Of a DNA stretch of 64,000 nt, positions 1-64,000 are shown one piece after another (within the stretch, counting starts at the first letter, position 1; every line of letters starts with the position of its first letter). This DNA comes from Blastococcus sp. CT_GayMR16 (GTDB lineage: Bacteria > Actinomycetota > Actinomycetes > Mycobacteriales > Geodermatophilaceae). The notes beneath the pieces are model-generated. The model worked only from the letters and a program-made list of their open reading frames with translations, was not told the origin of the DNA and ran no database searches. The position numbers and the translations under genes are program-made. Location of the stretch: the NCBI RefSeq assembly GCF_004570875.1, contig NZ_SPQK01000013.1, forward strand, positions 1 to 64,000. Direction: 5' to 3'.

Positions 1-118
1 AGTTACGGCGGCCATGGCGAGAGGGAAACGCCCGGTCTCATTCCGAACCCGGAAGCTAAGCCTCTCAGCGCCGATGGTACTGCCCTGGAGACGGGGTGGG
101 AGAGTAGGACGCCGCCGG
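1..118 (+). rRNA. rrf: 5S ribosomal RNA
   Basis: The first ~118 bases read as an actinobacterial 5S rRNA: GGCGGC near the 5' end pairs with GCCGCC near the 3' end, and the internal segment with CATTCCGAACCCGGAAG (about 39-55) is the conserved 5S loop B/C region. It lies at the window edge, so 16S and 23S genes of the same operon are presumably just upstream but cannot be seen. The 5' end may be base 1 or 2. A perfect hairpin terminator follows within 15 bases. Confidence 0.95.
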
Positions 119-130
119 ACAACCATTACC

Positions 131-164
131 GAAGGGGCCCCAGCATTCGTGCTGGGGCCCCTTC
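131..164 (+). terminator. rrn operon terminator hairpin
   Basis: A perfect 15-bp stem (131-145 with 150-164) closed by a TTCG tetraloop lies directly after the 5S gene. There is no long T run, as is common in high-GC actinobacteria. Position and strength suggest it ends rRNA transcription. Confidence 0.85.
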
Positions 165-240
165 GTCATGCCCGGAGAACGCGCCGAATGGTCGGACCGC
201 GGCCGGTGCTCTGGGTGCCGAGTGCGCCTGACCTATGCAG

Positions 241-278
241 CGGGCCCCTGCTCTGTCACGTGCCGGAGCAGGGGCCCG
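241..278 (-). terminator. terminator of the GntR/ABC operon
   Basis: A perfect 13-bp inverted repeat (241-253 with 266-278) with a 12-nt loop sits 18 bp beyond the stop codon of the minus-strand membrane-protein gene. Its position suggests it ends that operon and blocks read-through from the rRNA side. Confidence 0.7.
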
Positions 279-296
279 AGTGTCGTGCGATCCGGG

Positions 297-992
297 TCAG
301 GGGACCACCCGACGGAGGACGGCGAAGGACGCGGCCGCGATGACCGCGGCGAACGCCACGGGCAACCCGAGGGCGAGGGTCGTGACGGACTGGTCCGCGA
401 ACCAGCGTCCGATCGCCGGCCAGGCGTCCGCCCAGGTGAGCAGGATGCCGAGCCCGCCGAGGACGACGGTCGACGCGATGGACAGGATCCAGACGCCGGA
501 GGGCCCCCAGCGCTTGGACACCACCCCGCACGCGATCCCGGCGAACGCGAACGCGAGCACCGGTGCGCCCGACACGAGGACCTGCAGCGCCGGGTTGTCG
601 ACGTCCAGCGGCCCCGGCGCCCAGAAGGACATCTGTGCCCCCCAGCCGCCTGTGGCGTCCTCGACGGACGTGAGCGCGGAGATGCCCACGCCGTAGATGA
701 GGGCCTCGACGACGGCGACGAGTGCCGTCCCGGCGTAGAAGGCGCGGCGGCTCAGGCCCATGCCCATCCCGAACGGGAGGAGCTGGGTCACCGCCTGGAG
801 GTAGCCGATCAGGAGCGTGATGTAGAGGGCCAGGATGCCGCCGGTGAAGCCGCCGTCCTGTTCGCCGGCCGGCGTGAGGTGCCAGACAGCCAGGTTGATG
901 GTGAAGCTCAGGCCGACGATCACCCAGGGCATCGCGAGCGAGACCAGGGGGTGGACGAAGTGCAGGCGCGCTGCCTGCAGGACGCGGTTCAT
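297..992 (-). CDS. ABC transporter-associated membrane protein
   Basis: A 231-residue integral membrane protein with about five to six hydrophobic segments (for example around residues 22-40, 55-80, 90-112, 155-175 and 200-225) and few charged loops. It starts one base inside the stop codon of the upstream ATPase gene (TGATG overlap), so it is almost certainly the permease of that transporter. It has no substrate-binding or FtsX motif that I recognise. GntR, ATPase and permease in this order resemble the YtrA/BcrAB class of export or resistance transporters. The substrate cannot be read from sequence. Confidence 0.8.
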   Translation of the reverse strand: MNRVLQAARLHFVHPLVSLAMPWVIVGLSFTINLAVWHLTPAGEQDGGFTGGILALYITLLIGYLQAVTQLLPFGMGMGLSRRAFYAGTALVAVVEALIYGVGISALTSVEDATGGWGAQMSFWAPGPLDVDNPALQVLVSGAPVLAFAFAGIACGVVSKRWGPSGVWILSIASTVVLGGLGILLTWADAWPAIGRWFADQSVTTLALGLPVAFAAVIAAASFAVLRRVVP

Positions 993-1915
993 CAGGAGAC
1001 CTCCTCGAGGTCGTCGGAGGCGGCAAGCCGCATGGGGCTGGGCGGAGCCGGGGTCTGCAGGCTCATCGCCACCACCAGCTGCTGGAGGCTGGTTGGCTCG
1101 ACGGAGAGGCCGTGCACCGCGGCGGCGTGACGGTCGGCGGTCCCATGGAGGCGGACGACGGCCCGGCTGTGGCCGCCCAGGGACTCGGTGTGCAGCAGTT
1201 CGTGCTGCCGGGCGAACGAGCGCACCTCCTCCCCCGGGCCGCTGACAGTGACCGCACTGCCGCGGAGCGACTCTGCGTCGGCGTCCAGGAGCACCCGTCC
1301 GTGGTCGATCAGCAGCACCCGCTCCAGCAGGCCGGCGATCTCCTCGATGAGGTGCGTCGAGAGGACGACGGTGCGCGGGTGCTCGGCGTAGTCGGCGAGC
1401 AGCCGGTCGTAGAACAACTGCCGTGCCACGGCGTCCAGACCCAGGTAGGGCTCGTCGAACAGCGTGACCGGCGCCCGGGAGGCCAGGCCGATCACGATGC
1501 CGACCGCGGACGTCATACCGCGCGACAGCTTCTTGATCGGCCGCTTCGCCGGCAGGTCGAAGTCGCTCATCAGACCGGCCGCGAGGTCGGCGTCCCAGTC
1601 GGGGAAGAGCATGGCCGCGGACGTCAGAGCGTCGACCACCCGGAAGTGGTCGGGGTAGCGCTGCCCCTCCTTGATGAAGCACATCCGGCTCAGCACGCCG
1701 TCGTTCTCGTACGGGGCGGCGCCGAAGACCTCGATCCGGCCCTGGCTGGGCACGCGGTGGCCGGTCAGGAGCTGCATCAGCGTCGTCTTGCCCGCGCCGT
1801 TGCGACCCAGCAGCCCGGTGATGCTGTCCTGCTCGAACACGGTCGTGACGTCGTCCAGGGCGGTGATCTCCCGGAAGCGCATCGAGACGTGGTCGACGGT
1901 GGCGACGGCGGTCAT
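992..1915 (-). CDS. ABC transporter ATP-binding protein
   Basis: A 307-residue ATPase that would power the adjacent membrane protein. Walker A is GRNGAGKTT (about 37-45), the signature is degenerate (LSRGM, about 133-137), Walker B is VTLFDEP, and the switch His is in LSTHLIEE. A C-terminal extension of about 90 residues follows the nucleotide-binding domain, as in many CcmA/BcrA-type exporters. Start: ATG at 1915, overlapping the stop of the upstream GntR gene by 4 bp. The 3' end overlaps the permease start. Regulation is presumably through the GntR operator upstream. Confidence 0.9.
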   Translation of the reverse strand: MTAVATVDHVSMRFREITALDDVTTVFEQDSITGLLGRNGAGKTTLMQLLTGHRVPSQGRIEVFGAAPYENDGVLSRMCFIKEGQRYPDHFRVVDALTSAAMLFPDWDADLAAGLMSDFDLPAKRPIKKLSRGMTSAVGIVIGLASRAPVTLFDEPYLGLDAVARQLFYDRLLADYAEHPRTVVLSTHLIEEIAGLLERVLLIDHGRVLLDADAESLRGSAVTVSGPGEEVRSFARQHELLHTESLGGHSRAVVRLHGTADRHAAAVHGLSVEPTSLQQLVVAMSLQTPAPPSPMRLAASDDLEEVS

Positions 1916-2274
1916 CGCGCGCCCTCCCAGTCGTTGATCATCCCGGCGAGCTCGCGTACGGAGATCCCGAGCTTCTCCGCCTCGGTCATCAGCGGGCGCA
2001 CGTACTGGTCGGCGAACTCGCTCCGGCGGCGCTTGAGCAGCTGTTCGCGGGCGCCCGTGGCGACGAACATCCCGACTCCTCGTCTCTTGTAGAGGACCCC
2101 GTCAGCGACCAGTTGGTTCAGGCCCTTGGCGGCGGTCGCGGGGTTGATGCGGTGGAAGGCGGCGAGCTCGTTGGACGAGGGCGCCTGGGTCTCCTCGGCG
2201 AGGGACCCGTCGACGATCGCGTTCTCGATCTGGTCCGCGACCTGCCGGAAGATCGGCCCGGCGTCCTCGTTCAC
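1912..2274 (-). CDS. GntR-family (YtrA-type) transcriptional regulator
   Basis: A 120-residue protein with an N-terminal winged helix (residues about 5-72; [14 protein letters not shown] is the typical GntR opening and [15 protein letters not shown] the recognition region) and a short C-terminal helical part. This is the small YtrA subfamily, which lacks a large effector domain and usually represses a linked ABC transporter operon. Start is GTG at 2274. The 3' end overlaps the ATPase gene by 4 bp (ATGA). A long palindrome at 2313-2338, 39 bp upstream of the start, is the likely autoregulatory operator. Confidence 0.9.
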
Positions 2275-2312
2275 GCCGTCCGCCGGTCGATACCAGGGGA
2301 GACCTGGTCCCT

Positions 2313-2338
2313 TGGTTCGTTACCCATGTAATGAACCA
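2313..2338. promoter_or_regulatory. palindromic operator, probable GntR site
   Basis: Arms of 11 bp (2313-2323 and 2328-2338) flank a CCAT centre and match at 10 of 11 positions (TGGTTCgTTAC against GTAATGAACCA). This AT-rich palindrome lies between the GntR operon and the urease operon. It could also affect the urease side, whose first start codon is 113 bp downstream. Confidence 0.65.
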
Positions 2339-2450
2339 TAGGACCACCCAGCAGCGACGCGCAAGCACTCATTCGCGGAGCCGGGCAACAGCCCCGTCAC
2401 ACATCGGGGTTAGCGTCCGGGCTCCGCCGACGTCCGGAGGTCCGCTCGCT

Positions 2451-2753
2451 GTGCACCTGTCCCCGCACGAGCAGGAACGGCTGCTGCTCTCCTACGCCGC
2501 CGAGCTGGCCCGCCGCCGCCGGGCGCGCGGCCTGAAGCTCAACCTGCCGGAGGCGACGGCGATCGTCACCGACCACGTGCTGGAGGGCGCGCGGGACGGC
2601 GTCCTGGTCGCCGAGCTCATGCAGTCCGGCCGCACGGTCCTCACCCGGGACGACGTCATGGACGGCGTCCCCGAGCTGCTGGAGGAGGTGCAGGTGGAGG
2701 CGACCTTCCCGGACGGGACGAAGCTGGTGACCGTCCATCAGCCCATCCAATGA
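2451..2753 (+). CDS. ureA: urease subunit gamma
   Basis: A 100-residue structural subunit of urease, which hydrolyses urea to ammonia and carbamate in the cytoplasm. It opens [13 protein letters not shown] and carries [20 protein letters not shown], both hallmarks of UreA, and its length is exactly that of the family. I chose GTG at 2451, not the longer open frame from 2331, because GGAGG at 2436-2440 is correctly spaced and the family N-terminus begins there. It overlaps ureB by 4 bp and is the first gene of ureABCFGD-allB. Confidence 0.95.
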
Positions 2754-3051
2754 TTCCGGGTGAGGTGTTCCCCGCCGAGGGGGTCATCGAGACGCTGCCG
2801 GGCGCACCGCGGATCGAGCTCGAGGTGTCCAACTCGGGTGACCGGCCGGTCCAGGTCGGCTCGCACTTCCACTTCGCCCAGACGAACAAGGCCCTCGTGT
2901 TCGACCGGGAGGCCGCTCACGGCCACCGGCTGGACATCGCGGCCGGCACCGCCGTCCGCTTCGAACCGGGGATCACCCGGAGCGTCACGCTCGTCCCGCT
3001 GGCCGGCGCGCGCGTCGTCCCGGGCCTCACCGCCGAAGGGGGCCTCCTCTA

Positions 3052-3052
<1 letters not shown>
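2750..3052 (+). CDS. ureB: urease subunit beta
   Basis: A 100-residue subunit beginning [11 protein letters not shown] and containing [19 protein letters not shown] and [17 protein letters not shown], both diagnostic of UreB. It forms the (alpha-beta-gamma)3 core with UreA and UreC. The 4-bp overlap with ureA and the 1-base stop/start sharing with ureC (TAGTG) indicate translational coupling of the three structural genes. Confidence 0.95.
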
Positions 3053-4773
<1,721 letters not shown>

Positions 4774-4786
4774 GGGGCCCTTTCCT

Positions 4787-5464
4787 ATGAACTCAGCGCT
4801 GCTCACGCTCGCCGACTCGCGGCTCCCGGCCGGCGGGCACACGCACTCCGGTGGCGTCGAGCAGGCGATCGCGGCCGGGGTGGTGCATGACCCGGGATCG
4901 CTGGCGGCGTTCCTGCGCCGTCGGCTGGCCACCTCGGGGGCGGTCGCCGCCGCGTTGGCCACCGCGGCCTGCGCTGCCATCGGTCCCGACGAAGGGGGCC
5001 CGGAGGGCGACAGTGTCATTGCGGACCTGGCGGCACTCGACGTGGAGGCAGATGCACGGACGCCGTCGCCGGCGCTGCGGGCGGCGTCCCGGCAGCAGGG
5101 CCGTGGCCTCGTCCGGGTCGGCCGCCGCGCCTGGCCGTCGGGCGCCTGGAACGCGCTACCGGCACTCCCCCACCACCCCATCGCGCTCGGCGTCGCCGCG
5201 GCGGTCGCCGGACTCGGCCCGCGAGATGCCGCGCAGGCCGCTGCCTACCTGTCGATCAGCGGGCCGGCGACGGCGGCGCAGCGCCTGCTCGCCATGGACC
5301 CGCTCACCGTCGCCGCCGTCACCGCACGGCTGGCGCCGGAGATCGACGCGGTCGCCGACGGCCTTCATGGTCATGACGGCCCCATCTCGGCCGCCACCGA
5401 TCCCCTCCTCGACCTGCTGGCCGAGGTCCACGCCGCACGGAAGGACAGGTTCTTTGCCTCCTGA
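4787..5464 (+). CDS. ureF: urease accessory protein UreF
   Basis: A 225-residue helical accessory protein that, with UreD and UreG, activates apo-urease and gates the GTPase of UreG. The opening [24 protein letters not shown] is typical of actinobacterial UreF, and the late [21 protein letters not shown] region matches the family end. It starts 13 bp after ureC. Its stop lies inside the start region of ureG, so UreF and UreG are probably translationally coupled. Confidence 0.9.
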
Positions 5465-6131
5465 CCACAACCTGGACGACTACGTCGACCCCTATGAGCA
5501 CGGACACCGCCACGGCGGCCCGCTGCGGGTCGGTCTGGGCGGTCCCGTCGGCTCGGGCAAGACCGCGCTGGCTGCGGCGCTCTGCCGGACGCTGGGGGAG
5601 GAGTACGACCTCGCCGTTGTCACCAACGACATCTACACGACCGAGGACGCCGACTTCCTGCGCCGCAACGCCGTCCTCCCCGACGACCGGATCGAGGCCG
5701 TGCAGACCGGCTGCTGCCCGCACACCGCGATCCGCGACGACATCACCGCCAACCTCGACGCCGTGGAACTCCTGGAGTCGCGGCACCCGGGGCTGGAGCT
5801 GGTCCTGGTCGAGTCGGGCGGGGACAACCTCACCGCGTCGTTCAGCTACGGGCTCATCGACGTCCAGGTGTTCGTGATCGACGTCGCCGGCGGGGACAAG
5901 GTGCCGCGCAAGGGCGGCCCCGGTGTGACCGCCGCCGACCTGCTCGTGGTCAACAAGACCGATCTCGCGCCGATGGTGGGTGCCGACCTGGACGTGATGC
6001 GCCGCGACTCCGCCGCCGTGCGGGGCGGCAAGCCGACCCTGCTGATCTCGCTGCGCGAGGACCCGACGGCCGCCCCGGTGGCGGAGTGGGTGCGTGAGCA
6101 GGTGCGGGCCCGGGCTCTGCAGACTACGTGA
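5454..6131 (+). CDS. ureG: urease accessory GTPase UreG
   Basis: A 225-residue SIMIBI GTPase that delivers nickel to urease. The P-loop GGPVGSGKT is at about 29-37, the nickel-binding Cys-Pro-His motif is in [12 protein letters not shown], and NKTD is the guanine-specificity motif. The only in-frame start that keeps the family N-terminus is TTG at 5454, with AAGGACAGG just upstream; it overlaps ureF by 11 bp. Residues 5-20 ([16 protein letters not shown]) contain four histidines and several acids. No ureE is present, so this stretch may help store nickel (inference). Confidence 0.93.
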
Positions 6132-6841
6132 AGACGTTCGTCGAGATCGTCGCCCGACCGGGCCCGGGTGGGCTGACGGTCCTGCCGGTGGTGCGGGCCA
6201 GCGGCCAGCTCGCCGTGCGCCGCACCGGCCCGACCACCGTGCACCTGGTCGCCACCGCCTTCGGTCCGCTCGGCGGGGACGACGCCGAGGTGTCCCTGGT
6301 CGTCGAGGAGGGCGCGTGCCTCGCCGTCCGGTCGGTGGCCGCCGCGATCGCCCTACCGGCCCGCGGTGCCATCGCGCCGTCGGCGCAGCGGATCACCGCC
6401 TCCGTCGACGGCGTGCTCGACCTCCGTCTCGAGCCCACGGTGGTGGCGGCCGGCGCCCACCACCTCGCCGGGCTGACCGTCGACCTCGGCCCGGCCGGAG
6501 CGCTGACCGCCACCGAGCAGGTGCTCCTGGGCCGCACCGGCGAGGAGCCGGGCCGGTGGACCGGGACCGTGCGCGTCGTCCGGGAGGGACGCCCGCTGTT
6601 GAACACGACGGTCGGGCTCGGACCCGACCAGCCCGCGTGGTTGCCACCGGTGGCCCCGCGGGCCTATGCATCCACGGTGCACATCGGCGACGACGAGGCG
6701 GACGTCCTGACGGGGGACGACGCCGTCCGGCTACCCCTCCCCGGCGGCTGGGTGACGACGGCCTGGGGATCGGAGCTGCACCGGGTCGTCCGGGCCGCGA
6801 CCCTGCTCACGCCGGGTGCGCCGGTGCGGGTGCCGGCATGA
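6128..6841 (+). CDS. ureD: urease accessory protein UreD/UreH
   Basis: A 237-residue scaffold protein that binds apo-urease together with UreF and UreG during nickel insertion. The family features are a beta-rich fold with [30 protein letters not shown] and [12 protein letters not shown]. Start is GTG at 6128, overlapping ureG by 4 bp. It is last of the urease genes, as in the ureABCFGD order of mycobacteria, and overlaps the allantoinase start by 4 bp (ATGA). Urease and ureide degradation therefore appear to share one transcript. Confidence 0.88.
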
Positions 6842-8148
6842 GCGGTCTCGTCGTCCGCGCCCGTCGGGTGGTGCTGCCCGACGGGGAGCGGGCCGCCGCC
6901 GTGCACACCGAGGACGGGCGGATCACTGCCGTCACCGCGTTCGACGACGCGCCCGCCGACGCCGTCACCCTGGCCGACGACGAGGTGCTGCTGCCGGGCC
7001 TGGTCGACAGCCATGTGCACGTCAACGAGCCGGGGCGCACCCACTGGGAGGGCTTCGCCTCCGCCACCCGCGCGGCGATCGCCGGGGGCGTCACCACGAT
7101 CGTCGACATGCCCCTGAACTCGATCCCGGCGACGACGTCGGTCGAGGCGTTGCACGTGAAACGAGAGGCGGCGAAAGGGCAGGTCGCGGCCGATGTCGCC
7201 TTCTGGGGCGGGGCCGTGCCCGGCAACCTCGACCAGCTGCGGCCGCTGCTCGACGCGGGCGTCGTCGGCTTCAAGTGCTTCCTGCTCGACTCCGGCGTGC
7301 CGGAGTTCCCGCCGCTGGACGAGGCCGGGCTGCGGGCGGTTCTCGCCGAACTGGCGGCCGTCGACGGGCTGCTGATCGCCCACGCCGAGGACGCCGACGT
7401 GATCGCGGCCGCGCCCGACCCCGTCGGCCCGAGCTACGCCGGTTTCCTCGCCTCGCGTCCGGGTGCGGCGGAGGAGACGGCGATCGGCCGGCTCGTGGCT
7501 GCGACCCGCGACACGGGGGCGCGCACCCACGTCGTGCACCTCGCCGACGCCGACGCGCTCCCGCTGCTGCGCCGCGCCCGCGCCGAGGGGGTGCAGATCA
7601 CCGTCGAGACCTGCCCGCACTACCTGACCTTCGCCGCCGAGGGGGTGCCCGACGGGGCGACGTCCTTCAAGTGCTGCCCGCCGATCCGCGAGGTGCGCCA
7701 CCGCGAGGGGCTGTGGTCGGCGCTGACCGACGGCGACGTCGATCAGGTGGTCAGCGACCACTCCCCGTGCACGCCGGACCTCAAGCGGCTCGAGGACGGC
7801 GACTTCGGCGCGGCCTGGGGCGGGATCGCCTCACTGCAGGTGGCCCTGCCCGCGGTCTGGACCGGCGCCCGGGAACGCGGCATCGCCCTGGCCGAGATCG
7901 TGCGCTGGATGGCCACGGCGCCGGCGCGGCTGGCCGGGCTGTCCACGAAGGGCGCGATCGAGGTCGGGAGGGACGCCGACCTGGTCGCATTCGCCCCCGA
8001 CGAGCGCTGGACGGTGGGCGACCTCGAGCACCGCAACCCGGTCACGCCCTACACCGGGCGGTCACTGACGGGCGCGGTCCGGCGGACGTGGCTGCGCGGC
8101 GAGATCGCCGACGGCTCCCCGATCGGACGACTGCTCGACCGGGGTTAG
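6838..8148 (+). CDS. allB: allantoinase
   Basis: A 436-residue cyclic amidohydrolase that opens allantoin to allantoate. The metal motif is GLVDSHVHVNEPGRTHWEG (about residues 53-71), the carbamylated Lys is in GVVGFKCFL, further metal His residues are in IAHAED and THVVHLAD, and the final catalytic Asp is in VVSDHSPC. NEPGRTHWEGF separates allantoinases from dihydroorotases and hydantoinases. It starts inside the ureD stop (ATGA), which ties purine-derived ureide breakdown to urease. Confidence 0.93.
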   Translation: MSGLVVRARRVVLPDGERAAAVHTEDGRITAVTAFDDAPADAVTLADDEVLLPGLVDSHVHVNEPGRTHWEGFASATRAAIAGGVTTIVDMPLNSIPATTSVEALHVKREAAKGQVAADVAFWGGAVPGNLDQLRPLLDAGVVGFKCFLLDSGVPEFPPLDEAGLRAVLAELAAVDGLLIAHAEDADVIAAAPDPVGPSYAGFLASRPGAAEETAIGRLVAATRDTGARTHVVHLADADALPLLRRARAEGVQITVETCPHYLTFAAEGVPDGATSFKCCPPIREVRHREGLWSALTDGDVDQVVSDHSPCTPDLKRLEDGDFGAAWGGIASLQVALPAVWTGARERGIALAEIVRWMATAPARLAGLSTKGAIEVGRDADLVAFAPDERWTVGDLEHRNPVTPYTGRSLTGAVRRTWLRGEIADGSPIGRLLDRG

Positions 8149-8300
8149 GCCTCGCTGCCCTTGCGCGTCTCGTCGAAGGTCTTCGGGTCGGACTGGTCGC
8201 CGCCCTCGGGGTCGGGATTGCCGAGGGCGGTCTCGGCGGGCAGGTGCTCCACGTAGTCCTTGGCGCGGGCTTCGAGGTCGTCGCGGTCAGGCGTCGTCAT
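8145..8300 (-). CDS. small acidic hypothetical protein
   Basis: A 51-residue, strongly acidic protein without hydrophobic stretches or cysteines; the tail is DETRKGSEA. Its stop codon overlaps the last 4 bases of allB on the other strand, and it is divergent from the allantoicase gene 84 bp away. I do not recognise a family. Codon pattern and a clean ATG start suggest it is real. It may be a lineage-specific small protein. Confidence 0.5.
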   Translation of the reverse strand: MTTPDRDDLEARAKDYVEHLPAETALGNPDPEGGDQSDPKTFDETRKGSEA

Positions 8301-8384
8301 CAGTGCTCCCAGCGGTGAGTGCGAGGTCCGGGCCCCGTCGTGCCACAGTGATCCGCGCCGATCCGCAGCACAAGAGGGAGCTCG

Positions 8385-9503
8385 ATGACCGACTTCACCC
8401 GTCTGCCCGATCTGGCGAGCCGTGCGCTCGGCGGCGCGGTGGTGGCGGCCAACGACGAGTTCTTCGCGGCCCGGGAGAACCTCGTGCTGCCCGAGCCGGC
8501 GGTCGAGCGCACCGAGTTCGGCCACAAGGGCAAGGAGTACGACGGCTGGGAGACCCGCCGCCGCCGCACCCCCGGCCACGACTGGGCGATCGTCCGGCTC
8601 GGCGCGCCCGGCATCGTGGGGGGCATCGTCGTCGACACCGCGTTCTTCAGCGGCAACTATCCGCCGCACGCCTCGCTCGACGGCGCCGCGATCGAGGGGC
8701 ACTGCTCGGTCGACGAGCTGACCAAGGCCGACTGGCAGCCGCTGCTCGCGCTGCACGACCTGGCCGGCAACACCCACAACCACTTCCCGGTGTTCTCCGA
8801 CCGCCGGGTCACCCACGTGCGGCTCAACATCCACCCGGACGGCGGGGTCGCGCGGCTGCGGGTGCACGGGACGGCGCTGCCCGACCCGAGGCTGGTCGAC
8901 GCCGGCCCGTTCGACCTGGCGGCACTGGAGAACGGCGGCCTGGTCACCGGGGTGAGCAACGAGTTCTACGGCCGGCCGTCCCAGCTGATCGCCCCGGGGC
9001 TGGCCCGTTCGATGGGGGAGGGCTGGGAGACCGCCCGGCGGCGCGATTCCGCCAACGACTGGGTCGAGGTGCAGCTGGCCTGCGAGGGCGTGGTGACCCT
9101 GCTCGAGCTGGACACCTCCTACTTCCTCGGCAACGCCCCCGGCACCGCGGCCCTCACCGGCAGCGGGCCTGCCGGCGAGGTCCCGCTGCTGCCGCGCACC
9201 CGCCTGCAGCCCGACACCAGGCACCGCTTCGTCCTGGAGGGCGCGCCCGGCGTCGACCGGGTGCGGCTGGACGTCTACCCGGACGGCGGCATGGCCCGGC
9301 TGCGGTTGTGGGGCCGTCCCACGCCCGCGGGGCGGGCGGCCCTGGGGCGGCGGTGGTTCGACGCGCTGCCCGACGTCCAGGCGCTGGAGGTGCTCGGCTC
9401 GGTCGGGGTGCCCCCGCAGGAGGCCGGCCGCCTGGTCGGCGCCCGGCCGCTGGGCGCGGACCTGCCCCCGCAGGTCGCCCGGCTGCTCGACGGGCCCGCC
9501 TGA
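8385..9503 (+). CDS. alc: allantoicase
   Basis: A 372-residue protein with two similar halves (about 25-175 and 195-335), each with a beta-sandwich signature: YDGWETRRRRTPGHDWAIVRLG and its counterpart GWETARRRDSANDWVEVQLA. This internal duplication is characteristic of allantoicase, which splits allantoate to ureidoglycolate and urea. NIHPDGGVARLRVHG and DVYPDGGMARLRLWG are the paired repeat ends. Start is ATG at 8385 after GAGGGAG. The urea made here would feed the urease operon directly upstream. Confidence 0.93.
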   Translation: MTDFTRLPDLASRALGGAVVAANDEFFAARENLVLPEPAVERTEFGHKGKEYDGWETRRRRTPGHDWAIVRLGAPGIVGGIVVDTAFFSGNYPPHASLDGAAIEGHCSVDELTKADWQPLLALHDLAGNTHNHFPVFSDRRVTHVRLNIHPDGGVARLRVHGTALPDPRLVDAGPFDLAALENGGLVTGVSNEFYGRPSQLIAPGLARSMGEGWETARRRDSANDWVEVQLACEGVVTLLELDTSYFLGNAPGTAALTGSGPAGEVPLLPRTRLQPDTRHRFVLEGAPGVDRVRLDVYPDGGMARLRLWGRPTPAGRAALGRRWFDALPDVQALEVLGSVGVPPQEAGRLVGARPLGADLPPQVARLLDGPA

Positions 9504-9579
9504 GGTCGCACGCGAACCCGTGGGCGTGGGGCGTCGGCGTCGATAGGGTCGCCCCTTCCGTTCCCCCCGAGGAGCTGCC

Positions 9580-9903
9580 GTGTCCCGCCGCCTTCGCGAG
9601 CTCGCCGTTCTCCCGTTCCTGCTCGCCGGCCTGGCGGCCTGCAGCGCCAGCGTCGGCAGTACCTCCACACTGAGCGCCGACGAGGTTGCGTCCAGCGCCG
9701 AGGACGCGCTGGAGGAGCAGATCGGCGTCCGCCCGACGATCAGCTGCCCGGAGGACCTCGAGGCCAAGGTCGGCGAGGAGGCCCGGTGCACGCTGACCGG
9801 CGGTGACGACCCGACCGAGTACGGGGTCACCGTGCGGGTGACCTCGGTCGACGGCAACGACGCGACCTTCGACGTCGAGGTGGACGAGGAACCGCTGGGC
9901 TGA
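9580..9903 (+). CDS. DUF4333-type secreted lipoprotein
   Basis: A 107-residue exported protein. Residues 1-21 form a lipoprotein signal with lipobox LAAC (cysteine about 21), so the mature chain is probably membrane-anchored on the outside. The mature part has the DUF4333 pattern: ISCPEDLEAKVGEEARCTLT followed by YGVTVRVTSVDG, with two cysteines able to form a disulfide. Start is GTG at 9580 after GAGGAG. Function is unknown. Its place between purine-catabolism genes may be chance. Confidence 0.8.
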   Translation: MSRRLRELAVLPFLLAGLAACSASVGSTSTLSADEVASSAEDALEEQIGVRPTISCPEDLEAKVGEEARCTLTGGDDPTEYGVTVRVTSVDGNDATFDVEVDEEPLG

Positions 9904-9940
9904 GGGGCCCGGCGCCCGCCCGAAACACGACGTCGGCAGG

Positions 9941-11329
9941 ATGCCGGGTGTGGAGAGCCCCGTGCGCGCCGACCTGCTGATCACCGACGCCGAACTCGTC
10001 GCCACCGTCGACGACGCCCGCCGCGAGATCGCGGGCGGCTGGGTCGCGGTCACCGGCGGCGCGATCAGCGGCGTCGGCGGGCCGGGTGACCACACGCCCG
10101 ACGCCGTCCGCACCATCGATGCCCGGGGCTGCCTGGTCACACCGGGGCTGGTCAACACCCACCACCACCTGTACCAGAACCTGACCCGCGCCTTCGCGCC
10201 CGCGCTGACCGGCGGGCTCTTCGACTGGCTCGTGACGCTCTATCCGCTGTGGGCGCGGCTCGACGAGGAGGCGGCCTACGTCAGCGCCTACGTCGGGCTC
10301 ACCGAGCTCGCGCTCGGCGGCTGCACGACGTCCACCGACCACCTCTACGTCCATCCGCGGGGCGCCGGCGACCTGATCGCCGCCGAGGTGGCCGCGGCGC
10401 GCGACCTCGGCATGCGGTCCCACTTCACCCGCGGCTCGATGTCGCGGTCGGTCAAGGACGGCGGGCTGCCACCGGACAGCGTCGTCCAGGACGACGACGA
10501 GATCCTCGCCGAGTCCGAGCGCCTGGTCGCGGCCCACCACGACCGGACCCCGCTGGCGATGACCCGGATCGCGCTCGCGCCGTGCTCGCCGTTCAGCGTC
10601 TCGACGTCGCTGATGAGCCGCACCGCGGAGCTGGCCGAGCGGCTCGACGTCCGGCTGCACACCCACCTGGCCGAGACCCAGGACGAGAACGACTTCTGCC
10701 TGTCGCAGTTCGGCCGGCGTCCGGTCGACTACCTCGCCGACGTCGGCTGGATGAGCGACCGGGTGTGGCTGGCCCACGTCGTCTGGCCTTCGGCGGAGGA
10801 GGTCACCCGCCTGGGTGCGGCGCGGGTCGGGGCCGCGCACTGCCCGTCGTCCAACATGATCCTGGGCAGCGGGCTGTCCCCGGTCGCGGAGCTCCGGGTC
10901 GCGGGCGCGCCGGTGGGGCTCGGCGTGGACGGGTCGTCGTCGGCGGACTCGGCATCGCTGTGGCTGGAGGCCCGGACGGCGATGCTGCAGGGGAAGCTGC
11001 GCCACGGCGCCGGCTCGATGTCGGCCCGCGACGCCCTGGAGATCGCCACGCGCGGCGGCGCCGCGTGCCTGGGCCGCACCGGTGAGATCGGTGAGCTGTC
11101 GGTCGGCGCGTGCGGCGACCTGGTGGTCTGGCCGCTGACCGGTCCGGCGTTCGCCGGCGCGCTCTCGGACCCGGTCGAGGCATGGCTGCGGTGCGGACCG
11201 GTGGCGGCGCTGCACACCGTCGTCGGCGGCCGGCTCGTCGTGGAGGACGGCGTCCCGGTGCACTCGGGCCTCGACGAGCAGCTCGCCGTCCACCGCCGGG
11301 TGTCCGGGGCGATGCAGTCAGCCCTCTGA
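9941..11329 (+). CDS. 8-oxoguanine deaminase-type amidohydrolase
   Basis: A 462-residue amidohydrolase of the TrzN/AtzB/8-oxoguanine deaminase group. The metal site NTHHHLYQN (about 72-80), HTHLAETQDEN, AHVVWPS and GVDGSSSADS match 8-oxoguanine deaminases, which convert 8-oxoguanine to urate and ammonia. The mononuclear metal set is intact. Urate would enter the ureide route completed by the neighbouring allantoinase and allantoicase. Related guanine or triazine deaminases cannot be excluded. The start may be ATG 9941 or GTG 9950. A hairpin terminator follows immediately. Confidence 0.8.
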   Translation: MPGVESPVRADLLITDAELVATVDDARREIAGGWVAVTGGAISGVGGPGDHTPDAVRTIDARGCLVTPGLVNTHHHLYQNLTRAFAPALTGGLFDWLVTLYPLWARLDEEAAYVSAYVGLTELALGGCTTSTDHLYVHPRGAGDLIAAEVAAARDLGMRSHFTRGSMSRSVKDGGLPPDSVVQDDDEILAESERLVAAHHDRTPLAMTRIALAPCSPFSVSTSLMSRTAELAERLDVRLHTHLAETQDENDFCLSQFGRRPVDYLADVGWMSDRVWLAHVVWPSAEEVTRLGAARVGAAHCPSSNMILGSGLSPVAELRVAGAPVGLGVDGSSSADSASLWLEARTAMLQGKLRHGAGSMSARDALEIATRGGAACLGRTGEIGELSVGACGDLVVWPLTGPAFAGALSDPVEAWLRCGPVAALHTVVGGRLVVEDGVPVHSGLDEQLAVHRRVSGAMQSAL

Positions 11330-11350
11330 GGGGCCTTGATGAAGGCCCCT
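11329..11350. terminator. bidirectional terminator
   Basis: A perfect 9-bp stem (11329-11337 with 11342-11350) and GATG loop overlap the ends of two convergent genes, the deaminase (+) and egtE-like gene (-), and even include the egtE stop codon. It can serve both strands. Confidence 0.65.
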
Positions 11351-12476
11351 ACAGGGCGGCGGCGAGCGCCTCGAGGTCGTCGATCGAGGCGTCGAGGTGC
11401 GGGGAGACGCGCAACACCGGGCCGGTCATCTCGCCCGGTGCCCGCTCCGGCCCGATCGCGCTCAGCACGATGCCGTGCTCGGTGAGCAGCCGGGTGCGGG
11501 CGTCGACGACGTCGACGCCGTCCGGCGGGGTGAGCGTGGTGGTCGCCGTCGGCTCGTCGACCGGCTCGATGACCCGCCAGCCGCCGACGCCGTCCAGGAT
11601 CTCGCGGGTCGCCCGGCCGATCGCGCCGAGGCGTTCGCGGACCCGGTGCGGTCCGGCCGCGAGGTGCTCGCCCACGGCCACCACCAGGCCCACCCGGCCG
11701 GCCACGTGCGCCTCTCCGGACTCGAACGCCCGCATCGGCGGCACACCCTCCGGCTCCGGCAGCACCGGGGTGAGCTGCCGGGCGAGCGCCGGCCGCACGC
11801 ACAGCACGCCGACCCCGCGCGGGCCGGCCAGCCACTTGCGCGAGGTTCCGTAGACGACGTCGGCCCCCAGGTCGGTGTCGGCGTGACCCAGCGACTGGGC
11901 GGCGTCCAGCACCAGGGGCACCCCCGCCTCCCGGCACAGCGCGGCGATCTCCGCGGCGGGCTGGAGCACCCCGCGGTGACTCGGGATGTGCGTGAGGTGG
12001 ACGAACGCCGGCGGATCGTCGGCGAGCAGGCGGGCGACCGCGGCGACGTCGGCCCGGCCGACGCCGTCCACCGGCAGGGGCTCGGGGCGCAGACCGTAGG
12101 TGCGCAGCTGGGCGATGTTGGGCGCGTACTCACCCGGCAGGCAGGCCACCCGCGACCCGGCCGGCAGCCGCCAGCCGGTCAGCAGGGCCACGAGGGCGGC
12201 CTGCGCGGATTCTCCGAACGCGACGTCGGCGGCGGCCATCCCGGCCAGCCCCCCGATGACCGACCGGCCCTGCTGGAGCAGGTCGTCCGACGCGGCCTCG
12301 GCCACGTAGCCGCCGAGCTCGGCCTCGTGCCGGGCGTGGTGCGCGGCCGCCTCGAGGGCGCGATGGCTCTGCCGGCTGGACGCGGCGCTGTCGAGGTGCC
12401 GGCCGGCCGGCCGGGGACGGGCCTTGCGCCAGGATGCGCCCAGGTCCTCGTGGGGGAGGTCGCTCATGGCGTACAT
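11349..12476 (-). CDS. egtE: PLP-dependent hercynylcysteine sulfoxide lyase-like enzyme (EgtE)
   Basis: A 375-residue class-V aminotransferase-fold enzyme. Its landmarks match mycobacterial EgtE as I recall it: HLDSAASSRQSHRALEAAA, ARHEAELGGYVAE, ACLPGEYAPN, LVLDAAQSLGHADTD and the PLP lysine in TSRKWLAGPRGVGVL. EgtE makes ergothioneine from hercynylcysteine sulfoxide. No egtA, B, C or D lies in this window, which is unusual because they are normally clustered. A more general cysteine-desulfurase-like role is possible. The start may be ATG 12476 or ATG 12467. Confidence 0.78.
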   Translation of the reverse strand: MYAMSDLPHEDLGASWRKARPRPAGRHLDSAASSRQSHRALEAAAHHARHEAELGGYVAEAASDDLLQQGRSVIGGLAGMAAADVAFGESAQAALVALLTGWRLPAGSRVACLPGEYAPNIAQLRTYGLRPEPLPVDGVGRADVAAVARLLADDPPAFVHLTHIPSHRGVLQPAAEIAALCREAGVPLVLDAAQSLGHADTDLGADVVYGTSRKWLAGPRGVGVLCVRPALARQLTPVLPEPEGVPPMRAFESGEAHVAGRVGLVVAVGEHLAAGPHRVRERLGAIGRATREILDGVGGWRVIEPVDEPTATTTLTPPDGVDVVDARTRLLTEHGIVLSAIGPERAPGEMTGPVLRVSPHLDASIDDLEALAAAL

Positions 12477-12484
12477 CTTTGCGG

Positions 12485-12541
12485 CCCCGTGCCGGGGCCC
12501 GCCGCGAGCGTGCGAGGGGTGGGGGGCACGGGGTCCTTTTT
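12485..12541 (+). repeat. dispersed GC-rich intergenic element, copy 1
   Basis: A 9-bp stem (12485-12493 with 12525-12533) encloses GCGAGCGTGCGAGGGGTG and is followed by TCCTTTTT. The same core recurs at 17347-17381 (opposite strand) and 61288-61344. On the plus strand it looks like a terminator, yet both flanking genes are on the minus strand. Confidence 0.6.
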
Positions 12542-13266
12542 CAGCTCTCCAGCTGCCCGCGGGCGACCGAGACCCCGGAGTGCAGCGGATCGCCGTCCAG
12601 CGGCTCCACGGAGACGTCGACGACCGGGAACTCCCCGAGGTCCAGGTCGGCGGGCAGCTCGAAGGTCTGGGTGCCCGACCGCGCGATGCCGAGGGGAACC
12701 ATGTCGGTGATCGACGGCTCGATCAGCCACACCTCGTAGTAGCCGTCGTCCAGGGCAGGGGCGGTCAGCTGGACCTCCAGGGCCCGGGAGCCGTCGTCGC
12801 GCACCACGACCTCCGCCCGGCCGGACGCGTCGTTCTCGTCGAGCGGGTCGAGGGCGACGGTCTGGACGGCGTCGACCCCGTCGTCGGAGTCGCGCAGGAC
12901 GGCGACAGCCCCGGCCCCCACGACCGCGCCGACCAGGACCGATGCGGCGACGAGCAGCAGCGGACGACGGCGCGCACGGAACGGCACGATCTCGGCGCCG
13001 GCCGGGGGGTCGGCCGCGGCGGGCACCCCGGTCGCCGCGGCGGGCACCCCGGTCGCTGCGGCGATGGCGTCCCAGACGTGCGCCGGTGGCTCGACCGGGG
13101 CCCCCGGCGCGGCGAGCAGGGGGACGGCGACGGCGTCGACGGCGCGCTGGAGCGAGGCGACCTCGGCGGCACACGCGCCGCAGGAGTCCAGGTGGGCGGC
13201 GTCCTCGGCCGGGAGGGGCTCGCGGAGCGCGGCCAGGGCCAGCTGCTCAGGCATGCAGTGCTGCAC
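12541..13266 (-). CDS. RskA-like zinc anti-sigma factor
   Basis: A 241-residue single-pass membrane protein. The N-terminal cytoplasmic part has the zinc anti-sigma motif HLDSCGAC (HxxxCxxC, about residues 25-32). One TM segment (LLLVAASVLVGAVVGAGAVAVL, about 103-124) is followed by an extracellular RskA-type domain with YYEVWLIEP. It would hold the adjacent sigma factor at the membrane until released by proteolysis. I chose GTG 13266, not ATG 13254, because GGAGG lies 6 bases upstream of it. The gene overlaps the sigma gene by 20 bp. Confidence 0.9.
   Translation of the reverse strand: MQHCMPEQLALAALREPLPAEDAAHLDSCGACAAEVASLQRAVDAVAVPLLAAPGAPVEPPAHVWDAIAAATGVPAAATGVPAAADPPAGAEIVPFRARRRPLLLVAASVLVGAVVGAGAVAVLRDSDDGVDAVQTVALDPLDENDASGRAEVVVRDDGSRALEVQLTAPALDDGYYEVWLIEPSITDMVPLGIARSGTQTFELPADLDLGEFPVVDVSVEPLDGDPLHSGVSVARGQLES
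13021..13062. repeat. 21-bp tandem duplication within anti-sigma gene
   Basis: Two adjacent 21-bp units (13021-13041 and 13042-13062) differ at one base and encode a duplicated TGVPAAA in the linker before the TM segment. The linker is a low-complexity Ala/Pro region, so the change is probably neutral length variation. Confidence 0.75.
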
Positions 13267-13840
13267 CGTCCACCTCCAATCGGCTCCGCAGGCGTTCCAG
13301 GGTGCGCCGGATGTGGGACTTGACCGTGCCGAGCGGGATCCCGGTGCGGGCGGCGATCTGGGCATGGGTGAGGTCCTCGAAGAACGCGAGCTCGATGATC
13401 CCGCGCTGCGGCTGGCCAAGGAGGTCCAGCTCGTCGAGCACCAGCATCCGGTCGGCGACCGCCGTGTCGACCCCGGCGGTGACCGGCGACGGCCCGGCCT
13501 GCAGCTGCGACGCAGCTGCCTCCGCCTCGCGACGCTGCTTGTCGCGGCGGGCCCAGGTGTCGGAGATCTTGTGCCGGCAGACCCCGACCAGCCACGCGGG
13601 GAGCGGTCCCTTGTCCGGCCGGTAGCCGGCGCGGCCGGTCCACGCGGAGACGAAGGTCTGCTGCGTGACGTCCTCGGCGTCGGGTCCGGGACCGAAGGCG
13701 CGCACGGCCATGCCGTGCACCTGACCGGCCCACCGCTGGTAGGCCAGCGCCAGGGCGCTCTCGTCACCCGCCGCGAAGCGCTGGGCGATCTCGTCGTCGC
13801 GCGGTCCCGGCGCTCCGTTGCGCGCCGGGCCGGGATCCAC
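13247..13840 (-). CDS. ECF RNA polymerase sigma factor (SigK-like)
   Basis: A 197-residue ECF sigma factor. Region 2 is about residues 15-85 (LAYQRWAGQVHGMAVRAFG, DAEDVTQQTFVSAW), and region 4 is about 130-185 (QRGIIELAFFEDLTHAQIA, GIPLGTVKSHIRRTLERL). Pairing with an RskA-like anti-sigma places it in the SigK group, which often controls oxidative or envelope stress genes. Start is GTG 13840; the open frame continues upstream to 14314, but that part is non-homologous shadow of the DUF309 gene. A TAGCGT box 7 nt before the start suggests a leaderless mRNA. Confidence 0.9.
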   Translation of the reverse strand: MDPGPARNGAPGPRDDEIAQRFAAGDESALALAYQRWAGQVHGMAVRAFGPGPDAEDVTQQTFVSAWTGRAGYRPDKGPLPAWLVGVCRHKISDTWARRDKQRREAEAAASQLQAGPSPVTAGVDTAVADRMLVLDELDLLGQPQRGIIELAFFEDLTHAQIAARTGIPLGTVKSHIRRTLERLRSRLEVDGAALHA

Positions 13841-13847
13841 GACACCG

Positions 13848-13853
13848 ACGCTA
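13848..13853 (-). promoter_or_regulatory. leaderless-type -10 box of the sigma gene
   Basis: TAGCGT on the minus strand lies 7 nt before the GTG start, and no Shine-Dalgarno sequence is visible. This is the spacing of a -10 element whose transcript starts at the start codon. Confidence 0.45.
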
Positions 13854-13945
13854 CCCAGGCGGGGGCGCGACCGGGTCAGCATCTGGCTCACGGTGCCCTT
13901 CGCCCCCGCACCGTCCGCCGGATGCACTGGGGGAGGATCAGGGCC

Positions 13946-14443
13946 GTGACCAGCGGCCGGGACCGGGACGACGAGGGCCGCGCGCGCAACGCCCGCCCTC
14001 GTGACGCGCTCGGCCGGCCCCTGCCCTACGGCGCCGCCGGCGAGGAGCGGGCACCGGAGGGCGTCGTCCGCCCGCCGGCGCAGGCGCTCACCGAGGCGCA
14101 GCATCTCCTGGACGCCGGACGGCCGTTCCACGCCCACGAGGTGCTCGAGGACGCCTGGAAGTCCGCGCCCGAGGCCGAGCGGGAACTCTGGCGGGGGCTG
14201 GCCCAGTTGGCGGTCGGGCTGACCCACGCGATGCGCGGCAACGCGCACGGTGCGGCGACCCTGCTGGAGCGCGGCGCCGGCAACATCGAGCCCTACGCAG
14301 CCGCGCCGCCGCACGGCATCGACGTGGCGGGGTTGGCCCGCTGGGCACGGGAGCTGGCTGCCGCCCCCCGGCCCGACCTGGGTCCGCCCCGGCTCCGCAG
14401 GTCTGGCACGGCATCGGCCGCCGGAGCAGACTGCCGGGGGTGA
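13946..14443 (+). CDS. DUF309 family protein
   Basis: A 165-residue protein with the DUF309 core at about residues 50-110: the diagnostic FHAHEVLEDAWK, then ELWRGLAQLAVGLTHAMRGN and the ALL-helix segment. DUF309 proteins are small soluble helical proteins of unknown function. GTG 13946 is chosen because GGGAGG at 13931-13936 precedes it; ATG 13922 is an alternative. The 3' end overlaps the next gene by 4 bp (GTGA), so the two are co-translated. The gene is divergent from the sigma operon. Confidence 0.82.
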   Translation: MTSGRDRDDEGRARNARPRDALGRPLPYGAAGEERAPEGVVRPPAQALTEAQHLLDAGRPFHAHEVLEDAWKSAPEAERELWRGLAQLAVGLTHAMRGNAHGAATLLERGAGNIEPYAAAPPHGIDVAGLARWARELAAAPRPDLGPPRLRRSGTASAAGADCRG

Positions 14444-14880
14444 GGAGCTTCGAGGCGGCCACGCGGATCGATGCCGGGCCGGCCGACGTGTGGGCCCTGC
14501 TCATCGGCGTCGGACAGTGGCGGGACTGGGACTCCGGCGTGGACCGCGTCGACGGCCGGGTCACCCTCGGAGAACCGCTCACCATCTACGCCACGATGAT
14601 CCGCAGCCGTCCGTTCACGGTCACCGTCACCGAGATCCGGCCCCGCGAGGCGATGCGCTGGCGGGGCGGGCTGCCGTTGGGTGTGGCCACCATCGAGCGC
14701 ACCTACTCCCTGGACGCACAGGACGACGGCGGCACGGTGCTGACCGTCCGCGAGGACCACTCCGGTCCGCTGGCCGGCCTGCTCGGCCGGACGACGCCGG
14801 ATCTCAACCCCTCGTTCCGCCAGTTCTGCGCCGGCCTCAAGGCGCGGGCCGAGGGCAAGGTCTCCCGCCCCGCGACCTGA
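14440..14880 (+). CDS. SRPBCC (START-like) family protein
   Basis: A 146-residue helix-grip protein. The opening RSFEAATRIDAGPADVWALL and the central PFTVTVTEIRPREAMRW are typical of SRPBCC/polyketide-cyclase-like proteins, which bind hydrophobic ligands in a cavity. The ligand is unknown. GTG start overlaps the DUF309 stop. A perfect hairpin spans its stop codon. Confidence 0.82.
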   Translation: MRSFEAATRIDAGPADVWALLIGVGQWRDWDSGVDRVDGRVTLGEPLTIYATMIRSRPFTVTVTEIRPREAMRWRGGLPLGVATIERTYSLDAQDDGGTVLTVREDHSGPLAGLLGRTTPDLNPSFRQFCAGLKARAEGKVSRPAT

Positions 14881-14895
14881 TCGGGCAGGTCGCGG
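14870..14895 (+). terminator. terminator after the SRPBCC gene
   Basis: A perfect 10-bp stem (14870-14879 with 14886-14895) with loop ATCGGG covers the stop codon and separates the DUF309/SRPBCC pair from malic enzyme. Confidence 0.6.
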
Positions 14896-14902
14896 TGAGA
14901 CC

Positions 14903-16429
<1,527 letters not shown>

Positions 16430-16489
16430 GACGTCCCCTGATCGTGGTGGGAGCCCGGAGGGCGACGATCTGCAGAGCATGATGGTCGG

Positions 16490-17344
16490 GTGCCCGAATT
16501 GCCCGAGGTGGAGGCGCTGGCCGCGTTCCTCCGCGAGAACGCCGTCGGCCGTGTCATCACGCGGATCGATCTCGCCGGTATCCAGTCGATCAAGACGTTC
16601 GACCCGCCGCTGTCAGCGTTCGCGGGCCTCGAGGTCACCGGGGCGAGCCGGCACGGGAAGTTCCTCGACCTCGACGTCTCCGGGCTGCACCTCGTCGTCC
16701 ACCTGGCGCGGGCGGGCTGGCTGCACTGGCGGGAGAACCTGCCGCCCGCGCCGCCCAAGCCGGGCAAGGGACCGCTCGCGCTGCGGGTGCACCTCGACAA
16801 CGGCCAGGGCTTCGACCTCACCGAGCAGGGCACGCGCAAGGGGCTGGCGGTCTACGCCGTCCGGAATCCGTCCGAGGTGCCCGGCATCGCTCGCCTCGGG
16901 CCGGACGCGCTCCAGGTCGACCGTGAGCAGTTCGCCGCGCTGATGGGCAGCCGCAGCGGGCAGGTGAAGGGCGCACTCACCGACCAGACGTTGGTGTCCG
17001 GGGTCGGCAACGCCTACTCCGACGAGATCCTGCACGCCGCCCGGCTGAGCCCGTTCAAGATGGCGAACAAGATGGACGAGGACGAACTGGTCCGTCTCTA
17101 CGACGCGATGCGCGCCACGCTGACCGACGCGCTGGAGCGCCAGGTGGGTCAGAAGGCCGCGACGCTCAAGGGCGAGAAGCGGTCCGGCCTGACGGTGCAC
17201 GCACGCACCGGCCTGCCGTGCCCGGTGTGCGGCGACACCGTCCGCGAGGTCTCCTTCGCCGACACCTCGCTGCAGTACTGCCCGACCTGTCAGACCGGCG
17301 GCAAGCCGCTGGCCGACCGGCGGATGTCCAAGCTGCTGCGGTGA
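16490..17344 (+). CDS. Fpg/Nei-family DNA glycosylase
   Basis: A 284-residue base-excision-repair enzyme. After Met removal it starts PELPEVE, placing the catalytic Pro and Glu correctly. SGVGNAYSDEILHAARLSPF is the helix-two-turn-helix, and the C-terminal zinc finger is intact (CPVCG and CPTC, about 243-267). The sequence departs from classic MutM (RHGKFLDL in place of RRRGKYLL) and resembles a second actinobacterial Fpg/Nei branch, so substrate preference is uncertain. Start is GTG 16490, fixed by the catalytic Pro. Confidence 0.9.
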   Translation: MPELPEVEALAAFLRENAVGRVITRIDLAGIQSIKTFDPPLSAFAGLEVTGASRHGKFLDLDVSGLHLVVHLARAGWLHWRENLPPAPPKPGKGPLALRVHLDNGQGFDLTEQGTRKGLAVYAVRNPSEVPGIARLGPDALQVDREQFAALMGSRSGQVKGALTDQTLVSGVGNAYSDEILHAARLSPFKMANKMDEDELVRLYDAMRATLTDALERQVGQKAATLKGEKRSGLTVHARTGLPCPVCGDTVREVSFADTSLQYCPTCQTGGKPLADRRMSKLLR

Positions 17345-17346
17345 TA

Positions 17347-17381
17347 CAAGGACCCCCTCCTTCTCACCCCTCGCACGCTCG
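17347..17381 (-). repeat. dispersed GC-rich intergenic element, copy 2
   Basis: On the minus strand this reads GAGCGTGCGAGGGGTGAGAA and ends in GGGGGTCCTTG, matching the cores at 12485-12541 and 61288-61344. The enclosing stem is weaker here. It lies between two plus-strand genes. Confidence 0.55.
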
Positions 17382-17432
17382 GGGCGAGCCTCGGGACGGG
17401 GCCGGGACGAGTGCACCTGCACACTGCATTCC

Positions 17433-18086
17433 GTGCTGGTCACCTTCGACCTGTTCAGTGCGCTGATCGACTCCCACATGGGGGCCTCCGCGGTGCTCGA
17501 CGGGCTGGCGCGTGCCCGCGGGTGGCCGGTCGACGGCGGCGTCCTCTACGACGAGTGGGACGTGCGGAACAAGGCCTCGCAACGGGATCTCCCGTCCTGG
17601 GTGCCGTTCGCGGAGCACTGCCGCCGGGCCCTCTCCGCCACCTACGCCGAGCTCGGCCTGGACGGGGACGCCGACGCGGACGTCGCCGTCCTGCGGCGCT
17701 CGGTCGGCGACTGGCCGCTGTGGCCCGACGTCGCCGAGGAACTGCCGCGGATCGCGGCCCGGCACCGGGTGGGCGTGCTCTCCAACGTGGACGACGACGT
17801 CTTCGCCCGCACACAGGTGGCCGCGCTGGTCGCCGACGACGACGTCCTCACCTCGGAGCGCCTGCAGGCCTACAAGCCGGGCCCCGAGATCTACCGGCGG
17901 GCGCGGGAACGGGCGGGTGGGGAGCTGGTGCACGTGCCCACGTCGGCGCGCGACGTGCGCGGTGCGCTGGAGGCGGGCCTCGACGTCATCCACCTGCGCC
18001 GTCCGGGGCACACGCTGGACCCGTCCGGGCCGGTCCCCGACCGGGTGGCGGGGGATCTCGCCGAGGTCGGCCGCCTGCTGGGCTGA
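17433..18086 (+). CDS. HAD-superfamily hydrolase
   Basis: A 217-residue HAD protein. Motif I is FDLFSALIDS, in which the nucleophile Asp is present but the second Asp of DxD phosphatases is replaced by Phe, so a dehalogenase-like or atypical activity is more likely. Motif II is VLSNVDDD, motif III contains the Lys of YKPGPEIY, and motif IV is degenerate (VPTSARDVRGALEAGLDV). The cap domain is about residues 15-90. The start is GTG 17433. Substrate is unknown. Confidence 0.8.
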   Translation: MLVTFDLFSALIDSHMGASAVLDGLARARGWPVDGGVLYDEWDVRNKASQRDLPSWVPFAEHCRRALSATYAELGLDGDADADVAVLRRSVGDWPLWPDVAEELPRIAARHRVGVLSNVDDDVFARTQVAALVADDDVLTSERLQAYKPGPEIYRRARERAGGELVHVPTSARDVRGALEAGLDVIHLRRPGHTLDPSGPVPDRVAGDLAEVGRLLG

Positions 18087-18091
18087 CCTCT

Positions 18092-19303
18092 TCAGCCGCC
18101 GATCCGCAGCAGGCGCGTCGCCGCGCGCACCAGGAGCGCGCCGCCGGGACCCGAGCCGTGCACGCCCTCCGGCGGCGCCTCGGCCGAGCCGACCGCCGTC
18201 CACCAGTCGCCGAGCTCCGGCGGGTCCAGCACGTCGATCCGCTGACCGGGCAGCGGGACGACGACCGTCGCCCCGACCCGCCCGGCGGCGGCCAGCAGTC
18301 GCTGCACGGGCTCGGCCCAGCGGTGGAAGGCGAGGTTGAACGTGGCCCAGTGGATCGGCAGGAGCACGCGGCCGCCGAGGTCGCCGTGGGCCCGCATCGC
18401 CTCCTCCGGGTCCATGTGGATGGCGTGCCAGGCGTCGTTGTAGGCGCCGATCGGCAGCAGGGTCAGGTCGAAGGGGCCGAACCGGGCGCCGATGCCGGCG
18501 AACGCGGGGGTGTAGCCGGTGTCCCCGCCGAAGAAGACCCGGTGCCGCGTGCCGGTGATCGCCCACGAGGCCCACAGGGTGGTGTCCCGGTAGAAGTAGC
18601 GGCCCGAGAAGTGCCGCGCCTCGGTGCAGGTCAGTGTGAGACCGCCGATCGTGTGCGACTGGTCCCAGTCGAGCTCCACGATGCGGTCCTCCGGCACGTG
18701 CCACTTGCGCAGGTGCTGCCCGATCCCGAGGGGGACGACGAACGGCGCGGTCTGCGTCCGGAGCAGCTCCCGCACGGTCGGCAGGTCCAGGTGGTCGTAG
18801 TGGTCGTGGGAGATCAGGACGACGTCGACCTGGGGGAGGTCCTCCAGCGGGACGGGCGCCGGGTGCAGCCGGGTGGGCCCGAACACCGGCGACGGCGAGA
18901 CGCGGAAGCCCCACACCGGATCGGCCAGCACCCGTTGTCCGTCGATCTCGATCAGCGCGCTGGCGTGGCCGAGCCAGGTGACAGCCAGCTCTGCGGCGTC
19001 GGCGGGGAACTCGCTCGTGGCCAGCGGGATGGGCGCGCCCGGCAGGCCGACGTGGCGCTGGTCGTGCCACTGCCGCAGCAGCCCGTCGCGGGTGTTCGCC
19101 GGAGCTAGCGCGGGGGTCTCGAGGGTGTTGTGGAACTTGCCCCCGGAGAAGTGCGGGGACCCGGCGACCACCGGCCGCAGCCAGCGGCGGTGTGCGCCGA
19201 GGGCGGTGGGCAGCCCCCAGGCGGCGCGGGTCACCCAGCCGACGGGCCCGGCGAGGACGGCGGCGGTGAGTGCGACGCGGCGGAGCAGTGAGCGGGACGA
19301 CAC
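18092..19303 (-). CDS. NAPE-PLD-like metallo-beta-lactamase-fold hydrolase
   Basis: A 403-residue protein of the UlaG/NAPE-PLD group. An N-terminal hydrophobic segment (about 10-28) suggests membrane attachment. Metal motifs are LISHDHYDHLD (about 162-172), the Asp in FFGGDTGY, and the late His in LLPIHWATFNLAFHRW. VTWLGHASALIEIDG is the typical opening beta-sheet. Family members cleave phosphodiesters or lactones; the substrate here is unknown. It converges with the HAD gene, 5 bp apart. Confidence 0.85.
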   Translation of the reverse strand: MSSRSLLRRVALTAAVLAGPVGWVTRAAWGLPTALGAHRRWLRPVVAGSPHFSGGKFHNTLETPALAPANTRDGLLRQWHDQRHVGLPGAPIPLATSEFPADAAELAVTWLGHASALIEIDGQRVLADPVWGFRVSPSPVFGPTRLHPAPVPLEDLPQVDVVLISHDHYDHLDLPTVRELLRTQTAPFVVPLGIGQHLRKWHVPEDRIVELDWDQSHTIGGLTLTCTEARHFSGRYFYRDTTLWASWAITGTRHRVFFGGDTGYTPAFAGIGARFGPFDLTLLPIGAYNDAWHAIHMDPEEAMRAHGDLGGRVLLPIHWATFNLAFHRWAEPVQRLLAAAGRVGATVVVPLPGQRIDVLDPPELGDWWTAVGSAEAPPEGVHGSGPGGALLVRAATRLLRIGG

Positions 19304-19368
19304 GGTTCCAGTGTCCCAGCCGAAGCTGGGTGTCCACCGCTGTTCCGGACAACGTCACACCGGAGGGC

Positions 19369-19424
19369 GAGATCCGCACACTCGCCGCCATCAGGTAGCT
19401 GATCGGGGCGAGTGTGCAGATCTC
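19369..19424 (-). terminator. terminator of the MacB-like ABC operon
   Basis: An 18-bp inverted repeat (19369-19386 with 19407-19424) with one mismatch encloses a second small stem. It begins 7 bp past the stop of the FtsX-type permease and precedes the metallo-beta-lactamase-fold gene on the same strand. Confidence 0.7.
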
Positions 19425-19430
19425 GGCGGA

Positions 19431-21893
19431 TCAGGCGGCGATCGCGGCCACTGGTGAGGTGCGGGCCGCCCGCCGGGCCGGGAGCACCGAGGCCAGCAGA
19501 CCGGCGAGCGTCGCGACCACGACGATCGCCGCCACCTGCAGCCACGGGACGGCGAGCACGATCTCGCCGATCTCGCCGAGCACCGACGCTGCCCCGATCA
19601 GCCCGTACGCCCCGCCGAGCAGCACCCCGAGGACTGCGGCGACCCCCGCCACGAGCACCGCCTCCCAGGCCAGCAGCCTGCGCAGCTGCCCGCGGGTGAG
19701 GCCCAGGGCTCGGAGCAGACCGTTCTCCTGCCGCCGCTCGACCACCGAGAGCGCCAGGGTGTTGCCCACGCCGATCAGCGCGATGACCACGGCGATGCCG
19801 AGCAGGCCGGTGACCACCAGCAGGAGCAGGTCGAGGACCTCGTTGATCTGATCCCGCAGGGTGACCACGCCCGTGACCTGGGCCGACGGGGCGACGTCCG
19901 CGGTGACGTCGGTGATCCGGTCGACCGTGTCCACCTGGCCGTCCGGGTCGGCGTCGGCCAGCCGCAGCCAGACCTCGCCGATGCCGGCGTCGGGCCGCAG
20001 CGTCGTCAGGTCCGCGGCGGTCAGCACCAGCGGCTGGTCCTGGTCCACCACCGCGACGCTGAGGTCCAGCCGCCGGTCGTCCTGGGCCAGGGTCACCCGG
20101 TCCCCGGTGCGCACCGACCACGAGTCCGCCAGCCACTCCGGCAGCAGCGCCTGACCGGGCTCGGGCAGGACCGTCTTCCCCGCCGACCGCAGGGTGGGAC
20201 CGGCCTCGGCCGGGTCGATGCCGAACGCGTACATCGGCTGACCGTCCGGCCCGGTGACCTCACCCGCGAGGACGACGTTGCCGCGCTCCACTCCGTCGAC
20301 GTCGGCGAGCCTGCCGGGCAGCGACGCGGGGAGTTCCTGGCCCTGGACCACGACGTCGGTCGGGAACTCGGCGGCCAGGTTCGCCGTCGCCGTGGCCCGC
20401 GTGGAGGCCGAGCCGACCACCATCGCCGTCGTCAGCGTGACGCCGATCAGCAGGGCCGTGGCCGTCGCCGCCGTCCGCCGGGGGTTGCGGGTGGCGTTGC
20501 CCGCGGCGAGCCGGGCCGGCACGCCGCCGAACCGCCCGGCCAGCCGGCCAGCGGCCGCGACGACCGGTGGCACCGCCCGCTGGGCCAGCAGGACGACGCC
20601 GAGGAAGCTCAGCACCCCGCCGGGCAGGGCGACCAGCACATCGGCCATCGCGACGCCCATGGCCAGCAGGCCGACGCCCGGCAGCAGCAGGAGCAGTCCG
20701 AACACCAGCCGCAGGACGCCGTTCCGGGAGCGCAGCGGTGCCGGGTCGACGGGGCGCATCGCCGCGAGCGGGGCGACCCGGGTGGCGCCGCGCGCGGGGG
20801 CGAGGGCGGCCAGGAAGGTCACCGCCGTCCCGAGGACGAGCCCGACGAGGACGGCGTAGAGCGGCACCGAGACCCCCGACAGCGGCACCGGGGTCTCTCC
20901 GGAGCCGACCAGCGCCGAGACCCCGGCCGCGAGGCCGATCCCGGCCAGCACACCGATCGCCGAGGCGACGAGACCGGTGACGAGGGCCTCGCCGAGGACG
21001 CTGCGGCGCACCTGGCGCGCCGTGGCACCGACGCAGCGCAGGAGGGCGAGCTCCCGGGTCCGCTGGGCGAGCACCACGGCGAACGTGTTGGCGATGACCA
21101 GACCGGCGACGAGCACGGCGACGGTGGCGAACACCAGCAGGACGGCCGCCAGCGCCGTCGAGTTGCCCATCAGCCGGGCTGCCGCGTGCTCCGCGGCCTC
21201 GGTGCCGGTGCGCACGGTGACGTCGTGGCCGGCCAGCGCCGTCGCGACGTCCAGCCGCACCTTCTCCGGTGCGACCCCCTCTGCCCCGGCGATGCGCAGC
21301 TCGGTCGGGTCGGTCGCTCCCCACGACCGGGCCTGGTCCGCCGTGACGAACGCGCGGCCGTACAGCCCCGCCTCGGGGTCGCCGCGCAGGTCGACGATGC
21401 CGGTGACGGTCGCCTCGGAGGTGCTCTCGCCGCCGTCGGCGTCGAAGGTCGTGACGGTGAGGACGTCGCCCACGTCGGCGCGGGCGCGTTCGCTGACCGC
21501 GACCTCCCCCGGCCGGTCGGGGAGGGCGCCCGCGGCCAGTTGCTGCCAGCGGAGAGCGGGATCGTCGGCGACCGCCTCGACCTGCAGGAACTGTGAGCCG
21601 CTCCGGCCGGGCACGTTCGCCTGGACCGAGGTCTGCCAGGACGGCGCGACCGCGCCGACGGAGTCGAGCGCGCTCAGCGTGCCGACGTCACCGGCGAGCG
21701 AGTCGCCGTCCGAGCTCACGACGGCGGCGGCGTCGACGTACCGGGCACCGAGGGCGTCCAGGACGGTGGTGCGGGAGGTCTGGTTGAGCACGAGCGTGCC
21801 CACCACGAAGCCGACGGCGATGACGACGGCCAGGGTGGAGGCGATCAGCCGCGCGGCGTTCGCGCGGATCTGAGCGAACAAGACGGTGCGCAC
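19431..21893 (-). CDS. MacB/FtsX-type ABC transporter permease
   Basis: An 820-residue permease with a tandem architecture. An N-terminal TM (about 15-36) is followed by a periplasmic-type MacB_PCD domain (40-240), FtsX domain 1 with four TM segments (about 255-440), a second extracellular domain (490-680) and FtsX domain 2 (700-810). Such proteins act mechanically on the outer face to export lipids, lipoproteins or peptides. The start is GTG 21893. It follows its ATPase gene by 4 bp. No substrate can be assigned. Confidence 0.9.
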   Translation of the reverse strand: MRTVLFAQIRANAARLIASTLAVVIAVGFVVGTLVLNQTSRTTVLDALGARYVDAAAVVSSDGDSLAGDVGTLSALDSVGAVAPSWQTSVQANVPGRSGSQFLQVEAVADDPALRWQQLAAGALPDRPGEVAVSERARADVGDVLTVTTFDADGGESTSEATVTGIVDLRGDPEAGLYGRAFVTADQARSWGATDPTELRIAGAEGVAPEKVRLDVATALAGHDVTVRTGTEAAEHAAARLMGNSTALAAVLLVFATVAVLVAGLVIANTFAVVLAQRTRELALLRCVGATARQVRRSVLGEALVTGLVASAIGVLAGIGLAAGVSALVGSGETPVPLSGVSVPLYAVLVGLVLGTAVTFLAALAPARGATRVAPLAAMRPVDPAPLRSRNGVLRLVFGLLLLLPGVGLLAMGVAMADVLVALPGGVLSFLGVVLLAQRAVPPVVAAAGRLAGRFGGVPARLAAGNATRNPRRTAATATALLIGVTLTTAMVVGSASTRATATANLAAEFPTDVVVQGQELPASLPGRLADVDGVERGNVVLAGEVTGPDGQPMYAFGIDPAEAGPTLRSAGKTVLPEPGQALLPEWLADSWSVRTGDRVTLAQDDRRLDLSVAVVDQDQPLVLTAADLTTLRPDAGIGEVWLRLADADPDGQVDTVDRITDVTADVAPSAQVTGVVTLRDQINEVLDLLLLVVTGLLGIAVVIALIGVGNTLALSVVERRQENGLLRALGLTRGQLRRLLAWEAVLVAGVAAVLGVLLGGAYGLIGAASVLGEIGEIVLAVPWLQVAAIVVVATLAGLLASVLPARRAARTSPVAAIAA

Positions 21894-21897
21894 GGGA

Positions 21898-22695
21898 TCA
21901 GGCCCCCAGCCCGGCGAGGGCGTCCAACACGGACTCGGCGGTCGGGGCGACCAGCTCGCCGGCCAGGCGGCCGTCGGCGAGCAGGACCACGCGGTCGGCG
22001 TAGGCCGCGGCGGTCGGGTCGTGGGTGACCATGACGACGGTCTGGCCGGTCTCCTTGACGCTGGAGCGCAGCAGGCCGAGCACCTCGGCGCCGGAGCGGG
22101 AGTCGAGGTTGCCGGTGGGCTCGTCGGCGAAGACGACGTCCGGCCGGGGCAGCAGCGCCCGGGCGATCGCGACGCGTTGCTGCTGGCCGCCGGAGAGCTC
22201 GTGCGGGCGGTGCCCGAGGCGTTCGCGCAGGCCGAGGCGGGCGATGACGGCGTCCATCCACACCCGGTCGGGACGCTGCCCGCCCAATTGCATGGGCAGG
22301 ACGATGTTCTCGAGGGCGTCGAGCACCGGCAGCAGGTTGAACGACTGGAAGACGAAGCCGATCCGCTGGCGGCGCAGCGTGGTCAGCTGGTCGTCGCGGA
22401 GGCTGGTGAGCTCGGTGCCGCCGAGCCACACCTGGCCCTCGGTGGCGGTGTCGAGCCCCGCCAGGCAGTGCATCAGGGTGGACTTCCCGGAGCCCGACGG
22501 GCCCATGATGGCGGTGAACTCCCCGCGGGCGAAGGTGACGTCGACCCCCGCTCCGCCGCCACCCGCCCTCCCGCCGAGTGCCTCGACGGCGGTCTCCCCA
22601 CGTCCGTAGGTCTTGCGCAGACCAGCGGCGCGCACGGCGGCGGTGGAGAGCGACGCCGGTGGCTCGCCGGGCACGGTCATGACGGGGACGGACAC
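21898..22695 (-). CDS. MacB/LolD-type ABC transporter ATP-binding protein
   Basis: A 265-residue ATPase. Walker A is GPSGSGKST, the Q-loop is FQSFNLLP, the signature is LSGGQQQRVAIARALL, Walker B is VVFADEPTGNLD and the H-loop is VTHDP. The DEPTGNLD variant is typical of MacB/LolD/FtsE ATPases. I chose GTG 22695, because GGAGG ends 5 bases upstream; ATG 22680 would be 20 bases away. A glycine-rich insertion (GGRAGGGGAG) between the first strands is unusual but not damaging. Confidence 0.9.
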   Translation of the reverse strand: MSVPVMTVPGEPPASLSTAAVRAAGLRKTYGRGETAVEALGGRAGGGGAGVDVTFARGEFTAIMGPSGSGKSTLMHCLAGLDTATEGQVWLGGTELTSLRDDQLTTLRRQRIGFVFQSFNLLPVLDALENIVLPMQLGGQRPDRVWMDAVIARLGLRERLGHRPHELSGGQQQRVAIARALLPRPDVVFADEPTGNLDSRSGAEVLGLLRSSVKETGQTVVMVTHDPTAAAYADRVVLLADGRLAGELVAPTAESVLDALAGLGA

Positions 22696-22825
22696 GGGGA
22701 CCTCCGGAAGCAGGTGATCGGAACGGTGATCACGCTGCCGGTCAGGCAGGTCGTCCCGCGTCGGAGCGAGGACCGGTCTTTCGGAACGTCGCGGTACCAC
22801 TCCGGGTGGACGCCGTGTCATCCTC

Positions 22826-22863
22826 CGGTCGGTCGGTCGGTCGGTCGGTCGGTCGGTCGGTCG
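22826..22863. repeat. (GGTC)n tetranucleotide tandem repeat
   Basis: Thirty-eight bases of uninterrupted GGTC repeat (9.5 units) lie in the 187-bp gap between the divergent ABC ATPase gene and a small membrane-protein gene, ending 20 bp before the latter's ATG. This is a mutable microsatellite in a position where unit gain or loss would shift promoter or leader spacing. Confidence 0.9.
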
Positions 22864-22882
22864 ACGAGGTGAGGGGACGGAC

Positions 22883-23233
22883 ATGGTGACCGGAGCGCCC
22901 GCGCGCCCGCCGACGCAGGGCTGGCAGCACCGGAATCTGGCCGCGATCCTCTCCATCTGGCTGATCGCCGCCTTCCTGGCGATCGGGGCTGCCCTGCAGT
23001 CGGACTGGGCGCCGTTCGGCGAGCTGCCGACGGCCGCGCAGGTCCGCCAGGCGCGGACGGACGCGTGGAGTGCCGGAGTGGTGTCGGTGCTGCCGCCGGC
23101 CGTGGGCCTCCTGCTCGCCCGGCGGTGGCGGTCGGACGGGTGGACGGCCGCGTTCCTCGTGGGTCTCATGTTCGCCGTCCTGGTGTCCGGCGCCCTGCTG
23201 TGGCTGACCGACTCCCCGGTCCGCCCGGGATGA
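22883..23233 (+). CDS. small membrane protein of unknown function
   Basis: A 116-residue protein with three predicted TM segments (about 20-40, 65-80 and 86-106) and no motif I recognise. ATG 22883 follows GAGGTGAGGGG. Its stop overlaps the start of the next membrane-protein gene (ATGA), so the pair is translated together. The leader contains the (GGTC)n repeat. Confidence 0.7.
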   Translation: MVTGAPARPPTQGWQHRNLAAILSIWLIAAFLAIGAALQSDWAPFGELPTAAQVRQARTDAWSAGVVSVLPPAVGLLLARRWRSDGWTAAFLVGLMFAVLVSGALLWLTDSPVRPG

Positions 23234-23706
23234 GCGGCGACGGGCTGCCCGGGGACCTGTGGGAAGAGACCGGCGCCGAGGGGGAACCGATCCGGGACCG
23301 GCCGCAGGTCTGGCTGAGCGCCGCGCTGACGGTCGTGGCGGTGGCCTTCCTGGCGGTCGCCGTCCACGGCGTGTTCACGGTGGTGGGCGACCTGCTCGGC
23401 TGGGCCGGCGACAACGCCCTGCACATCGCTGGAGAGTCGCCGCCCTCCGGCCGGGAGGTACTGCGGGAGGACGTGCTCGCACTCACCCTCCGCGCGTCCT
23501 GCGTGGCGGGCATCGGCGTGGTGCTGGGTCTCTGGCGGGGCCGCGGGCTGGCGGTGGCGGTCTTCGGAGGGGCGGTCGTGGTCTCCCTCGTCGTCGGGCT
23601 GACCACCTACGCGATCGCCGCGAAGAACCGGCCGGACCGGCCATCCTGGGAGGACGACCCGCGCGGCTGCGTGGAGCTGAGCGGAGAGCCCAGCGACTGT
23701 CCCTGA
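23230..23706 (+). CDS. membrane protein of unknown function
   Basis: A 158-residue protein with three predicted TM segments (about 28-50, 86-103 and 106-128), an acidic N-terminus and a C-terminal tail holding two cysteines (residues 145 and 157). It starts within the stop of the preceding gene. It ends 2 bp before the converging response-regulator gene. Family not recognised. Confidence 0.7.
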   Translation: MSGDGLPGDLWEETGAEGEPIRDRPQVWLSAALTVVAVAFLAVAVHGVFTVVGDLLGWAGDNALHIAGESPPSGREVLREDVLALTLRASCVAGIGVVLGLWRGRGLAVAVFGGAVVVSLVVGLTTYAIAAKNRPDRPSWEDDPRGCVELSGEPSDCP

Positions 23707-23708
23707 GT

Positions 23709-24401
23709 TCAGGCGTCGCGGAGCAGGTCGGCGGGCTGGACGAGGCCGGTGCGGTAGGCGAGGACGACGGCCTGCACCCGGTCGCGCGAGCCGGTCTTGG
23801 CCAGCACCCGGCCGACGTGGGTCTTCACGGTGGCCTCGCTGACCACGAACCGGCCGGCGATCTCGGTGTTGCTCGCGCCGAGTGCCATCTGCACCAGCAC
23901 CTCCCGCTCGCGCGGGGTGAGGTCGGCGAGCTGGCGGTCGGTCACGGCCGACGACGGCGCTGCGCCGCGGAGCATCGGCGCGACGTGCTGCAGCAGACGC
24001 CGGGTCGAGCTGGCCGCGATGACGGAGTCACCGGCGTGGACGGTCCGCACGGCCGCGAGCATGTCCTCCGGAGCGGCGTCCTTGAGCAGGAACCCGCTGG
24101 CCCCGGCGCCGATCGCGGCGACGACGTACTCGTCCAGGTCGAACGTCGTCAGGACGACGACCCGCGGCGCGTCCGGGAGTGCGGTGACCTGCCGGGTCGC
24201 CTCGATCCCGTCGGTACCGGGCATCCGCACGTCCATGAGGACGACGTCGGCCGGCGTGCGGCGCAGCAGGTCGACCGCGCTCGCGCCGTCGCCGGCCTCC
24301 CCGACGACGGTCAGGTCGGGCTGGGAGTCGATCACCATGCGGAACCCGGCCCGCACCATCTGCTGGTCGTCGACCAGGACCACGCGGATCGGGTCGCTCA
24401 T
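23709..24401 (-). CDS. NarL/LuxR-family response regulator
   Basis: A 230-residue regulator. The receiver domain (about 3-120) has the acidic pocket VDDQ, phospho-acceptor Asp in VVLMDVRMPGTDG (about residue 55) and conserved Lys in FLLKDA. The LuxR helix-turn-helix is about 165-222 (LTPREREVLVQMALGASNTEIA, VSEATVKTHVGRVLAKT). It overlaps the histidine kinase gene by 4 bp, so the two form a two-component system. Its target is unknown; the FtsX-type exporter 1-4 kb away is a plausible one (inference). Confidence 0.93.
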   Translation of the reverse strand: MSDPIRVVLVDDQQMVRAGFRMVIDSQPDLTVVGEAGDGASAVDLLRRTPADVVLMDVRMPGTDGIEATRQVTALPDAPRVVVLTTFDLDEYVVAAIGAGASGFLLKDAAPEDMLAAVRTVHAGDSVIAASSTRRLLQHVAPMLRGAAPSSAVTDRQLADLTPREREVLVQMALGASNTEIAGRFVVSEATVKTHVGRVLAKTGSRDRVQAVVLAYRTGLVQPADLLRDA

Positions 24402-25585
24402 CGCCGGACTCCGTAGGGGAGCGCGGCATGCACGCCGAAGCCGCCGCCGGTCCGGGGGCCGGCCTCGAGCCGACCGCCGTGCAACATCGCGCGCTCGACC
24501 ATCCCGCGCACGCCCTGACCCTGGCCGTCGGCGTCGACCATGGCTGCCGAGGCGCCGCGGCCGTCGTCGAGCACGGACAGCTCGAGGGCGTCGGGCCGCC
24601 ACTGCAGGCGCACCCACGCGCGGCTGGCCGGCCCCGCGTGCTTGAGCACGTTGGTGAGCGATTCCTGCACGATCCGGTAGGCGGCCAGCTGCGGGCCGGC
24701 CGGCAGCGGGCGGGGATCGCCCTCGACGATCAGGTCGACGTCCAGACCGCTGCTCCGCACGTCCTCGACCAGGACCGGGATCGCCGCGACGTCGGGCTGC
24801 GGCGCGTACTCCTCGGCGCTGCCCTCCCGCAGCACCCCGAGCAGCGAGCGCATGTCGGCCAGCGCCTGCCGGCCGGTCGCCGCGATGGCCTCCAGTGCTC
24901 CGGTCGCCGCCTCGGGGTCGGCCTTGCCGGCGTACCGGCCGCCGTCGGCCTGCGCGATGACGACGGAGAGGGAGTGCGCGACGACGTCGTGGAGCTCGCG
25001 GGCGATCCGGGCCCGCTCGGCGGTCGCCGCGAGCCGCATCTCCTGGTCGCGCTCCAGCTCCAGCAGCTCGGCGCGCTCCTCGAGCGCGGCCACCCGCAGC
25101 AGCCGGGCGCGGCGCAGGTCGCCCAGCGCCCAGGACGCGACGACCGCGACGCCGATCGCCAGGGCGGTCGGGACGAGGGCGTCGCTGACGTTCCCGGAGA
25201 AGTAGCGCAGCGAGGCCAGGAGCGCCCCGAGCAGGCCGACGGCCAGGCCGCCGCGGGACGCCCACCGCGGCGCGTAGGCCGCCAGGGCGTAGATCATGAA
25301 CAAGGCCGCGACGTTGGCCGCCAGGAACGTGTTCAGGGCGCCCAGCTCGAACAGTCCCACGGCGATGACGACGGCCGCCGCGTGCACCGGCGCGCGGCGG
25401 CGCCAGGCCAGGGGGACCGTCAGGAGCAGACCGAGCAGGAACGCGCCGGTCGGGTTCTCCCAGTAGCCGGGGGCCGGCAACAGCACCGTGCAGAACGCGA
25501 CGGCGGCGGCCAGCCAGCAGTCGACGGCGAACGGGTGCGCACGGGCCCAGCGCGCGACGCGCTCGACAGCAGGGGACCGCTCCAT
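24398..25585 (-). CDS. NarL-type sensor histidine kinase
   Basis: A 395-residue membrane kinase. Residues 1-160 hold about five to six TM segments without an obvious extracellular sensor, suggesting intramembrane sensing. The HisKA_3 dimerisation helix contains the phospho-acceptor His in ARIARELHDVVAHSLSVV, and the ATPase domain has QESLTNVLKHAG and VLDDGRGA. I chose ATG 25585, because an ACCCTA/TAGGGT box lies 7 nt upstream as in leaderless genes. ATG 25639 would add 18 residues. Confidence 0.9.
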   Translation of the reverse strand: MERSPAVERVARWARAHPFAVDCWLAAAVAFCTVLLPAPGYWENPTGAFLLGLLLTVPLAWRRRAPVHAAAVVIAVGLFELGALNTFLAANVAALFMIYALAAYAPRWASRGGLAVGLLGALLASLRYFSGNVSDALVPTALAIGVAVVASWALGDLRRARLLRVAALEERAELLELERDQEMRLAATAERARIARELHDVVAHSLSVVIAQADGGRYAGKADPEAATGALEAIAATGRQALADMRSLLGVLREGSAEEYAPQPDVAAIPVLVEDVRSSGLDVDLIVEGDPRPLPAGPQLAAYRIVQESLTNVLKHAGPASRAWVRLQWRPDALELSVLDDGRGASAAMVDADGQGQGVRGMVERAMLHGGRLEAGPRTGGGFGVHAALPYGVRR

Positions 25586-25592
25586 TGGGTCG

Positions 25593-25598
25593 ACCCTA
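25593..25598 (-). promoter_or_regulatory. leaderless-type -10 box of the histidine kinase gene
   Basis: TAGGGT on the minus strand lies 7 nt before ATG 25585. The gene has no visible ribosome-binding site, as expected for a leaderless transcript. Confidence 0.45.
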
Positions 25599-25670
25599 GG
25601 CAGCGCGGCCGGAAATCTCGTCGTCCCCAGGAGGGACATGCGCGTCAGACCGCGGTGGGACGCTGGACCC

Positions 25671-25823
25671 GTGATCGCTCCCGAGCCACGCCCCGCGCGG
25701 CCCGACGACGGCGGCGACCCGGCGTGCTGGGCCCGCCGCGTCTGCCCGGCGTGCGGCCGGCTGGCCGACCAGGACCCGCCGACCCGCTGCCCCGGCTGCG
25801 GCGCGGAGCTGCCCGACGACTGA
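25671..25823 (+). CDS. small zinc-ribbon protein
   Basis: A 50-residue protein with two CxxC knuckles (VCPACGRL and RCPGCGAEL), which would bind one zinc ion; a further Cys precedes them (PACWARR). It looks like a stand-alone zinc ribbon. The start is uncertain: GTG 25671 gives 50 residues, ATG 25638 gives 61 with AGGAGGG too close upstream. Its TGA and the stop codon of the converging Rieske gene are adjacent (TGATCA). Confidence 0.65.
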   Translation: MIAPEPRPARPDDGGDPACWARRVCPACGRLADQDPPTRCPGCGAELPDD

Positions 25824-27155
25824 TCAGGCGGCCGCCTGCTGCCGGCGGCCGACCACCATGAAGTCGCACAGCGCCTGCCGCAGCGCGATCCCCAGCCGGT
25901 CGGCGGGCACGTGCACCTCGTCGCGCGGGTCCAGCGGCAGGCCGGGAACGGCGAGCGCCGCCTGCGACCGGACGTCCTCCTCGAGGATCCGTTTCTGCAG
26001 CGCCACTTGCCCGGACACGTCGGCCCGCAGTGGCAGCGGCTGTCCGGGGCCGGAGGAGAGCAGCAGGACGACGTAGATCCGCGTCGAGTCGAGGTCCTCG
26101 GGCTGCAGCAGGTACAGGATCGTCGTGGTGGCGCCGCTGTCCAGGAAGTCCTGGCGCAGCCGCAGCTGGAACGGCGCGCGGTAGGTGTACGTCGTACGCC
26201 GCCGCTGGCGCAGCGGCCGCCCGCCGGTGGCGACCTCGGGGTCCAGCGGGTTGTCGCACCACTGCTCCCGGACGCTGCTGAAGCCGCCCGGCTCGATCGT
26301 GACCGGCGCGGGCCCGACCTCGGCCTGGTCCGGTAGGCCGATGGTGGCCGCGTGCACGAACGGGCCGTGCGTCGCGTCGAGGAAGGTGTCGGCCAGCGGG
26401 CCGGCCGGACCGGGGGAGCGGACGGGCTGCATCCAGTCGGTCACGAACCGGCGATCGACGTCCTCCGGCACCTCGAGCGGGACGTCGGCCGGCTCGGACG
26501 GCGCCAGCCAGATGAGGCCCAGGCGCTCACGGACGCCGAACGCCGGCGGGTCGGCGACCAGCGCATCGCCGTCCCGCCGCAGCGTCCAGTTCCGTCCCAG
26601 CAGCCGGACCTGCAACCAGCCGCCCGGCCGCAGCTCCCGCGACAGCGCCACGGGGTGCCAGGCGTGCTCGAGCGAGGGATCTAGGTTGTCGAAGGCCGCC
26701 CCCTCCGGGTCGGGGGGTGCCGGCGCGGGCTCGGGTGCGGCCGTGACCCGTGGTGGGACGTGGGTCGCCGTCCGCTCGGGTGCGAGCCAGACCCAGCCGT
26801 GCCGCTCCTCGACCGCCCAGGGCATGGACAGGTCGGCACGCGGGGGCGGGGTGCCGTGCGGGCCCATCGACGGGAGGTCGACGCAGCGGCCGTCGGAGTC
26901 GAACCGCCACCCGTGGGCGGGGCACTGCAGGCGTCCGTCCACCACCGAGCCGGCGGCCAGCGGCACCAGCCGGTGCGGGCACCGGGCGGGGAACGCGCTC
27001 ACCTCGCCGCCGGGGCGGAGCCGGACGACCACGTACGCCTGACCGCCGACGCCCACCGGGACCGGCGTCGTCCCCACCTCGGTGGTCCGGGCCACCGGGA
27101 ACCAGCCGGTCGTCATCGGAGGAATCGCTGCCACGAGTTCGCTGCCATGAGCCAT
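25824..27155 (-). CDS. Rieske non-heme iron oxygenase
   Basis: A 443-residue oxygenase alpha-subunit-like protein. The Rieske [2Fe-2S] site is RCPHRLVPL and LQCPAHGWRFD (CxH...CxxH, about residues 55-80). The mononuclear iron site is DATHGPFVHAATIG (D-x2-H-x4-H, about 255-268). The opening TTGWFPVARTTEV is typical of the vanillate O-demethylase/PaO-like branch. No reductase or ferredoxin gene is adjacent, so electrons come from elsewhere. ATG 27155 is my start; TTG 27206 and ATG 27115 are alternatives. The substrate is unknown. Confidence 0.85.
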   Translation of the reverse strand: MAHGSELVAAIPPMTTGWFPVARTTEVGTTPVPVGVGGQAYVVVRLRPGGEVSAFPARCPHRLVPLAAGSVVDGRLQCPAHGWRFDSDGRCVDLPSMGPHGTPPPRADLSMPWAVEERHGWVWLAPERTATHVPPRVTAAPEPAPAPPDPEGAAFDNLDPSLEHAWHPVALSRELRPGGWLQVRLLGRNWTLRRDGDALVADPPAFGVRERLGLIWLAPSEPADVPLEVPEDVDRRFVTDWMQPVRSPGPAGPLADTFLDATHGPFVHAATIGLPDQAEVGPAPVTIEPGGFSSVREQWCDNPLDPEVATGGRPLRQRRRTTYTYRAPFQLRLRQDFLDSGATTTILYLLQPEDLDSTRIYVVLLLSSGPGQPLPLRADVSGQVALQKRILEEDVRSQAALAVPGLPLDPRDEVHVPADRLGIALRQALCDFMVVGRRQQAAA

Positions 27156-27227
27156 TGCAGCGCGCCGGGATGAGGGGCCGGTTACGTCGATCGGGCGTTT
27201 GTGCAACGCCTTGTTCTAGTTGTGACC

Positions 27228-27255
27228 TTGAGTACCCGCCGGTAGGCCCTACAGT
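27228..27255 (+). promoter_or_regulatory. candidate sigma-70-type promoter of the DUF485/actP operon
   Basis: TTGAGT (27228-27233) and TACAGT (27250-27255) are separated by 16 bases, and the transcript would start about 50 bases before the GTG at 27314. The surrounding 27180-27260 stretch is less GC-rich than its neighbours. Confidence 0.35.
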
Positions 27256-27313
27256 GACGACCGCCACATCGAGTCCGTCGTCCGCGCAGGTGTCCTGGAC
27301 CGGAGAGTGTTCT

Positions 27314-27703
27314 GTGAGTGAACCCAACGACGAACGTCGGCTGCTGTCGCCGGAGGAGTACCTGGCGGCGCAGGAGTCGGCGGAGTTCGTCGAGCTGAAG
27401 CGCCGGTTCCGCCGCTTCGCCTTCCCGATGACCGTCGCCTTCCTGAGCTGGTACCTGCTGTTCGTGCTGCTCTCGACCTACGCGCACGACTTCATGTCCA
27501 CCGAGGTCATCGGCAACATCAACGTGGGCCTCATCTTCGGTCTGCTCCAGTTCGTCTCGACCTTCGCGATCACCCACCTCTACGTGGCCCACGCGAACAA
27601 GAACACCGACCCGATCGCCGACGAGATGCGCAACCGGCTCGAGCAGCACGAGTTCGCGCACCGGGACGGCACCGGCACGACCGAGGGGGCGACCCGTGCC
27701 TGA
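27314..27703 (+). CDS. DUF485 membrane protein (YjcH-like)
   Basis: A 129-residue protein with two TM segments (about 38-60 and 73-95) and the DUF485 pattern: LKRRFRRFAFPMTVAFLSWYL, then NVGLIFGLLQFVSTFAITHLY. DUF485 proteins are encoded next to ActP-type solute symporters and are thought to be accessory to them. GTG 27314 has GGAGAG 6 bases upstream. It overlaps the symporter gene by 8 bp. Confidence 0.9.
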   Translation: MSEPNDERRLLSPEEYLAAQESAEFVELKRRFRRFAFPMTVAFLSWYLLFVLLSTYAHDFMSTEVIGNINVGLIFGLLQFVSTFAITHLYVAHANKNTDPIADEMRNRLEQHEFAHRDGTGTTEGATRA

Positions 27704-29336
27704 CCTGCTCGCTGCCGAGGGCAGCATCGGTGAGCCGGCGATCAACATCTCGATCTTCGGCGTCTTCGTCCTGATCACGCTGGTCATCACGTTCCGGGCC
27801 AGCCGCAACAACAAGAGCGCCGCGGACTACTACGCGGCGGGCCGCAACATCAGCGGCACCCAGAACGGCCTGGCCATCGCGGGCGACTACCTGTCGGCTG
27901 CGTCGTTCCTGGGGATCGCCGGCGCCATCGCCGTCTACGGCTACGACGGCTTCCTGTACTCCATCGGCTTCCTCGTGGCATGGCTCGTCGCGCTGCTGCT
28001 GGTCGCCGAGCTCATGCGGAACACGGCGCGGTTCACGATGGCCGACGTCCTCGCCTTCCGGATGCGTCAGGCACCGGTGCGCATGGCGGCGGCGATCTCG
28101 ACCCTGGTCGTCTCGCTGTTCTATCTCCTCGCGCAGATGGCCGGCGCGGGCGGACTGGTCACCCTGCTGCTCGGCGTGAGCGGCGAGGCGGCGCAGGCCG
28201 TCGTCGTGACCGTCGTCGGCGCTCTGATGATCTTCTACGTGCTCGTCGGCGGCATGCGCGGCACGACGTACGTCCAGATCATCAAGGCCTCGCTGCTGAT
28301 CATCGGCGCCTTCGTGATGACCGTGTGGGTGCTCGGCAAGTACGGCTTCAACCTGTCGTCCCTGCTGGGCGGCGCGCAGGACAACGCCGCAGCGGGCCGG
28401 AACGTCCTCGCGCCGGGCGCGCAGTACGGCCTGACCAACACCTCGAAGCTGGACTTCGTCTCGCTGGGGCTGGCGCTCGTGCTCGGGACGGCGGGTCTGC
28501 CGCACGTGCTCATGCGCTTCTACACCGTGCCGACGGCGAAGGACGCCCGTCGCTCGGTCGTCTGGGCGATCTGGCTGATCGGGATCTTCTACCTGTTCAG
28601 CCTGGTGATCGGCTACGGCGCCGGTGCGCTGGTGGGTGCGGAGGAGATCCTCGCCGCGCCGGGCGCGGTCAACGCCGCTGCGCCGCTGCTGGCCTTCGAG
28701 CTCGGCGGCACCGCGCTGCTGGGCATCATCTCGGGCGTCGCCTTCGCGACGATCCTCGCGGTGGTCGCCGGGCTGACGATCACGGCGTCCGCGTCGTTCG
28801 CGCACGACGTCTACGCATCGGTGATCAAGAAGGGCAAGGTGTCGCCGAACGGCGAGGTCCGGGTCGCCCGGATCACCGCCGTCGTCATCGGCGCGATCGC
28901 CATCGGGCTGGGCATCCTGGCGCTCCAGGCAGGTCTGAACATCGCGTTCCTGGTGGCGCTGGCGTTCGCGATCGCCGCCTCGGCCAACCTGCCGACGATC
29001 CTCTACACGCTGTTCTGGAAGAAGTTCACCACCCAGGGCGCGCTGTGGTCGATCTACGGCGGGCTGATCGCCTGCGTCGGGCTGATCATCTTCTCGCCGG
29101 TGGTGTCCGGAGCGCCGATCGTGGAAGCGACGGGCAAGAGCACGTCGCTGTTCCAGAACGTGGACTTCCACTGGTTCCCGCTCAACAACCCCGGCCTGGT
29201 GTCGATCCCGCTCTCGTTCTTCCTGGGCTGGCTCGGCACGAAGCTGTCCAAGGAGCGCCCGGACGAGCTCAAGTCCGCCGAGCTCGAGGTCCGCGCGTTC
29301 ACCGGGATCGGGGCGGAGCAGGCCGTCCAGCACTGA
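27696..29336 (+). CDS. actP: sodium:solute symporter, ActP (acetate)-type
   Basis: A 546-residue integral membrane transporter of the SSS family with about 13 TM segments. RNNKSAADYYAAGRNISGTQNGLAIAGDYLSAASFLG and LPHVLMRFYTVPTAKDARRSV are hallmarks of the ActP cation/acetate symporter branch. It takes up acetate or other short monocarboxylates. Start is GTG 27696. Pairing with DUF485 supports the call. A large nested hairpin follows the stop. Confidence 0.9.
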   Translation: MPDLLAAEGSIGEPAINISIFGVFVLITLVITFRASRNNKSAADYYAAGRNISGTQNGLAIAGDYLSAASFLGIAGAIAVYGYDGFLYSIGFLVAWLVALLLVAELMRNTARFTMADVLAFRMRQAPVRMAAAISTLVVSLFYLLAQMAGAGGLVTLLLGVSGEAAQAVVVTVVGALMIFYVLVGGMRGTTYVQIIKASLLIIGAFVMTVWVLGKYGFNLSSLLGGAQDNAAAGRNVLAPGAQYGLTNTSKLDFVSLGLALVLGTAGLPHVLMRFYTVPTAKDARRSVVWAIWLIGIFYLFSLVIGYGAGALVGAEEILAAPGAVNAAAPLLAFELGGTALLGIISGVAFATILAVVAGLTITASASFAHDVYASVIKKGKVSPNGEVRVARITAVVIGAIAIGLGILALQAGLNIAFLVALAFAIAASANLPTILYTLFWKKFTTQGALWSIYGGLIACVGLIIFSPVVSGAPIVEATGKSTSLFQNVDFHWFPLNNPGLVSIPLSFFLGWLGTKLSKERPDELKSAELEVRAFTGIGAEQAVQH

Positions 29337-29354
29337 AACGGCGGTCGCGTGGCT

Positions 29355-29426
29355 CGCTTCCGGGGTTGTTCTCGCGTTTCAGGGGTTCTGCAGGACCCCG
29401 AGAGCGCGAAGAACACCCCGGAAGCG
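29355..29426 (+). terminator. nested hairpin terminator after actP
   Basis: The outer arms (29355-29376 and 29405-29426) share 11 perfectly paired terminal bases and nearly all of the rest with one bulge. Between them lies a second near-palindrome (29382-29399, GGGGTTCTGCAGGACCCC). Two stacked stems thus separate actP from the next gene. Confidence 0.65.
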
Positions 29427-29443
29427 CCCCGGGGCGACGTCGA

Positions 29444-29449
29444 TAGGGT
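29444..29449 (+). promoter_or_regulatory. leaderless-type -10 box
   Basis: TAGGGT lies 6 nt before GTG 29456 with no ribosome-binding site between them. Its placement right after the actP terminator supports an independent promoter for the next gene pair. Confidence 0.45.
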
Positions 29450-29455
29450 CCGCGG

Positions 29456-30556
29456 GTGACTGCCCGCATCGTCCTGTTCGGCGCGACCGGCTACACCGGC
29501 GCCCGCACCGCCGAGGCGCTCGTCGCCCGCGGTGCCCGCCCCGTCCTCGCCGGCCGTGATCCCGCGCGGCTCGCGCAGCTGGCCGAGCGGCTCGGCGGCG
29601 TGGAGACCGCACGCGCCGACGTGACCGATCCCCGCTCGGTGCGCGGTCTTCTCGGGCACGGCGACGTCCTGGTCACCACGGTCGGCCCGTTCCTCCGGCT
29701 CGGGCAGGCAGCGGTGGACGCCGCCGTGGCGGAGGGCGCCGTGTACCTGGACTCCACCGGAGAGCCGCCGTTCGTCCGCCGGCTCTTCGAGCACGACGCC
29801 GTGCGCGCGGCCGCCACGGGTGCCGCGCTGGTGCCGGCCTTCGGCCTCGATTACGTGCCGGGCAACCTCGCGGCCGCGCTCGCCCTGACCGAGGCCGGCA
29901 GGCGCGCGCACCGCCTCGACGTGGGCTACGCGATCGACGGTGCCTCGGGGCAGGCGTTCTCCCGCGGGACGCTGGTCTCGCTGATGGGCGTGCTGTTCGA
30001 ACCGGGTTTCGCCTTCACCGGGGGCCGGCTCGTGCCCGAGGCCGCGGGCCGCCGGATGTGGCGGTTCGAGGCGAACGGACGGACCCGCCGCGGGCTGTCG
30101 GTCGGTGGCTCGGAACACCTGACCATGCCGGGGCTCGCCCCGTCCCTGCGGGAGATCGGCGTGCACCTGGACTGGTTCGGCCCGCTGACCCCGGTGGCGC
30201 ACCGCCTGGCGCCGCTGTCCGGGCTGACCGGCCGGTTGCCCGGCGCGGAGCGGGTCGCCCAGCGGCTGGCCGGTTTCATCGGCGGACGGGTCAGCGAGGC
30301 GCCGTCGCAGGCGACCCTCGGGCGCGCCCGCACGCACACCGTGGCCGAGGTGCGGGACTCGTCCGGGGAGCTCGTCAGCCGCGTGCAGTTGACCGGGCCG
30401 GAGGCCTACGGGTTCACCGCGTCGATGCTCGCCTGGGGGGCGACCCGGGCGGCCGAGTCAGGCGTCCGAGGCACCGGCACGTTGGGCCCGGTGCAGGCCT
30501 TCGGCCTCGACGAGCTCACCGCCGGCGCCGCCGAGGCCGGCCTCGTCCGTTCGTGA
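29456..30556 (+). CDS. saccharopine dehydrogenase-like NAD(P)-binding protein
   Basis: A 366-residue oxidoreductase. The Rossmann opening is IVLFGATGYTGARTAEALVARG, and TTVGPFLRLGQAAVDAAVAEGAVYLDSTGE is characteristic of the saccharopine-dehydrogenase-like/trans-acting enoyl reductase family. These act on lipids in mycobacteria, while plain saccharopine reductases act on amino acids, so the substrate is open. It overlaps the MutL-type gene by 4 bp (GTGA), which suggests joint function. Confidence 0.82.
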   Translation: MTARIVLFGATGYTGARTAEALVARGARPVLAGRDPARLAQLAERLGGVETARADVTDPRSVRGLLGHGDVLVTTVGPFLRLGQAAVDAAVAEGAVYLDSTGEPPFVRRLFEHDAVRAAATGAALVPAFGLDYVPGNLAAALALTEAGRRAHRLDVGYAIDGASGQAFSRGTLVSLMGVLFEPGFAFTGGRLVPEAAGRRMWRFEANGRTRRGLSVGGSEHLTMPGLAPSLREIGVHLDWFGPLTPVAHRLAPLSGLTGRLPGAERVAQRLAGFIGGRVSEAPSQATLGRARTHTVAEVRDSSGELVSRVQLTGPEAYGFTASMLAWGATRAAESGVRGTGTLGPVQAFGLDELTAGAAEAGLVRS

Positions 30557-31788
30557 ACGTCGTCTGCGTCGACATCGGCTCCACGTACACGAAGGCCGCG
30601 GTGGTCGACGTCGCCACGGGGTCGCTGCTCGCCACCGCGCAGGCACCGACGACCGCCGACGTGGTGGACGGCGTCCTGGCGGCGACCGCCGGCTTCGACG
30701 ACGTCGCGGTCGTCGCCTGCTCCAGCGCGGGCGGTGGCCTGCGCCTGGTCGTCGTCGGCTACGAGGAGCTGATCAGCGCCGAGGCCGGGCACCGGGCGGC
30801 GCTGTCGGCGGGAGCCCGCGTGGTGCACGTCGCGGCCGGTCGCCTGGACGACGCCGCGCTGGCCTTGCTGCGGAACATCGCACCCGACGTGGTCCTCCTG
30901 GTCGGCGGTACGGACGGCGGCGAGGCCTCGGTGCTGCGGCACAACGCGGCCGCGCTCGCCGGGATGGACTGGTCCGTCCCGATCGTCCTGGCCGGGAACG
31001 CCGCTGTCCGCGACGAGGTGGCTGCTGTGCTCCGGGACGGCGGGCTGCCGGTGAGCGAGGCGGCCAACGTGCTGCCCGACATCGGCCGGCTCGCCCCCGA
31101 ATCGGCCCGGACGGCGATCCGCGAGGTGTTCCTGGAGCACGTGATCGGCGGTTCCCGGCTGTCCCGCGATCCCCGGCTGCGCACCTGGGTGCGGGCGGTG
31201 ACGCCGGACTCCGTCCTGGAGGGGGTCTCGGTGCTGGCCGGGCTGCGGTCGGCCGCGGCGGTGCCGGGCGTCGTCGTACTGGACGTCGGCGGCGCCACCA
31301 CCGACGTCTACTGCGTGCCCGACCCGGACGCCGAGCAGGCGACGCTGGGCCGGGAGGCGGTCGGCGTGCCCGCCCGCCGGCGCACGGTGGAGGGCGACCT
31401 CGGGGTGTCCTCGAGCGTCGAGGACCTGCGCGCGGCGGCCCGCGCCGAGGGCCTCGGCGTCGGCGACGACCCCCTGTCGCTGGGGGAGGCGGCTGCGACC
31501 GTGGCGCTCCGCCGGCACCTGCGGGCCGAGGGTGCCTACGGGCCGGGCGGTGCCGGAGCACGCGGAGTCGGCCTCGTCGTCCTCTCCGGCGGGGTCTTCC
31601 GGCACGCCGACCCCGCCGCCGTGGACGGCGTCGTCGCGCGCCTGGCCGCCGACCGCGGCGGAGCGGGGAGCGTGCTCACGGGAACGCAGGTCGTCGTCGA
31701 CCGCCGGTACGTGCTCGCCGCCGCGGGGCTGCTCGCCACGGACTACCCGGTGGCCGCGGCCGGTCTGCTCAGGGAGCTGGCCGGCTGA
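30553..31788 (+). CDS. glmL: MutL/GlmL-type B12-mutase accessory protein
   Basis: A 411-residue member of the ASKHA-fold GlmL/MutL family. CVDIGSTYTKAAVVDV is the first phosphate-binding motif, VVLLVGGTDGGEASVL and VVVLDVGGATTDVY the later ones. Family members accompany adenosylcobalamin aminomutases such as glutamate mutase and ornithine or lysine aminomutase, probably as reactivating chaperones. No mutase subunit is in the window, so this copy is an orphan beside a saccharopine-dehydrogenase-like gene. Start is GTG 30553. It is not the DNA-repair MutL. Confidence 0.82.
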   Translation: MNVVCVDIGSTYTKAAVVDVATGSLLATAQAPTTADVVDGVLAATAGFDDVAVVACSSAGGGLRLVVVGYEELISAEAGHRAALSAGARVVHVAAGRLDDAALALLRNIAPDVVLLVGGTDGGEASVLRHNAAALAGMDWSVPIVLAGNAAVRDEVAAVLRDGGLPVSEAANVLPDIGRLAPESARTAIREVFLEHVIGGSRLSRDPRLRTWVRAVTPDSVLEGVSVLAGLRSAAAVPGVVVLDVGGATTDVYCVPDPDAEQATLGREAVGVPARRRTVEGDLGVSSSVEDLRAAARAEGLGVGDDPLSLGEAAATVALRRHLRAEGAYGPGGAGARGVGLVVLSGGVFRHADPAAVDGVVARLAADRGGAGSVLTGTQVVVDRRYVLAAAGLLATDYPVAAAGLLRELAG

Positions 31789-31854
31789 ACGTCGCGGCCA
31801 CGGCGGCTCGTCGGGTGGGTCGCTCAGACCTTCGTTGACCCGCTCTTCAGCGTC

Positions 31855-32841
31855 CTACTGTTGTGCCGCGTCAGCTTGACCGGTGTCATCAGGCTGATCC
31901 TCTGGTACAGCCTCTTGTTCGGTCTCTTCCTCCTGATCGCCGTCGAGCCTCTCCGGAGGGGTAAGCAGCGCCTGCAAGAGCAGGCGTGCCGGGGCCGAGG
32001 TCCGCGGCCACGCCTGAAGCATGGCAACCCGCTCGGCCGAGAGCATGCGCCCGGTGATGTGAGGTTCGTTGGCGAACTTGTTCAGTTGTGCGTTGGTCTT
32101 CTTGTGGCTGTCGAGGAATGTGGCGCCGAGGAACGCGCTTATCGCCGTTCCGAGTGCTGTGAGACCCGCCGTCAGCCACGCGCTGTCCCCAGGGCCATTC
32201 AAGGCGATGATTGCCCCGGAGACCAGAATGATGAAGCCGACCGCACTGGAGACCTGCGCCATGCGGAAGGACGACCGCTGCTGTCGCTTGGTCATTTCTT
32301 GGTAGGCGTCTAACTGGCGCCGGTTCATGATGTACAAACGGCTCAGCGGGATCGTGCCGTCCATAGAGCCGGAGAGAGCCTGCAGTGCAGCCTCGGCCTG
32401 ATACTGCGCCTCGCGCTTCCTCCTCTCCCACAGGGACCAACGCGCCGAAATGTATGGAGCCACGCTCCAGGCCAAAGCTGCCGCGGAGAGCACCGCAATG
32501 ATCCACAGAACGTCGCGCCAATTTTCGTTCATCCCACCGCCTCGCCACCTAGTGGCCAGAAGGACGGTCGCGAAGGTGAGGAGTACGACGGACGCGGCCA
32601 ACGGCCAGGGGCGATTGCGCTTCACGAACCACGCGCGCTCGGGACTGTTCGCCCACAGCATCTTGTACGGATCATTTACATCGGGGCCATCCCGAAACCC
32701 GGAGTCAAGGCCCAGACCGCCCGAAGGGTCGTCGCCGCGGGACGTCACCCCTGGTGTGACCATCGGATAGTCCCGCGGCACCTCGCCATTTGGCTGCGGC
32801 TTGGCACCGTCGCCTGCCTCGTGACGTGTGGGCGTACTCAT
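31855..32841 (-). CDS. TRADD-N-associated 2-TM-type membrane protein
   Basis: A 328-residue protein with a disordered N-terminus (1-75), a TM pair (about 79-97 and 110-130), an amphipathic stretch (145-185, including LYIMNRRQLDAYQEMTKRQQ) and a second TM pair (196-214 and 220-242). It ends in a very acidic tail. The segment from IMNRRQLD through the last TM pair resembles the TRADD-N-associated membrane domain described in predicted prokaryotic conflict systems. Base composition is visibly less GC-rich than both flanks, suggesting transfer. No nuclease, NTPase or TIR gene is adjacent. Family call is from memory. Confidence 0.6.
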   Translation of the reverse strand: MSTPTRHEAGDGAKPQPNGEVPRDYPMVTPGVTSRGDDPSGGLGLDSGFRDGPDVNDPYKMLWANSPERAWFVKRNRPWPLAASVVLLTFATVLLATRWRGGGMNENWRDVLWIIAVLSAAALAWSVAPYISARWSLWERRKREAQYQAEAALQALSGSMDGTIPLSRLYIMNRRQLDAYQEMTKRQQRSSFRMAQVSSAVGFIILVSGAIIALNGPGDSAWLTAGLTALGTAISAFLGATFLDSHKKTNAQLNKFANEPHITGRMLSAERVAMLQAWPRTSAPARLLLQALLTPPERLDGDQEEETEQEAVPEDQPDDTGQADAAQQ

Positions 32842-32953
32842 GGTGCTTCGCTCTTGCTACTTGGGTCGTTCGAAGTTCCCTGCGACGTTTCCCCGTTCAT
32901 AGCCCCCCCATGGGTCCTGCGGAGGGACAGCATGGTGGATGCCTACCGAATTG

Positions 32954-34465
32954 TCAGCCCTCTCCTGCGCGGGGCGACGACATTCCCGGCCCGCGGGGAT
33001 TCCTCTCTCCGGACGCCAAGAGTGCACTTGCCCATTGCCCGGACGCGGCGGCGGTGAAGCTCGCGACGTCGTCGGCGGCCATGTCGATCGCCGCGTAGCC
33101 GCCGCGCCCGGCGCCCACGCAGGCCAGTACCGTGGCGAGCCCGGCGCGCCGTTGGAAGAAGGACTGCCGCACCTCCCAGCCGACGACCGCCCGGCGCTGC
33201 AGGAGCGCCTGCTCGCGCACCAGCCATCCGCTGCGGACGCTGAACGAACTCGGCCCGGTCGCGTGGCCCAGCGCGGCGTACCGGCCCAGCCCCAGCGGGA
33301 CGCCGAGGACGGCGAGCACCAGCCCGACGACCAGGACCCACCACCAGCCGGCCGTGACGATCGCGACCAGGCCGCCCGCCGCGACGAGCAGTCCGGCGGA
33401 GACCGCCCGCACGATCCGCCGGCGGCGTGCCGCGGGGGGATGAGCGACGAGCGGGCCGGGGTCCTCGACCAGCCGGCGGACGAGCGACCACGCCTCGGAA
33501 CGAGGGCCCAGCGGGAGCAGCTGCCCGCGCCGGGCCGCGTCGCCCAGGCCGGTCACCAGGGCGTTCACCCGCGCCGCGCGGACCAGCCGCATGCCGGCGC
33601 CCTCGGCCACGGTGGCGCCGCGGATCCGGTCGATCTCCAGCTCCGTGTGCCGCCGGGTGATCAGGCCCCGGACGGCGATCAGCGACCCGCCGCGCCGGAC
33701 CAGCCGGAAGCCCCAATTCACGACGGCGGCGCCCACGACCGAACCGACGAGCAGGACCAGTAGCGCGCCGACGACGACGATGACGAACGCCCGGACGCTG
33801 GCCAGCGCCTCCTCGTCGACGTCGGGCCGCAGGCTCTCCGGCAGCTCCTGCGCCAGCCGGAACAGGGCCCCGACCGCGGCCAGCGGAAGGGCGAGATAGC
33901 TGCCGACCAGCGGCGCGTAGAGCAGCCAGCGGTTGTCGAAGCGGCCGAACTCCTCCTCGGCGGGCTCGCGCTCGGCTCCGTCGTCCTGCCGTGCCGGGGC
34001 CTGGCGGTGGGTGAGGACGGCGGTGCGCAGCCGGTCGCCCTCGGCGCGCGAGACGCCGTCGACGACCAGTTCCTCGTCCTTGCCCGACACCGCCCCGGCA
34101 GCCGCGTCGACGCGTACCCGCACCAGGCCGAACAGCCGGTGCAGGATCGGTGTCTCGACCTCCACCCCGCGGATCCGGTCGTTGGGGACGGTGCGCACCG
34201 AGCGGGACAGCAGCCCCCGGGTGACGACGACGGAGCTCAGGCCGTCCGCGTAGCTGAACCGCCACCACGACAGCGCAGCCGTGCCGAGGGACAGCAGCGT
34301 CACACCGACGACGAGCGCGATGACCGTCGTCCGACCGCCGCCGAAGCCGGTGGCCGCAACGAGCGGGATGACGGCCGGCACGAACGCGCGGGCCTGCCGG
34401 AAGGTGATCGTGTGGACCAGGACGATGAACGGGGACGTCCGGCGGCCGACAGTTTCGGGGTTCAC
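32954..34465 (-). CDS. bacterial PH-domain membrane protein, YdbT-like
   Basis: A 503-residue protein with several TM pairs (for example about 12-60, 190-215 and 240-265, and about 355-400) and three bPH2-type domains, one after each hydrophobic block. Repeated RIRGVEVETPILHRLFGL and RIRGATVAEGAG segments are the bPH2 signature. The neighbouring gene encodes a single-domain partner, as in Bacillus ydbST. The B. subtilis pair protects against a SdpC-type toxin-like or YeeF-type challenge; here function is unknown. GTG 34465 overlaps the upstream gene by 4 bp. Confidence 0.85.
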   Translation of the reverse strand: MNPETVGRRTSPFIVLVHTITFRQARAFVPAVIPLVAATGFGGGRTTVIALVVGVTLLSLGTAALSWWRFSYADGLSSVVVTRGLLSRSVRTVPNDRIRGVEVETPILHRLFGLVRVRVDAAAGAVSGKDEELVVDGVSRAEGDRLRTAVLTHRQAPARQDDGAEREPAEEEFGRFDNRWLLYAPLVGSYLALPLAAVGALFRLAQELPESLRPDVDEEALASVRAFVIVVVGALLVLLVGSVVGAAVVNWGFRLVRRGGSLIAVRGLITRRHTELEIDRIRGATVAEGAGMRLVRAARVNALVTGLGDAARRGQLLPLGPRSEAWSLVRRLVEDPGPLVAHPPAARRRRIVRAVSAGLLVAAGGLVAIVTAGWWWVLVVGLVLAVLGVPLGLGRYAALGHATGPSSFSVRSGWLVREQALLQRRAVVGWEVRQSFFQRRAGLATVLACVGAGRGGYAAIDMAADDVASFTAAASGQWASALLASGERNPRGPGMSSPRAGEG

Positions 34466-34974
34466 GTCGCCTGGTCGCGGACCTGCTCCGCGCGGTGGGC
34501 GAGGTCGTCGGCCACGCGCTGGGCGACGTCGGCCTCCAGGTGCCAGACGCGCACGGTGCCCTGCGACGACGCCGTCAGCACCGCGACCGTGGACAGGCCG
34601 AACAGCTGCTGCAGGACGCCGCGGGTGACGTCGACGGTCTGGATGCGGGAGATCGGCACCAGCGTCCAGGTGCGGGTCAGCCAGCCGGTGAGCGTGTAGA
34701 CCGCGTCGGCGGTGACCTCCCAGTGGTGCACCCGGAATCGGAACCAGGGCCGCACGCCGATCGCCATGACCGCGTAGAGCACGGAAGCGGTCGGCACGAG
34801 CCAGCGCAGCACGGGGAACGGGCCGCCCAGGTCGTCGGGCACGAACATGATGAACAAGGTCGCGCCGATCCCGAGGAACAGCGACGCGATGACCCCCTCG
34901 GTCACCCAGAGACCGATCGCGGACCGGGAGAGCTGCCAGGCCGGTTGGCGGACGGGCGACGGGGCGGTGGTCAT
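34462..34974 (-). CDS. bacterial PH-domain membrane protein, YdbS-like
   Basis: A 170-residue protein with two TM segments (about 25-45 and 58-78) and one bPH2 domain (HHWEVTADAVYTLTGWLTRTWTLVPISRIQTVDVTRG, read in two parts). LQQLFGLSTVAVLTAS is the typical end of the fold. It overlaps the YdbT-like gene (GTGA). These proteins probably form a membrane complex. Confidence 0.85.
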   Translation of the reverse strand: MTTAPSPVRQPAWQLSRSAIGLWVTEGVIASLFLGIGATLFIMFVPDDLGGPFPVLRWLVPTASVLYAVMAIGVRPWFRFRVHHWEVTADAVYTLTGWLTRTWTLVPISRIQTVDVTRGVLQQLFGLSTVAVLTASSQGTVRVWHLEADVAQRVADDLAHRAEQVRDQAT

Positions 34975-35036
34975 CGGGCAGGCCGGCGGGTGAGGGACAT
35001 CGCCCCCATCCTCGCAGTGCCCGTCGGCGTGCCACG

Positions 35037-35378
35037 ATGGAGTGCGTGATGCCGCAGCAGGTTCCCACCGTGCCCGCCTCCGAGTTGCCGGCGGATGCCG
35101 TCGTCCTCGACGTCCGTGAGGACGACGAATGGGTGCACGGCCACATCGAGGGCGCGACCCACATCCCGATGGGCGACGTCCCGGCCCGTCTCGACGACCT
35201 TCCCGAGGGCGACCCGCTGTACGTGACCTGCCGCGGTGGCGGCCGGTCCGGGCGCGTGGCCGCGTGGCTCAACCAGAACGGCTTCGACGCGGTGAACGTC
35301 GGCGGCGGCATGGGCGAGTGGGAGGCCGCCGGCAAGCCGATGGTCAGCGAGACCGGCGAGCCCCCTTTCGTGCGGTGA
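35037..35378 (+). CDS. single-domain rhodanese-like protein
   Basis: A 113-residue rhodanese. VVLDVREDDEWVHGHIEGATHIPMGDV is the conserved opening, and the active-site Cys lies in YVTCRGGGRSGRVA (about residue 66), forming the six-residue loop needed for persulfide chemistry. NVGGGMGEWEAAGKP is the usual end. ATG 35049 (MPQQ) is an equally good start. It acts in cytoplasmic sulfur transfer or thiol sensing. Confidence 0.9.
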   Translation: MECVMPQQVPTVPASELPADAVVLDVREDDEWVHGHIEGATHIPMGDVPARLDDLPEGDPLYVTCRGGGRSGRVAAWLNQNGFDAVNVGGGMGEWEAAGKPMVSETGEPPFVR

Positions 35379-35771
35379 TCGCGGTGGCCGGGCCTGGCTG
35401 CCGGGTGGACGCCGCTGGGCGGGAGAGCTACCGGGCCGTGACTCCCGGTGCCGACACGCGGGCCGACGGAACGCATTCTGCGTACAACTCGGTAGAAGGC
35501 AATTCTGTTGACTCCGTCTCCGTCACGTGACGCATTGCGACGACCGCTCGGCGTGTTCGCGATTCCCTGAACGCTGAGTGAGCGCATTCACAAGATCGCT
35601 GCGTACGTTCCGGTCGTCGCAGCAGGACTACAGAGCTCGAGCGCACGTTCCAGGGGAGCGCACGTTCCAGGGGGAGTGCCTTTCTCGGCGGTTCGGTGAC
35701 TTTCCCTCACCGGCTGGCTGCGACGTCATGTCGGTGATCGCCCGTCGTGGGTGGTCGGTGAAAGGACGCGC
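35379..35771 (+). other. 393-bp gene-free regulatory stretch before the DUF4331 operon
   Basis: No credible gene is visible here; short open frames on both strands lack family-like sequence and start signals. The 35460-35640 part is less GC-rich than the surroundings. It contains a 12-bp palindrome CGTCACGTGACG (35521-35532) and three copies of GCGYACGTTCC (35601, 35641, 35658). A good ribosome-binding site (GAAAGGA) precedes the ATG at 35772. The length and motifs suggest a regulated promoter region for the operon downstream. Confidence 0.55.
35639..35672 (+). repeat. 17-bp tandem direct repeat
   Basis: Two perfect adjacent copies of GAGCGCACGTTCCAGGG (35639-35655 and 35656-35672). A related GCGTACGTTCC lies 40 bp upstream (35601-35611). 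Spaced direct repeats of this size in a promoter region are typical of transcription-factor binding sites. Confidence 0.7.
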
Positions 35772-37562
35772 ATGCCCAGTTCCAGACGACTCCTCCAAAC
35801 AAGGGGGGGCCGTGCCACCGCGATGATCGCCGCGGGCGGCCTGCTCGCCGGTTCGACCGTGATCGGGCTCCTGCCCACCCTCGCCGGGGCCTCCAGCCAC
35901 CGCGAGGCTCCGCTCATCGCGGCAGACCCCGCCGTGGACAACACCGACGTCTACGCCTTCTCGAGCCCGGAGAACCCCGACAACGTCGCGCTCGTCGCCA
36001 ACTGGATCCCGTTCGAGGAGCCTAACGGCGGCCCGAACTTCTACCCGTGGTCCGACGACGCCGAATACCTGATCAACATCGACAACGACGGCGACGCCGT
36101 GGCCGATCTGATCTACCGGTGGCGCTTCACCACCGATGACCGTCGCAGCACCGACACGTTCCTCTACAACAACGGGCCGGTCGACTCCCTCGACGACGAG
36201 AACCTGCTCTTCCGCCAGTCCTTCACGCTCGACGTGAGCACCGACGGCGGCGGTTCCTACGGATCACCGATCGCCGAAGGCCCCGTGGCGCCGTCCTACA
36301 CCGGGCCGGCCAGCATGGGCTCTTCGCAGAGCTACGTCGACAACCTGCGCACCCCGGCGATCACCGACGTGGACGGCGGCGGGCGCACCCTGACCACCCA
36401 GGCCGAGGACTCGTTCTTCCTCGACCTCCGGGTCTTCGACCTGCTCTACGGTGCCAACCTGTCCGAGACCGGTCAGGACACCCTCGCGGGCTACAACGTG
36501 AACAGCATCGTTCTCGAGGTGCCCAAGACCGAGGTCGCGATCGGCAACGACGCCACGAACAACCCGGTCATCGGCGTGTGGAGCACGACCACACGGCCGA
36601 CCATGCGCAATGCCGACGGGACGGCATCGGGCAACGGGTTCACCCAGGTCTCCCGCCTGGGCATGCCGCTGGTCAACGAGGTCGTCGTCCCGACCGGACT
36701 CAAGGACGCCTTCAACTCCATCTCGCCTGACATGGACGCCGACGCCGCCGACGGCGCGGTCGTGGACCGCGTGCTCGACCCCGAGGTGCCGAAGCTCATC
36801 GAGGCGATCTACGGCGTTCCGGCGCCCGCGGCGCCGCGATGGGACATCTTCGAGGTGTTCCTGACGGGGGTCGTCAGCACCGAGACCTACGACATCGACG
36901 GGGATGCGGCCACGGCCAACCCCATCGACGTGGACCTCAACTCGCAGGCGATCAACGCCGATTCGCCGGCCAATGCGGACCGGGCGGCCTTCCAGCCGTC
37001 GGAGATGCTGCGGCTGAACATGGCCATCACCGGGCCGACGGACCTGAACATGCAGCCGCTGCCGGAGGCCAGCCGGCTCGGAGTCATCGGCGGTGACATC
37101 CAGGGCTTCCCGAACGGTCGCCGGCTCGCCGACGACGTGGTGGACATCGAGATCCTCGCGCTCGAGGGCATCTACGACGTCACCAACCCGGGTGATCGGC
37201 AGGCGGCCTTCGACGCCCTGAAGGGCGGCGACGGGGTCAACTCCAACGACAACGCGTTCAGCGGCTCGTTCCCCTACATCGCCGGCCCGAACACACAGGC
37301 CGTCAACCAGGGTGGTGGCACCGGTGCCGGCGGTACGGACACCGCCGCGGGCAACGGCAACCCGGTGCAGCCGGCGGCTCAGCCGCAGGCCAACGGGTAT
37401 CCCCGAGGCGGCGTCGAGACCGGTGCAGGCGGTGTCGGGGACACCATCATCCCGGCGCTCACCGGCTCGGCCGCGCTCCTGCTCATCGGTGCCGGTGCCG
37501 GGTCGCTGATCCGGGGCAGGGCTCTGCGTCGGTCGACGACCTCCGGCACGCCGGAGGTCTGA
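35772..37562 (+). CDS. secreted DUF4331 protein with C-terminal anchor
   Basis: A 596-residue exported protein. A long signal peptide (about 1-36, twin-Arg-free, with a hydrophobic AAGGLLAGSTVIGLLPTLAG core) precedes ASSHREAPLIAADPAVDNTDVYAF, the diagnostic start of DUF4331. Acidic NIDNDGDAVADLIYRW and ETYDIDGDAATANPIDVD look like calcium-binding turns. The C-terminus has GGVETGAGG, a TM helix (about 558-580) and a basic tail (RGRALRRS), resembling a sorting signal for the class F sortase encoded next. ATG 35772 follows GAAAGGA. Confidence 0.85.
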   Translation: MPSSRRLLQTRGGRATAMIAAGGLLAGSTVIGLLPTLAGASSHREAPLIAADPAVDNTDVYAFSSPENPDNVALVANWIPFEEPNGGPNFYPWSDDAEYLINIDNDGDAVADLIYRWRFTTDDRRSTDTFLYNNGPVDSLDDENLLFRQSFTLDVSTDGGGSYGSPIAEGPVAPSYTGPASMGSSQSYVDNLRTPAITDVDGGGRTLTTQAEDSFFLDLRVFDLLYGANLSETGQDTLAGYNVNSIVLEVPKTEVAIGNDATNNPVIGVWSTTTRPTMRNADGTASGNGFTQVSRLGMPLVNEVVVPTGLKDAFNSISPDMDADAADGAVVDRVLDPEVPKLIEAIYGVPAPAAPRWDIFEVFLTGVVSTETYDIDGDAATANPIDVDLNSQAINADSPANADRAAFQPSEMLRLNMAITGPTDLNMQPLPEASRLGVIGGDIQGFPNGRRLADDVVDIEILALEGIYDVTNPGDRQAAFDALKGGDGVNSNDNAFSGSFPYIAGPNTQAVNQGGGTGAGGTDTAAGNGNPVQPAAQPQANGYPRGGVETGAGGVGDTIIPALTGSAALLLIGAGAGSLIRGRALRRSTTSGTPEV

Positions 37563-37572
37563 CCCGCTCGTC

Positions 37573-37608
37573 GGCTGTGGGGTGCGGCTCCGGCCGCACC
37601 CCACAGCC
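37573..37608 (+). terminator. perfect 16-bp hairpin between DUF4331 and sortase genes
   Basis: Stem 37573-37588 pairs fully with 37593-37608 around a TCCG tetraloop. It begins 11 bp after the DUF4331 stop and ends 35 bp before the sortase start. It could be a partial terminator that lets the abundant surface protein be made in excess of the downstream enzymes. Confidence 0.7.
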
Positions 37609-37643
37609 ACGCCCCCGGGCAGCACCGTTTCGAAGGAGATCCT

Positions 37644-38453
37644 GTGTCCGGCACCACCCAGCCCCCACCCTCCCAGGATGACGCCTCCGACAACGAGCCG
37701 TCGCTGCTGGAGTCCGAGTTCCGGAAGGGCGACGGGCCTGCCCGCAGCCGTCGCTGGGGCATTCCTGTCTGGCTGCTCCCCACCCTTGGCGCGCTGGCTG
37801 CCGGTGTACTCGTCGGCTACTTCATTTTCGGCGGAACCGACGCCCGCGCCCCCCGCCCAGTCGCCGCGGTCCCGACCACGACATCCGAGGCACCTCAGCC
37901 GGCCTCGCCCGTCGTCACCTCATTGGCCCGCGCCGAGCCCGTCCAGCTCGACATCCCGGCCATCGAGGTGAGCTCCTCGCTGGTCGACCTCGGGCTCAAC
38001 ACCGACGGCACCCTCGAGGTGCCGGTCGACTTCGCCAAGGCCGGCTGGTTCACCGGCGGCAATTACCCCGGCGATCCGCAGGGCCCGCCCGCACTGCTCG
38101 CCGGACACGTCGACGACTACACCGGCCCGGCCGTCTTCTACCGGCTGCCCGAGCTGGCGGTGGGCGACGAGGTGCTCGTGACCCGCGCCGACAACACCGT
38201 CGCGGTCTTCTCCGTGACCGGGAGCCAGCAGTACCCGAAGGATGCCCTGCCGACCGACCAGGTCTACGCCCCCGTCGGCGACTCGGAGATCGTGCTCATC
38301 ACGTGCACCGGAGACTTCGACCGGTCCGCGCGGTCCTACCAGGACAACCTCGTCGTCCGCGCCACGCTCAACATGGCGCGATCCCTCGAGGAGAGCGACA
38401 AGCGCGCTGCCTCCGGTCAGCCGGTGCCAGCCGCCGACCTCCCGAACGTCTGA
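37644..38453 (+). CDS. class F sortase
   Basis: A 269-residue transpeptidase. A cytoplasmic N-terminus is followed by one TM helix (about 42-63), a linker rich in Pro/Thr and the sortase beta-barrel (95-245). Catalytic His155 is in LLAGHVDDYTGPAVFYRL, Cys221 in VLITCTGDFD, and Arg residues follow at 227 and 239. These features match actinobacterial class F sortases. It would cut an adjacent surface protein and join it to the cell wall. Start is GTG 37644 after AAGGAG. Confidence 0.9.
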   Translation: MSGTTQPPPSQDDASDNEPSLLESEFRKGDGPARSRRWGIPVWLLPTLGALAAGVLVGYFIFGGTDARAPRPVAAVPTTTSEAPQPASPVVTSLARAEPVQLDIPAIEVSSSLVDLGLNTDGTLEVPVDFAKAGWFTGGNYPGDPQGPPALLAGHVDDYTGPAVFYRLPELAVGDEVLVTRADNTVAVFSVTGSQQYPKDALPTDQVYAPVGDSEIVLITCTGDFDRSARSYQDNLVVRATLNMARSLEESDKRAASGQPVPAADLPNV

Positions 38454-38455
38454 CC

Positions 38456-39763
38456 GTGCGCAGGCGGACCGCGGTGAGCGCGGTGGTGGCCGGAGTCATC
38501 TTCCTGCTGGTCTCGGCGGCTGGCTTCTACACGGTCTTCGTGGACCGGGGCGCCGAGGCTCGGGAGCAGCAGGCGGTGGCGGAGGTCGACCCTCTCACAG
38601 CGTCCATCGAGGTGGCGCAGCAGCGGCTGCAGGAGGTTCCGGGCGACTACACCACCTGGGCGCAGCTGGGCTCCGCCTACGTCGAGCAGGCACGGGTCAC
38701 CGCGGACCCCTCCTTCTACGACAAGGCGGATGGCGCCCTCCAGGAGTCGCTGATCCGGCGGCCGGAGGGCAACGACACCGCACTCACGGGGCAGGGCGCG
38801 CTGGCCAACGCCCGGCACGACTTCGCCGCGGCGGCGGACCTCGCCACCCGGGCGCTGGCGATCAACTCCTACAACGCCACCGCGTGGGGCGTGCTCACCG
38901 ATGCGCGCACCCAGTTGGGGGACTATCCGGGGGCGACGGAAGCGGTTCAGCGGATGCTCGAACTGAAGCCGGGTCTGGCATCGTTCACCCGGGCGTCTTA
39001 CGACGCGGAACTGCATGGAGACCTGGCCGGGGCCCGTTCGGCGCTCGAGCAGGCTCTCGACATCACGCAGGGTGGCGCGGGCGAGGCCTACTGCCGCACC
39101 TACCTCGGGGCTCTAGCGTTCGCTACCGGCGACCTCGAAGGCGCGGCCGAGCAGTACACCGCCGGCCTGAAGGCGAGGCCGTCCGACCCAGCCCTGCTGC
39201 TGGGCCGTGCCCGCGTGCTCGCAGCGCGAGGCGAGGAGACCGCCGCGATCGAAACCTTCCAGGCGGTAGTGAACGCGCAGCCGCTGCCTGAGTACCTCGT
39301 GGAGTTCGGCGCGTACCTGGAGTCGCAGGGGCGGGCCGCAGACGCCGAACAGCAGTTCGCGCTGGTCGAGACCGTCCGCCGGCTGTTTGTGGCGAGCGGC
39401 GTGACCGACGACCTCTCGACGGCACTGTTCGCTGCTGATCACGGCGATCCGGCCGTGGCGGTAGCCGCGGCCCAGGCCGAGTTCGATCGGCGGCAGAACA
39501 TCGACTCCCACGATGCCATGGCCTGGGCTCTGCACAGCGCCGGGCGCGACGCCGAGGCACTGCCGCACGCCCAGCAGGCGACCGCCCTCGGCGGCGCCAG
39601 CGCGCTCTTCCTCTACCACCGCGGAGTGATCGAAGCGGCGGTCGGACAGATCGACCAGGCGCGGGCGAGCTTGGCCGAGGCCCTGGACACCAATCCCGAC
39701 TTCTCACCGCTGCACGCACCCCGGGCCGAGGGGCTGCTCGAGTCGCTGGGCGGGCGTCCGTGA
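38456..39763 (+). CDS. membrane-anchored TPR protein
   Basis: A 435-residue protein with an N-terminal TM/signal segment (about 6-24) and an extracytoplasmic chain of tetratricopeptide repeats from about 45 to the end. Clear repeats are TWAQLGSAYVEQARV, ATRALAINSYNATAWGVLTDA and LDTNPDFSPLHAPRAEGLLES. It is probably a scaffold on the outer face of the membrane. GTG 38456 starts 2 bp after the sortase stop and the gene overlaps the transporter gene by 4 bp. Confidence 0.82.
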   Translation: MRRRTAVSAVVAGVIFLLVSAAGFYTVFVDRGAEAREQQAVAEVDPLTASIEVAQQRLQEVPGDYTTWAQLGSAYVEQARVTADPSFYDKADGALQESLIRRPEGNDTALTGQGALANARHDFAAAADLATRALAINSYNATAWGVLTDARTQLGDYPGATEAVQRMLELKPGLASFTRASYDAELHGDLAGARSALEQALDITQGGAGEAYCRTYLGALAFATGDLEGAAEQYTAGLKARPSDPALLLGRARVLAARGEETAAIETFQAVVNAQPLPEYLVEFGAYLESQGRAADAEQQFALVETVRRLFVASGVTDDLSTALFAADHGDPAVAVAAAQAEFDRRQNIDSHDAMAWALHSAGRDAEALPHAQQATALGGASALFLYHRGVIEAAVGQIDQARASLAEALDTNPDFSPLHAPRAEGLLESLGGRP

Positions 39764-41349
39764 GAGGGCGGCGGCTCCTCGCCGTCATTCTCGGCGCCGG
39801 AGCGTTGTGGGCGGTCGCGCCAGGAGTCGCCCAGGCCCACCCCCTCGGCAACTTCACGGTCAATCACTACGATCATGTCCAACTGCAGCCCGGCCGGGTC
39901 CAGGTGACGACCGTCCTCGACCGTGCCGAGATACCGACCGCGCAGAAGCTGCAGATTGTCGCCCCGGACGGGTCACCGACGGCCGCCCAGCTCGCGTCGG
40001 CAGCCGCGGAGGAGTGCGCTGACGTCGCCGGCGCCGTCCAGGTCACCGTCGACGGCGCGGCGGTGGGGTGGACCGTGCAGGACACCGGGATGGAGACGAT
40101 CCCGGGTGCCGGCGGACTGCCCACTCTGCGGTTGACCTGCCGGTTCGAGGCCGACGCCGAGCTCGACGTCCCCGCCGAGATCGCCGTCAGTGACACGTAT
40201 CTGCCCGACCGCGTGGGCTGGCGGGAGATGACGGCGGACGGCGACGGCGTCCGGCTGATCGATTCCCCGGTGCCGGTCACGAGCGTCTCGGACGAACTGC
40301 GTCAATACCCGACAGACCTGCTGGCCTCTCCGGTCGACGTCCGATCGTTCACGGTCGCGACCGAGCCCGGGCAGAACACCGGCACCGGGTCGGCGATCAC
40401 GCCCGGCTCGGGCGACCCGTTCACGAACTTCATCGCCGGCCTGGACCGACGGCTGGAGGACCTGATCGGCGACCGCGGCTTGACTCCGCTGGTCGGAACT
40501 CTCGCCGTCCTGCTCGCCGTCCTGCTCGGCTGCGGGCACGCCCTGCTTCCCGGGCACGGGAAGACCGTGATGGCCGCCTACCTGGCTGCCCGCCGTGGAC
40601 GAAGCCGGGACGCGATCATCGTCGGCGCGACGGTGACGGCAACCCACACCGTGGGCGTACTCGTGCTCGGGCTGGCCATCTCGCTGTCGAGCACCCTGGC
40701 CGGGGATCAGGTGATCCGCTGGCTCGGGGTCGGCAGCGGCCTCCTCGTCGCCGGCATCGGGGCGTTCATGCTGCGCGCGGCGCTGCCGAGACGTCGTGGG
40801 GTTCCGACGCTGATCAGCGAGGTGCTTCCCGAGCCGGTGCTGGCGGGCGCGGTGCACGCGGCGGGCAGCGGTGGAGCCGTGCACGCCCCCACCGTCCCCG
40901 AGCACGCCGGCCACGACCACCATCACGACCATGCGCACGGCCATGACCACGGCCACCACCACGACCATGCGCACGGGCAGGGTTGGTGGGCTGGAGGCCA
41001 CACGCACGGACCGGCCCGCGGCCGCGCGGGGCTGATCGGCATGGGCGTGGCGGGCGGTCTGGTGCCCAGCCCGTCCGCGCTGATCGTCCTGCTGGCCTCG
41101 ATCGGGCTGGGACGCACGGTCTTCGGCGTCCTTCTGGTGCTCGCCTACGGTCTGGGAATGGCGGGCACCCTCACCGCTGTCGGTCTGCTGCTGGTCAGGC
41201 TGCGCGGTCGCATGGAGCGTCGCCTGGCCGACCTGCGCGGACGCAGATGGCTCACGCGGGTCGCGATCGCGGCCCCCGTGCTGACGGCGAGTCTCGTTCT
41301 CCTGGTCGGCGTGGCGCTCGTTGCTCGCGGTGCAGTGCTCGGCGCCTGA
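39760..41349 (+). CDS. NicO/RcnA-type nickel-cobalt transporter with extracellular domain
   Basis: A 529-residue protein. A signal peptide (1-26, ending AQA) precedes HPLGNFTVNHYDHVQLQPGR, the start of an extracellular domain to about residue 235. The transporter part has the NicO motif HALLPGHGKTVMAAYLAARRG (about 263-283), six to seven TM segments, and a loop near 383-420 with about 16 histidines (HDHHHDHAHGHDHGHHHDHAHG region). His-rich loops bind Ni, Co or Zn. Import for urease or export for detoxification are both possible. Confidence 0.85.
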   Translation: MRGRRLLAVILGAGALWAVAPGVAQAHPLGNFTVNHYDHVQLQPGRVQVTTVLDRAEIPTAQKLQIVAPDGSPTAAQLASAAAEECADVAGAVQVTVDGAAVGWTVQDTGMETIPGAGGLPTLRLTCRFEADAELDVPAEIAVSDTYLPDRVGWREMTADGDGVRLIDSPVPVTSVSDELRQYPTDLLASPVDVRSFTVATEPGQNTGTGSAITPGSGDPFTNFIAGLDRRLEDLIGDRGLTPLVGTLAVLLAVLLGCGHALLPGHGKTVMAAYLAARRGRSRDAIIVGATVTATHTVGVLVLGLAISLSSTLAGDQVIRWLGVGSGLLVAGIGAFMLRAALPRRRGVPTLISEVLPEPVLAGAVHAAGSGGAVHAPTVPEHAGHDHHHDHAHGHDHGHHHDHAHGQGWWAGGHTHGPARGRAGLIGMGVAGGLVPSPSALIVLLASIGLGRTVFGVLLVLAYGLGMAGTLTAVGLLLVRLRGRMERRLADLRGRRWLTRVAIAAPVLTASLVLLVGVALVARGAVLGA

Positions 41350-41378
41350 CCTCCGCCGGGGAATCGCCCGCTGACGGC

Positions 41379-41410
41379 GGGGGGAGCCTTCGGCACCAAG
41401 AGCTCCCCCC
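41379..41410. terminator. bidirectional terminator
   Basis: A perfect 9-bp stem (41379-41387 with 41402-41410) of G6/C6 type lies between the convergent transporter and acyl-CoA ligase genes, 5 bp before the ligase stop. Confidence 0.65.
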
Positions 41411-41415
41411 GACGC

Positions 41416-43032
41416 TCAGTTCTTGAGCTCGTACTCCGCGAACTTCGACCGCAGGTCCTTCTTCGAGAACTTGCCGACGCTGGTCTTCGGCACCTCGTCG
41501 ATGAACTCGACCGCCTCGGGCATCCACCACTTGGCGACCAGCGGCTTGAGGTGCTCGAGGATGTCCTCCGCGGTCGCGGTCTGCCCCTCCTTGAGGACGA
41601 CGCACGCCAGCGGACGCTCGTCCCACTTCGGGTGCGGGATGCCGATGACGGCGGCCTCCTTCACCGCCGGGTGGCTCATGATCGCGTTCTCCAGGTCGAC
41701 GGAGCTGATCCACTCGCCGCCGGACTTGATCAGGTCCTTGGTGCGGTCGGCGATGCGGATGGAACCGAACTCGTCCATGGCCGCGACGTCGCCGGTCTTC
41801 ATCCAGCCGTCCTCGGTCGTGAGCTGCACGCCGGCGTCGGGGTTGTAGTAGTCCGCGGCGCACCACGGCCCGCGCACCTGCAGCTCGCCGGTGGCCTTGT
41901 CGTCCCACGCCTGCGGCTCGAGGGTGTCGGCGTCGACGATCCGCGCCTCGACGCCGAGGAACGGGATGCCGGCGCGCGCCCGCTGGTTCGCCTTCGTCTC
42001 GTCGTCGGCGTCCGCATAGCGCTTCGGCAGGACGCCCGACGAGGCGACCGGGTGGGTCTCGGTCATGCCCCAGGCCTGCAGGATCGGCAGCCCGACCTGC
42101 TCGCGGTAGGCCTCCGACAGCGACTTGGGCACCGCGGAACCGCCACAGCCGATGTCGCGGAGCTTGTGCGGCTTGCCCGCGAGGTACGGCAGCATGCCGA
42201 GCCAGATGGTCGGGACGCCGGCGGTGAACGTGACGCCCTCGTCGAGGATGAGCTTGGCCAGCGCCTCGGGCTGCATCATCGCCCCGGGCATGACCAGCGA
42301 GGCGCCGGCGGCCGGGGCCGCCTGGGCGATGCCCCATGCGTTCGCGTGGAACATCGGGACCACCGGCATGGCGACGTCTTGGATGCCGAGACCGAAGGCG
42401 TTGGGCTGCATCACGCCCATCGTGTGCAGGAACGTCGACCGGTGGGAGTAGACGACGCCCTTGGGGTTGCCCGTCGTGCCGCTCGTGTAGCACATGTACG
42501 CGGCCGAGTTCTCGTCCGTGACACCGAAATCGACCGGCTCGGCGTCGGCGAGCAGCGTCTCGTAGTCGAGCACGCGGGAGTCGTCGGGGATCTCGTTGTC
42601 GCCGCCGTCGTCCATGACCACGACGTGCTTGACCGTCGTCATCGTGTCGATGAGCTTCCACAACAGGGGCAGCACCGTGCGGTCGACGAAGATGACCTCG
42701 TCCTCCGCGTGGTTGGCGATGTAGGTGAGCTGCTCGGGGAAGAGCCGCACGTTCAGTGTGTGCAGCACGCGGCCGGTCGACGGGGCACCGAAGTAGAGCT
42801 CCAGGTGCCGCGCGGAGTTCCAGGCGAACGTGCCGACCCGGCCGTCCGCGCTGATGCCGAGGGTGTCGAGCACGCCACCGAGCCGGCGGGTCCGCTCGGC
42901 CCACTCCGCGTAGGTCGTGCGGGTGACGCCGCCGGGGTTGTTGGTGACGATCGTCCCGTCGCCGTAGTGCTGTTCGACGTGCCGGAACATCGAGTCGATG
43001 GTGAGGGGGTAGTCCTGCATCAGGCCGCGCAT
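41416..43032 (-). CDS. fadD: long-chain fatty-acid-CoA ligase
   Basis: A 538-residue adenylate-forming enzyme. The P-loop is YTSGTTGNPKGV (about 180-191), motif A5 is QAWGMTETHPV, motif A7/A8 is WMKTGDVAAMDEFGSIRIADRTKDLIKSGGEWIS (read in parts), and the catalytic Lys is in PKTSVGKFSKKDLR. It activates medium- or long-chain fatty acids for beta-oxidation or lipid synthesis. ATG 43032 or ATG 43020 (MQDYPL) may be the start. It follows the AlkD-like gene by 25 bp. Confidence 0.9.
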   Translation of the reverse strand: MRGLMQDYPLTIDSMFRHVEQHYGDGTIVTNNPGGVTRTTYAEWAERTRRLGGVLDTLGISADGRVGTFAWNSARHLELYFGAPSTGRVLHTLNVRLFPEQLTYIANHAEDEVIFVDRTVLPLLWKLIDTMTTVKHVVVMDDGGDNEIPDDSRVLDYETLLADAEPVDFGVTDENSAAYMCYTSGTTGNPKGVVYSHRSTFLHTMGVMQPNAFGLGIQDVAMPVVPMFHANAWGIAQAAPAAGASLVMPGAMMQPEALAKLILDEGVTFTAGVPTIWLGMLPYLAGKPHKLRDIGCGGSAVPKSLSEAYREQVGLPILQAWGMTETHPVASSGVLPKRYADADDETKANQRARAGIPFLGVEARIVDADTLEPQAWDDKATGELQVRGPWCAADYYNPDAGVQLTTEDGWMKTGDVAAMDEFGSIRIADRTKDLIKSGGEWISSVDLENAIMSHPAVKEAAVIGIPHPKWDERPLACVVLKEGQTATAEDILEHLKPLVAKWWMPEAVEFIDEVPKTSVGKFSKKDLRSKFAEYELKN

Positions 43033-43057
43033 GGCCGGAGTTTGCCAGTGACGGCGC

Positions 43058-43756
43058 TCACCTTCCAGGCGAGGAGTCTCCGGTCAGCCTGAGACGCTTC
43101 CGGACCGCCGGGCTTCCGAGCTCGCGCACTGCGTCGCTTCCCACCCACCCGGCCCCCGTGCTCCCGGCCCGCAGCTGCTCGGCCGTGTCGAGTGCCAGCC
43201 GGTAGAGGCCGGGGCTCCGCTTGCCGATCGCGCGCAAGGCCCAGCTCGCTCCCTTGCGGACCAGCGGCCGGTCGTCGTCCGCGCCGGCCGCCAGCGGGTC
43301 GAGCAGGGCGGCGAACCGCGCGTCGTCCGACCGTTTGTCGGCGACTGCCAGGCCCGCCATCAGCGAGAACCCGGCCCGCCGGACGAAGAGTTCCGGCCTC
43401 GTCGTCCACTGGGCGGCCTTCGCCCAGGCCGGCGCGGCGTACCGGAGGAGGTTCTGGCAGACCTGGTCGCAGAGGTCCCAGGAGTCGAATTCGAGGGCCC
43501 AGCGCTCGAACTGCTCGTCGTCGACGAGTGCCGGGTCGTCGACGAGCGAGGCGAGGATGCGCGCCTCGTGCACCCCGCTGGCCCAGAGTTCGGCGGCCAG
43601 GCCGTGGTCCCGGTCGAGCTCCTTCGCCACGGTCCGCAGCTCCCCGACGGTCACGCCGTAGGCGTGGTCGGTGGCGATGCCGTACCGGGCCATGCCCGGG
43701 AGCCGGGACGGGACGGCGAGCCCGCGCAGCCTGGCCAGCACCTCGTCGGCGGTCAC
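43058..43756 (-). CDS. AlkD-like DNA alkylation repair protein
   Basis: A 232-residue all-helical HEAT-like repeat protein. GIATDHAYGVTVGELRTVAKELDRDHGLAAELW and EFDSWDLCDQVCQNLL (with the Trp-Asp pair used by AlkD to contact DNA), then FVRRAGFSLMAGLA match DNA alkylation repair enzymes that excise 3- and 7-alkyl purines. GTG 43756 overlaps the end of the vWA-SGNH gene by 4 bp. The longer open frame to 43936 is a shadow of that gene. Confidence 0.85.
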   Translation of the reverse strand: MTADEVLARLRGLAVPSRLPGMARYGIATDHAYGVTVGELRTVAKELDRDHGLAAELWASGVHEARILASLVDDPALVDDEQFERWALEFDSWDLCDQVCQNLLRYAAPAWAKAAQWTTRPELFVRRAGFSLMAGLAVADKRSDDARFAALLDPLAAGADDDRPLVRKGASWALRAIGKRSPGLYRLALDTAEQLRAGSTGAGWVGSDAVRELGSPAVRKRLRLTGDSSPGR

Positions 43757-46137
43757 GCCGGGGCGCGCCGACGGGTCCGGCGACGGTCGACGCGCAACAG
43801 CAGCCACCCGGATGCGGCGAGCAGCAGGCAGGTCAGCGACAGCGCCGCCGTGGGCCACCACGGCGCACTGCCGCCGACGTCGAGCTGCTGTGTGTCGATG
43901 GAGAGCTGACCGTCGGGGTCGAGGCCGGAGGTCCACAGCGTGTGCTCGCCGTCCGGCAGGTTCTCCGGCAGCTGGACATCGACCGTGACCCGCCCGTCCG
44001 CATCGGCCCAGGCGGAGCCCAGCGCCTGCGGAGTGCTCTGGACGCCGACCACCACGAGCGAGCCCTGGAGGTGGCCTCCGCTCGTGATCTGCAGGGGGAC
44101 GCCCGGGCGTGCCTGCAGGGTGTTCCCCGGCTGGCTCGTATCGACCGGGATCGGTGCCGGCGCCAGCAGTTGGCCGAGGCCTTCGGCGGTACGGACGAGC
44201 AGGGACGACGTCTCGCCCTTCCCGCGGGTCGCCTTCTGCGGAGCGGCCGGGGACGCCGACCAGCGGACGAGGGCGCCTGCCATCGCGCGGTAGCCGTCGG
44301 GGTCCGGGTGGACACGCTCGGGACTCAAGATGTCCCGGTCGGTCACCTGGACGACCCAGGGGTCCCGGTCGCAGATCGTGTGGTTCGGCTGGAGTGCAGT
44401 GCGGACGTCACGGGCCAGGTGCACCGGGAGACCCTTGGCGGCGACGTCGCGGACCGCCGCGCTGATCTGCCGGTGCAGCTCGTCCTGCACCCACCGCCCG
44501 AAGGTCTGCTCGTCGGGGCTGAATCCCGGCAGTCCGGCCGTGCACGTGAATCTTCCCCGGCTGGTGTTGGGCAACAGGTCGGGATAGGGCAGGACGACGA
44601 CGTCGGTGCCGGCCACCCGGGCGACGTCCTCGTAGAACAACCTCAGCTGCGGGCCCAGGCCAGCCAGCAGCAGTTCCATGTGCTCGCGCCACGTGAGGCA
44701 GGAGCCCTGGTCGTCACACACGGCGTTGTCGACGCAGTTCGCGGTGGTGACGCAGCTCTTGACCAGATCGGGGAACTGGATGTCGTTGCCGCCCATGGTC
44801 AGGGCAACGACGTCGACGTCCCCGCTTCGCTTCAGGGCGTCCAGTTGATCGTGCTGGCTCTCCACGTCGTCCCAGGGGTTCAACCATTTCTGCTGGTCGC
44901 TCGCCCAGTAGTCGGCGACCACCGCGCCGGAGCAGGCGAGGTTGTGCACGGCAACGGTCTTCGGGAAGGCCTGCCGTCCCCAGGCGTTCGGGCTGCGGTG
45001 ACAGGCGCCGCCGGGCCCGTAGTCGCCGCCGCCCTCGCCGGAGGAGTAGGAGTCGCCGAGGATGACGACGTCGTCGACGTCCTGGAACACCGGTCCCACC
45101 GTGTCGAGCCGGAACTCGCTGCTCAGCGTGGTGACGCCGGCCCGGGCCTGCACCGGGACGCCGATCGCCGTGAGAGTCACCGTCCAGTCGAGCTGGCCCG
45201 AGGCGCGCTGCGTCGAGGGGTAGACCGACCATCGCACCGTGCGGCTGCCGCCGGCCTCCAGGTTGCCCAGGAGTCGCAGCGGCGTGAGCACTGTCGGGGC
45301 GCCGCCACTGCTCGAGGGGTGGTAAGTGAGGGCGAGCCGGACGTTCCGCGCATCGACGCCGGACGTGTTCCGCACTGTCGCCGTCATGCCCAGAACCCCC
45401 TCGCTCAGCGGGGAGAAGCTGGGGACATCGGGGGCGTCGAGCTCCAGGCGCGGCGCCTGGAGCGCGGCAAGCCGGTCACCGAGGGCGGCGGAGTCGTCAA
45501 CCGGGGTGTAGGTCCCGCCCGTGGCTCCGGAGATGCACTGCAGCTCCTGGGCGCCGGCATCATCGATCCGGAAACCCACGGTGTCGACGGTCAGCCCGAT
45601 GCCCTGGTCGCGAATGGAGCGCGCCACCTCGCACGGGTCGTCGCAGGTGTGCTCCCCGTCGCTGACCAGAACGATCGTCCCCTGGGAGTACCCACGGCTC
45701 TTGATGTCCTCGGCCGCGGCGGCCAGCGCCTCGGCGGTGGGGGTGTCTCCGTCGGCGGTGACGGCCCGGATGGAGGCCGACATGTCCCCGGGGTCCCGTC
45801 GAGCCAGGCCGATGTCGATGGAGCCGGAGTCGCAGCCGCCGCTCGCGGCCGGGTAGGTGCGCATCCCGATATGGGTGTCCAGGGGCAGGCGGGCGAGCAG
45901 ATTGAGCAGCGCGTTCTTGGCACCCTCGATCTTGATCGTGCCGGTGCCGTCGTCCTCCCCCATGGACCCGGACGTGTCCAGGACCAACAGGATGGGATTC
46001 CCGCCGGCCACCTCCGCGGCAGGGTCGGCGGGATCACCTGGCGCGGCTGTCGACGGGCCGACCGCCCCGCCCGGCAGGACCAGGCAGACCAAGGTGGCGG
46101 CAGCGACGGCTGCCAGCCGCTGGAGCCGGCGCCTCAC
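43753..46137 (-). CDS. secreted vWA-SGNH hydrolase fusion protein
   Basis: A 794-residue surface protein with an unusual domain order. After the signal peptide (1-32) come a von Willebrand A domain with MIDAS DTSGSMG (54-60) and a Cys-rich loop; an Ig/CARDB-like domain (230-345); an SGNH hydrolase with GDSYSSGEGG (361-370), GGND (449-452) and HPDPDGY (610-616); an Ig-like region; and a C-terminal TM (about 765-785) with Arg-rich tail. It probably is an anchored esterase that recognises a metal-dependent ligand. GTG 46137 overlaps the PASTA gene by 4 bp. Confidence 0.85.
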   Translation of the reverse strand: MRRRLQRLAAVAAATLVCLVLPGGAVGPSTAAPGDPADPAAEVAGGNPILLVLDTSGSMGEDDGTGTIKIEGAKNALLNLLARLPLDTHIGMRTYPAASGGCDSGSIDIGLARRDPGDMSASIRAVTADGDTPTAEALAAAAEDIKSRGYSQGTIVLVSDGEHTCDDPCEVARSIRDQGIGLTVDTVGFRIDDAGAQELQCISGATGGTYTPVDDSAALGDRLAALQAPRLELDAPDVPSFSPLSEGVLGMTATVRNTSGVDARNVRLALTYHPSSSGGAPTVLTPLRLLGNLEAGGSRTVRWSVYPSTQRASGQLDWTVTLTAIGVPVQARAGVTTLSSEFRLDTVGPVFQDVDDVVILGDSYSSGEGGGDYGPGGACHRSPNAWGRQAFPKTVAVHNLACSGAVVADYWASDQQKWLNPWDDVESQHDQLDALKRSGDVDVVALTMGGNDIQFPDLVKSCVTTANCVDNAVCDDQGSCLTWREHMELLLAGLGPQLRLFYEDVARVAGTDVVVLPYPDLLPNTSRGRFTCTAGLPGFSPDEQTFGRWVQDELHRQISAAVRDVAAKGLPVHLARDVRTALQPNHTICDRDPWVVQVTDRDILSPERVHPDPDGYRAMAGALVRWSASPAAPQKATRGKGETSSLLVRTAEGLGQLLAPAPIPVDTSQPGNTLQARPGVPLQITSGGHLQGSLVVVGVQSTPQALGSAWADADGRVTVDVQLPENLPDGEHTLWTSGLDPDGQLSIDTQQLDVGGSAPWWPTAALSLTCLLLAASGWLLLRVDRRRTRRRAPA

Positions 46138-47261
46138 CCCGCCGCCAGGGCGTCGATGCCGTCGGGCCCGCCGACTGCCCGGAGGTCCCCGAAACCGACT
46201 TCGCCGCTGCGCTCGCCGACCGTGCCCGAGAACCGGATCTCGACGCGCAGCGCGCCGGCGACCCGCGCCTCGAAGGGGGTGCTCGCGCCGTAGGCGGCGG
46301 CACCCTCGAAGACCGTCACCCCGTCGGCGACGATCCGTACGGTCGCCGACGTGCCCGGATCGCTGCGGTCGGTGATGCCGAGGACGCCGGTGAGCAGAGT
46401 GGCCTGCCGGTCGAGCAGGTAGGTCTGGACCGACTCCCGCTCACGGACGCTGCAGTACACCGATTGTTCGTGGTCCTGCCCGTTGAGCGAGATCTCCCCG
46501 CTGCTGCAGGCCGACTCCAGCGGGTCGAGCTCGGCCACGAAAACGCTCGAGGCGGGGCCGGCCACGGTGAGGGTGGCGGTCGCGGCCAGCGGGCTCCCGG
46601 CGGCGGGGTCCACCGCGAGCACGGTCCCTTCGGACACCGCGGGGTCGTAGACCTGGTTCTGGACGGCCCGCACCCCGAGGTCGAGCAGCGTCTGAGCTGC
46701 CTCCGTGGCCGGGATGCCCACCAGCGCCGGCATCGTGCCGGCCACCGCGACGGTCAGGGTCACGGTCCCGGTGCCCCGGGAGCCGCCGATCGGGTCCTGG
46801 GCGGTCACGGTTCCGGCGGGGAGGGCGGAGGGTCCTTCGACCACCGAGATGCCGTCGACCGGTGTGCCCGCATCCACGACCGCCTGGCGGGCGTCGGTCA
46901 GGAGGAGTCCGCGCACGTCGGGCACGAGCACCTTCTCCGCGGCGTCGTCCGGGGGCGCGGCGACGAGCTCGACCGTGGTGTCCGCCGCGGCAGGTACGCC
47001 CGCCAGCGTGTGCGCGGACCAGCCGCTCGCGAAGCCCCCGGCGAACAGCCCGCAGACGACGAGCAGCGTGCCGATGATCCGGAGGCGCCGGCGGCCCCAG
47101 ATCTCCCGGATGCGCCTCCACACAGCCGTGGCCCGCCGCCGGACCGGCCCGGGGCGCGCGGGGGCCGGGGCAGGCGTGTGCGGAGGAGTCGGTTCGACGC
47201 GCCCACCCGGTGGTCGGCCCGATTGCGCGCGCGGCTCCTCGCCGGGATGCGGTCCCGTCAT
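46134..47261 (-). CDS. membrane protein with PASTA repeats and NPCBM-like domain
   Basis: A 375-residue single-pass protein. A Pro/Arg-rich cytoplasmic part (1-58) is followed by a TM (about 62-80) and two PASTA repeats: VPDVRGLLLTDARQAVVDAG (about 113-165) and MPALVGIPATEAAQTLLDLG (about 172-230). The C-terminal 110 residues resemble an NPCBM/carbohydrate-binding beta-sandwich. PASTA domains bind muropeptides, so this is a candidate cell-wall receptor lacking a kinase domain. It overlaps the vWA-SGNH gene, which suggests one envelope complex. Confidence 0.78.
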   Translation of the reverse strand: MTGPHPGEEPRAQSGRPPGGRVEPTPPHTPAPAPARPGPVRRRATAVWRRIREIWGRRRLRIIGTLLVVCGLFAGGFASGWSAHTLAGVPAAADTTVELVAAPPDDAAEKVLVPDVRGLLLTDARQAVVDAGTPVDGISVVEGPSALPAGTVTAQDPIGGSRGTGTVTLTVAVAGTMPALVGIPATEAAQTLLDLGVRAVQNQVYDPAVSEGTVLAVDPAAGSPLAATATLTVAGPASSVFVAELDPLESACSSGEISLNGQDHEQSVYCSVRERESVQTYLLDRQATLLTGVLGITDRSDPGTSATVRIVADGVTVFEGAAAYGASTPFEARVAGALRVEIRFSGTVGERSGEVGFGDLRAVGGPDGIDALAAG

Positions 47262-47338
47262 CCGTGCTCACCCCCGTGTCGGCCGGGCGACAGCCAACAG
47301 GTGTCAGGTCACGCCCAGGTCACGATTCGCGCGGAGGG

Positions 47339-48211
47339 TCAGCCGTAGGCCGCGGCCACGCCGTCGACGAGCGTGGTGAGTGCGTACGACGCGGGATGCG
47401 CGGCATTGCTCCGGGTGTCGGCCGACAGGAACCAGACGCCGTCCCGTCGCTGGTCGGGGAGGGCGAGCGTGTAGCTCGTGTTGTCGTTCGCGCATCGCAA
47501 CAGCACGGCTCCAGGTGCGACCGCGGGCACGTCGACATCCGGGCAGATGGCGCCCTGGTGCTCGTAGAACTGGTGGCGCCAGCTCTCGATCGTCGTGCCG
47601 TCGGCGACGTAGGCCACCCTCAGGACGTAGGCGTAGTTGTAGGGGTCCGGGCCATACTGGAGCGGGATGGGGACCCACGTGCAGCCGCCCGCCCCGGGCA
47701 GGGTCCCGATCCAGTAGCTCATCTGGACGCCGAGCGCCGCACTCAGCCCGGCGGCGAGCCGCGGGCAGGTAGCCATCTCCTCCTCGGTGCTCTCGCCCGG
47801 GTACGGCTTGCCGGCGGGGAGCCACTGGTCCCACTGGGCCGGGGAGCTCAGCGTCACGGCGGAGTCGAGCAGTGCTGCCGTCTCGGCGAGCTCGGCCCGT
47901 TCCTGGACCAGTACGGCCGCCGGGACGGTGCTGGCAGCCGGGGTCGCGGTGGTGGCCACCGGTGGTTCCGTCGTGCGCGGAGCGGTCGCCGTCGTCGGCG
48001 TCGCTGCGGCGGGGGCTTCGTCCGCGTCGGACGGCTCTCCGCCGGTCGCGGCCACGACCAGTGCGACGGCCACGGCCGCCGCGCCGAGTCCGGCGCCGAT
48101 CGGCAGCCACCGTCGCCGTCCGGGCCGGGGTTCCGTGACGTCGGGGCCGTCGACCGGGTCCCGCCGGCCATCGAGGCCGAAGAGACCGGGCTCGTCGTCC
48201 CGCTCGTCCAT
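47339..48211 (-). CDS. membrane-anchored secreted protein of unknown function
   Basis: A 290-residue protein with a TM anchor (about 36-54), a Thr/Pro/Ala-rich linker (55-90) and an extracellular domain (95-290) holding four cysteines (CPRL, CTWV, CPDV, CAND) that could form two disulfides. I do not recognise the domain. ATG 48211 follows GGGAGG. The open frame extends upstream to 48313 but without a good start. It lies 77 bp before the PASTA gene on the same strand. Confidence 0.75.
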   Translation of the reverse strand: MDERDDEPGLFGLDGRRDPVDGPDVTEPRPGRRRWLPIGAGLGAAAVAVALVVAATGGEPSDADEAPAAATPTTATAPRTTEPPVATTATPAASTVPAAVLVQERAELAETAALLDSAVTLSSPAQWDQWLPAGKPYPGESTEEEMATCPRLAAGLSAALGVQMSYWIGTLPGAGGCTWVPIPLQYGPDPYNYAYVLRVAYVADGTTIESWRHQFYEHQGAICPDVDVPAVAPGAVLLRCANDNTSYTLALPDQRRDGVWFLSADTRSNAAHPASYALTTLVDGVAAAYG

Positions 48212-48328
48212 GTCGCCTCCCGCTCGGCCGTCAGCGCACTCCTCGGCAGCGCCGGAGGGATTGTTGACCGGGCGTGAGGGCGACGCCTCGTCCACCTCTG
48301 CGTTGCCCCGCACCCAGCGCAGGCGGGG

Positions 48329-48802
48329 TCAGGACGAGGGCACGACCACCGGGTACGCGGCGGTCCGCACCGCCGCCACCTCGGCAGGGGGAACCTCGCA
48401 GCCCTCGTCGTCGACGAATGCGACGTGCACCAGGCGGTCGGTGGGGACCGCGCGGCGCTCCACGGTGGGCCCCTCCGGCCGCGGCAGGTACCGGTCGCCC
48501 CACTGCTGCAGTGAGCCGAGCACCAACTCCAATTCCCGACCGGCGTCGGTCAGGTGGTAGGCGAAGCGGGATCGGCTGCCCGGCTCCTGGTAGGGCTCGC
48601 GGACCATCACGCCGGCGTCGACCAGGGTGGCCAGCCGGTCGCTGAGCACGTCGGCGGCGACGCCGAGGGCGGTTCGGAAGTCGGCGAACCGGGTGGTCCC
48701 CGAGAGCGCCTCACGCAGGATCAGGATCGTCCAGCGCTCGCCCAGCACCCCCAGGCTCCGGGCGACCGAGCAGCTCGACTGCGCCAACCGCTCGTCCGTC
48801 AC
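48329..48802 (-). CDS. HxlR-family transcriptional regulator
   Basis: A 157-residue winged-helix regulator. CSVARSLGVLGERWTILILREALSGTTRFADF and LSDRLATLVDAGVMVREPYQEPGSRSRFAYHLTDAGREL (in parts) are the classic HxlR signature, with the conserved redox-capable Cys at residue 11. A C-terminal extension of about 35 residues is present. It is divergent from an SDR/TMEM175/hydrolase operon, its likely target, and related sequence marks lie next to both starts. Start is GTG 48802. Confidence 0.9.
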   Translation of the reverse strand: MTDERLAQSSCSVARSLGVLGERWTILILREALSGTTRFADFRTALGVAADVLSDRLATLVDAGVMVREPYQEPGSRSRFAYHLTDAGRELELVLGSLQQWGDRYLPRPEGPTVERRAVPTDRLVHVAFVDDEGCEVPPAEVAAVRTAAYPVVVPSS

Positions 48803-48913
48803 CGGCCCATGCTAGCTGAGTTGTCCGTCCCCATCCAGCTGTCTCCGGGTCGGCTCCGGCCGACTCTGCGCCCGCAGCGGAACTAGGTTGTGCTCTCCTA
48901 TCCAGGAGGCCTA

Positions 48914-48930
48914 AGTTGGCCGTACCAACT
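48914..48930. promoter_or_regulatory. inverted repeat upstream of the SDR gene, probable HxlR operator
   Basis: AGTTGG (48914-48919) and CCAACT (48925-48930) form a perfect inverted repeat 24 bp before ATG 48954. CTGAGTTG at 48816-48823, beside the HxlR start, is the exact reverse complement of CAACTCAG at 48926-48933, so both divergent promoters carry the same half-site. Confidence 0.5.
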
Positions 48931-48953
48931 CAGCCACGCGGATCGGAACCGAC

Positions 48954-49652
48954 ATGGACATCGCAGGCCGCACCGCACTGGTCACCGGCGCCAACCGCGG
49001 ACTGGGCCGGCACTTCGCCCAGCAGCTCCTCGCCCGGGGGGCGACCGTCTACGCCGGCGCCCGCGACCCCGGGTCGGTCGACCTGCCCGGGGTGATCCCC
49101 GTCCGCCTCGACGTCACCGACCGGCTCTCGATCACCGCAGCGGCCGAGCAGGCGCAGGGCGTCTCACTGCTCATCAACAACGCCGGCTCCTTCACGGGCG
49201 TCTCCCTCCTCGACGGCGACCGCTCCGATATCGAGCTCGAGATGGCCACCCACTACTTCGGCCCGCTCGACGTGATCCGCGCCTTCGCACCGCAGCTGGC
49301 GGCGCACGAGACCAGCGCCGTTCTCAACGTTCTCTCGGTGCTGTCCTGGGTCACCTTTCCCGGCTACACCGGCTACTCCGCGGCAAAGTCCGCCGCGTGG
49401 TCGCTGACCAACGGGCTGCGCCAGGAAATGGCCGGTCAGCACACCCAGGTCAGCGCTCTGCACGTCGGCTTCATGGACACGGACATGGCCCGGTCCGTCG
49501 ACGGGCCGAAGAGCGACCCTGCGGTCGTCGCGTCGCTCGCCCTCGACGGGCTGGCGGCCGGGCAGCTGGAGATCCTGGCCGACGAGGGCACCCGCGCGGT
49601 GCAAGCGGGCCTGGGCCGCGGCGTGACCGCGATCTATCCCCAGTTCGCCTGA
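48954..49652 (+). CDS. short-chain dehydrogenase/reductase
   Basis: A 232-residue classical SDR. The cofactor motif is TALVTGANRGLGRHFA (TGxxxGxG), NNAG is at about residue 80, and the catalytic triad is Ser (VLSVLSW), Tyr and Lys in GYSAAKSAA (about 142-150). The missing acidic residue at the second strand suggests NADP(H). The substrate is unknown. First gene of the unit opposite HxlR. Confidence 0.88.
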   Translation: MDIAGRTALVTGANRGLGRHFAQQLLARGATVYAGARDPGSVDLPGVIPVRLDVTDRLSITAAAEQAQGVSLLINNAGSFTGVSLLDGDRSDIELEMATHYFGPLDVIRAFAPQLAAHETSAVLNVLSVLSWVTFPGYTGYSAAKSAAWSLTNGLRQEMAGQHTQVSALHVGFMDTDMARSVDGPKSDPAVVASLALDGLAAGQLEILADEGTRAVQAGLGRGVTAIYPQFA

Positions 49653-49680
49653 GCCGCGGACCTGGCGGAAGCCGACGGCG

Positions 49681-50391
49681 ATGGGCACCGGCCGACTGGA
49701 GGCCTTCAGTGACGGGGTCTTCGCCGTCGCCATCACGCTGCTGGTCCTCGACCTGCACGTCGACGCGGACAGCCCGCGTGGCCTCGCCACCCAGCTGGCC
49801 GGCGAGTGGCCGTCGTTCGCCGCCTACGCGCTGAGCTTCTTCGTCATCGGCGTCATCTGGGTCAACCATCACGCCGTTCTTGCGCTGGCGGCCCACATCG
49901 ACCGCAGTTTCATGTTCCAGAACCTCGTTCTGCTGCTGTGGGTCGCCACCATCCCCTTCACCACTGCGACGCTCGCGGCCTACCTCCGCAGCGGGGACGC
50001 CGACACCCGGGTGGCCGTGCTCCTCTACGGCCTGTCGAACGAGGGCATGGGGGTCAGTTTCACGCTGATGCTCGCCCACCTGGTCCGCCGCGGTCTGCTC
50101 AAGCACCCGGTGGGCGCCCGGGAGGCCCGGCAGGGCATCGCGCGCTTCGGCCTCGGCACCGTGCTCTACCCGCTGGCAGTCGTGATCGGGGTCTTCTCCC
50201 CCGTCGCGATGCTCATCTTCTACGCCGCGGTGAACGGCTTCTACGTCCTCGAGCAGACACCGATCCTGCCCGGCCAGTCCCCGCCGTCCGGCGGCATCCC
50301 CGAGGAGACCGATCGGTCCGTGTCCCCCGTCCCAGTCCCTGCTGCACCCGCAGCGGTCCTCCGCCCCTCCCGCAGATCGGATCCGTCATGA
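49681..50391 (+). CDS. TMEM175-family potassium channel-like protein
   Basis: A 236-residue membrane protein with about six TM segments. RLEAFSDGVFAVAITLLVLDL is the hallmark first helix of TMEM175 (DUF1211), whose bacterial members form tetrameric K+-selective channels. FFVIGVIWVNHHAVL is the second helix. It overlaps the following hydrolase gene by 4 bp (ATGA). Confidence 0.88.
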   Translation: MGTGRLEAFSDGVFAVAITLLVLDLHVDADSPRGLATQLAGEWPSFAAYALSFFVIGVIWVNHHAVLALAAHIDRSFMFQNLVLLLWVATIPFTTATLAAYLRSGDADTRVAVLLYGLSNEGMGVSFTLMLAHLVRRGLLKHPVGAREARQGIARFGLGTVLYPLAVVIGVFSPVAMLIFYAAVNGFYVLEQTPILPGQSPPSGGIPEETDRSVSPVPVPAAPAAVLRPSRRSDPS

Positions 50392-51188
50392 GCGCATCCC
50401 CCACCCCCGTCGTCTTCGTCCACGGGCTGTGGTTGCACGCCACCAGCTGGAACCCCTGGCTCGAGCTGTTCCGCGACGCCGGCTACGACCCCATCGCCCC
50501 GGGCTGGCCGAACGAGCCGGCGACCGTCGAGGCGGCTCGGTCCGAGCCGGACGCTGTCGCGAACACGAGCATCGACGACGCCGTCGCGCACTTCACCAAG
50601 ATCATCGACGACCTCGACGCCGCCCCGATCGTCATCGGCCACTCCTTCGGCGGTCTGGTCGCCGAGAAGCTGCTCGGCCAGGGCATCGGCGTGGCCGCCG
50701 TCGCGATCGATCCCGCGCAGATCAAGGGCGTCCTCGCCCTGCCGCTGGCCCAGCTGCGGTCAGCGCTGCCCGCCCTCGCCAACCCCGCCAACCTGCACCG
50801 CTCGGTCTCCCTCACGCGCGAGCAGTTCCGCTTCGGCTTCGGCAACGCACTCACCCCGGAGGAGTCCGACGCGCTGTTCGACCGGTGGGTGGTCCCGGCG
50901 CCGGCCCGCCCGCTGTTCCAGGCCGCGACGGCGAACCTGCAGCCCCACTCCCAGGCCGCCGTGGACACGGCGAACGAGAGCCGCGGTCCGCTGCTGCTGG
51001 TCTCCGGGACCGCCGACCACACCGTGCCCGACGTGAGCACCCGGTCGACCCTCAAGCAGTACCGCCACTCGTCCGCGGTCACGGAACTGCGCCAGTTCGA
51101 GGGACGTGGCCACTCCCTCACCGTCGACAGCGGCTGGCCGGAGGTCGCGGCCTCGATCCTGGAGTGGCTGCGCGCCAAGGGGCTCTGA
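50388..51188 (+). CDS. alpha/beta hydrolase
   Basis: A 266-residue hydrolase with oxyanion motif VVFVHGLWLHATSW, nucleophile elbow GHSFGG (Ser about 86), Asp in SGTADHTVP and His in EGRGHSLTVD. The triad is complete. Close relatives are annotated as non-specific esterases or lactonases. ATG 50388 overlaps the TMEM175 stop, making SDR, channel and hydrolase one likely operon under HxlR. Confidence 0.88.
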   Translation: MSASPTPVVFVHGLWLHATSWNPWLELFRDAGYDPIAPGWPNEPATVEAARSEPDAVANTSIDDAVAHFTKIIDDLDAAPIVIGHSFGGLVAEKLLGQGIGVAAVAIDPAQIKGVLALPLAQLRSALPALANPANLHRSVSLTREQFRFGFGNALTPEESDALFDRWVVPAPARPLFQAATANLQPHSQAAVDTANESRGPLLLVSGTADHTVPDVSTRSTLKQYRHSSAVTELRQFEGRGHSLTVDSGWPEVAASILEWLRAKGL

Positions 51189-51211
51189 GGCCGCGGGCTG
51201 ACCCGTCTCGG

Positions 51212-52420
51212 TCAGGCGGCGAGCAACACGGGCAGATCGCCGAGGCCGCGGAGCACGAACTCCGGACGTCGCACGGGCTCCCCTCCGAGCTCGAGCGACG
51301 TCGTCCGGTCGAGCAGCGCGCCGAAGGACGCCTGGAGCTCGACGCGGGCCAGCGGTGCCCCGATGCAGAAGTGGACGCCGGCGCCGAAGGAGATGTGCGG
51401 GTTCTCGGCGCGGCCGACGTCGAGGGTCCCCGGCACCTGGAACACGGCCGGGTCGTGGTTGGCCGAGCCCAGGAGCGCGGCGATCTTCTGCCCCTGCTCG
51501 ACGGTGATCCCACCCATCTCGACGTCCTCGGTGGCGGTGCGCTCGAACAGCTGCAGCGGGGAGTCGAACCGCATGAGCTCCTCGATCGCCGTCGGCAGCA
51601 GGGTCCGGTCCTCGCGCAGCCGCCGCAGCTGGTCGGGGTTGCGCAGCAGGGCGAGCGTGCCGTTCCCGGTGACGTTGACCGTCGCCTCGTGGCCGGCGTT
51701 GAGCAGCAGGATGCAGGTGGTGACGAGCTCGTCCTCGGTCAGCTTGTCTCCGTCGGCGTCCCGGACGGTGACCAGGTGGCTGACCAGGTCGTCGCCGGGG
51801 TTCGCGCGGCGCTCGGCGGCCAGCCCCCGCAGGTAGGCGACGAACTCGTCGGCCGCGCGCTCGGCATCGTCCTCCCGCTGCTGCGTGCGGTCGTACTCGT
51901 ACATCTTCACGATCGCGTTGGACCACGGGCGCAGCAGCGGGCGGTCGGCCTCGGGCACCCCGAGCAGCTCGGCGATGACGGCGACCGGCAGCTGGTCGGC
52001 CATCCCGGTGAGCAGGTCGACCGGTTCGGTTCCGGCCGACCGTTCCACCAGGTCGTCGACGAGCCGGCCGGCCAGCTCCTCGACCCACGGCCGGAGCCGC
52101 TCGACGTGCCCGCGGGCGAACGCCGTGCTGATCAGCCGCCGCAGCCGGGTGTGGTGCGGGGGCTCCATCTCCAGGATCGCGTTGCGGTGGATCAGGTTGA
52201 AGCTCTCGAACCGGCTCTCGGGCTCCTTGTCCTTCCAGATCCGGCCCAGGCGCCGGTCCCGCAGGACGGCGTTCGACTCCGCGTGCGTGAACGCCAGCCA
52301 GAGACCCAGGCCCTCGTGCCACTGCACCGGCGCGACGGCTCGCGCCCGGGCGAACGCGGGGTAGGGGTCGGCGACCACGGCGGGATCGGTGAGGTCCAGC
52401 GGGACGAGGGCCGAGGTCAC
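51212..52420 (-). CDS. cytochrome P450
   Basis: A 402-residue soluble P450 of actinobacterial type. The heme Cys352 lies in FGAGVHFCIGAPLARVEL, the I-helix oxygen-binding motif is LNAGHEATVN, the ExxR is in EELMRF, and the substrate helix region PPHHTRLRRLI is typical. No ferredoxin or reductase is adjacent. GTG 52420 is chosen over the open frame to 52573, because a TAGGCT box lies 7 nt upstream and the protein then begins as in its family. Confidence 0.92.
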   Translation of the reverse strand: MTSALVPLDLTDPAVVADPYPAFARARAVAPVQWHEGLGLWLAFTHAESNAVLRDRRLGRIWKDKEPESRFESFNLIHRNAILEMEPPHHTRLRRLISTAFARGHVERLRPWVEELAGRLVDDLVERSAGTEPVDLLTGMADQLPVAVIAELLGVPEADRPLLRPWSNAIVKMYEYDRTQQREDDAERAADEFVAYLRGLAAERRANPGDDLVSHLVTVRDADGDKLTEDELVTTCILLLNAGHEATVNVTGNGTLALLRNPDQLRRLREDRTLLPTAIEELMRFDSPLQLFERTATEDVEMGGITVEQGQKIAALLGSANHDPAVFQVPGTLDVGRAENPHISFGAGVHFCIGAPLARVELQASFGALLDRTTSLELGGEPVRRPEFVLRGLGDLPVLLAA

Positions 52421-52427
52421 GCTCGGG

Positions 52428-52433
52428 AGCCTA
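52428..52433 (-). promoter_or_regulatory. leaderless-type -10 box of the P450 gene
   Basis: TAGGCT on the minus strand is 7 nt before GTG 52420, with no Shine-Dalgarno sequence between them. Confidence 0.45.
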
Positions 52434-52498
52434 GTAACCGGACCCCAGTCCCCCTCCCGCCGTGCATGCTCGGCGTGAGCCTCTGGACGGGGGCCACC

Positions 52499-52504
52499 TA
52501 GGCT
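52499..52504 (+). promoter_or_regulatory. leaderless-type -10 box of the DUF5926 gene
   Basis: TAGGCT is 7 nt before ATG 52512, identical in sequence and spacing to the box of the divergent P450 gene. Confidence 0.45.
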
Positions 52505-52511
52505 CGTGGGC

Positions 52512-53450
52512 ATGGCCAAGTCCGCGACCCGCAAGCGCTCCTCCGCCCCCGCCGCCGCGCCCGAGGGGATCAACCCGAAGGCCGCGTGCCCGTGCGGCTC
52601 CGGACGCCGCTACAAGCACTGCCACGGTTCGGGCTACGCGCCGCCGGTGACCCGCCCCTTCGAGGGCCTGCCCGGCGAGGCCGACTGGGTCGCGATGCGG
52701 GAGCTGGTGCCCGCAGCCACAGCAAAGCTGAAGACGACGGACGGCCGGGACGTGACCCTGGCGAGCGTGCTGCCCGGCGGCACTCCCGCGCTGGTGCGGG
52801 CCAACGGTGAGATCGTGCTCGGCGTCCAGATGCAGGCCTCCTCCGACGACGTCAGCCGCGACATCGGGACGGCGCTGGCCGCGGCGCTCGAAGCGCCCGC
52901 GGGTGCGCCGGTCGACCCGGGTCCGATCGGTGCCGCCGGTTCGGCCGGCCCCCGACTGCAGGAGCAGCTGGACCTGAGCGCGCCGTTCGACGTCGTCGTC
53001 CACGACGACTTCGCGTTCTGGCTCGACGGGACCGACCCGAGCGCGGCGGCGCTGGCCGGACTCGAGCACGCCAACGAGGCGATCCTGCCGACCGTGCGGC
53101 TGCAAGGCCTGGACGCCGCCTACTGGGTGCGGCCCGGCAACGAGCGCGCGCACCTGCGCTGGGTCCGGCGCGAGCCGGAGGAGAAGCTGCTCGACGCACT
53201 GGCGCGGCTCGCGGCGTCGGAGCAGATCCTGCTCGGCGAGGGCACCCGGTACGCTGGCGCCTTCCGCGCCCTCGGTCTCGTCGTCCCCGTGTGGGACCTG
53301 CCCGCCGACACCCCGGCGGAGGACTGGATCGCGCCCGCGCGTGAGTTCCAGGCCCGCCTGGAGCAGGCCCTGACGGTCACCGAGCCGCTCACCTCCGACG
53401 AGCGGCGCTCACGCGCCGGCCTGATCTCCCGGCAGATCACCCTGCGCTGA
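52512..53450 (+). CDS. DUF5926 protein with SEC-C zinc motif
   Basis: A 312-residue protein. A basic N-terminus is followed by a SEC-C zinc motif, CPCGSGRRYKHCHG (about residues 27-40), as found at the end of SecA. The rest matches the actinobacterial DUF5926 family (RPFEGLPGEADWVAMRELVPAAT, then EQLDLSAPFDVVVHDDFAFW). Function is unknown; the zinc motif hints at ribosome or Sec contact. ATG 52512 is preferred to ATG 52506 because of the leaderless-type box. Confidence 0.88.
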   Translation: MAKSATRKRSSAPAAAPEGINPKAACPCGSGRRYKHCHGSGYAPPVTRPFEGLPGEADWVAMRELVPAATAKLKTTDGRDVTLASVLPGGTPALVRANGEIVLGVQMQASSDDVSRDIGTALAAALEAPAGAPVDPGPIGAAGSAGPRLQEQLDLSAPFDVVVHDDFAFWLDGTDPSAAALAGLEHANEAILPTVRLQGLDAAYWVRPGNERAHLRWVRREPEEKLLDALARLAASEQILLGEGTRYAGAFRALGLVVPVWDLPADTPAEDWIAPAREFQARLEQALTVTEPLTSDERRSRAGLISRQITLR

Positions 53451-53463
53451 GTCGGCGTGGGCG

Positions 53464-54057
53464 TCAGCTCTCTAGAGCCGAGGTGACGGCGTCGACAGCC
53501 CGGGCGTGGGCAGAGCCGTCGCCTTCGACGAGGGCGGACATCGCTGTGCCGTCGAGGACGGCGACCAGCAGGCCGACGTCGGCGCTCCCGTGCCCGCATC
53601 GCCCGAGGGCGTCGCCCAGCAGCCCGTCCACTCGGCGACGGGCTGCGCGGAGCACCGGCCGCAGCGACGGATGCCGGCCGCCGGCGAGAAAGCGCTCGTA
53701 GTGCGCCTGGATGGCGGCGTCGCTCCGCCTCCGCGGGCCGAGGACCACGTCCACGACCAGCTCCGCCGCCCAGCCGGCGGCGCGTGCTCGTCGAGGCAGC
53801 GCCTCGACCAGCTCGGCCACCGCGTCCAGTTCGGCGTCCGCAGCGCGCTGCACACCGGTCACCAGGAGCTCGTCCAGAGACCGGAAGTAGTACGTCGTGG
53901 CCGCCAGCGGAACCCCGGCGGCCACCGCCACCGCCCGGTGGGATATTGCATCGGGACCTTCCGTCAGGACCAGCGTCGCGGCGGCGGCGACGATCGCTTC
54001 CCGCCGGGCGGCGCCTTTCGGTGTAGCAGGACGGCCCGCATCGTCGTCCCCAGCCAC
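53464..54057 (-). CDS. TetR-family transcriptional regulator
   Basis: A 197-residue regulator. The DNA-binding domain is about 12-60: AIVAAAATLVLTEGPDAISHRAVAVAAGVPLAATTYYFRSLDELLV (in parts) is a textbook TetR helix-turn-helix. The ligand domain follows with few polar pocket marks. GTG 54057 starts 2 bp after the SMR-transporter stop, so it is cotranscribed with the pump it probably represses, using the twin palindromes upstream. Confidence 0.9.
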   Translation of the reverse strand: MAGDDDAGRPATPKGAARREAIVAAAATLVLTEGPDAISHRAVAVAAGVPLAATTYYFRSLDELLVTGVQRAADAELDAVAELVEALPRRARAAGWAAELVVDVVLGPRRRSDAAIQAHYERFLAGGRHPSLRPVLRAARRRVDGLLGDALGRCGHGSADVGLLVAVLDGTAMSALVEGDGSAHARAVDAVTSALES

Positions 54058-54059
54058 GG

Positions 54060-54386
54060 TCAGTGGGCCGAGGAGGACGACAGGTTCAGTCCGACGACGC
54101 CCGCGACGATCAGCAGGATCGACAGCAGGCCCAACGTGGTGACCGGGTCCCGGAGGAAAACCATGCCGAGGATCGCCGTCCCAGCCGCACCGATGCCGGT
54201 CCAGACCGCGTAGGCGCTGCCCACCGGCAGGCTGCGCAGCCCGATCGACAGCAACGCGAAACTGACCCCCGCGCAGCCGAGGAAGGTCAGCGTCCACCAC
54301 AGCCGGCTGAAACCGTCGGACATCTTCAAAGAGACCGCGAACGCCGTTTCGAAGAACCCGGCCACGATCACCAAGGCCCATGCCAT
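54060..54386 (-). CDS. SMR-family exporter, SugE/Gdx-like
   Basis: A 108-residue four-TM small multidrug resistance protein. WALVIVAGFFETAFAVSLKMSDGFSRL has the essential Glu14 and the LKxSxGF signature of the SugE/Gdx branch, and GSAYAVWTGIGAAGTAILGM is the conserved third helix. Gdx proteins export guanidinium, and others export quaternary ammonium compounds. ATG 54386 has GGGAGG 5 bases upstream. No guanidine riboswitch is visible. Confidence 0.88.
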   Translation of the reverse strand: MAWALVIVAGFFETAFAVSLKMSDGFSRLWWTLTFLGCAGVSFALLSIGLRSLPVGSAYAVWTGIGAAGTAILGMVFLRDPVTTLGLLSILLIVAGVVGLNLSSSSAH

Positions 54387-54406
54387 GGCTGCCTCCCTGC
54401 TCGACT

Positions 54407-54443
54407 GGTACCACCGTACCAAAAAAAACGGTACACACGTACC
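54407..54443. promoter_or_regulatory. twin palindromic operators with A8 spacer
   Basis: Two sites of form GGTAC-N4-GTACC (54407-54420 and 54430-54443) are 23 bp apart centre to centre, with AAAAAAAA between them. They lie 21 bp before the SMR start. The form and spacing suit two TetR dimers bound about two helical turns apart. Confidence 0.75.
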
Positions 54444-54545
54444 AGTGAGCTTGTGGCGTGCAGGAGTGCGCGCTGGTCCGACGGGTGTGGCGCACGTGGT
54501 CCACCACGCCGCCGGGCGACAGGCGACGATTCCGCGCGACGAACC

Positions 54546-55568
54546 TCAGGCCTGGCGGCGCCCAGCCAGCGTGAGCAGCGTGCCGGACGAGATCAGGATG
54601 GCGATCGTCCTCAGCAGGGGCTCGAGGTCCACGCCGGTGTAGGCGAGCTTGCCGGAGCTGGCGGTCGGGGTGGTTGTCGGCGGCACGGCGGGAGAAGTGT
54701 CGTCCTCGCATGCGATGTCGTCGTTGTCGCTGTCCAACTCGCGACGGTAGCCGGGGGCGCCGCGCGGGATGTTGGTCGCTCCTTGAGCCCGCGCATCGGT
54801 GCAGTTCTGGTAGTACACGCCGCTCGGCTGGACGGCCGGGGGCTCGCCTCCGCCCGCGTCGTCAGCCGGGGGCTCCTCGTCGGGGGCGGCCGCAGCCAGG
54901 CACTCTGCAATGCCCGCGACCGCCGTGGCGAAGAAACCTGCAGCATCCGTGCCGACCATCTCGGCGTCCTCCCCCAGCTTCTGCAGGAGGTCCGGGATAC
55001 CAGTGGGATTGGTGGTGGGGGTGACGGCCATGAGGGCAGTCGAGAACTCGGTTGCCAGATCCTCGGCTCTGGTACCAAGACCTTCGAGGTCGTCCATCAA
55101 CTGCTCGCCGACACCCTGAATGCACGCCGCGGGGTCTTCATCGGCCGGGTTCTCAGCGTCCTCGTTCTCGCCCTCCTCCTCGGTGGCTCCTTGCTCTGCT
55201 GCGGTACCGGAGGCGGAAGTGGTATTGGATCGCGAGTTGCTGACCTGCCCGGTCGGCTCGGCGAGCGATCCTGCTGGCGCGACAGAGGCACTGTCGTACT
55301 GCGTCTGGGTTCCGCCGGGGCCGGCGGTTCCTCCGGTGACGCTCTCGGAGCCGGTGATCGTGCCCGGTGTGACCGGGTCCGTTTCATCGTTGTCCGTGGC
55401 GTCAGGGTCGATCACCTTCCCGGCGCTCGGTACGACCTCGATTGCGTCGCCGGCGGAGTCCGCGGCTGTTTGCGTCTCACCGTCACCGGCTGCGGCCACG
55501 CCGGGGCCGAAGAACAGGAGCACCGCGACGGCGCACATTGTCAGCGGTGAGCGCAAGCGCATCAACAT
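54546..55568 (-). CDS. secreted Excalibur-domain protein with LAYTG sorting signal
   Basis: A 340-residue surface protein. Signal peptide (1-27, ending AAA), a long acidic Ser/Thr/Gly-rich region (28-130), a helical part (135-230), then an Excalibur calcium-binding domain with YYQNCTDARAQG and DSDNDDIACE (about 253-290). The tail has LAYTG (308-312), a hydrophobic stretch and GRRQA, a sorting signal of the LAxTG type used by class E sortases. ATG 55568 has GGGGGA 5 bases upstream. It is probably attached to the wall by a sortase encoded elsewhere. Confidence 0.85.
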   Translation of the reverse strand: MLMRLRSPLTMCAVAVLLFFGPGVAAAGDGETQTAADSAGDAIEVVPSAGKVIDPDATDNDETDPVTPGTITGSESVTGGTAGPGGTQTQYDSASVAPAGSLAEPTGQVSNSRSNTTSASGTAAEQGATEEEGENEDAENPADEDPAACIQGVGEQLMDDLEGLGTRAEDLATEFSTALMAVTPTTNPTGIPDLLQKLGEDAEMVGTDAAGFFATAVAGIAECLAAAAPDEEPPADDAGGGEPPAVQPSGVYYQNCTDARAQGATNIPRGAPGYRRELDSDNDDIACEDDTSPAVPPTTTPTASSGKLAYTGVDLEPLLRTIAILISSGTLLTLAGRRQA

Positions 55569-55697
55569 CAAGATCCCCCGGTGCTCACAGCAAATGTGGA
55601 TGTGAGCTCTACCACGATTCACAGGTATCGGGGAGAACCGGTTCGTCACGCGGCCGCGCGCCGCCACGCAGAGTTGCGGTCCGTCGCGGTCCGCCGT

Positions 55698-56933
55698 TCA
55701 GAGCGGGTCGCGGGCCACCGGGCAGGACATGCATCGGGGGCCGCCCCGGCCACTGCCGAGTTCCGACCCGGCGATCCGCAGGACCTCGATGCCGGCGGTT
55801 TCCAGCGCTTCGTTGGTGACGGTGTTCCGCTCGTAGGCCACCGCCAGCCGCGGGGCCAGCGCGAGGGTGTTGTTGCCGTCGTCCCACTGCTCGCGTTCGG
55901 CGGTCACGGGGTCCAGGCCGGTGTCGATCACGCGGAGCCGGTCGATCCCCATCGCCGCGGCGGCCGCGACGACGAACGGCTCCGGGCCGGTGACGGTCAG
56001 CTCGACGGCGTCGGCGTCGTCGTCCACCCCCTCCGGAGCGGTGACGGTCCAGGCCATCAGCGAGTCGGCGACCGCCGGGTACATGACCATCGCGTCGACG
56101 TCGACCATGGTCGCGATGGTGTCCAGGTGCATGGTCGCCCGCTGCTGCGCGATCGGGACGACGAGCACCGTGTGCGCCAGGCCGCGGGCGAACAGCCGCC
56201 GCGCGAGCCTTTCCGCCCCGCCGGGCGTCGTCCGTTCGCCGACCCCGACCGCCACCACACCGGCGGCCAGCAGCAGGACGTCGCCACCCTCGAGGTGCTC
56301 CAGGCGCGCGCTGTAGAGCTGCTCGACTCCGGCGAACCGCGGGTGGTGGGTGTAGACGGCGGCGGTGATCGTGCTCTCGCGGTGCCGGGCGGGCATGGCG
56401 AGGGAGGTCACGGCTACCTCGTCGGCCACCCAGACCGAGGAGTCGCGGGTGAACAGCAGGTTCGGCAACGGGGGGACGACGAAGTCGCCGCGCTGCATGA
56501 CCTCGTAGGCGAGCCCCCGGCCGCCGCGCAGCTCGTCGTGGGCGAGGCCGGCGATCAGCGTCGCCGAGAGGTCCTCCGGTGAGAGCCAGGCGAGGTGGGT
56601 GGTGGCCGCCCGCTGCAGCGTCGCGCCGAGCCGAGGGTCGTCGACCGCGGCACCGATCAGCTCGGCCCGCGCCGACGGGAAGGACAGGATCTCGGTCAGC
56701 AGCTGGTCCAGGTAGAGCACCTCGACACCGCGTTCGGTGAGGGCCGCGGCGAACGCGTCGTGCTCCTCCTGCGCCCGGGCCACCCACGGGACGCCGTCGA
56801 AGAGCAACTGGTCGTTGTTGCGCGGCGTGAGGCGGCGCAGCTCGGGCCCGGGGCGGTGCAGCATCACGGTGCGCAGCGGGCCGACCTCGCTGGTGGCGCC
56901 CATCACGGGGGCGTCGGGCAGGGGCGGGATCAT
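55698..56933 (-). CDS. arcA: arginine deiminase
   Basis: A 411-residue enzyme that converts arginine to citrulline and ammonia. [11 protein letters not shown] has the catalytic Asp, [14 protein letters not shown] the Glu/Asp pair, [12 protein letters not shown] the catalytic His, and the nucleophile Cys401 is in [14 protein letters not shown]. All are intact. ATG 56933 opens the family N-terminus ([21 protein letters not shown]). arcB and arcC are not adjacent, so it may serve acid defence or nitrogen release and not fermentation. Confidence 0.95.
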
Positions 56934-57047
56934 GGTCAGAGGCTGGCACAGGGTGCCGCAGCCGCGCCCGCCAGTGGGTCGTGTCCGCTGGATACCCTGC
57001 CGACGTCGGCCCGCAGCGAGGCGGGCCAACGTCTCGGAGGTATCGCC

Positions 57048-57815
57048 GTGGACCTGTTCGACCTGACCGGCAAGGTGGCCGTGGTCACCGGCGGGACCCG
57101 CGGCATCGGCCTGATGATGGCCCGCGGCCTCCTCCAGGCGGGCGCACGGGTGTACATCAGCTCGCGCAAGGCCGAGGCCGGGGACGCCGCCGTCGCCGAG
57201 CTGGCCGCCTTCGGAAAGGTCACCTCGGTTCCGGCGGACCTCTCCCTGGAGGAGGAGTGCGTGCGGCTGGCCGCGGAGGTCGGCAAGCGCGAGGACGAGC
57301 TGCACATCCTGGTCAACAACGCCGGCGCCACCTGGGGCGAGCCGCTGGAGTCCTTCCCCGAGTCGGCGTGGGACAAGGTGCTCGACCTGAACCTGAAGTC
57401 GCCGTTCTTCCTCACCCGCGCGTTTCTGCCGCTGCTGGAGGAGGCCGGGACCCAGGACGACCCGGCCCGCATCGTGAACGTCGGCAGCATCGACGGTCTG
57501 CACGTGCCGCCGATGCACACCTACTCGTACTCGACCAGCAAGGCGGCGCTGCACCACCTGACGCGCGTGCTGGCCAAGGAGCTCGGCCCGCGCCACGTCA
57601 CGGTCAACGCCGTCGCCCCCGGGCCGTTCGAGTCGAAGATGATGGCCGCCACCCTCGACGCCTTCGGCAAGGAGATCGCCGCCCGCTCGCCGCTGGGCCG
57701 GATCGGCCGCCCCGACGACATGGCCGGCGTCGTCGTCTTCCTCGCGAGCCGGGGCGCCTCCTACATCACCGGCGCCGTCATCCCCGTGGACGGCGGCATC
57801 GCCACCACCCGGTAA
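57048..57815 (+). CDS. short-chain dehydrogenase/reductase
   Basis: A 255-residue SDR of the FabG/gluconate 5-dehydrogenase-like group. The cofactor motif is [18 protein letters not shown] at about 92, catalytic Tyr and Lys in [13 protein letters not shown], and C-terminal [13 protein letters not shown] after the second strand favours NADP(H). GTG 57048 has CGGAGG 7 bases upstream. The substrate is not evident. It is divergent from arcA. Confidence 0.9.
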
Positions 57816-57830
57816 CCGGCTGGCGGGCGA

Positions 57831-57914
57831 AGTTGATCATCGGATCGGTGCTCGGGACAGGGTCGGAAGGGGCCGGACACGCCGGTGGGGCCTGCACCTG
57901 GACGATGATCAACT
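57831..57914. terminator. long inverted repeat between convergent genes
   Basis: Perfect 12-bp arms AGTTGATCATCG (57831-57842) and CGATGATCAACT (57903-57914) enclose 60 bases with GC-rich secondary pairing. It fills the gap between the SDR and the SARP-type regulator, so it may stop transcription from both sides. It shares GTTGATCA with the hairpin cluster at 62899-62981. Confidence 0.5.
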
Positions 57915-57928
57915 CGGGGACGTCGACC

Positions 57929-60900
57929 TCACACGCGGGCGGCGGCGACCCGGGACAGGTGCGAGTCGGCGAGCGCGACCTGGTGCGGTGAGCCGACGAG
58001 CACTCCCTGCGCGCGGGCCGACCGCCACCGGTCACGCGCGCCGGCCAGGTCACCGCGTCGTTCGGCGATCCGGCCGAGCAGCTCGTCGTAGGCGCCCAGC
58101 GTGAGCGACGGCGTCCCGAGCACCGCCTGCCGCCCGCGGTAGGGCAGCAGCGACTCCGCGGCCGCGGCCCACTCCGGTTCCTCGCCGAGCCAGAGCGCGG
58201 ACTCCGCCTGCAGGTAGAGCGCGACGTCACTCGCCCAGTCCCGGACCAGCGTCCTGCCCCAGCGGGCGCGCAGCCGCCGTGCCTCGGCGACGTCCCCGGA
58301 CTCCGCCGCCGCCAGCACCGCCATCTCCTGCAGCAGCGGGCTGCCCTCGTCGCCGGTCTCGACCAGCAGCGGGATCGCGTCGGCCTGCCGGTGGTCGGCC
58401 CGGCGCAGGGTGAACTGGTGGGCGGCGTAGGCGTGCCGCGCGTGCGGGGTGACCTTCCGGAACAGCTCGTACGCCTCGGTGGTGAGCTCCTCGGCCAGCG
58501 CGGCGTTCCCCCGCAGCCAGGCGAGCCCGCCGGCCTGCCACAGCACGTGCGGGCGCACCTCCGGGCCGCTGAGCGAGACGGCGAGCCGGCGGGCCTGGTC
58601 GTGGTCGGCCTCGAATCCGGATAGGTCGCCCAGGTGCAGCCGCAGCGCCGCCCGGTGCAGGTGGGCGACGAACTCGGTGCGCCGGGGCAGCCCGTGGCCG
58701 GCCAGCTCCAGCGACTCGTCGGCGGCCGCGAGGCGCACCTCCGCGGCGCCGGGCCGCCCCCACACGGCGATGCTGAAGTTGTTCAGCGTCCGGCCGAGCA
58801 ACTCGGGATCGCCGATCCGCCGGGCCATGTCGACGGCCCGCTGGGCGGCGCGCACACCGCGGTCGTCCGGACCGAAGGCGAGCTCGATGCCCAGGGTGCC
58901 GAGCAGGCGGGCGGTCACCGCGTCGTCGTCGGCGGACCGCTCGGCGATCAGGTCCTCCAGCAGGGCGACCATGTCGTCGTCCACCATGCCGTGCGGCCGC
59001 CAGTTCCAGACCGTCACGCTGCCCCAGACCGCGGCGGCCTGGGCCAGGCACTCGCGGTCGTCGAGCTGGCGGGCCACCGTGATGGCCTCGCCGACGACCT
59101 CCCGGGCCTCCATCAGCTGCCCGCTGCGGAGCAGGTCGTTGCCGAGGGCGGTGAGCAGGTCGTGCCGGGTGCGCGGGGCGCCCGGCTCGGCGGGGTCGAG
59201 CAGCTGGAGGGCCTGTCGGGTGTGCGCGGCCGCCTCTCCGTGGGCCAGTCGTGCCCGCGCCGCCTGGGCGGCCCCGGCCAGGTAGCGGCGGGCCGGCACG
59301 GGTCCCGCCACCGGCAGGGCCTCGACGAAGTGGTGGGCCAGCCGCTCGACGAGGGCGTCGTCCTGGGGGCCGCGCCGCTCCAGAGCCGCGCCGAGTCGCG
59401 CGTGCAGCCGGGCGCGGGCCAGCGCCGACAGGCCGCTGACCAGCACCTCCTGCACGAGGGCATGCGTGAACCGCCAGCTCCAGGGCTGCGCGCCCTCCAC
59501 GACGAGGCCGACCGCGACCGCGGAGTCCAGCGCCGTCAGCGCGTCCTCCGCGGGGGTGCCGGCGGCCTCCAGCAGGTCCAGCGTCACCTCCCGGCCGGAG
59601 ACGGCGGCGAGCTCCAGCACCGCCCGCGTCGGGGTCGGCAGCCGCTCGAGACGCGTGCGCAGGACCTCACCCACCGACGGCGGCACCGGCACCGAGTCCA
59701 GGTGCAGGTCGTGCGCCCCGACCATCCAGCGCGACAGCTCGACGACGAAGAACGGGTTGCCGCCGGTGCGGTCGTGGACGGCCGAGGCCAGCGACCGGTC
59801 ACCGGGGGAACCCAGCTGCGCGGTGAGCAGGGTCGCGACGTCCTCGCTGCCCAGTCCGCCGAGCCGCAGGATGGTGGCGCTGGGCTCCCGGGCGAGCCGG
59901 GCCAGGCAGTCGGTGACGGCCTCGGGCAGCTGCTCGCCGACGGTCCGGGCGGTGATCACCAGCAGCACGGGTGCCCGAGGCAGGTGCCGGGCCAGCAGAC
60001 CCAGCAGCTGCACCGACGTGGTGTCGGCGCCCTGCAGGTCGTCGAGGACGACGAGCACCGGCGTCGCGGCGGCGGCGGACGTCAATCGGCCGCGCAGGTC
60101 CTGGAAGAGCCGGAAGCGCGCGGCGTCGGCGTCGTCCCCACCCGCGGGGGTCAGCTCTTCCTGGCCGAGCTGCTCGAGCACCTGCGTCCACGGCCACAGC
60201 GCCGGTGCGCCGGCGTCGTCGGCACAGCGGCTCCAGGCGACCGACCAGCCGGCGGCCCGGCCGGCTTCGGCGGCGGCCTCGGCGAGCCGGGTCTTGCCGA
60301 TCCCGGCCTCGCCCTCGAGGACCACGACGGCCGCCCGTCCCGCGGTCACCTGCTCGGCCACCGCCCGCAGGTGGGCCAGCTCCGCCCGCCGGCCGACCAG
60401 CAGCTCGGTGCCCGGGGCGAGGGACGGCGTCGGTGGGGGTGTGACCGGCATGCGGGGGCGCGGGATTCGGTCGAGCAGCGTGGGGTCCTGGCGGAGCACG
60501 GCCCGCTCCAGGTCTCGGAGCTCCGGGCCGGGATCGATGCCGAGCTCGTCGCGCAGCAGTTCCGCGCACCGGCGCAGGGCGTCCAGGGCCTCGGCCTGCC
60601 GGTCGGCGGCGTACAGCGCGGTGACCAGCCGGGCCCACAGCCGCTCCCGGAGCGGGTGCTCGGCCACCAGGTGCTGGAGGTCGGTGACGGCCGCGTCGGC
60701 CCGGCCGACGGCGAGCAGTGCGTCGCAGCGCCGCTCGCGCGCCCGGACCTGGAGCTCGGACAGCCGGAGCCGGTCGGTGGTCGCCGTCGGCAGGTCGCCC
60801 AGCTCGGCGAGCGGTTCACCCCGCCACAGGTCCAGAGCACGGTCGAGCAGGGCGATCCCTCCGGTGGGATCGCCCGAGGTCACCGCCCGGTCGCCCTCCT

Positions 60901-61237
60901 CCACGAGTTCGGCGAAGCGCAAGAGGTCCAGGTCGGCGGCGTCGACGCGCAGCAGGTAGCCCGGCGGGCGGGTGAGCAGCACGGACGGCGCCTCGCGCGG
61001 CCCGCGCTCGGGCTCCAGCACCCGGCGCAGATGGGAGACGTAGGCCTGCAGAGTGCCGGTCACCGTCGCCGGCGGGTCGTCGCCCCACAGGGTGCTGACG
61101 ATCCGGTCGATGCCGACCACGCGGCCGGCGTCGGCCAGCAGCAGGGCCAGCAGTGCCCGGGGCTTGGCGCCGCCGACGTCGAGGGCCTTCCCGTCGGGAC
61201 CGGTGACCTCGAGCGGGCCGAGGACTCGGTAGCGCAC
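57929..61237 (-). CDS. SARP-type regulator with BTAD, AAA-ATPase and TPR domains
   Basis: A 1102-residue AfsR-like regulator. An OmpR-like DNA-binding domain (1-95: LGPLEVTGPDG...VLLTRPPGYLLRV) is followed by BTAD (100-247), then an AAA-ATPase with P-loop GEAGIGKT (309-316) and Walker B VLVVLDDLQ (about 390-398), and a TPR-like C-terminal half (about 620-1100). Such proteins switch on secondary metabolism after ATP-dependent assembly. No biosynthetic cluster is visible; the nearest divergent target is the FAD oxidase at 61447. Start is GTG 61237. Confidence 0.9.
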   Translation of the reverse strand: MRYRVLGPLEVTGPDGKALDVGGAKPRALLALLLADAGRVVGIDRIVSTLWGDDPPATVTGTLQAYVSHLRRVLEPERGPREAPSVLLTRPPGYLLRVDAADLDLLRFAELVEEGDRAVTSGDPTGGIALLDRALDLWRGEPLAELGDLPTATTDRLRLSELQVRARERRCDALLAVGRADAAVTDLQHLVAEHPLRERLWARLVTALYAADRQAEALDALRRCAELLRDELGIDPGPELRDLERAVLRQDPTLLDRIPRPRMPVTPPPTPSLAPGTELLVGRRAELAHLRAVAEQVTAGRAAVVVLEGEAGIGKTRLAEAAAEAGRAAGWSVAWSRCADDAGAPALWPWTQVLEQLGQEELTPAGGDDADAARFRLFQDLRGRLTSAAAATPVLVVLDDLQGADTTSVQLLGLLARHLPRAPVLLVITARTVGEQLPEAVTDCLARLAREPSATILRLGGLGSEDVATLLTAQLGSPGDRSLASAVHDRTGGNPFFVVELSRWMVGAHDLHLDSVPVPPSVGEVLRTRLERLPTPTRAVLELAAVSGREVTLDLLEAAGTPAEDALTALDSAVAVGLVVEGAQPWSWRFTHALVQEVLVSGLSALARARLHARLGAALERRGPQDDALVERLAHHFVEALPVAGPVPARRYLAGAAQAARARLAHGEAAAHTRQALQLLDPAEPGAPRTRHDLLTALGNDLLRSGQLMEAREVVGEAITVARQLDDRECLAQAAAVWGSVTVWNWRPHGMVDDDMVALLEDLIAERSADDDAVTARLLGTLGIELAFGPDDRGVRAAQRAVDMARRIGDPELLGRTLNNFSIAVWGRPGAAEVRLAAADESLELAGHGLPRRTEFVAHLHRAALRLHLGDLSGFEADHDQARRLAVSLSGPEVRPHVLWQAGGLAWLRGNAALAEELTTEAYELFRKVTPHARHAYAAHQFTLRRADHRQADAIPLLVETGDEGSPLLQEMAVLAAAESGDVAEARRLRARWGRTLVRDWASDVALYLQAESALWLGEEPEWAAAAESLLPYRGRQAVLGTPSLTLGAYDELLGRIAERRGDLAGARDRWRSARAQGVLVGSPHQVALADSHLSRVAAARV

Positions 61238-61287
61238 CGGCGGATGCTCCCAGGACGCGCGTCGCTACGGAACCCCTTTCACGTCGG

Positions 61288-61344
61288 CCCCCTGCAGGGT
61301 CCCGGCGCGAGCTTGCGAGCGTTGGGGGGCAGGGGGTCCTTTTA
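61288..61344 (+). repeat. dispersed GC-rich intergenic element, copy 3
   Basis: An 8-bp stem (61288-61295 with 61329-61336) encloses GCGAGCTTGCGAGCGTTGGG and is followed by TCCTTTTAC, matching copies at 12485-12541 and 17347-17381. It sits in the 209-bp gap between divergent genes, where a terminator is not expected. Confidence 0.6.
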
Positions 61345-61446
61345 CTAGTGCGTTGCAAGTATCCGGCAAGGGGGGACGGCGACTCTGGCTCCCGTCCAGT
61401 TCAGACCCGCGGCGCCGCCGCGGCAGCGCCCAGAGGAAGCCCCCTG

Positions 61447-62895
61447 ATGAGCCTCACCGAGCTCCACGACGAGCCTGAGTTCACCTCCGTCGCATTCGAG
61501 GACGACGTCCTCGACACCTTGGCCCCGGCGATCCCGGCGGCCGACGTCGACGACCTCCGCAGCCAGGTCCACGGTCCCGTTTACGCCGCCGGTGACGACG
61601 GGCTGGCCACGGAGGTGGACACCTGGAACATCGCCATCCAGCACACCCCCGCCGTCGCGGTCGGGGCCACCTGCGCTGCCGACGTCGCCGCCGCGGTCTC
61701 CTGGGCGGTCGCCCACGACCTTCGAGTCGCCGTCCAGGCCACCGGCCACGGCCCGGTCCGCAACGCCGCCGGCTCCCTGATGATCACCACCCGCCGGATG
61801 CAGGGCCTGCACATCGACCCCGACCGGCGCATCGCCCGCGTCGAGGCAGGCGTCCGGTGGATCCGCGTCATGGAGGCCGCCGCCGAGTTCGGGCTGGCCG
61901 GGCTGTGCGGTTCGTCGTCCGACGTCGGGGTCGTGGGCTACACCCTCGGTGGTGGCATGGGCTCCCTCGGGCGCCTGCACGGTTTCGCGGCCGACCACGT
62001 GACCGCCGTCGAGATCGTCACCGCCGACGGTCGGATGCACCGCATCTGCGCCGACTCCGAGCCCGAGCTGTTCTGGGCCGTCCGCGGCGGCAAGGGCAAC
62101 TTCGGCATCGTCACGGCGCTGGAGTTCGAGCTGATCCCGGTGACCTCGCTGTTCGGCGGCGGCATCTTCTTCGACGGCGACGACGCCCCCGCGCTGCTGC
62201 ACCGGTTCCGTCAGTGGGCGCCCATGCTGCCGGAGGAGGTCAGCACGTCGATCGCGATCCTGCGGATCCCCGACATGGAGGAGCTGCCTCCGCCGCTGCG
62301 CGGGCAGACCGCCGTCCACCTGCGGTTCGCCTACGCGGGCGACGACCACGCCGAGGCCGAGCGCCTGCTCTCGCCGATGAAGGCCGCCGGCACGATCCTG
62401 CTCGGCTTCGTCGGCCCGATGCGGACCGACGAGATGGACGGCATCCACATGGACCCGAAGGAGCCCATGCCCGGCTGGGAGAAGGGGATGCTGCTCAGCG
62501 AACTGACCGAGGACGCCGTTGACGTGCTCCTGGCGACCGCGGGCCCGCAGCTGGACATTCCGCTGATCATGGCCGAGGTCCGCCTCATGGGTGGCGCGCT
62601 GAGTCGTCCGGCGAAGGTGCCCAACGCCGTCCCCGGTCGCAGCGGCGCCTTCTCCGTCCTGGTCCTCGGCCCGGGGATCCCCGAGCTGGCCCAGGTCGTG
62701 CCGGCCATCGGCAGGGGCGTGCTGGCTGCGCTCGCCCCGTGGAAGGCGCCGGAGTCGATGATCAACTTCCTTGGTGACGTGTCCGGGCCGGACGAGGTCG
62801 CCGCGGCCTACCCGCCGGCCACCCGGCAGCGGCTGAGGGAGCTCAAGCACGGGGTCGACCCGGGCGGCGTCTTCACCTTCGGCTACGCGCTCTGA
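61447..62895 (+). CDS. FAD-linked oxidase, berberine-bridge-enzyme-like
   Basis: A 482-residue flavoprotein. The PCMH-type FAD domain is about residues 55-235: VAVQATGHGPVRNAAGSLMITTRRM holds the region where BBE enzymes attach FAD to His, and GGGMGSLGRLHGFAADHVTAVEIV follows. The C-terminal BBE motif is present as PPATRQRLRELKHGVDPGGVFTFGYAL (in parts). Members oxidise sugars, alcohols or natural products. ATG 61447 has AGAGGAAG upstream. It is divergent from the SARP regulator, a possible controller. Confidence 0.85.
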   Translation: MSLTELHDEPEFTSVAFEDDVLDTLAPAIPAADVDDLRSQVHGPVYAAGDDGLATEVDTWNIAIQHTPAVAVGATCAADVAAAVSWAVAHDLRVAVQATGHGPVRNAAGSLMITTRRMQGLHIDPDRRIARVEAGVRWIRVMEAAAEFGLAGLCGSSSDVGVVGYTLGGGMGSLGRLHGFAADHVTAVEIVTADGRMHRICADSEPELFWAVRGGKGNFGIVTALEFELIPVTSLFGGGIFFDGDDAPALLHRFRQWAPMLPEEVSTSIAILRIPDMEELPPPLRGQTAVHLRFAYAGDDHAEAERLLSPMKAAGTILLGFVGPMRTDEMDGIHMDPKEPMPGWEKGMLLSELTEDAVDVLLATAGPQLDIPLIMAEVRLMGGALSRPAKVPNAVPGRSGAFSVLVLGPGIPELAQVVPAIGRGVLAALAPWKAPESMINFLGDVSGPDEVAAAYPPATRQRLRELKHGVDPGGVFTFGYAL

Positions 62896-62898
62896 GAT

Positions 62899-62981
62899 GT
62901 TGATCAGGAGACCTGATCAACGGGGGTCCTGGCTCACCGCTGATCGTGAGCCAGGACCCTTAACGATCAGGTGACCTGATC
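62899..62981. terminator. three tandem hairpins between convergent genes
   Basis: First: 10-bp perfect stem 62899-62908 with 62912-62921. Second: 14-bp perfect stem 62924-62937 with 62946-62959, followed by TT. Third: GATCAGGT (62965-62972) with ACCTGATC (62974-62981). The first and third share a 17-base near-identical palindrome. Together they give strong termination in both directions. Confidence 0.8.
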
Positions 62982-62991
62982 ATTGGGAGAA

Positions 62992-64000
62992 CTACTCGGG
63001 GAGCAGGACGCCGGGGTTGCAGATGCCCTTCGGGTCCAGCCGCTCCTTGACCGCGCGCAGCACCTCGACGCCGAGCGGCCCGACCTCCCGGTCCATCCAG
63101 GGCCGGTGGTCGGCGCCGACGGCGTGGTGGTGGGTGAGCGTGCCGCCGGCGCCCAGCAGCGCGTCGGTGGCCGCCCGCTTGGCGCTCAGCCACTGCTGGA
63201 TGGGCAGGTCGTCGTCGCGGTCGGCCAGCACCGTCACGTAGAGCGAGGCGCCGGTGGGGTAGCCGTGCGACACGTGGCTCATGATCAGCGGCCGCCGTCC
63301 GTCGCGGGTCAGCGTCTCCCGCAGGGCCCGGCGGACGGCGTCGTAGACCGTGGGCAGCTTCGACCAGGTCGCCGCCGTCTCCAGCGTCTCCACGAGCAGG
63401 CCGGCGTCCAGCAGCTTGTCCCGCAGGTACGGGGCGGCGAACCGGTGGCTCTTCCACGACTCGCCCACGCGGCGGCCCAGCCGGATTGCCCCGCCGTCCC
63501 GCAGGAGCGATGCGGCAGCCTTCCGCCGGGCCCGGACCAGGGACGGCAGCCCCTCCCAGCCCAGCACGAGCAGGCACCCGTCCCCGTGACCCCGGGTCCG
63601 CAGGGTGCCCCGGAGCGCACGGGCACCCGTGCCGGAGGCCATGAGCAGGTTGGCGCGGGTCTCGTCGGTGTCGGAGAGCCGCACGATGTCGGGCAGCAGG
63701 TCGTGTCGCGCCAGGTGCTGGAGCGCGGCGAGCCCGGCCGGCCACGAGCGGAACGACCAGCCCTCGTAGGAGCAGCTCGTCGGCTTCGGCCGGACCCGGA
63801 GCGTCAGTTCGGTGATCACCCCGAGCGTGCCCTCGGAGCCCAGGGCGAGGCCGAGCAGGTCGGGGCCGGCGGCGGTCGCCGGTGGGTGGCCCAGCTCCAG
63901 CACTCCGGACGGCGTGGCGAGGGTCAGCCCGGTGACGAGCTCGTCGAAGCGGCCGACACCGGTCGAGTTCTGGCCGGCCGAGCGGGTCGCGGCGTACCCG
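62992..64000 (-). CDS. alkyl-DHAP-synthase-like FAD-binding oxidase (5' end off window)
   Basis: At least 335 residues of a longer protein; the frame stays open to the right edge, so the N-terminus is missing. AATRSAGQNSTGVGRFDELV and LGLALGSEGTLGVITELTLRV form the PCMH FAD domain, while RPLIMSHVSHGYPTGASLYVTV and the triple-His THHHAVGADHRPWM match alkyldihydroxyacetonephosphate synthase-type enzymes. The end, RLDPKGICNPGVLLPE, is typical. In actinobacteria these may act in ether-lipid or hydroxy-acid chemistry. Confidence 0.85.
   Translation of the reverse strand, partial: GYAATRSAGQNSTGVGRFDELVTGLTLATPSGVLELGHPPATAAGPDLLGLALGSEGTLGVITELTLRVRPKPTSCSYEGWSFRSWPAGLAALQHLARHDLLPDIVRLSDTDETRANLLMASGTGARALRGTLRTRGHGDGCLLVLGWEGLPSLVRARRKAAASLLRDGGAIRLGRRVGESWKSHRFAAPYLRDKLLDAGLLVETLETAATWSKLPTVYDAVRRALRETLTRDGRRPLIMSHVSHGYPTGASLYVTVLADRDDDLPIQQWLSAKRAATDALLGAGGTLTHHHAVGADHRPWMDREVGPLGVEVLRAVKERLDPKGICNPGVLLPE

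Follow-up and report, generated by a model that had tools for sequence, protein, structure and literature searches.

The window, by which we mean the whole 64,000-nucleotide stretch of DNA analysed here, carries a perfect GGTC microsatellite in the intergenic region between an ABC transporter operon and a divergently oriented pair of small membrane-protein genes, ORF1 and ORF2, beyond which lie the genes of a response regulator and a sensor histidine kinase (Table 1). The exact (GGTC)9 core of the tract spans 22827-22862, and flanking partial copies extend the period of four to both ends of the 38 nucleotides. The original prediction of a pure 38-base GGTC tract is thus borne out, and the position that it gave the tract ahead of ORF1 also holds; the spacer between the end of the tract and the ORF1 start codon, put there at 20 bp, is exactly 19 bases. 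Two long open frames run through the array (plus strand, 21886-22872; minus strand, 21898-23424), and we take them as by-products of high GC content, the minus-strand frame holding the real ATPase gene.

Table 1. Features of the GGTC tract and its surroundings (positions are those of the window)
Feature	Position	Strand	Remarks
FtsX-domain permease, 820 aa	19431..21893	-	probable partner of the ATPase
ABC transporter ATPase	21898..22695	-	divergent from ORF1; resembles YbbA, LolD, MacB, BceA
Conserved 5' leader/promoter region of the ABC operon	22696..22825	-	GCTCCGACGCGG, GTGATCACC, Shine-Dalgarno GGAGG
Conserved box TGTCATCC-TCC-GGTCGG	22816..22832	.	from the family leader comparison; GGTCGG end is the array seed
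Perfect (GGTC)9.5 microsatellite	22826..22863	+	38 nt, period 4, 100% matches
Probable Shine-Dalgarno GAGGGGA of ORF1	22871..22877	+	5 nt before ATG 22883
ORF1, 116 aa	22883..23233	+	three hydrophobic segments; homologue in Blastococcus litoris
ORF2, 158 aa	23230..23706	+	three hydrophobic segments; homologue in Blastococcus sp. DSM 46786
LuxR/NarL-type response regulator	23709..24377	-	convergent with ORF2, co-directional with the ABC operon
Sensor histidine kinase	24398..25639	-	probable partner of the regulator

The tract is a microsatellite in the simple-sequence-repeat sense, a perfect short-unit tract beyond what chance would give. In simulations (60 sequences of 64 kb for each Markov order), period-4 tracts never exceeded 17 nt at order 1, 20 nt at order 3 and 19 nt at order 5. 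With up to one mismatch, GGTCGGTCGGTCGG matches seven times in the window against an expectation of 0.59, all seven matches overlapping inside the GGTC tract, and none of 100 shuffles gives seven. A census of 464,000 bases of the 4.52-Mb genome (the window and 20 further stretches, each of 20 kb; 72.5% GC) returned four period-4 tracts of at least 15 nt, namely the 38-nt array and tracts of 17, 15 and 15 nt, in agreement with the earlier claim that long tetranucleotide repeats are rare. Across the 4.52-Mb assembly, the only other exact occurrence of GGTCGGTCGGTCGGTC is one short array immediately 3' of an open frame on contig C22.

ORF1 and ORF2 overlap in the sequence ATGA, with ATG 23230 being our own choice of ORF2 start; the open reading frame listing begins this frame at an earlier GTG (23065). 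Neither protein matches Pfam or NCBIfam at an E value of 0.001. At the equivalent position, Blastococcus litoris encodes an ORF1 homologue with 61-62% identity and Blastococcus sp. DSM 46786 an ORF2 homologue with 49-50% identity. Substitutions between these pairs number 28, 29 and 38 at the three codon positions of ORF1 and 48, 46 and 66 at those of ORF2, and this excess at third positions, a modest bias, makes both suit real genes. Matches resembling ORF1 or ORF2 (E value 0.001) were found in 13 of the 112 family genomes (ORF1 in seven, ORF2 in eight, both in two). Eight of the 13 have the match between the same regulator and ATPase genes, counting one genome (G106) in which it was not recovered by a later neighbourhood search and another (G028) in which it holds a TAG stop; the other five have no ATPase or regulator match within about 1.5 kb on each side. 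The presence of divergent small, uncharacterised membrane ORFs between the regulator and the ABC operon is patchy (8 of 112 family genomes): the window holds both, B. litoris yielded ORF1 alone and DSM 46786 ORF2 alone, and G028 has the stop-containing remnant. The idea that ORF1 and ORF2 are recent duplicates of one another received no support from BLASTP. A search for ORF1 across genome contigs gave 149 candidate stretches, none of which was confirmed, and a search of plasmid records gave 40 matches; among the 20 listed, query coverage was at most 32% and fell within the ATPase part.

On the other side of the array, the ATPase most likely starts at GTG 22695, judging from the GGAGG of its own that precedes this codon and from the aligned leaders, all 30 of which have GTG or ATG there; we preferred it on these grounds to ATG 22680. 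With this start, about 130 nt separate the ATPase gene from the array. Compared with NCBIfam, the ATPase reached the cut-off of none of the best 25 of 186 families. Over the 30 aligned family loci, GCTCCGACGCGG is near-invariant in the leader of the ABC operon and the GTGATCACC palindrome is present in most; farther upstream, a GGATGAC box occurs in 23 of the 30. The leader from this box to the ATPase gene is intact in the window and its spacing to the gene is independent of the repeat number, while conservation beyond the box, away from the ATPase, is poor. A hairpin drawn by eye around GCTCCGACGCGG had suggested a structured RNA in the exporter leader, an idea that we dropped for want of covariation and Rfam support: RNAalifold on the 30 leaders gave eight pairs with no compensatory change and a positive covariation term, and the three Rfam hits obtained with E values up to 5 lay far under their gathering scores. 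The single-sequence fold of the leader had a z score of -2.16, with 4 of 200 shuffles equally stable. Because covariation was not found, the leader elements are probably promoter or operator elements acting at the DNA level. A TCCGACC-like motif recurs at an offset of 24 nt in five of the 30 leaders (L011, L013, L015, L025 and L030), at 23 nt in four and at 22 nt in two, against at most two leaders per offset in 300 shuffles that ignore relatedness; these repeats are perhaps tandem regulator sites.

Comparison with relatives points to the origin of the array. The window, Blastococcus haudaquaticus, DSM 46786 and B. litoris have CGTGTCATCCTCCGGTCGG in common, after which B. litoris and DSM 46786 continue with AGTTCCGGATCGG and B. 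haudaquaticus with ACGG; the array follows in the window only. The homologous site reads CATCCTCCGGTCGGAGTTCCGG in B. litoris and DSM 46786, and the left flank with 1.5 copies of GGTC is found in all three relatives. Because these relatives carry the unexpanded seed at the site, the array appears to have grown from a 1.5-copy GGTCGG seed at the edge of the conserved box. It was not found at the homologous site in the DNA upstream of the ATPase in 33 other genomes, one per species, of which 29 come from a scan for upstream tandem runs and four more from a scan for divergent ORFs. The former returned no exact tandem run of more than 12 nt (unit 3-9, at least three copies) within 700 nt upstream of the ATPase in 30 other loci, which stem from the 29 genomes (G003 twice) and include one stretch of only 362 nt. 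In each of the seven other genomes that have a divergent small ORF here, period-4 tracts reach no more than 8 or 9 nt within the first 420 nt, and no GGTC array of at least 18 nt adjoins this ATPase in any other of the 112 family genomes searched.

The conserved box flanks the array on one side only. Read on the plus strand as TCAT[CG]C, it occurs in 23 of the 30 family leaders, 18 times at the same place and five times about 35 nt closer to the gene, seven leaders being without it, and a GGTCGGA-like sequence often follows it. All eight genomes with a divergent ORF (four from the 30-leader set and four additional ones) have T as first base of the box, against two of 19 leaders that have the box and in which no such ORF was found, counts that ignore relatedness. 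Because this T tracks the divergent ORF, the edge of the array may be where transcription begins. We infer that TGTCAT could serve ORF1 as a -10-like element, with transcription then starting near 22827; a consensus scan found no sigma-70-like promoter.

Long GGTC arrays occur at other sites in related bacteria. Arrays of at least 18 nt are present in eight of 112 family genomes (reversed pattern, 5 of 112) and arrays of at least 26 nt in four of 394 class genomes, including that of the window (reversed pattern, 14 of 394). Among the seven other family arrays, five lie on a different contig from the ATPase match or far from it, and two are in genomes without a close ATPase match (G019 and G048); the 60-nt flanks of the eight arrays are unrelated by eye. 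Six of the eight lie outside flagged open frames and two (L063 and L068) inside one, L068 before a probable GTG, as judged by a simple and insensitive heuristic that misses ORF1 too. Because long arrays are uncommon per genome yet recur independently, we favour their continual birth by slippage. The longest family array, 64 nt of pure GGTC (L067, 1501-1564, in genome G083), belongs to another genus and lies outside flagged open frames. Two shorter GACC arrays, L065 1503-1525 and L068 1503-1521, precede other genes in other genera, with about 20 and 57 nt, respectively, between array and probable start codon.

The repair genes of the source genome bear on such slippage. According to the available portion of PMC5290159, MutS-MutL is missing from almost all Actinobacteria, and a MutS_V profile search of the source genome indeed gave no match (11 of 14 control genomes match), while a NucS_C match is present. 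The accessible text of PMC8228993 states that NucS leaves indels uncorrected; it also suggests, which speaks against easy slippage, that most short indels are removed by the PHP exonuclease of actinobacterial DnaE. With indels outside the reach of NucS and no match to MutS found, length drift of the tract is plausible, as is the slippage in steps of 4 bp envisaged from the start, and 4-nt units of the 38-nt tract may be gained or lost without mismatch repair acting.

What a change in copy number could do is constrained by the layout of the locus. Slippage cannot break the frame of ORF1, because both its ATG and its Shine-Dalgarno sequence lie downstream of the array; its reach would be confined to the promoter-proximal region or the 5' leader of ORF1-ORF2. 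Because the conserved exporter leader lies on the opposite side with its spacing kept, ORF1-ORF2 is a likelier target than the exporter. The idea of a shared divergent promoter therefore stands as regards the divergent intergenic placement and is weakened as regards sharing, the ABC leader lying on the ATPase side with a spacing that does not depend on the repeat. We folded the ORF1 leader with 3-15 copies from four assumed start sites (22780, 22813, 22819 and 22826) and found no consistent effect of repeat number over the four. The predicted mean probability that the Shine-Dalgarno sequence is unpaired was 0.16-0.18, 0.21-0.52, 0.44-0.58 and 0.45-0.65 for the four sites in this order, and its predicted exposure was nearly flat with repeat number at three of them. 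Predicted exposure of the AUG alternated between odd and even copy numbers at the assumed start 22813 only (0.18 with eight copies, 0.49 with nine, 0.31 with ten and 0.48 with eleven).

Taken together, we consider it probable that the tract is a young, lineage-specific and slippage-prone microsatellite with little or graded effect on expression rather than an ON/OFF switch shaped by evolution. Its starting point would have been the 1.5-copy GGTCGG seed in the conserved box before the ABC operon, which expanded in the lineage of the window, most likely by replication slippage; gains or losses of 4 nt at this site leave every reading frame intact, and MutS went undetected in the organism. Copy number may still be varying; the exporter leader would be left intact, and any effect, probably small and graded, would fall mainly on ORF1-ORF2. 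We class the locus as a microsatellite and not as a phase-variable locus, and prefer an incidental young microsatellite, with an evolved rheostat as the next best reading. Counting against an incidental origin, the tract is an outlier within its own genome and lies directly upstream of the Shine-Dalgarno sequence of two membrane-protein genes, the place expected of a regulatory repeat; the odd/even alternation of AUG exposure predicted for start 22813 and the promoter-repeat variation of M. tuberculosis point the same way. The position of the array, 19 nt before ATG 22883 and beside a TGTCAT-like box whose first base tracks the divergent ORF, is also an argument for a phase-variable rheostat, in which 4-nt steps would alter the mRNA leader of ORF1-ORF2 or the geometry of their promoter and the array would be kept for diversifying the expression of two membrane proteins. 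The lack of a MutS_V match and the precedents of nadA, sabA and the M. tuberculosis promoter repeats fit this account as well. Against it, the array is missing in the relatives scanned, the consensus scan was without a sigma-70-like promoter and folding was without a consistent effect, and we hold it to be possible, if rather unlikely. Retention of the repeat in relatives, a supporting and not strictly defining mark of contingency loci, was not seen in the 33 genomes scanned. We are doubtful that this is a new contingency locus of an environmental actinobacterium, in which a GGTC array from the box edge would, through unrepaired slippage, tune ORF1-ORF2 and leave the exporter unaffected.

The array could instead act on the ABC exporter: extra copies would either extend the DNA upstream of the exporter's promoter or supply additional GGTC half-sites to some regulator, for instance the response regulator encoded nearby. 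It does abut the conserved GGATGAC box of the leader and repeats the GGTCGG edge of that box, and some leaders repeat the TCCGACC-like motif at a distance of 22-24 nt; the intact box-to-ATPase leader, its repeat-independent spacing and the poor conservation beyond the box nevertheless make this improbable. Less likely still is a translational switch, in which repeat number would set the frame of an upstream GTG and so yield an N-terminally extended ORF1. Two upstream GTGs are in frame with ORF1 at 7 or 10 repeats (the nearer at 22815) and two others at 8 or 11, and none is in frame in the window form with 9 repeats. ORF1 has its own Shine-Dalgarno sequence and ATG downstream of the array, however, its B. 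litoris homologue can start at the matching ATG, and by eye the GTG at 22815 has no clear Shine-Dalgarno sequence, so that we give this reading very little credence. We think it equally remote that the copy number is an assembly artefact, a collapse or expansion error: the genome is a draft in 47 contigs, yet the left flank of the tract matches relatives and ordinary reads are longer than 38 nt.

Among the papers found on Geodermatophilaceae tandem repeats and on Blastococcus phase variation, none was, judged by title, about such a repeat, and the available part of PMC7015867 does not mention GGTC. If copy number varies and matters, promoter-repeat phase variation of the kind documented in M. 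tuberculosis (PMC12817950, in the part available) would be extended to a Blastococcus-like organism, and the locus would have been seen near its birth, with relatives still holding the unexpanded seed. If not, the tract can still serve as a marker of how fast slippage occurs in a host in which MutS went undetected.

Among known repeats, the GGTC array resembles the neutral microsatellites of intergenic bacterial DNA in its non-triplet unit and in its sporadic occurrence across species. It differs from them in being long and perfect for its genome and in lying directly upstream of a Shine-Dalgarno sequence. In Neisseria meningitidis, the promoter repeat of nadA has the unit TAAA. As described in the accessible portions of the respective papers, nadA likewise has a short repeat near its promoter whose length could shift the spacing of regulator sites; there, however, the repeat lies between operators and its copy number affects expression (PMC2791445), whereas the GGTC array has a conserved box on one side only. 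The T-tract rheostat of sabA in Helicobacter pylori is similarly a promoter-proximal simple repeat with possibly graded output, and differs in being a mononucleotide tract with a demonstrated effect on RNA polymerase binding (PMC4081817). In M. tuberculosis, which according to the available text of PMC12892979 is without MutS-MutL, promoter tandem repeats (dop, lpdA, cysG/efpA) differ in copy number within populations, with a proposed effect on expression (PMC12817950, same portion). The dop unit is 57 bp and its variation is seen between isolates and within populations, whereas the unit in the window is 4 nt and comes from one genome; what the two share is an actinobacterial host, a tandem repeat directly upstream of genes and a position in which a change of copy number would cause no frameshift (PMC12817950).

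Follow-up and report, generated by a model that had tools for sequence, protein, structure and literature searches.

A conserved DUF4331-TPR-NicO gene module with an optional class F sortase: a candidate cell-envelope system for transition metals

The genes for a DUF4331 protein, a membrane-anchored TPR protein and a NicO permease are the conserved core of a gene module, with linkage far above chance, and one such module is encoded in the 64,000-nucleotide stretch of Blastococcus sp. CT_GayMR16 DNA that was analyzed here (hereinafter, the window). This linkage, the dedication of a class F sortase to the adjacent DUF4331 protein and the metal-type features of the module are well supported. With respect to function, the best reading, to which we give slightly less than an even chance, is that the module is a cell-envelope system for the handling of transition metals (Ni/Co, possibly Cu), most likely involved in their capture and uptake; this reading is unproven, and metal efflux and a metalloenzyme function are serious rivals.

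As described in the sequence-only reading of this DNA, four plus-strand genes follow each other in the order DUF4331, class F sortase, TPR protein and NicO permease, all recognized by the respective profiles (PF14224, PF04203/NF033748, TPR Pfams and PF03824). Export features are present as well: DUF4331 has a Sec-type signal peptide and the TPR protein a membrane anchor, while NicO combines a signal peptide with an extracellular domain and a His-rich stretch. The features of the window are as follows (positions from its first base).

2451-11329: urease cluster, then allantoicase and two other amidohydrolase genes
35772..37562, plus strand: DUF4331 gene, 596 aa (PF14224, 466 bits, 1.9e-139; ATG start, AAAGGA upstream)
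35772..35891, plus strand: DUF4331 signal peptide, 40 aa, ending in A-G-A (from sequence; Sec-type, cleavage between AGA and SSHREAP)
35892..35900, plus strand: predicted mature N-terminus Ser-Ser-His, ATCUN-type NH2-X-X-His (alignment, cleavage rule)
35892..37289, plus strand: DUF4331 domain, beta-rich core with helices (model; close solved fold not found)
37401..37559, plus strand: putative DUF4331 C-terminal sorting signal (PRGGVETGAGG at 37401-37433, hydrophobic stretch at ~37440-37511, basic tail RGRALRR)
37644..38453, plus strand: class F sortase gene (PF04203; NF033748, E 1.5e-48)
38456..39763, plus strand: gene for the membrane-anchored TPR protein (PF07719/PF14559 and others; N-terminal membrane anchor)
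39760..41349, plus strand: gene for the NicO permease with an extracellular anglerase-like domain (PF03824, 46.7 bits)
39838..40371, plus strand: NicO extracellular domain, mature N-terminus HPLGN, invariant H1, C60 and C101 (alignment; fold match)
40840..41015, plus strand: NicO His-rich loop, predicted cytoplasmic (18 His within a 60-residue stretch; located behind membrane helix 3)

The DUF4331 and sortase genes are separated by 81 bases and the sortase and TPR genes by 2, and the TPR and NicO genes overlap by 4 bases; an overlap of exactly this length was found in 73 of 80 TPR-NicO pairs (gene calls) and is typical. Upstream of the DUF4331 gene, the tandem direct repeat AGCGCACGTTCCAGGGG is present in two copies (window 35640-35675). 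The search for promoters and terminators gave nothing beyond chance level, and riboswitch control of the module was dropped as a candidate because an Rfam scan of eight module loci produced no match.

The conserved core and its genomic neighborhoods

Within the order, DUF4331 is encoded in 48 of 121 genomes. The TPR family (profile A1, 21 rows) adjoins DUF4331 in 21 of the fetched order loci, nearly always together with NicO; the order loci with a distant DUF4331 (~35% identity) contain neither TPR nor NicO. Among 396 evenly drawn Actinomycetota genomes, the TPR family is represented in 53 and DUF4331 in 55, with both found in 46 (hypergeometric probability 2e-43, a value that ignores kinship), and 46 of the 61 DUF4331 places in these genomes lie within 5 kb of a TPR gene, in support of the earlier proposal of a conserved multi-gene system. 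A further sample, biased towards the module clade because its 80 named loci were picked by similarity, covers more than 30 genera and eight named families, and includes TPR in 75 loci and TPR together with NicO in 66. Gene order and orientation differ between loci (DUF-TPR-NicO, TPR-NicO-DUF or divergent); thus, the adjacency of the three genes has outlasted rearrangement. The sequence-only reading had named adjacency limited to close relatives as an outcome that would speak against a system, and for the core, the linkage extends well beyond close relatives.

Several other genes recur near the module. Among 95 loci, SigK-type ECF sigma factors were found in 17 (one of these reaches 286 bits with the SigK model, for which the cut-off is 226) and RskA-like anti-sigma factors in 9, a pattern which suggests that a SigK-like pair controls the module in some lineages; fasciclin proteins were found in 5. 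In 5 loci, from Amycolatopsis and Streptomyces/Kitasatospora, a NicT nickel permease gene adjoins the module (580 bits, with a cut-off of 450, for the one that was scored), which we count in favor of a metal-related role. A small lipoprotein with a conserved Cys recurs in 10 loci and may also belong to the system. The form encoded beside NicO (L084:7020-7349 and similar) is ~110 aa long, contains CMKHQP...YTANG..CDG and has no Pfam match. In Streptomyces (L183-L190), a TPR paralog occurs without DUF4331, flanked on one side by a gene for an FAD-linked oxidase and on the other by a gene resembling 4-hydroxyphenylpyruvate dioxygenase.

Beyond Actinomycetota, a small sample consisting of plasmid records only was surveyed. 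On Pseudomonadota plasmids, from Marinobacter, Lichenicola, Pseudoalteromonas and a member of the Comamonadaceae, DUF4331 is followed by genes for a TPR or TPR-like protein and for a HupE/UreJ permease that includes an extracellular domain. For Variovorax and Paraburkholderia, where the records are unannotated, tblastn located both TPR and HupE near DUF4331. A Nostoc plasmid (Cyanobacteriota) carries DUF4331, then TPR, then a NicO permease with the N-terminus HPLGNFT, and an Adhaeribacter plasmid (Bacteroidota) carries DUF4331 followed by TPR alone. Directly 5' of its DUF4331 gene, Pseudoalteromonas encodes a sigma factor together with an anti-sigma factor of the RskA type. On Rhodobacterales plasmids (L159, L160, L164, L171, L172), the DUF4331 gene has type II secretion genes and a prepilin peptidase gene as neighbors, which gives the impression of a dedicated secretion system; the Adhaeribacter DUF4331 protein (L161:5899-8319) has a type IX secretion sorting domain (PF18962) at its C-terminal end.

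The urease of the window, which the sequence-only reading had suggested as a possible beneficiary of the module, is encoded ~30 kb away, near allantoicase and other amidohydrolases, in what is likely a ureide degradation region. Urease is present in 20 of the 53 TPR-bearing genomes and in 45 of the 343 others, and 9 of these 20 belong to one genus. We rejected service to urease as the dedicated purpose of the module, given that urease was not seen in 33 of the 53 TPR-bearing genomes.

Metal-type features of DUF4331 and NicO

In all 103 exported DUF4331 proteins with readable N-termini, the signal-peptidase site, deduced by the -3,-1 rule, directly abuts the conserved SSHREAP, with the preceding residue being A in 100, G in 2 and S in 1. 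The DUF4331 proteins without a signal peptide start with Met-SSHREAP or Met-SSHKEAP, and remote ones with Met-SDH, Met-SHH or Met-SNH. A Met ahead of Ser is normally removed. Thus, two unrelated routes, cleavage by signal peptidase in exported proteins and Met removal in cytosolic ones, should yield the identical NH2-Ser-X-His. S1 and H3 are invariant across 82 aligned homologs, exported and cytosolic; the same mature start is found in Pseudomonadota, and SDH in Nostoc. The NH2-X-X-His arrangement is the ATCUN motif, which binds Cu(II) and Ni(II) (PMC7701195), and the predicted N-termini fit this motif in all exported homologs by sequence and cleavage rule, and in cytosolic ones by Met removal. 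The mature Ser-x-His can accordingly be described as a putative Cu(II)/Ni(II)-binding ATCUN-type terminus, a clue that points to metal.

The DUF4331 of the window, with the nearest named relative in Blastococcus saxobsidens (82% identity), is exported and probably anchored to the cell wall. The structural model has a pLDDT of 89 and a pTM of 0.92, with a modest pLDDT of 71 for the N-terminal ten residues, a point that we count against capture and uptake. Comparison with solved structures retrieved no convincing relative (Foldseek best E 0.013; VIA best Z 7.7, among unrelated beta-sandwiches), and PDB sequence relatives were found for neither DUF4331 nor the sortase nor the NicO domain; the lack of a recognizable fold relative for the DUF4331 model does not by itself show that the fold is new. 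The search of the open literature found no paper naming DUF4331 or PF14224. Beyond the N-terminus, there are many invariant residues in the alignment of the 82 homologs, including R255, R410, N275 and D282, which appears to be more than a plain metal carrier would need and also counts against capture and uptake, as does the apparent functioning of the cytosolic DUF4331 proteins without a permease. In favor of a metal-related role, 5 of 12 cytosolic DUF4331 genes have as a neighbor the gene for an unrelated protein containing His-rich tracts. The cytosolic loci (L038, L039, L041, L043, L052, L055, L059, L070) have small partner genes of their own, one encoding a protein of 96-156 aa, often with HD-repeat or poly-His tracts, and the other a protein of 86-97 aa with a twin-arginine-like N-terminus.

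The NicO permease passes the Pfam gathering score (27.7) for PF03824. With 63.4 bits, it fails the cut-off of 195 for the RcnA efflux model PRK10019, which is still the closest characterized permease model and, as such, is counted against capture and uptake. The NiCoT signature HX4DH is missing in the NicO of the window and in 79 of 82 homologs. The predicted mature protein starts with NH2-His-Pro, and H1 and P2 are invariant in 59 aligned NicO proteins. In the AlphaFold model of the mature protein, residues 11-150 are good (pLDDT mostly >90) and the loop is poor. The best solved match of the extracellular domain is 9gce, the Cu-bound anglerase Ang-1 (Foldseek E 2.6e-4, prob 1.00; VIA Z 9.1, rmsd 3.5, 139 residues aligned), followed in VIA by Zn-binding ZrgA (Z 8.0) and PA4063 (Z 6.9), and in the model, helices 31-41 and 49-66 are inserted between strands, in keeping with the immunoglobulin-like beta-sandwich of anglerases, where helices separate strands 2 and 3. 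When compared as profiles, the extracellular domains of NicO and HupE matched weakly (prob 6), so that homology between these domains rests on the fold match.

A His-rich stretch with at least 6 His in 20 residues is present in 81 of 82 NicO homologs. The loop had been considered a surface feature; topology prediction places it in the cytoplasm instead, because the N-terminus is outside, three membrane helices precede the loop, and RRGRSR and RRR are located on its side of the membrane.

A class F sortase and its sorting signal

The sortase is borderline with respect to the class F model NF033748 (164.4 bits in hmmscan and 166.1 in the genome search, with a cut-off of 166), and no other class scores anywhere close; the catalytic His (LLAGHVDD), Cys (LITCTGDF) and Arg (SARSYQDN) are present in the sequence. 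The DUF4331 protein carries a putative C-terminal sortase signal that the sequence-only reading overlooked. It scores 16.5 to 23.8 bits (23.8 in the genome search), under the cut-off of 29, with the NF058571 GVDTG_CTERM model, and its anatomy is complete. Among 112 DUF4331 proteins, a signal of this GGVxTGxGG type, defined as the G-rich motif with a hydrophobic stretch and basic residues, is found in 15 of the 15 with an adjacent sortase and in 4 of the 97 others; of these 4 exceptions, one has a sortase two genes off and one sits at a contig end. In a quick DUF4331 tree, the sortase switches between present and absent on at least 9 occasions, and in 7 independent pairs, the motif tracks the sortase in ~6 and shows the opposite in none (sign test, median p 0.03). 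In one locus (L204), the motif pointed to a sortase that was absent from the gene calls and present in the ORF listing.

The proposal that the sortase acts on its DUF4331 neighbor thus gained support from this co-occurrence, and its placement among the core parts was given up because most loci lack it: going by motif and neighborhood, the class F sortase looks like an optional accessory of the module, dedicated to the adjacent DUF4331. Such pairing of sortase and substrate looks general in the genome that includes the window and encodes three class F sortases. The sortase on contig C43 lies directly 3' of a gene with the same signal type, VPAGGVETGAGG, and that on contig C17 adjoins a gene with the called end including VPVGSVDAGGG. 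The C43 sortase gene overlaps the end of the gene for the secreted protein that carries VPAGGVETGAGG (L182:3516-4984).

Functional readings and comparison with known systems

Under capture and uptake, the exported DUF4331, trimmed to an N-terminal Ser-x-His able to chelate Cu(II) or Ni(II), would be attached to the cell wall by the dedicated class F sortase in the window, and the membrane-anchored TPR protein would be a scaffold bridging wall and membrane. The anglerase-like domain of NicO, via its N-terminal His, would take the ion and present it to the channel, and the cytoplasmic His-rich loop may buffer or gate the ion inside. Of the cell-surface Ni/Co capture proposed in the sequence-only reading, the metal theme stands, with Ser-x-His and the NicO His1 and anglerase fold behind it. 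What the analysis demonstrates is the linkage, the sequence features, the fold similarity of the NicO domain and the co-occurrence of sortase and signal; metal binding and transfer, the direction of transport and the nature of the metal are inferences from these. A broader proposition, to which we commit ourselves more hesitantly still, is that DUF4331 founds a class of surface metal binders with Ser-x-His, spread over at least four phyla, that are conserved alongside a TPR scaffold and a permease of the anglerase type, and that are delivered by class F sortase, type II or type IX secretion depending on the lineage.

Metal efflux or envelope tolerance, whereby an RcnA-like NicO would export, with the His-rich loop collecting excess Ni/Co and DUF4331 and TPR retaining the ion outside, appears unlikely to us. 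The RcnA family provides the best named permease model, the loop is predicted on the cytoplasmic side, where loading of an exporter would need it, and the SigK/RskA-type ECF pairs that recur as neighbors usually answer to envelope stress; against these points stand the NicT importer adjoining several loci, the fact that the same position is filled in Pseudomonadota by permeases of the HupE/UreJ type, whose family is known to take up Ni, and the anglerase domain turned towards the medium, which suggests inward capture (PMC12537917).

We are similarly skeptical of DUF4331 being a surface metalloenzyme or redox protein that TPR and the permease would load with metal and that would hold Ser-x-His in the active site. 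An N-terminal His is part of the active site in Ni-superoxide dismutase and lytic monooxygenases, and many invariant polar residues are scattered across the 470-residue DUF4331 domain; moreover, cytosolic and Rhodobacterales DUF4331 have no TPR or permease nearby, and the same protein appears to be delivered by three surface machines (sortase, neighboring type II secretion and the T9SS tail). However, structure searches recognized no enzyme fold in DUF4331, and genes for a substrate or pathway are not recurrent among the neighbors. A structural or signaling surface complex, for example, an envelope sensor for the SigK/RskA pair, with the permease and the His residues only loosely metal-related, we consider improbable: it would account for the sigma and anti-sigma factors (17 and 9 of 95 loci) and the pair directly preceding DUF4331 in Pseudoalteromonas, but such a pair is missing from the vicinity of the module in most loci, including the window, and this reading would not explain why both N-terminal His features are invariant.

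If capture and uptake is the correct reading, the anglerase principle would be widened from HupE/UreJ to NicO permeases, class F sortases would gain a substrate signal and a purpose (PMC13251363), and the large DUF4331 family of unknown function would become a testable metal-binding protein with a first role. The module is a new type of operon with partly known components. In Isd-type relays, the surface protein that binds heme or metal is anchored by a sortase of its own, of class B, and passes its cargo to a membrane transporter. The module shares with these the dedicated sortase, the anchored binder and the membrane transporter, but has a class F sortase and a G-rich signal without LPXTG/NPQTN, and lacks a NEAT domain and an ABC transporter. 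Closer at hand, the class F sortases of Actinoplanes missouriensis adjoin proteins without LPXTG that the authors suspected as substrates, with the physiological role of the sortases unknown (PMC13251363). The neighbor of the sortase in the module likewise has a signal peptide, a C-terminal hydrophobic stretch, a basic tail and no LPXTG; beyond that study, the module supplies a signal motif, the 9 changes in the tree and a substrate family.

Among permeases, RcnA and the NiCoT transporters NicT/HoxN (PF03824) resemble the NicO of the module in the NicO fold, the GHGKTxMAAYL-type motif and the His-rich loop, whereas the latter differs in the added extracellular domain, the score under the RcnA cut-off and the missing HX4DH. 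The anglerases, described in 2025 in Nat Commun on HupE/UreJ-2 permeases (PDB 9GCE), have affinities of 74 nM for Cu and 220 nM for Ni, and their proposed role is to fish metal for these permeases; NicO, DUF4331 and the TPR partner are all absent from that paper (PMC12537917). Like Ang-1 and Ang-2, the extracellular domain of NicO is a predicted beta-sandwich with an N-terminal His freed by removal of the signal peptide and is fused to a Ni-type permease, and the Pseudomonadota DUF4331 operons themselves carry the HupE_UreJ_2 type. Unlike Ang-HupE, the permease of the window is a PF03824 NicO with a cytoplasmic His loop, not a PF13795 HupE/UreJ-2. By analogy, the module would work like an anglerase-permease supplemented with a surface binder, yet its permease is not Ang-HupE, and we set the module apart from these systems rather than count it as a member.
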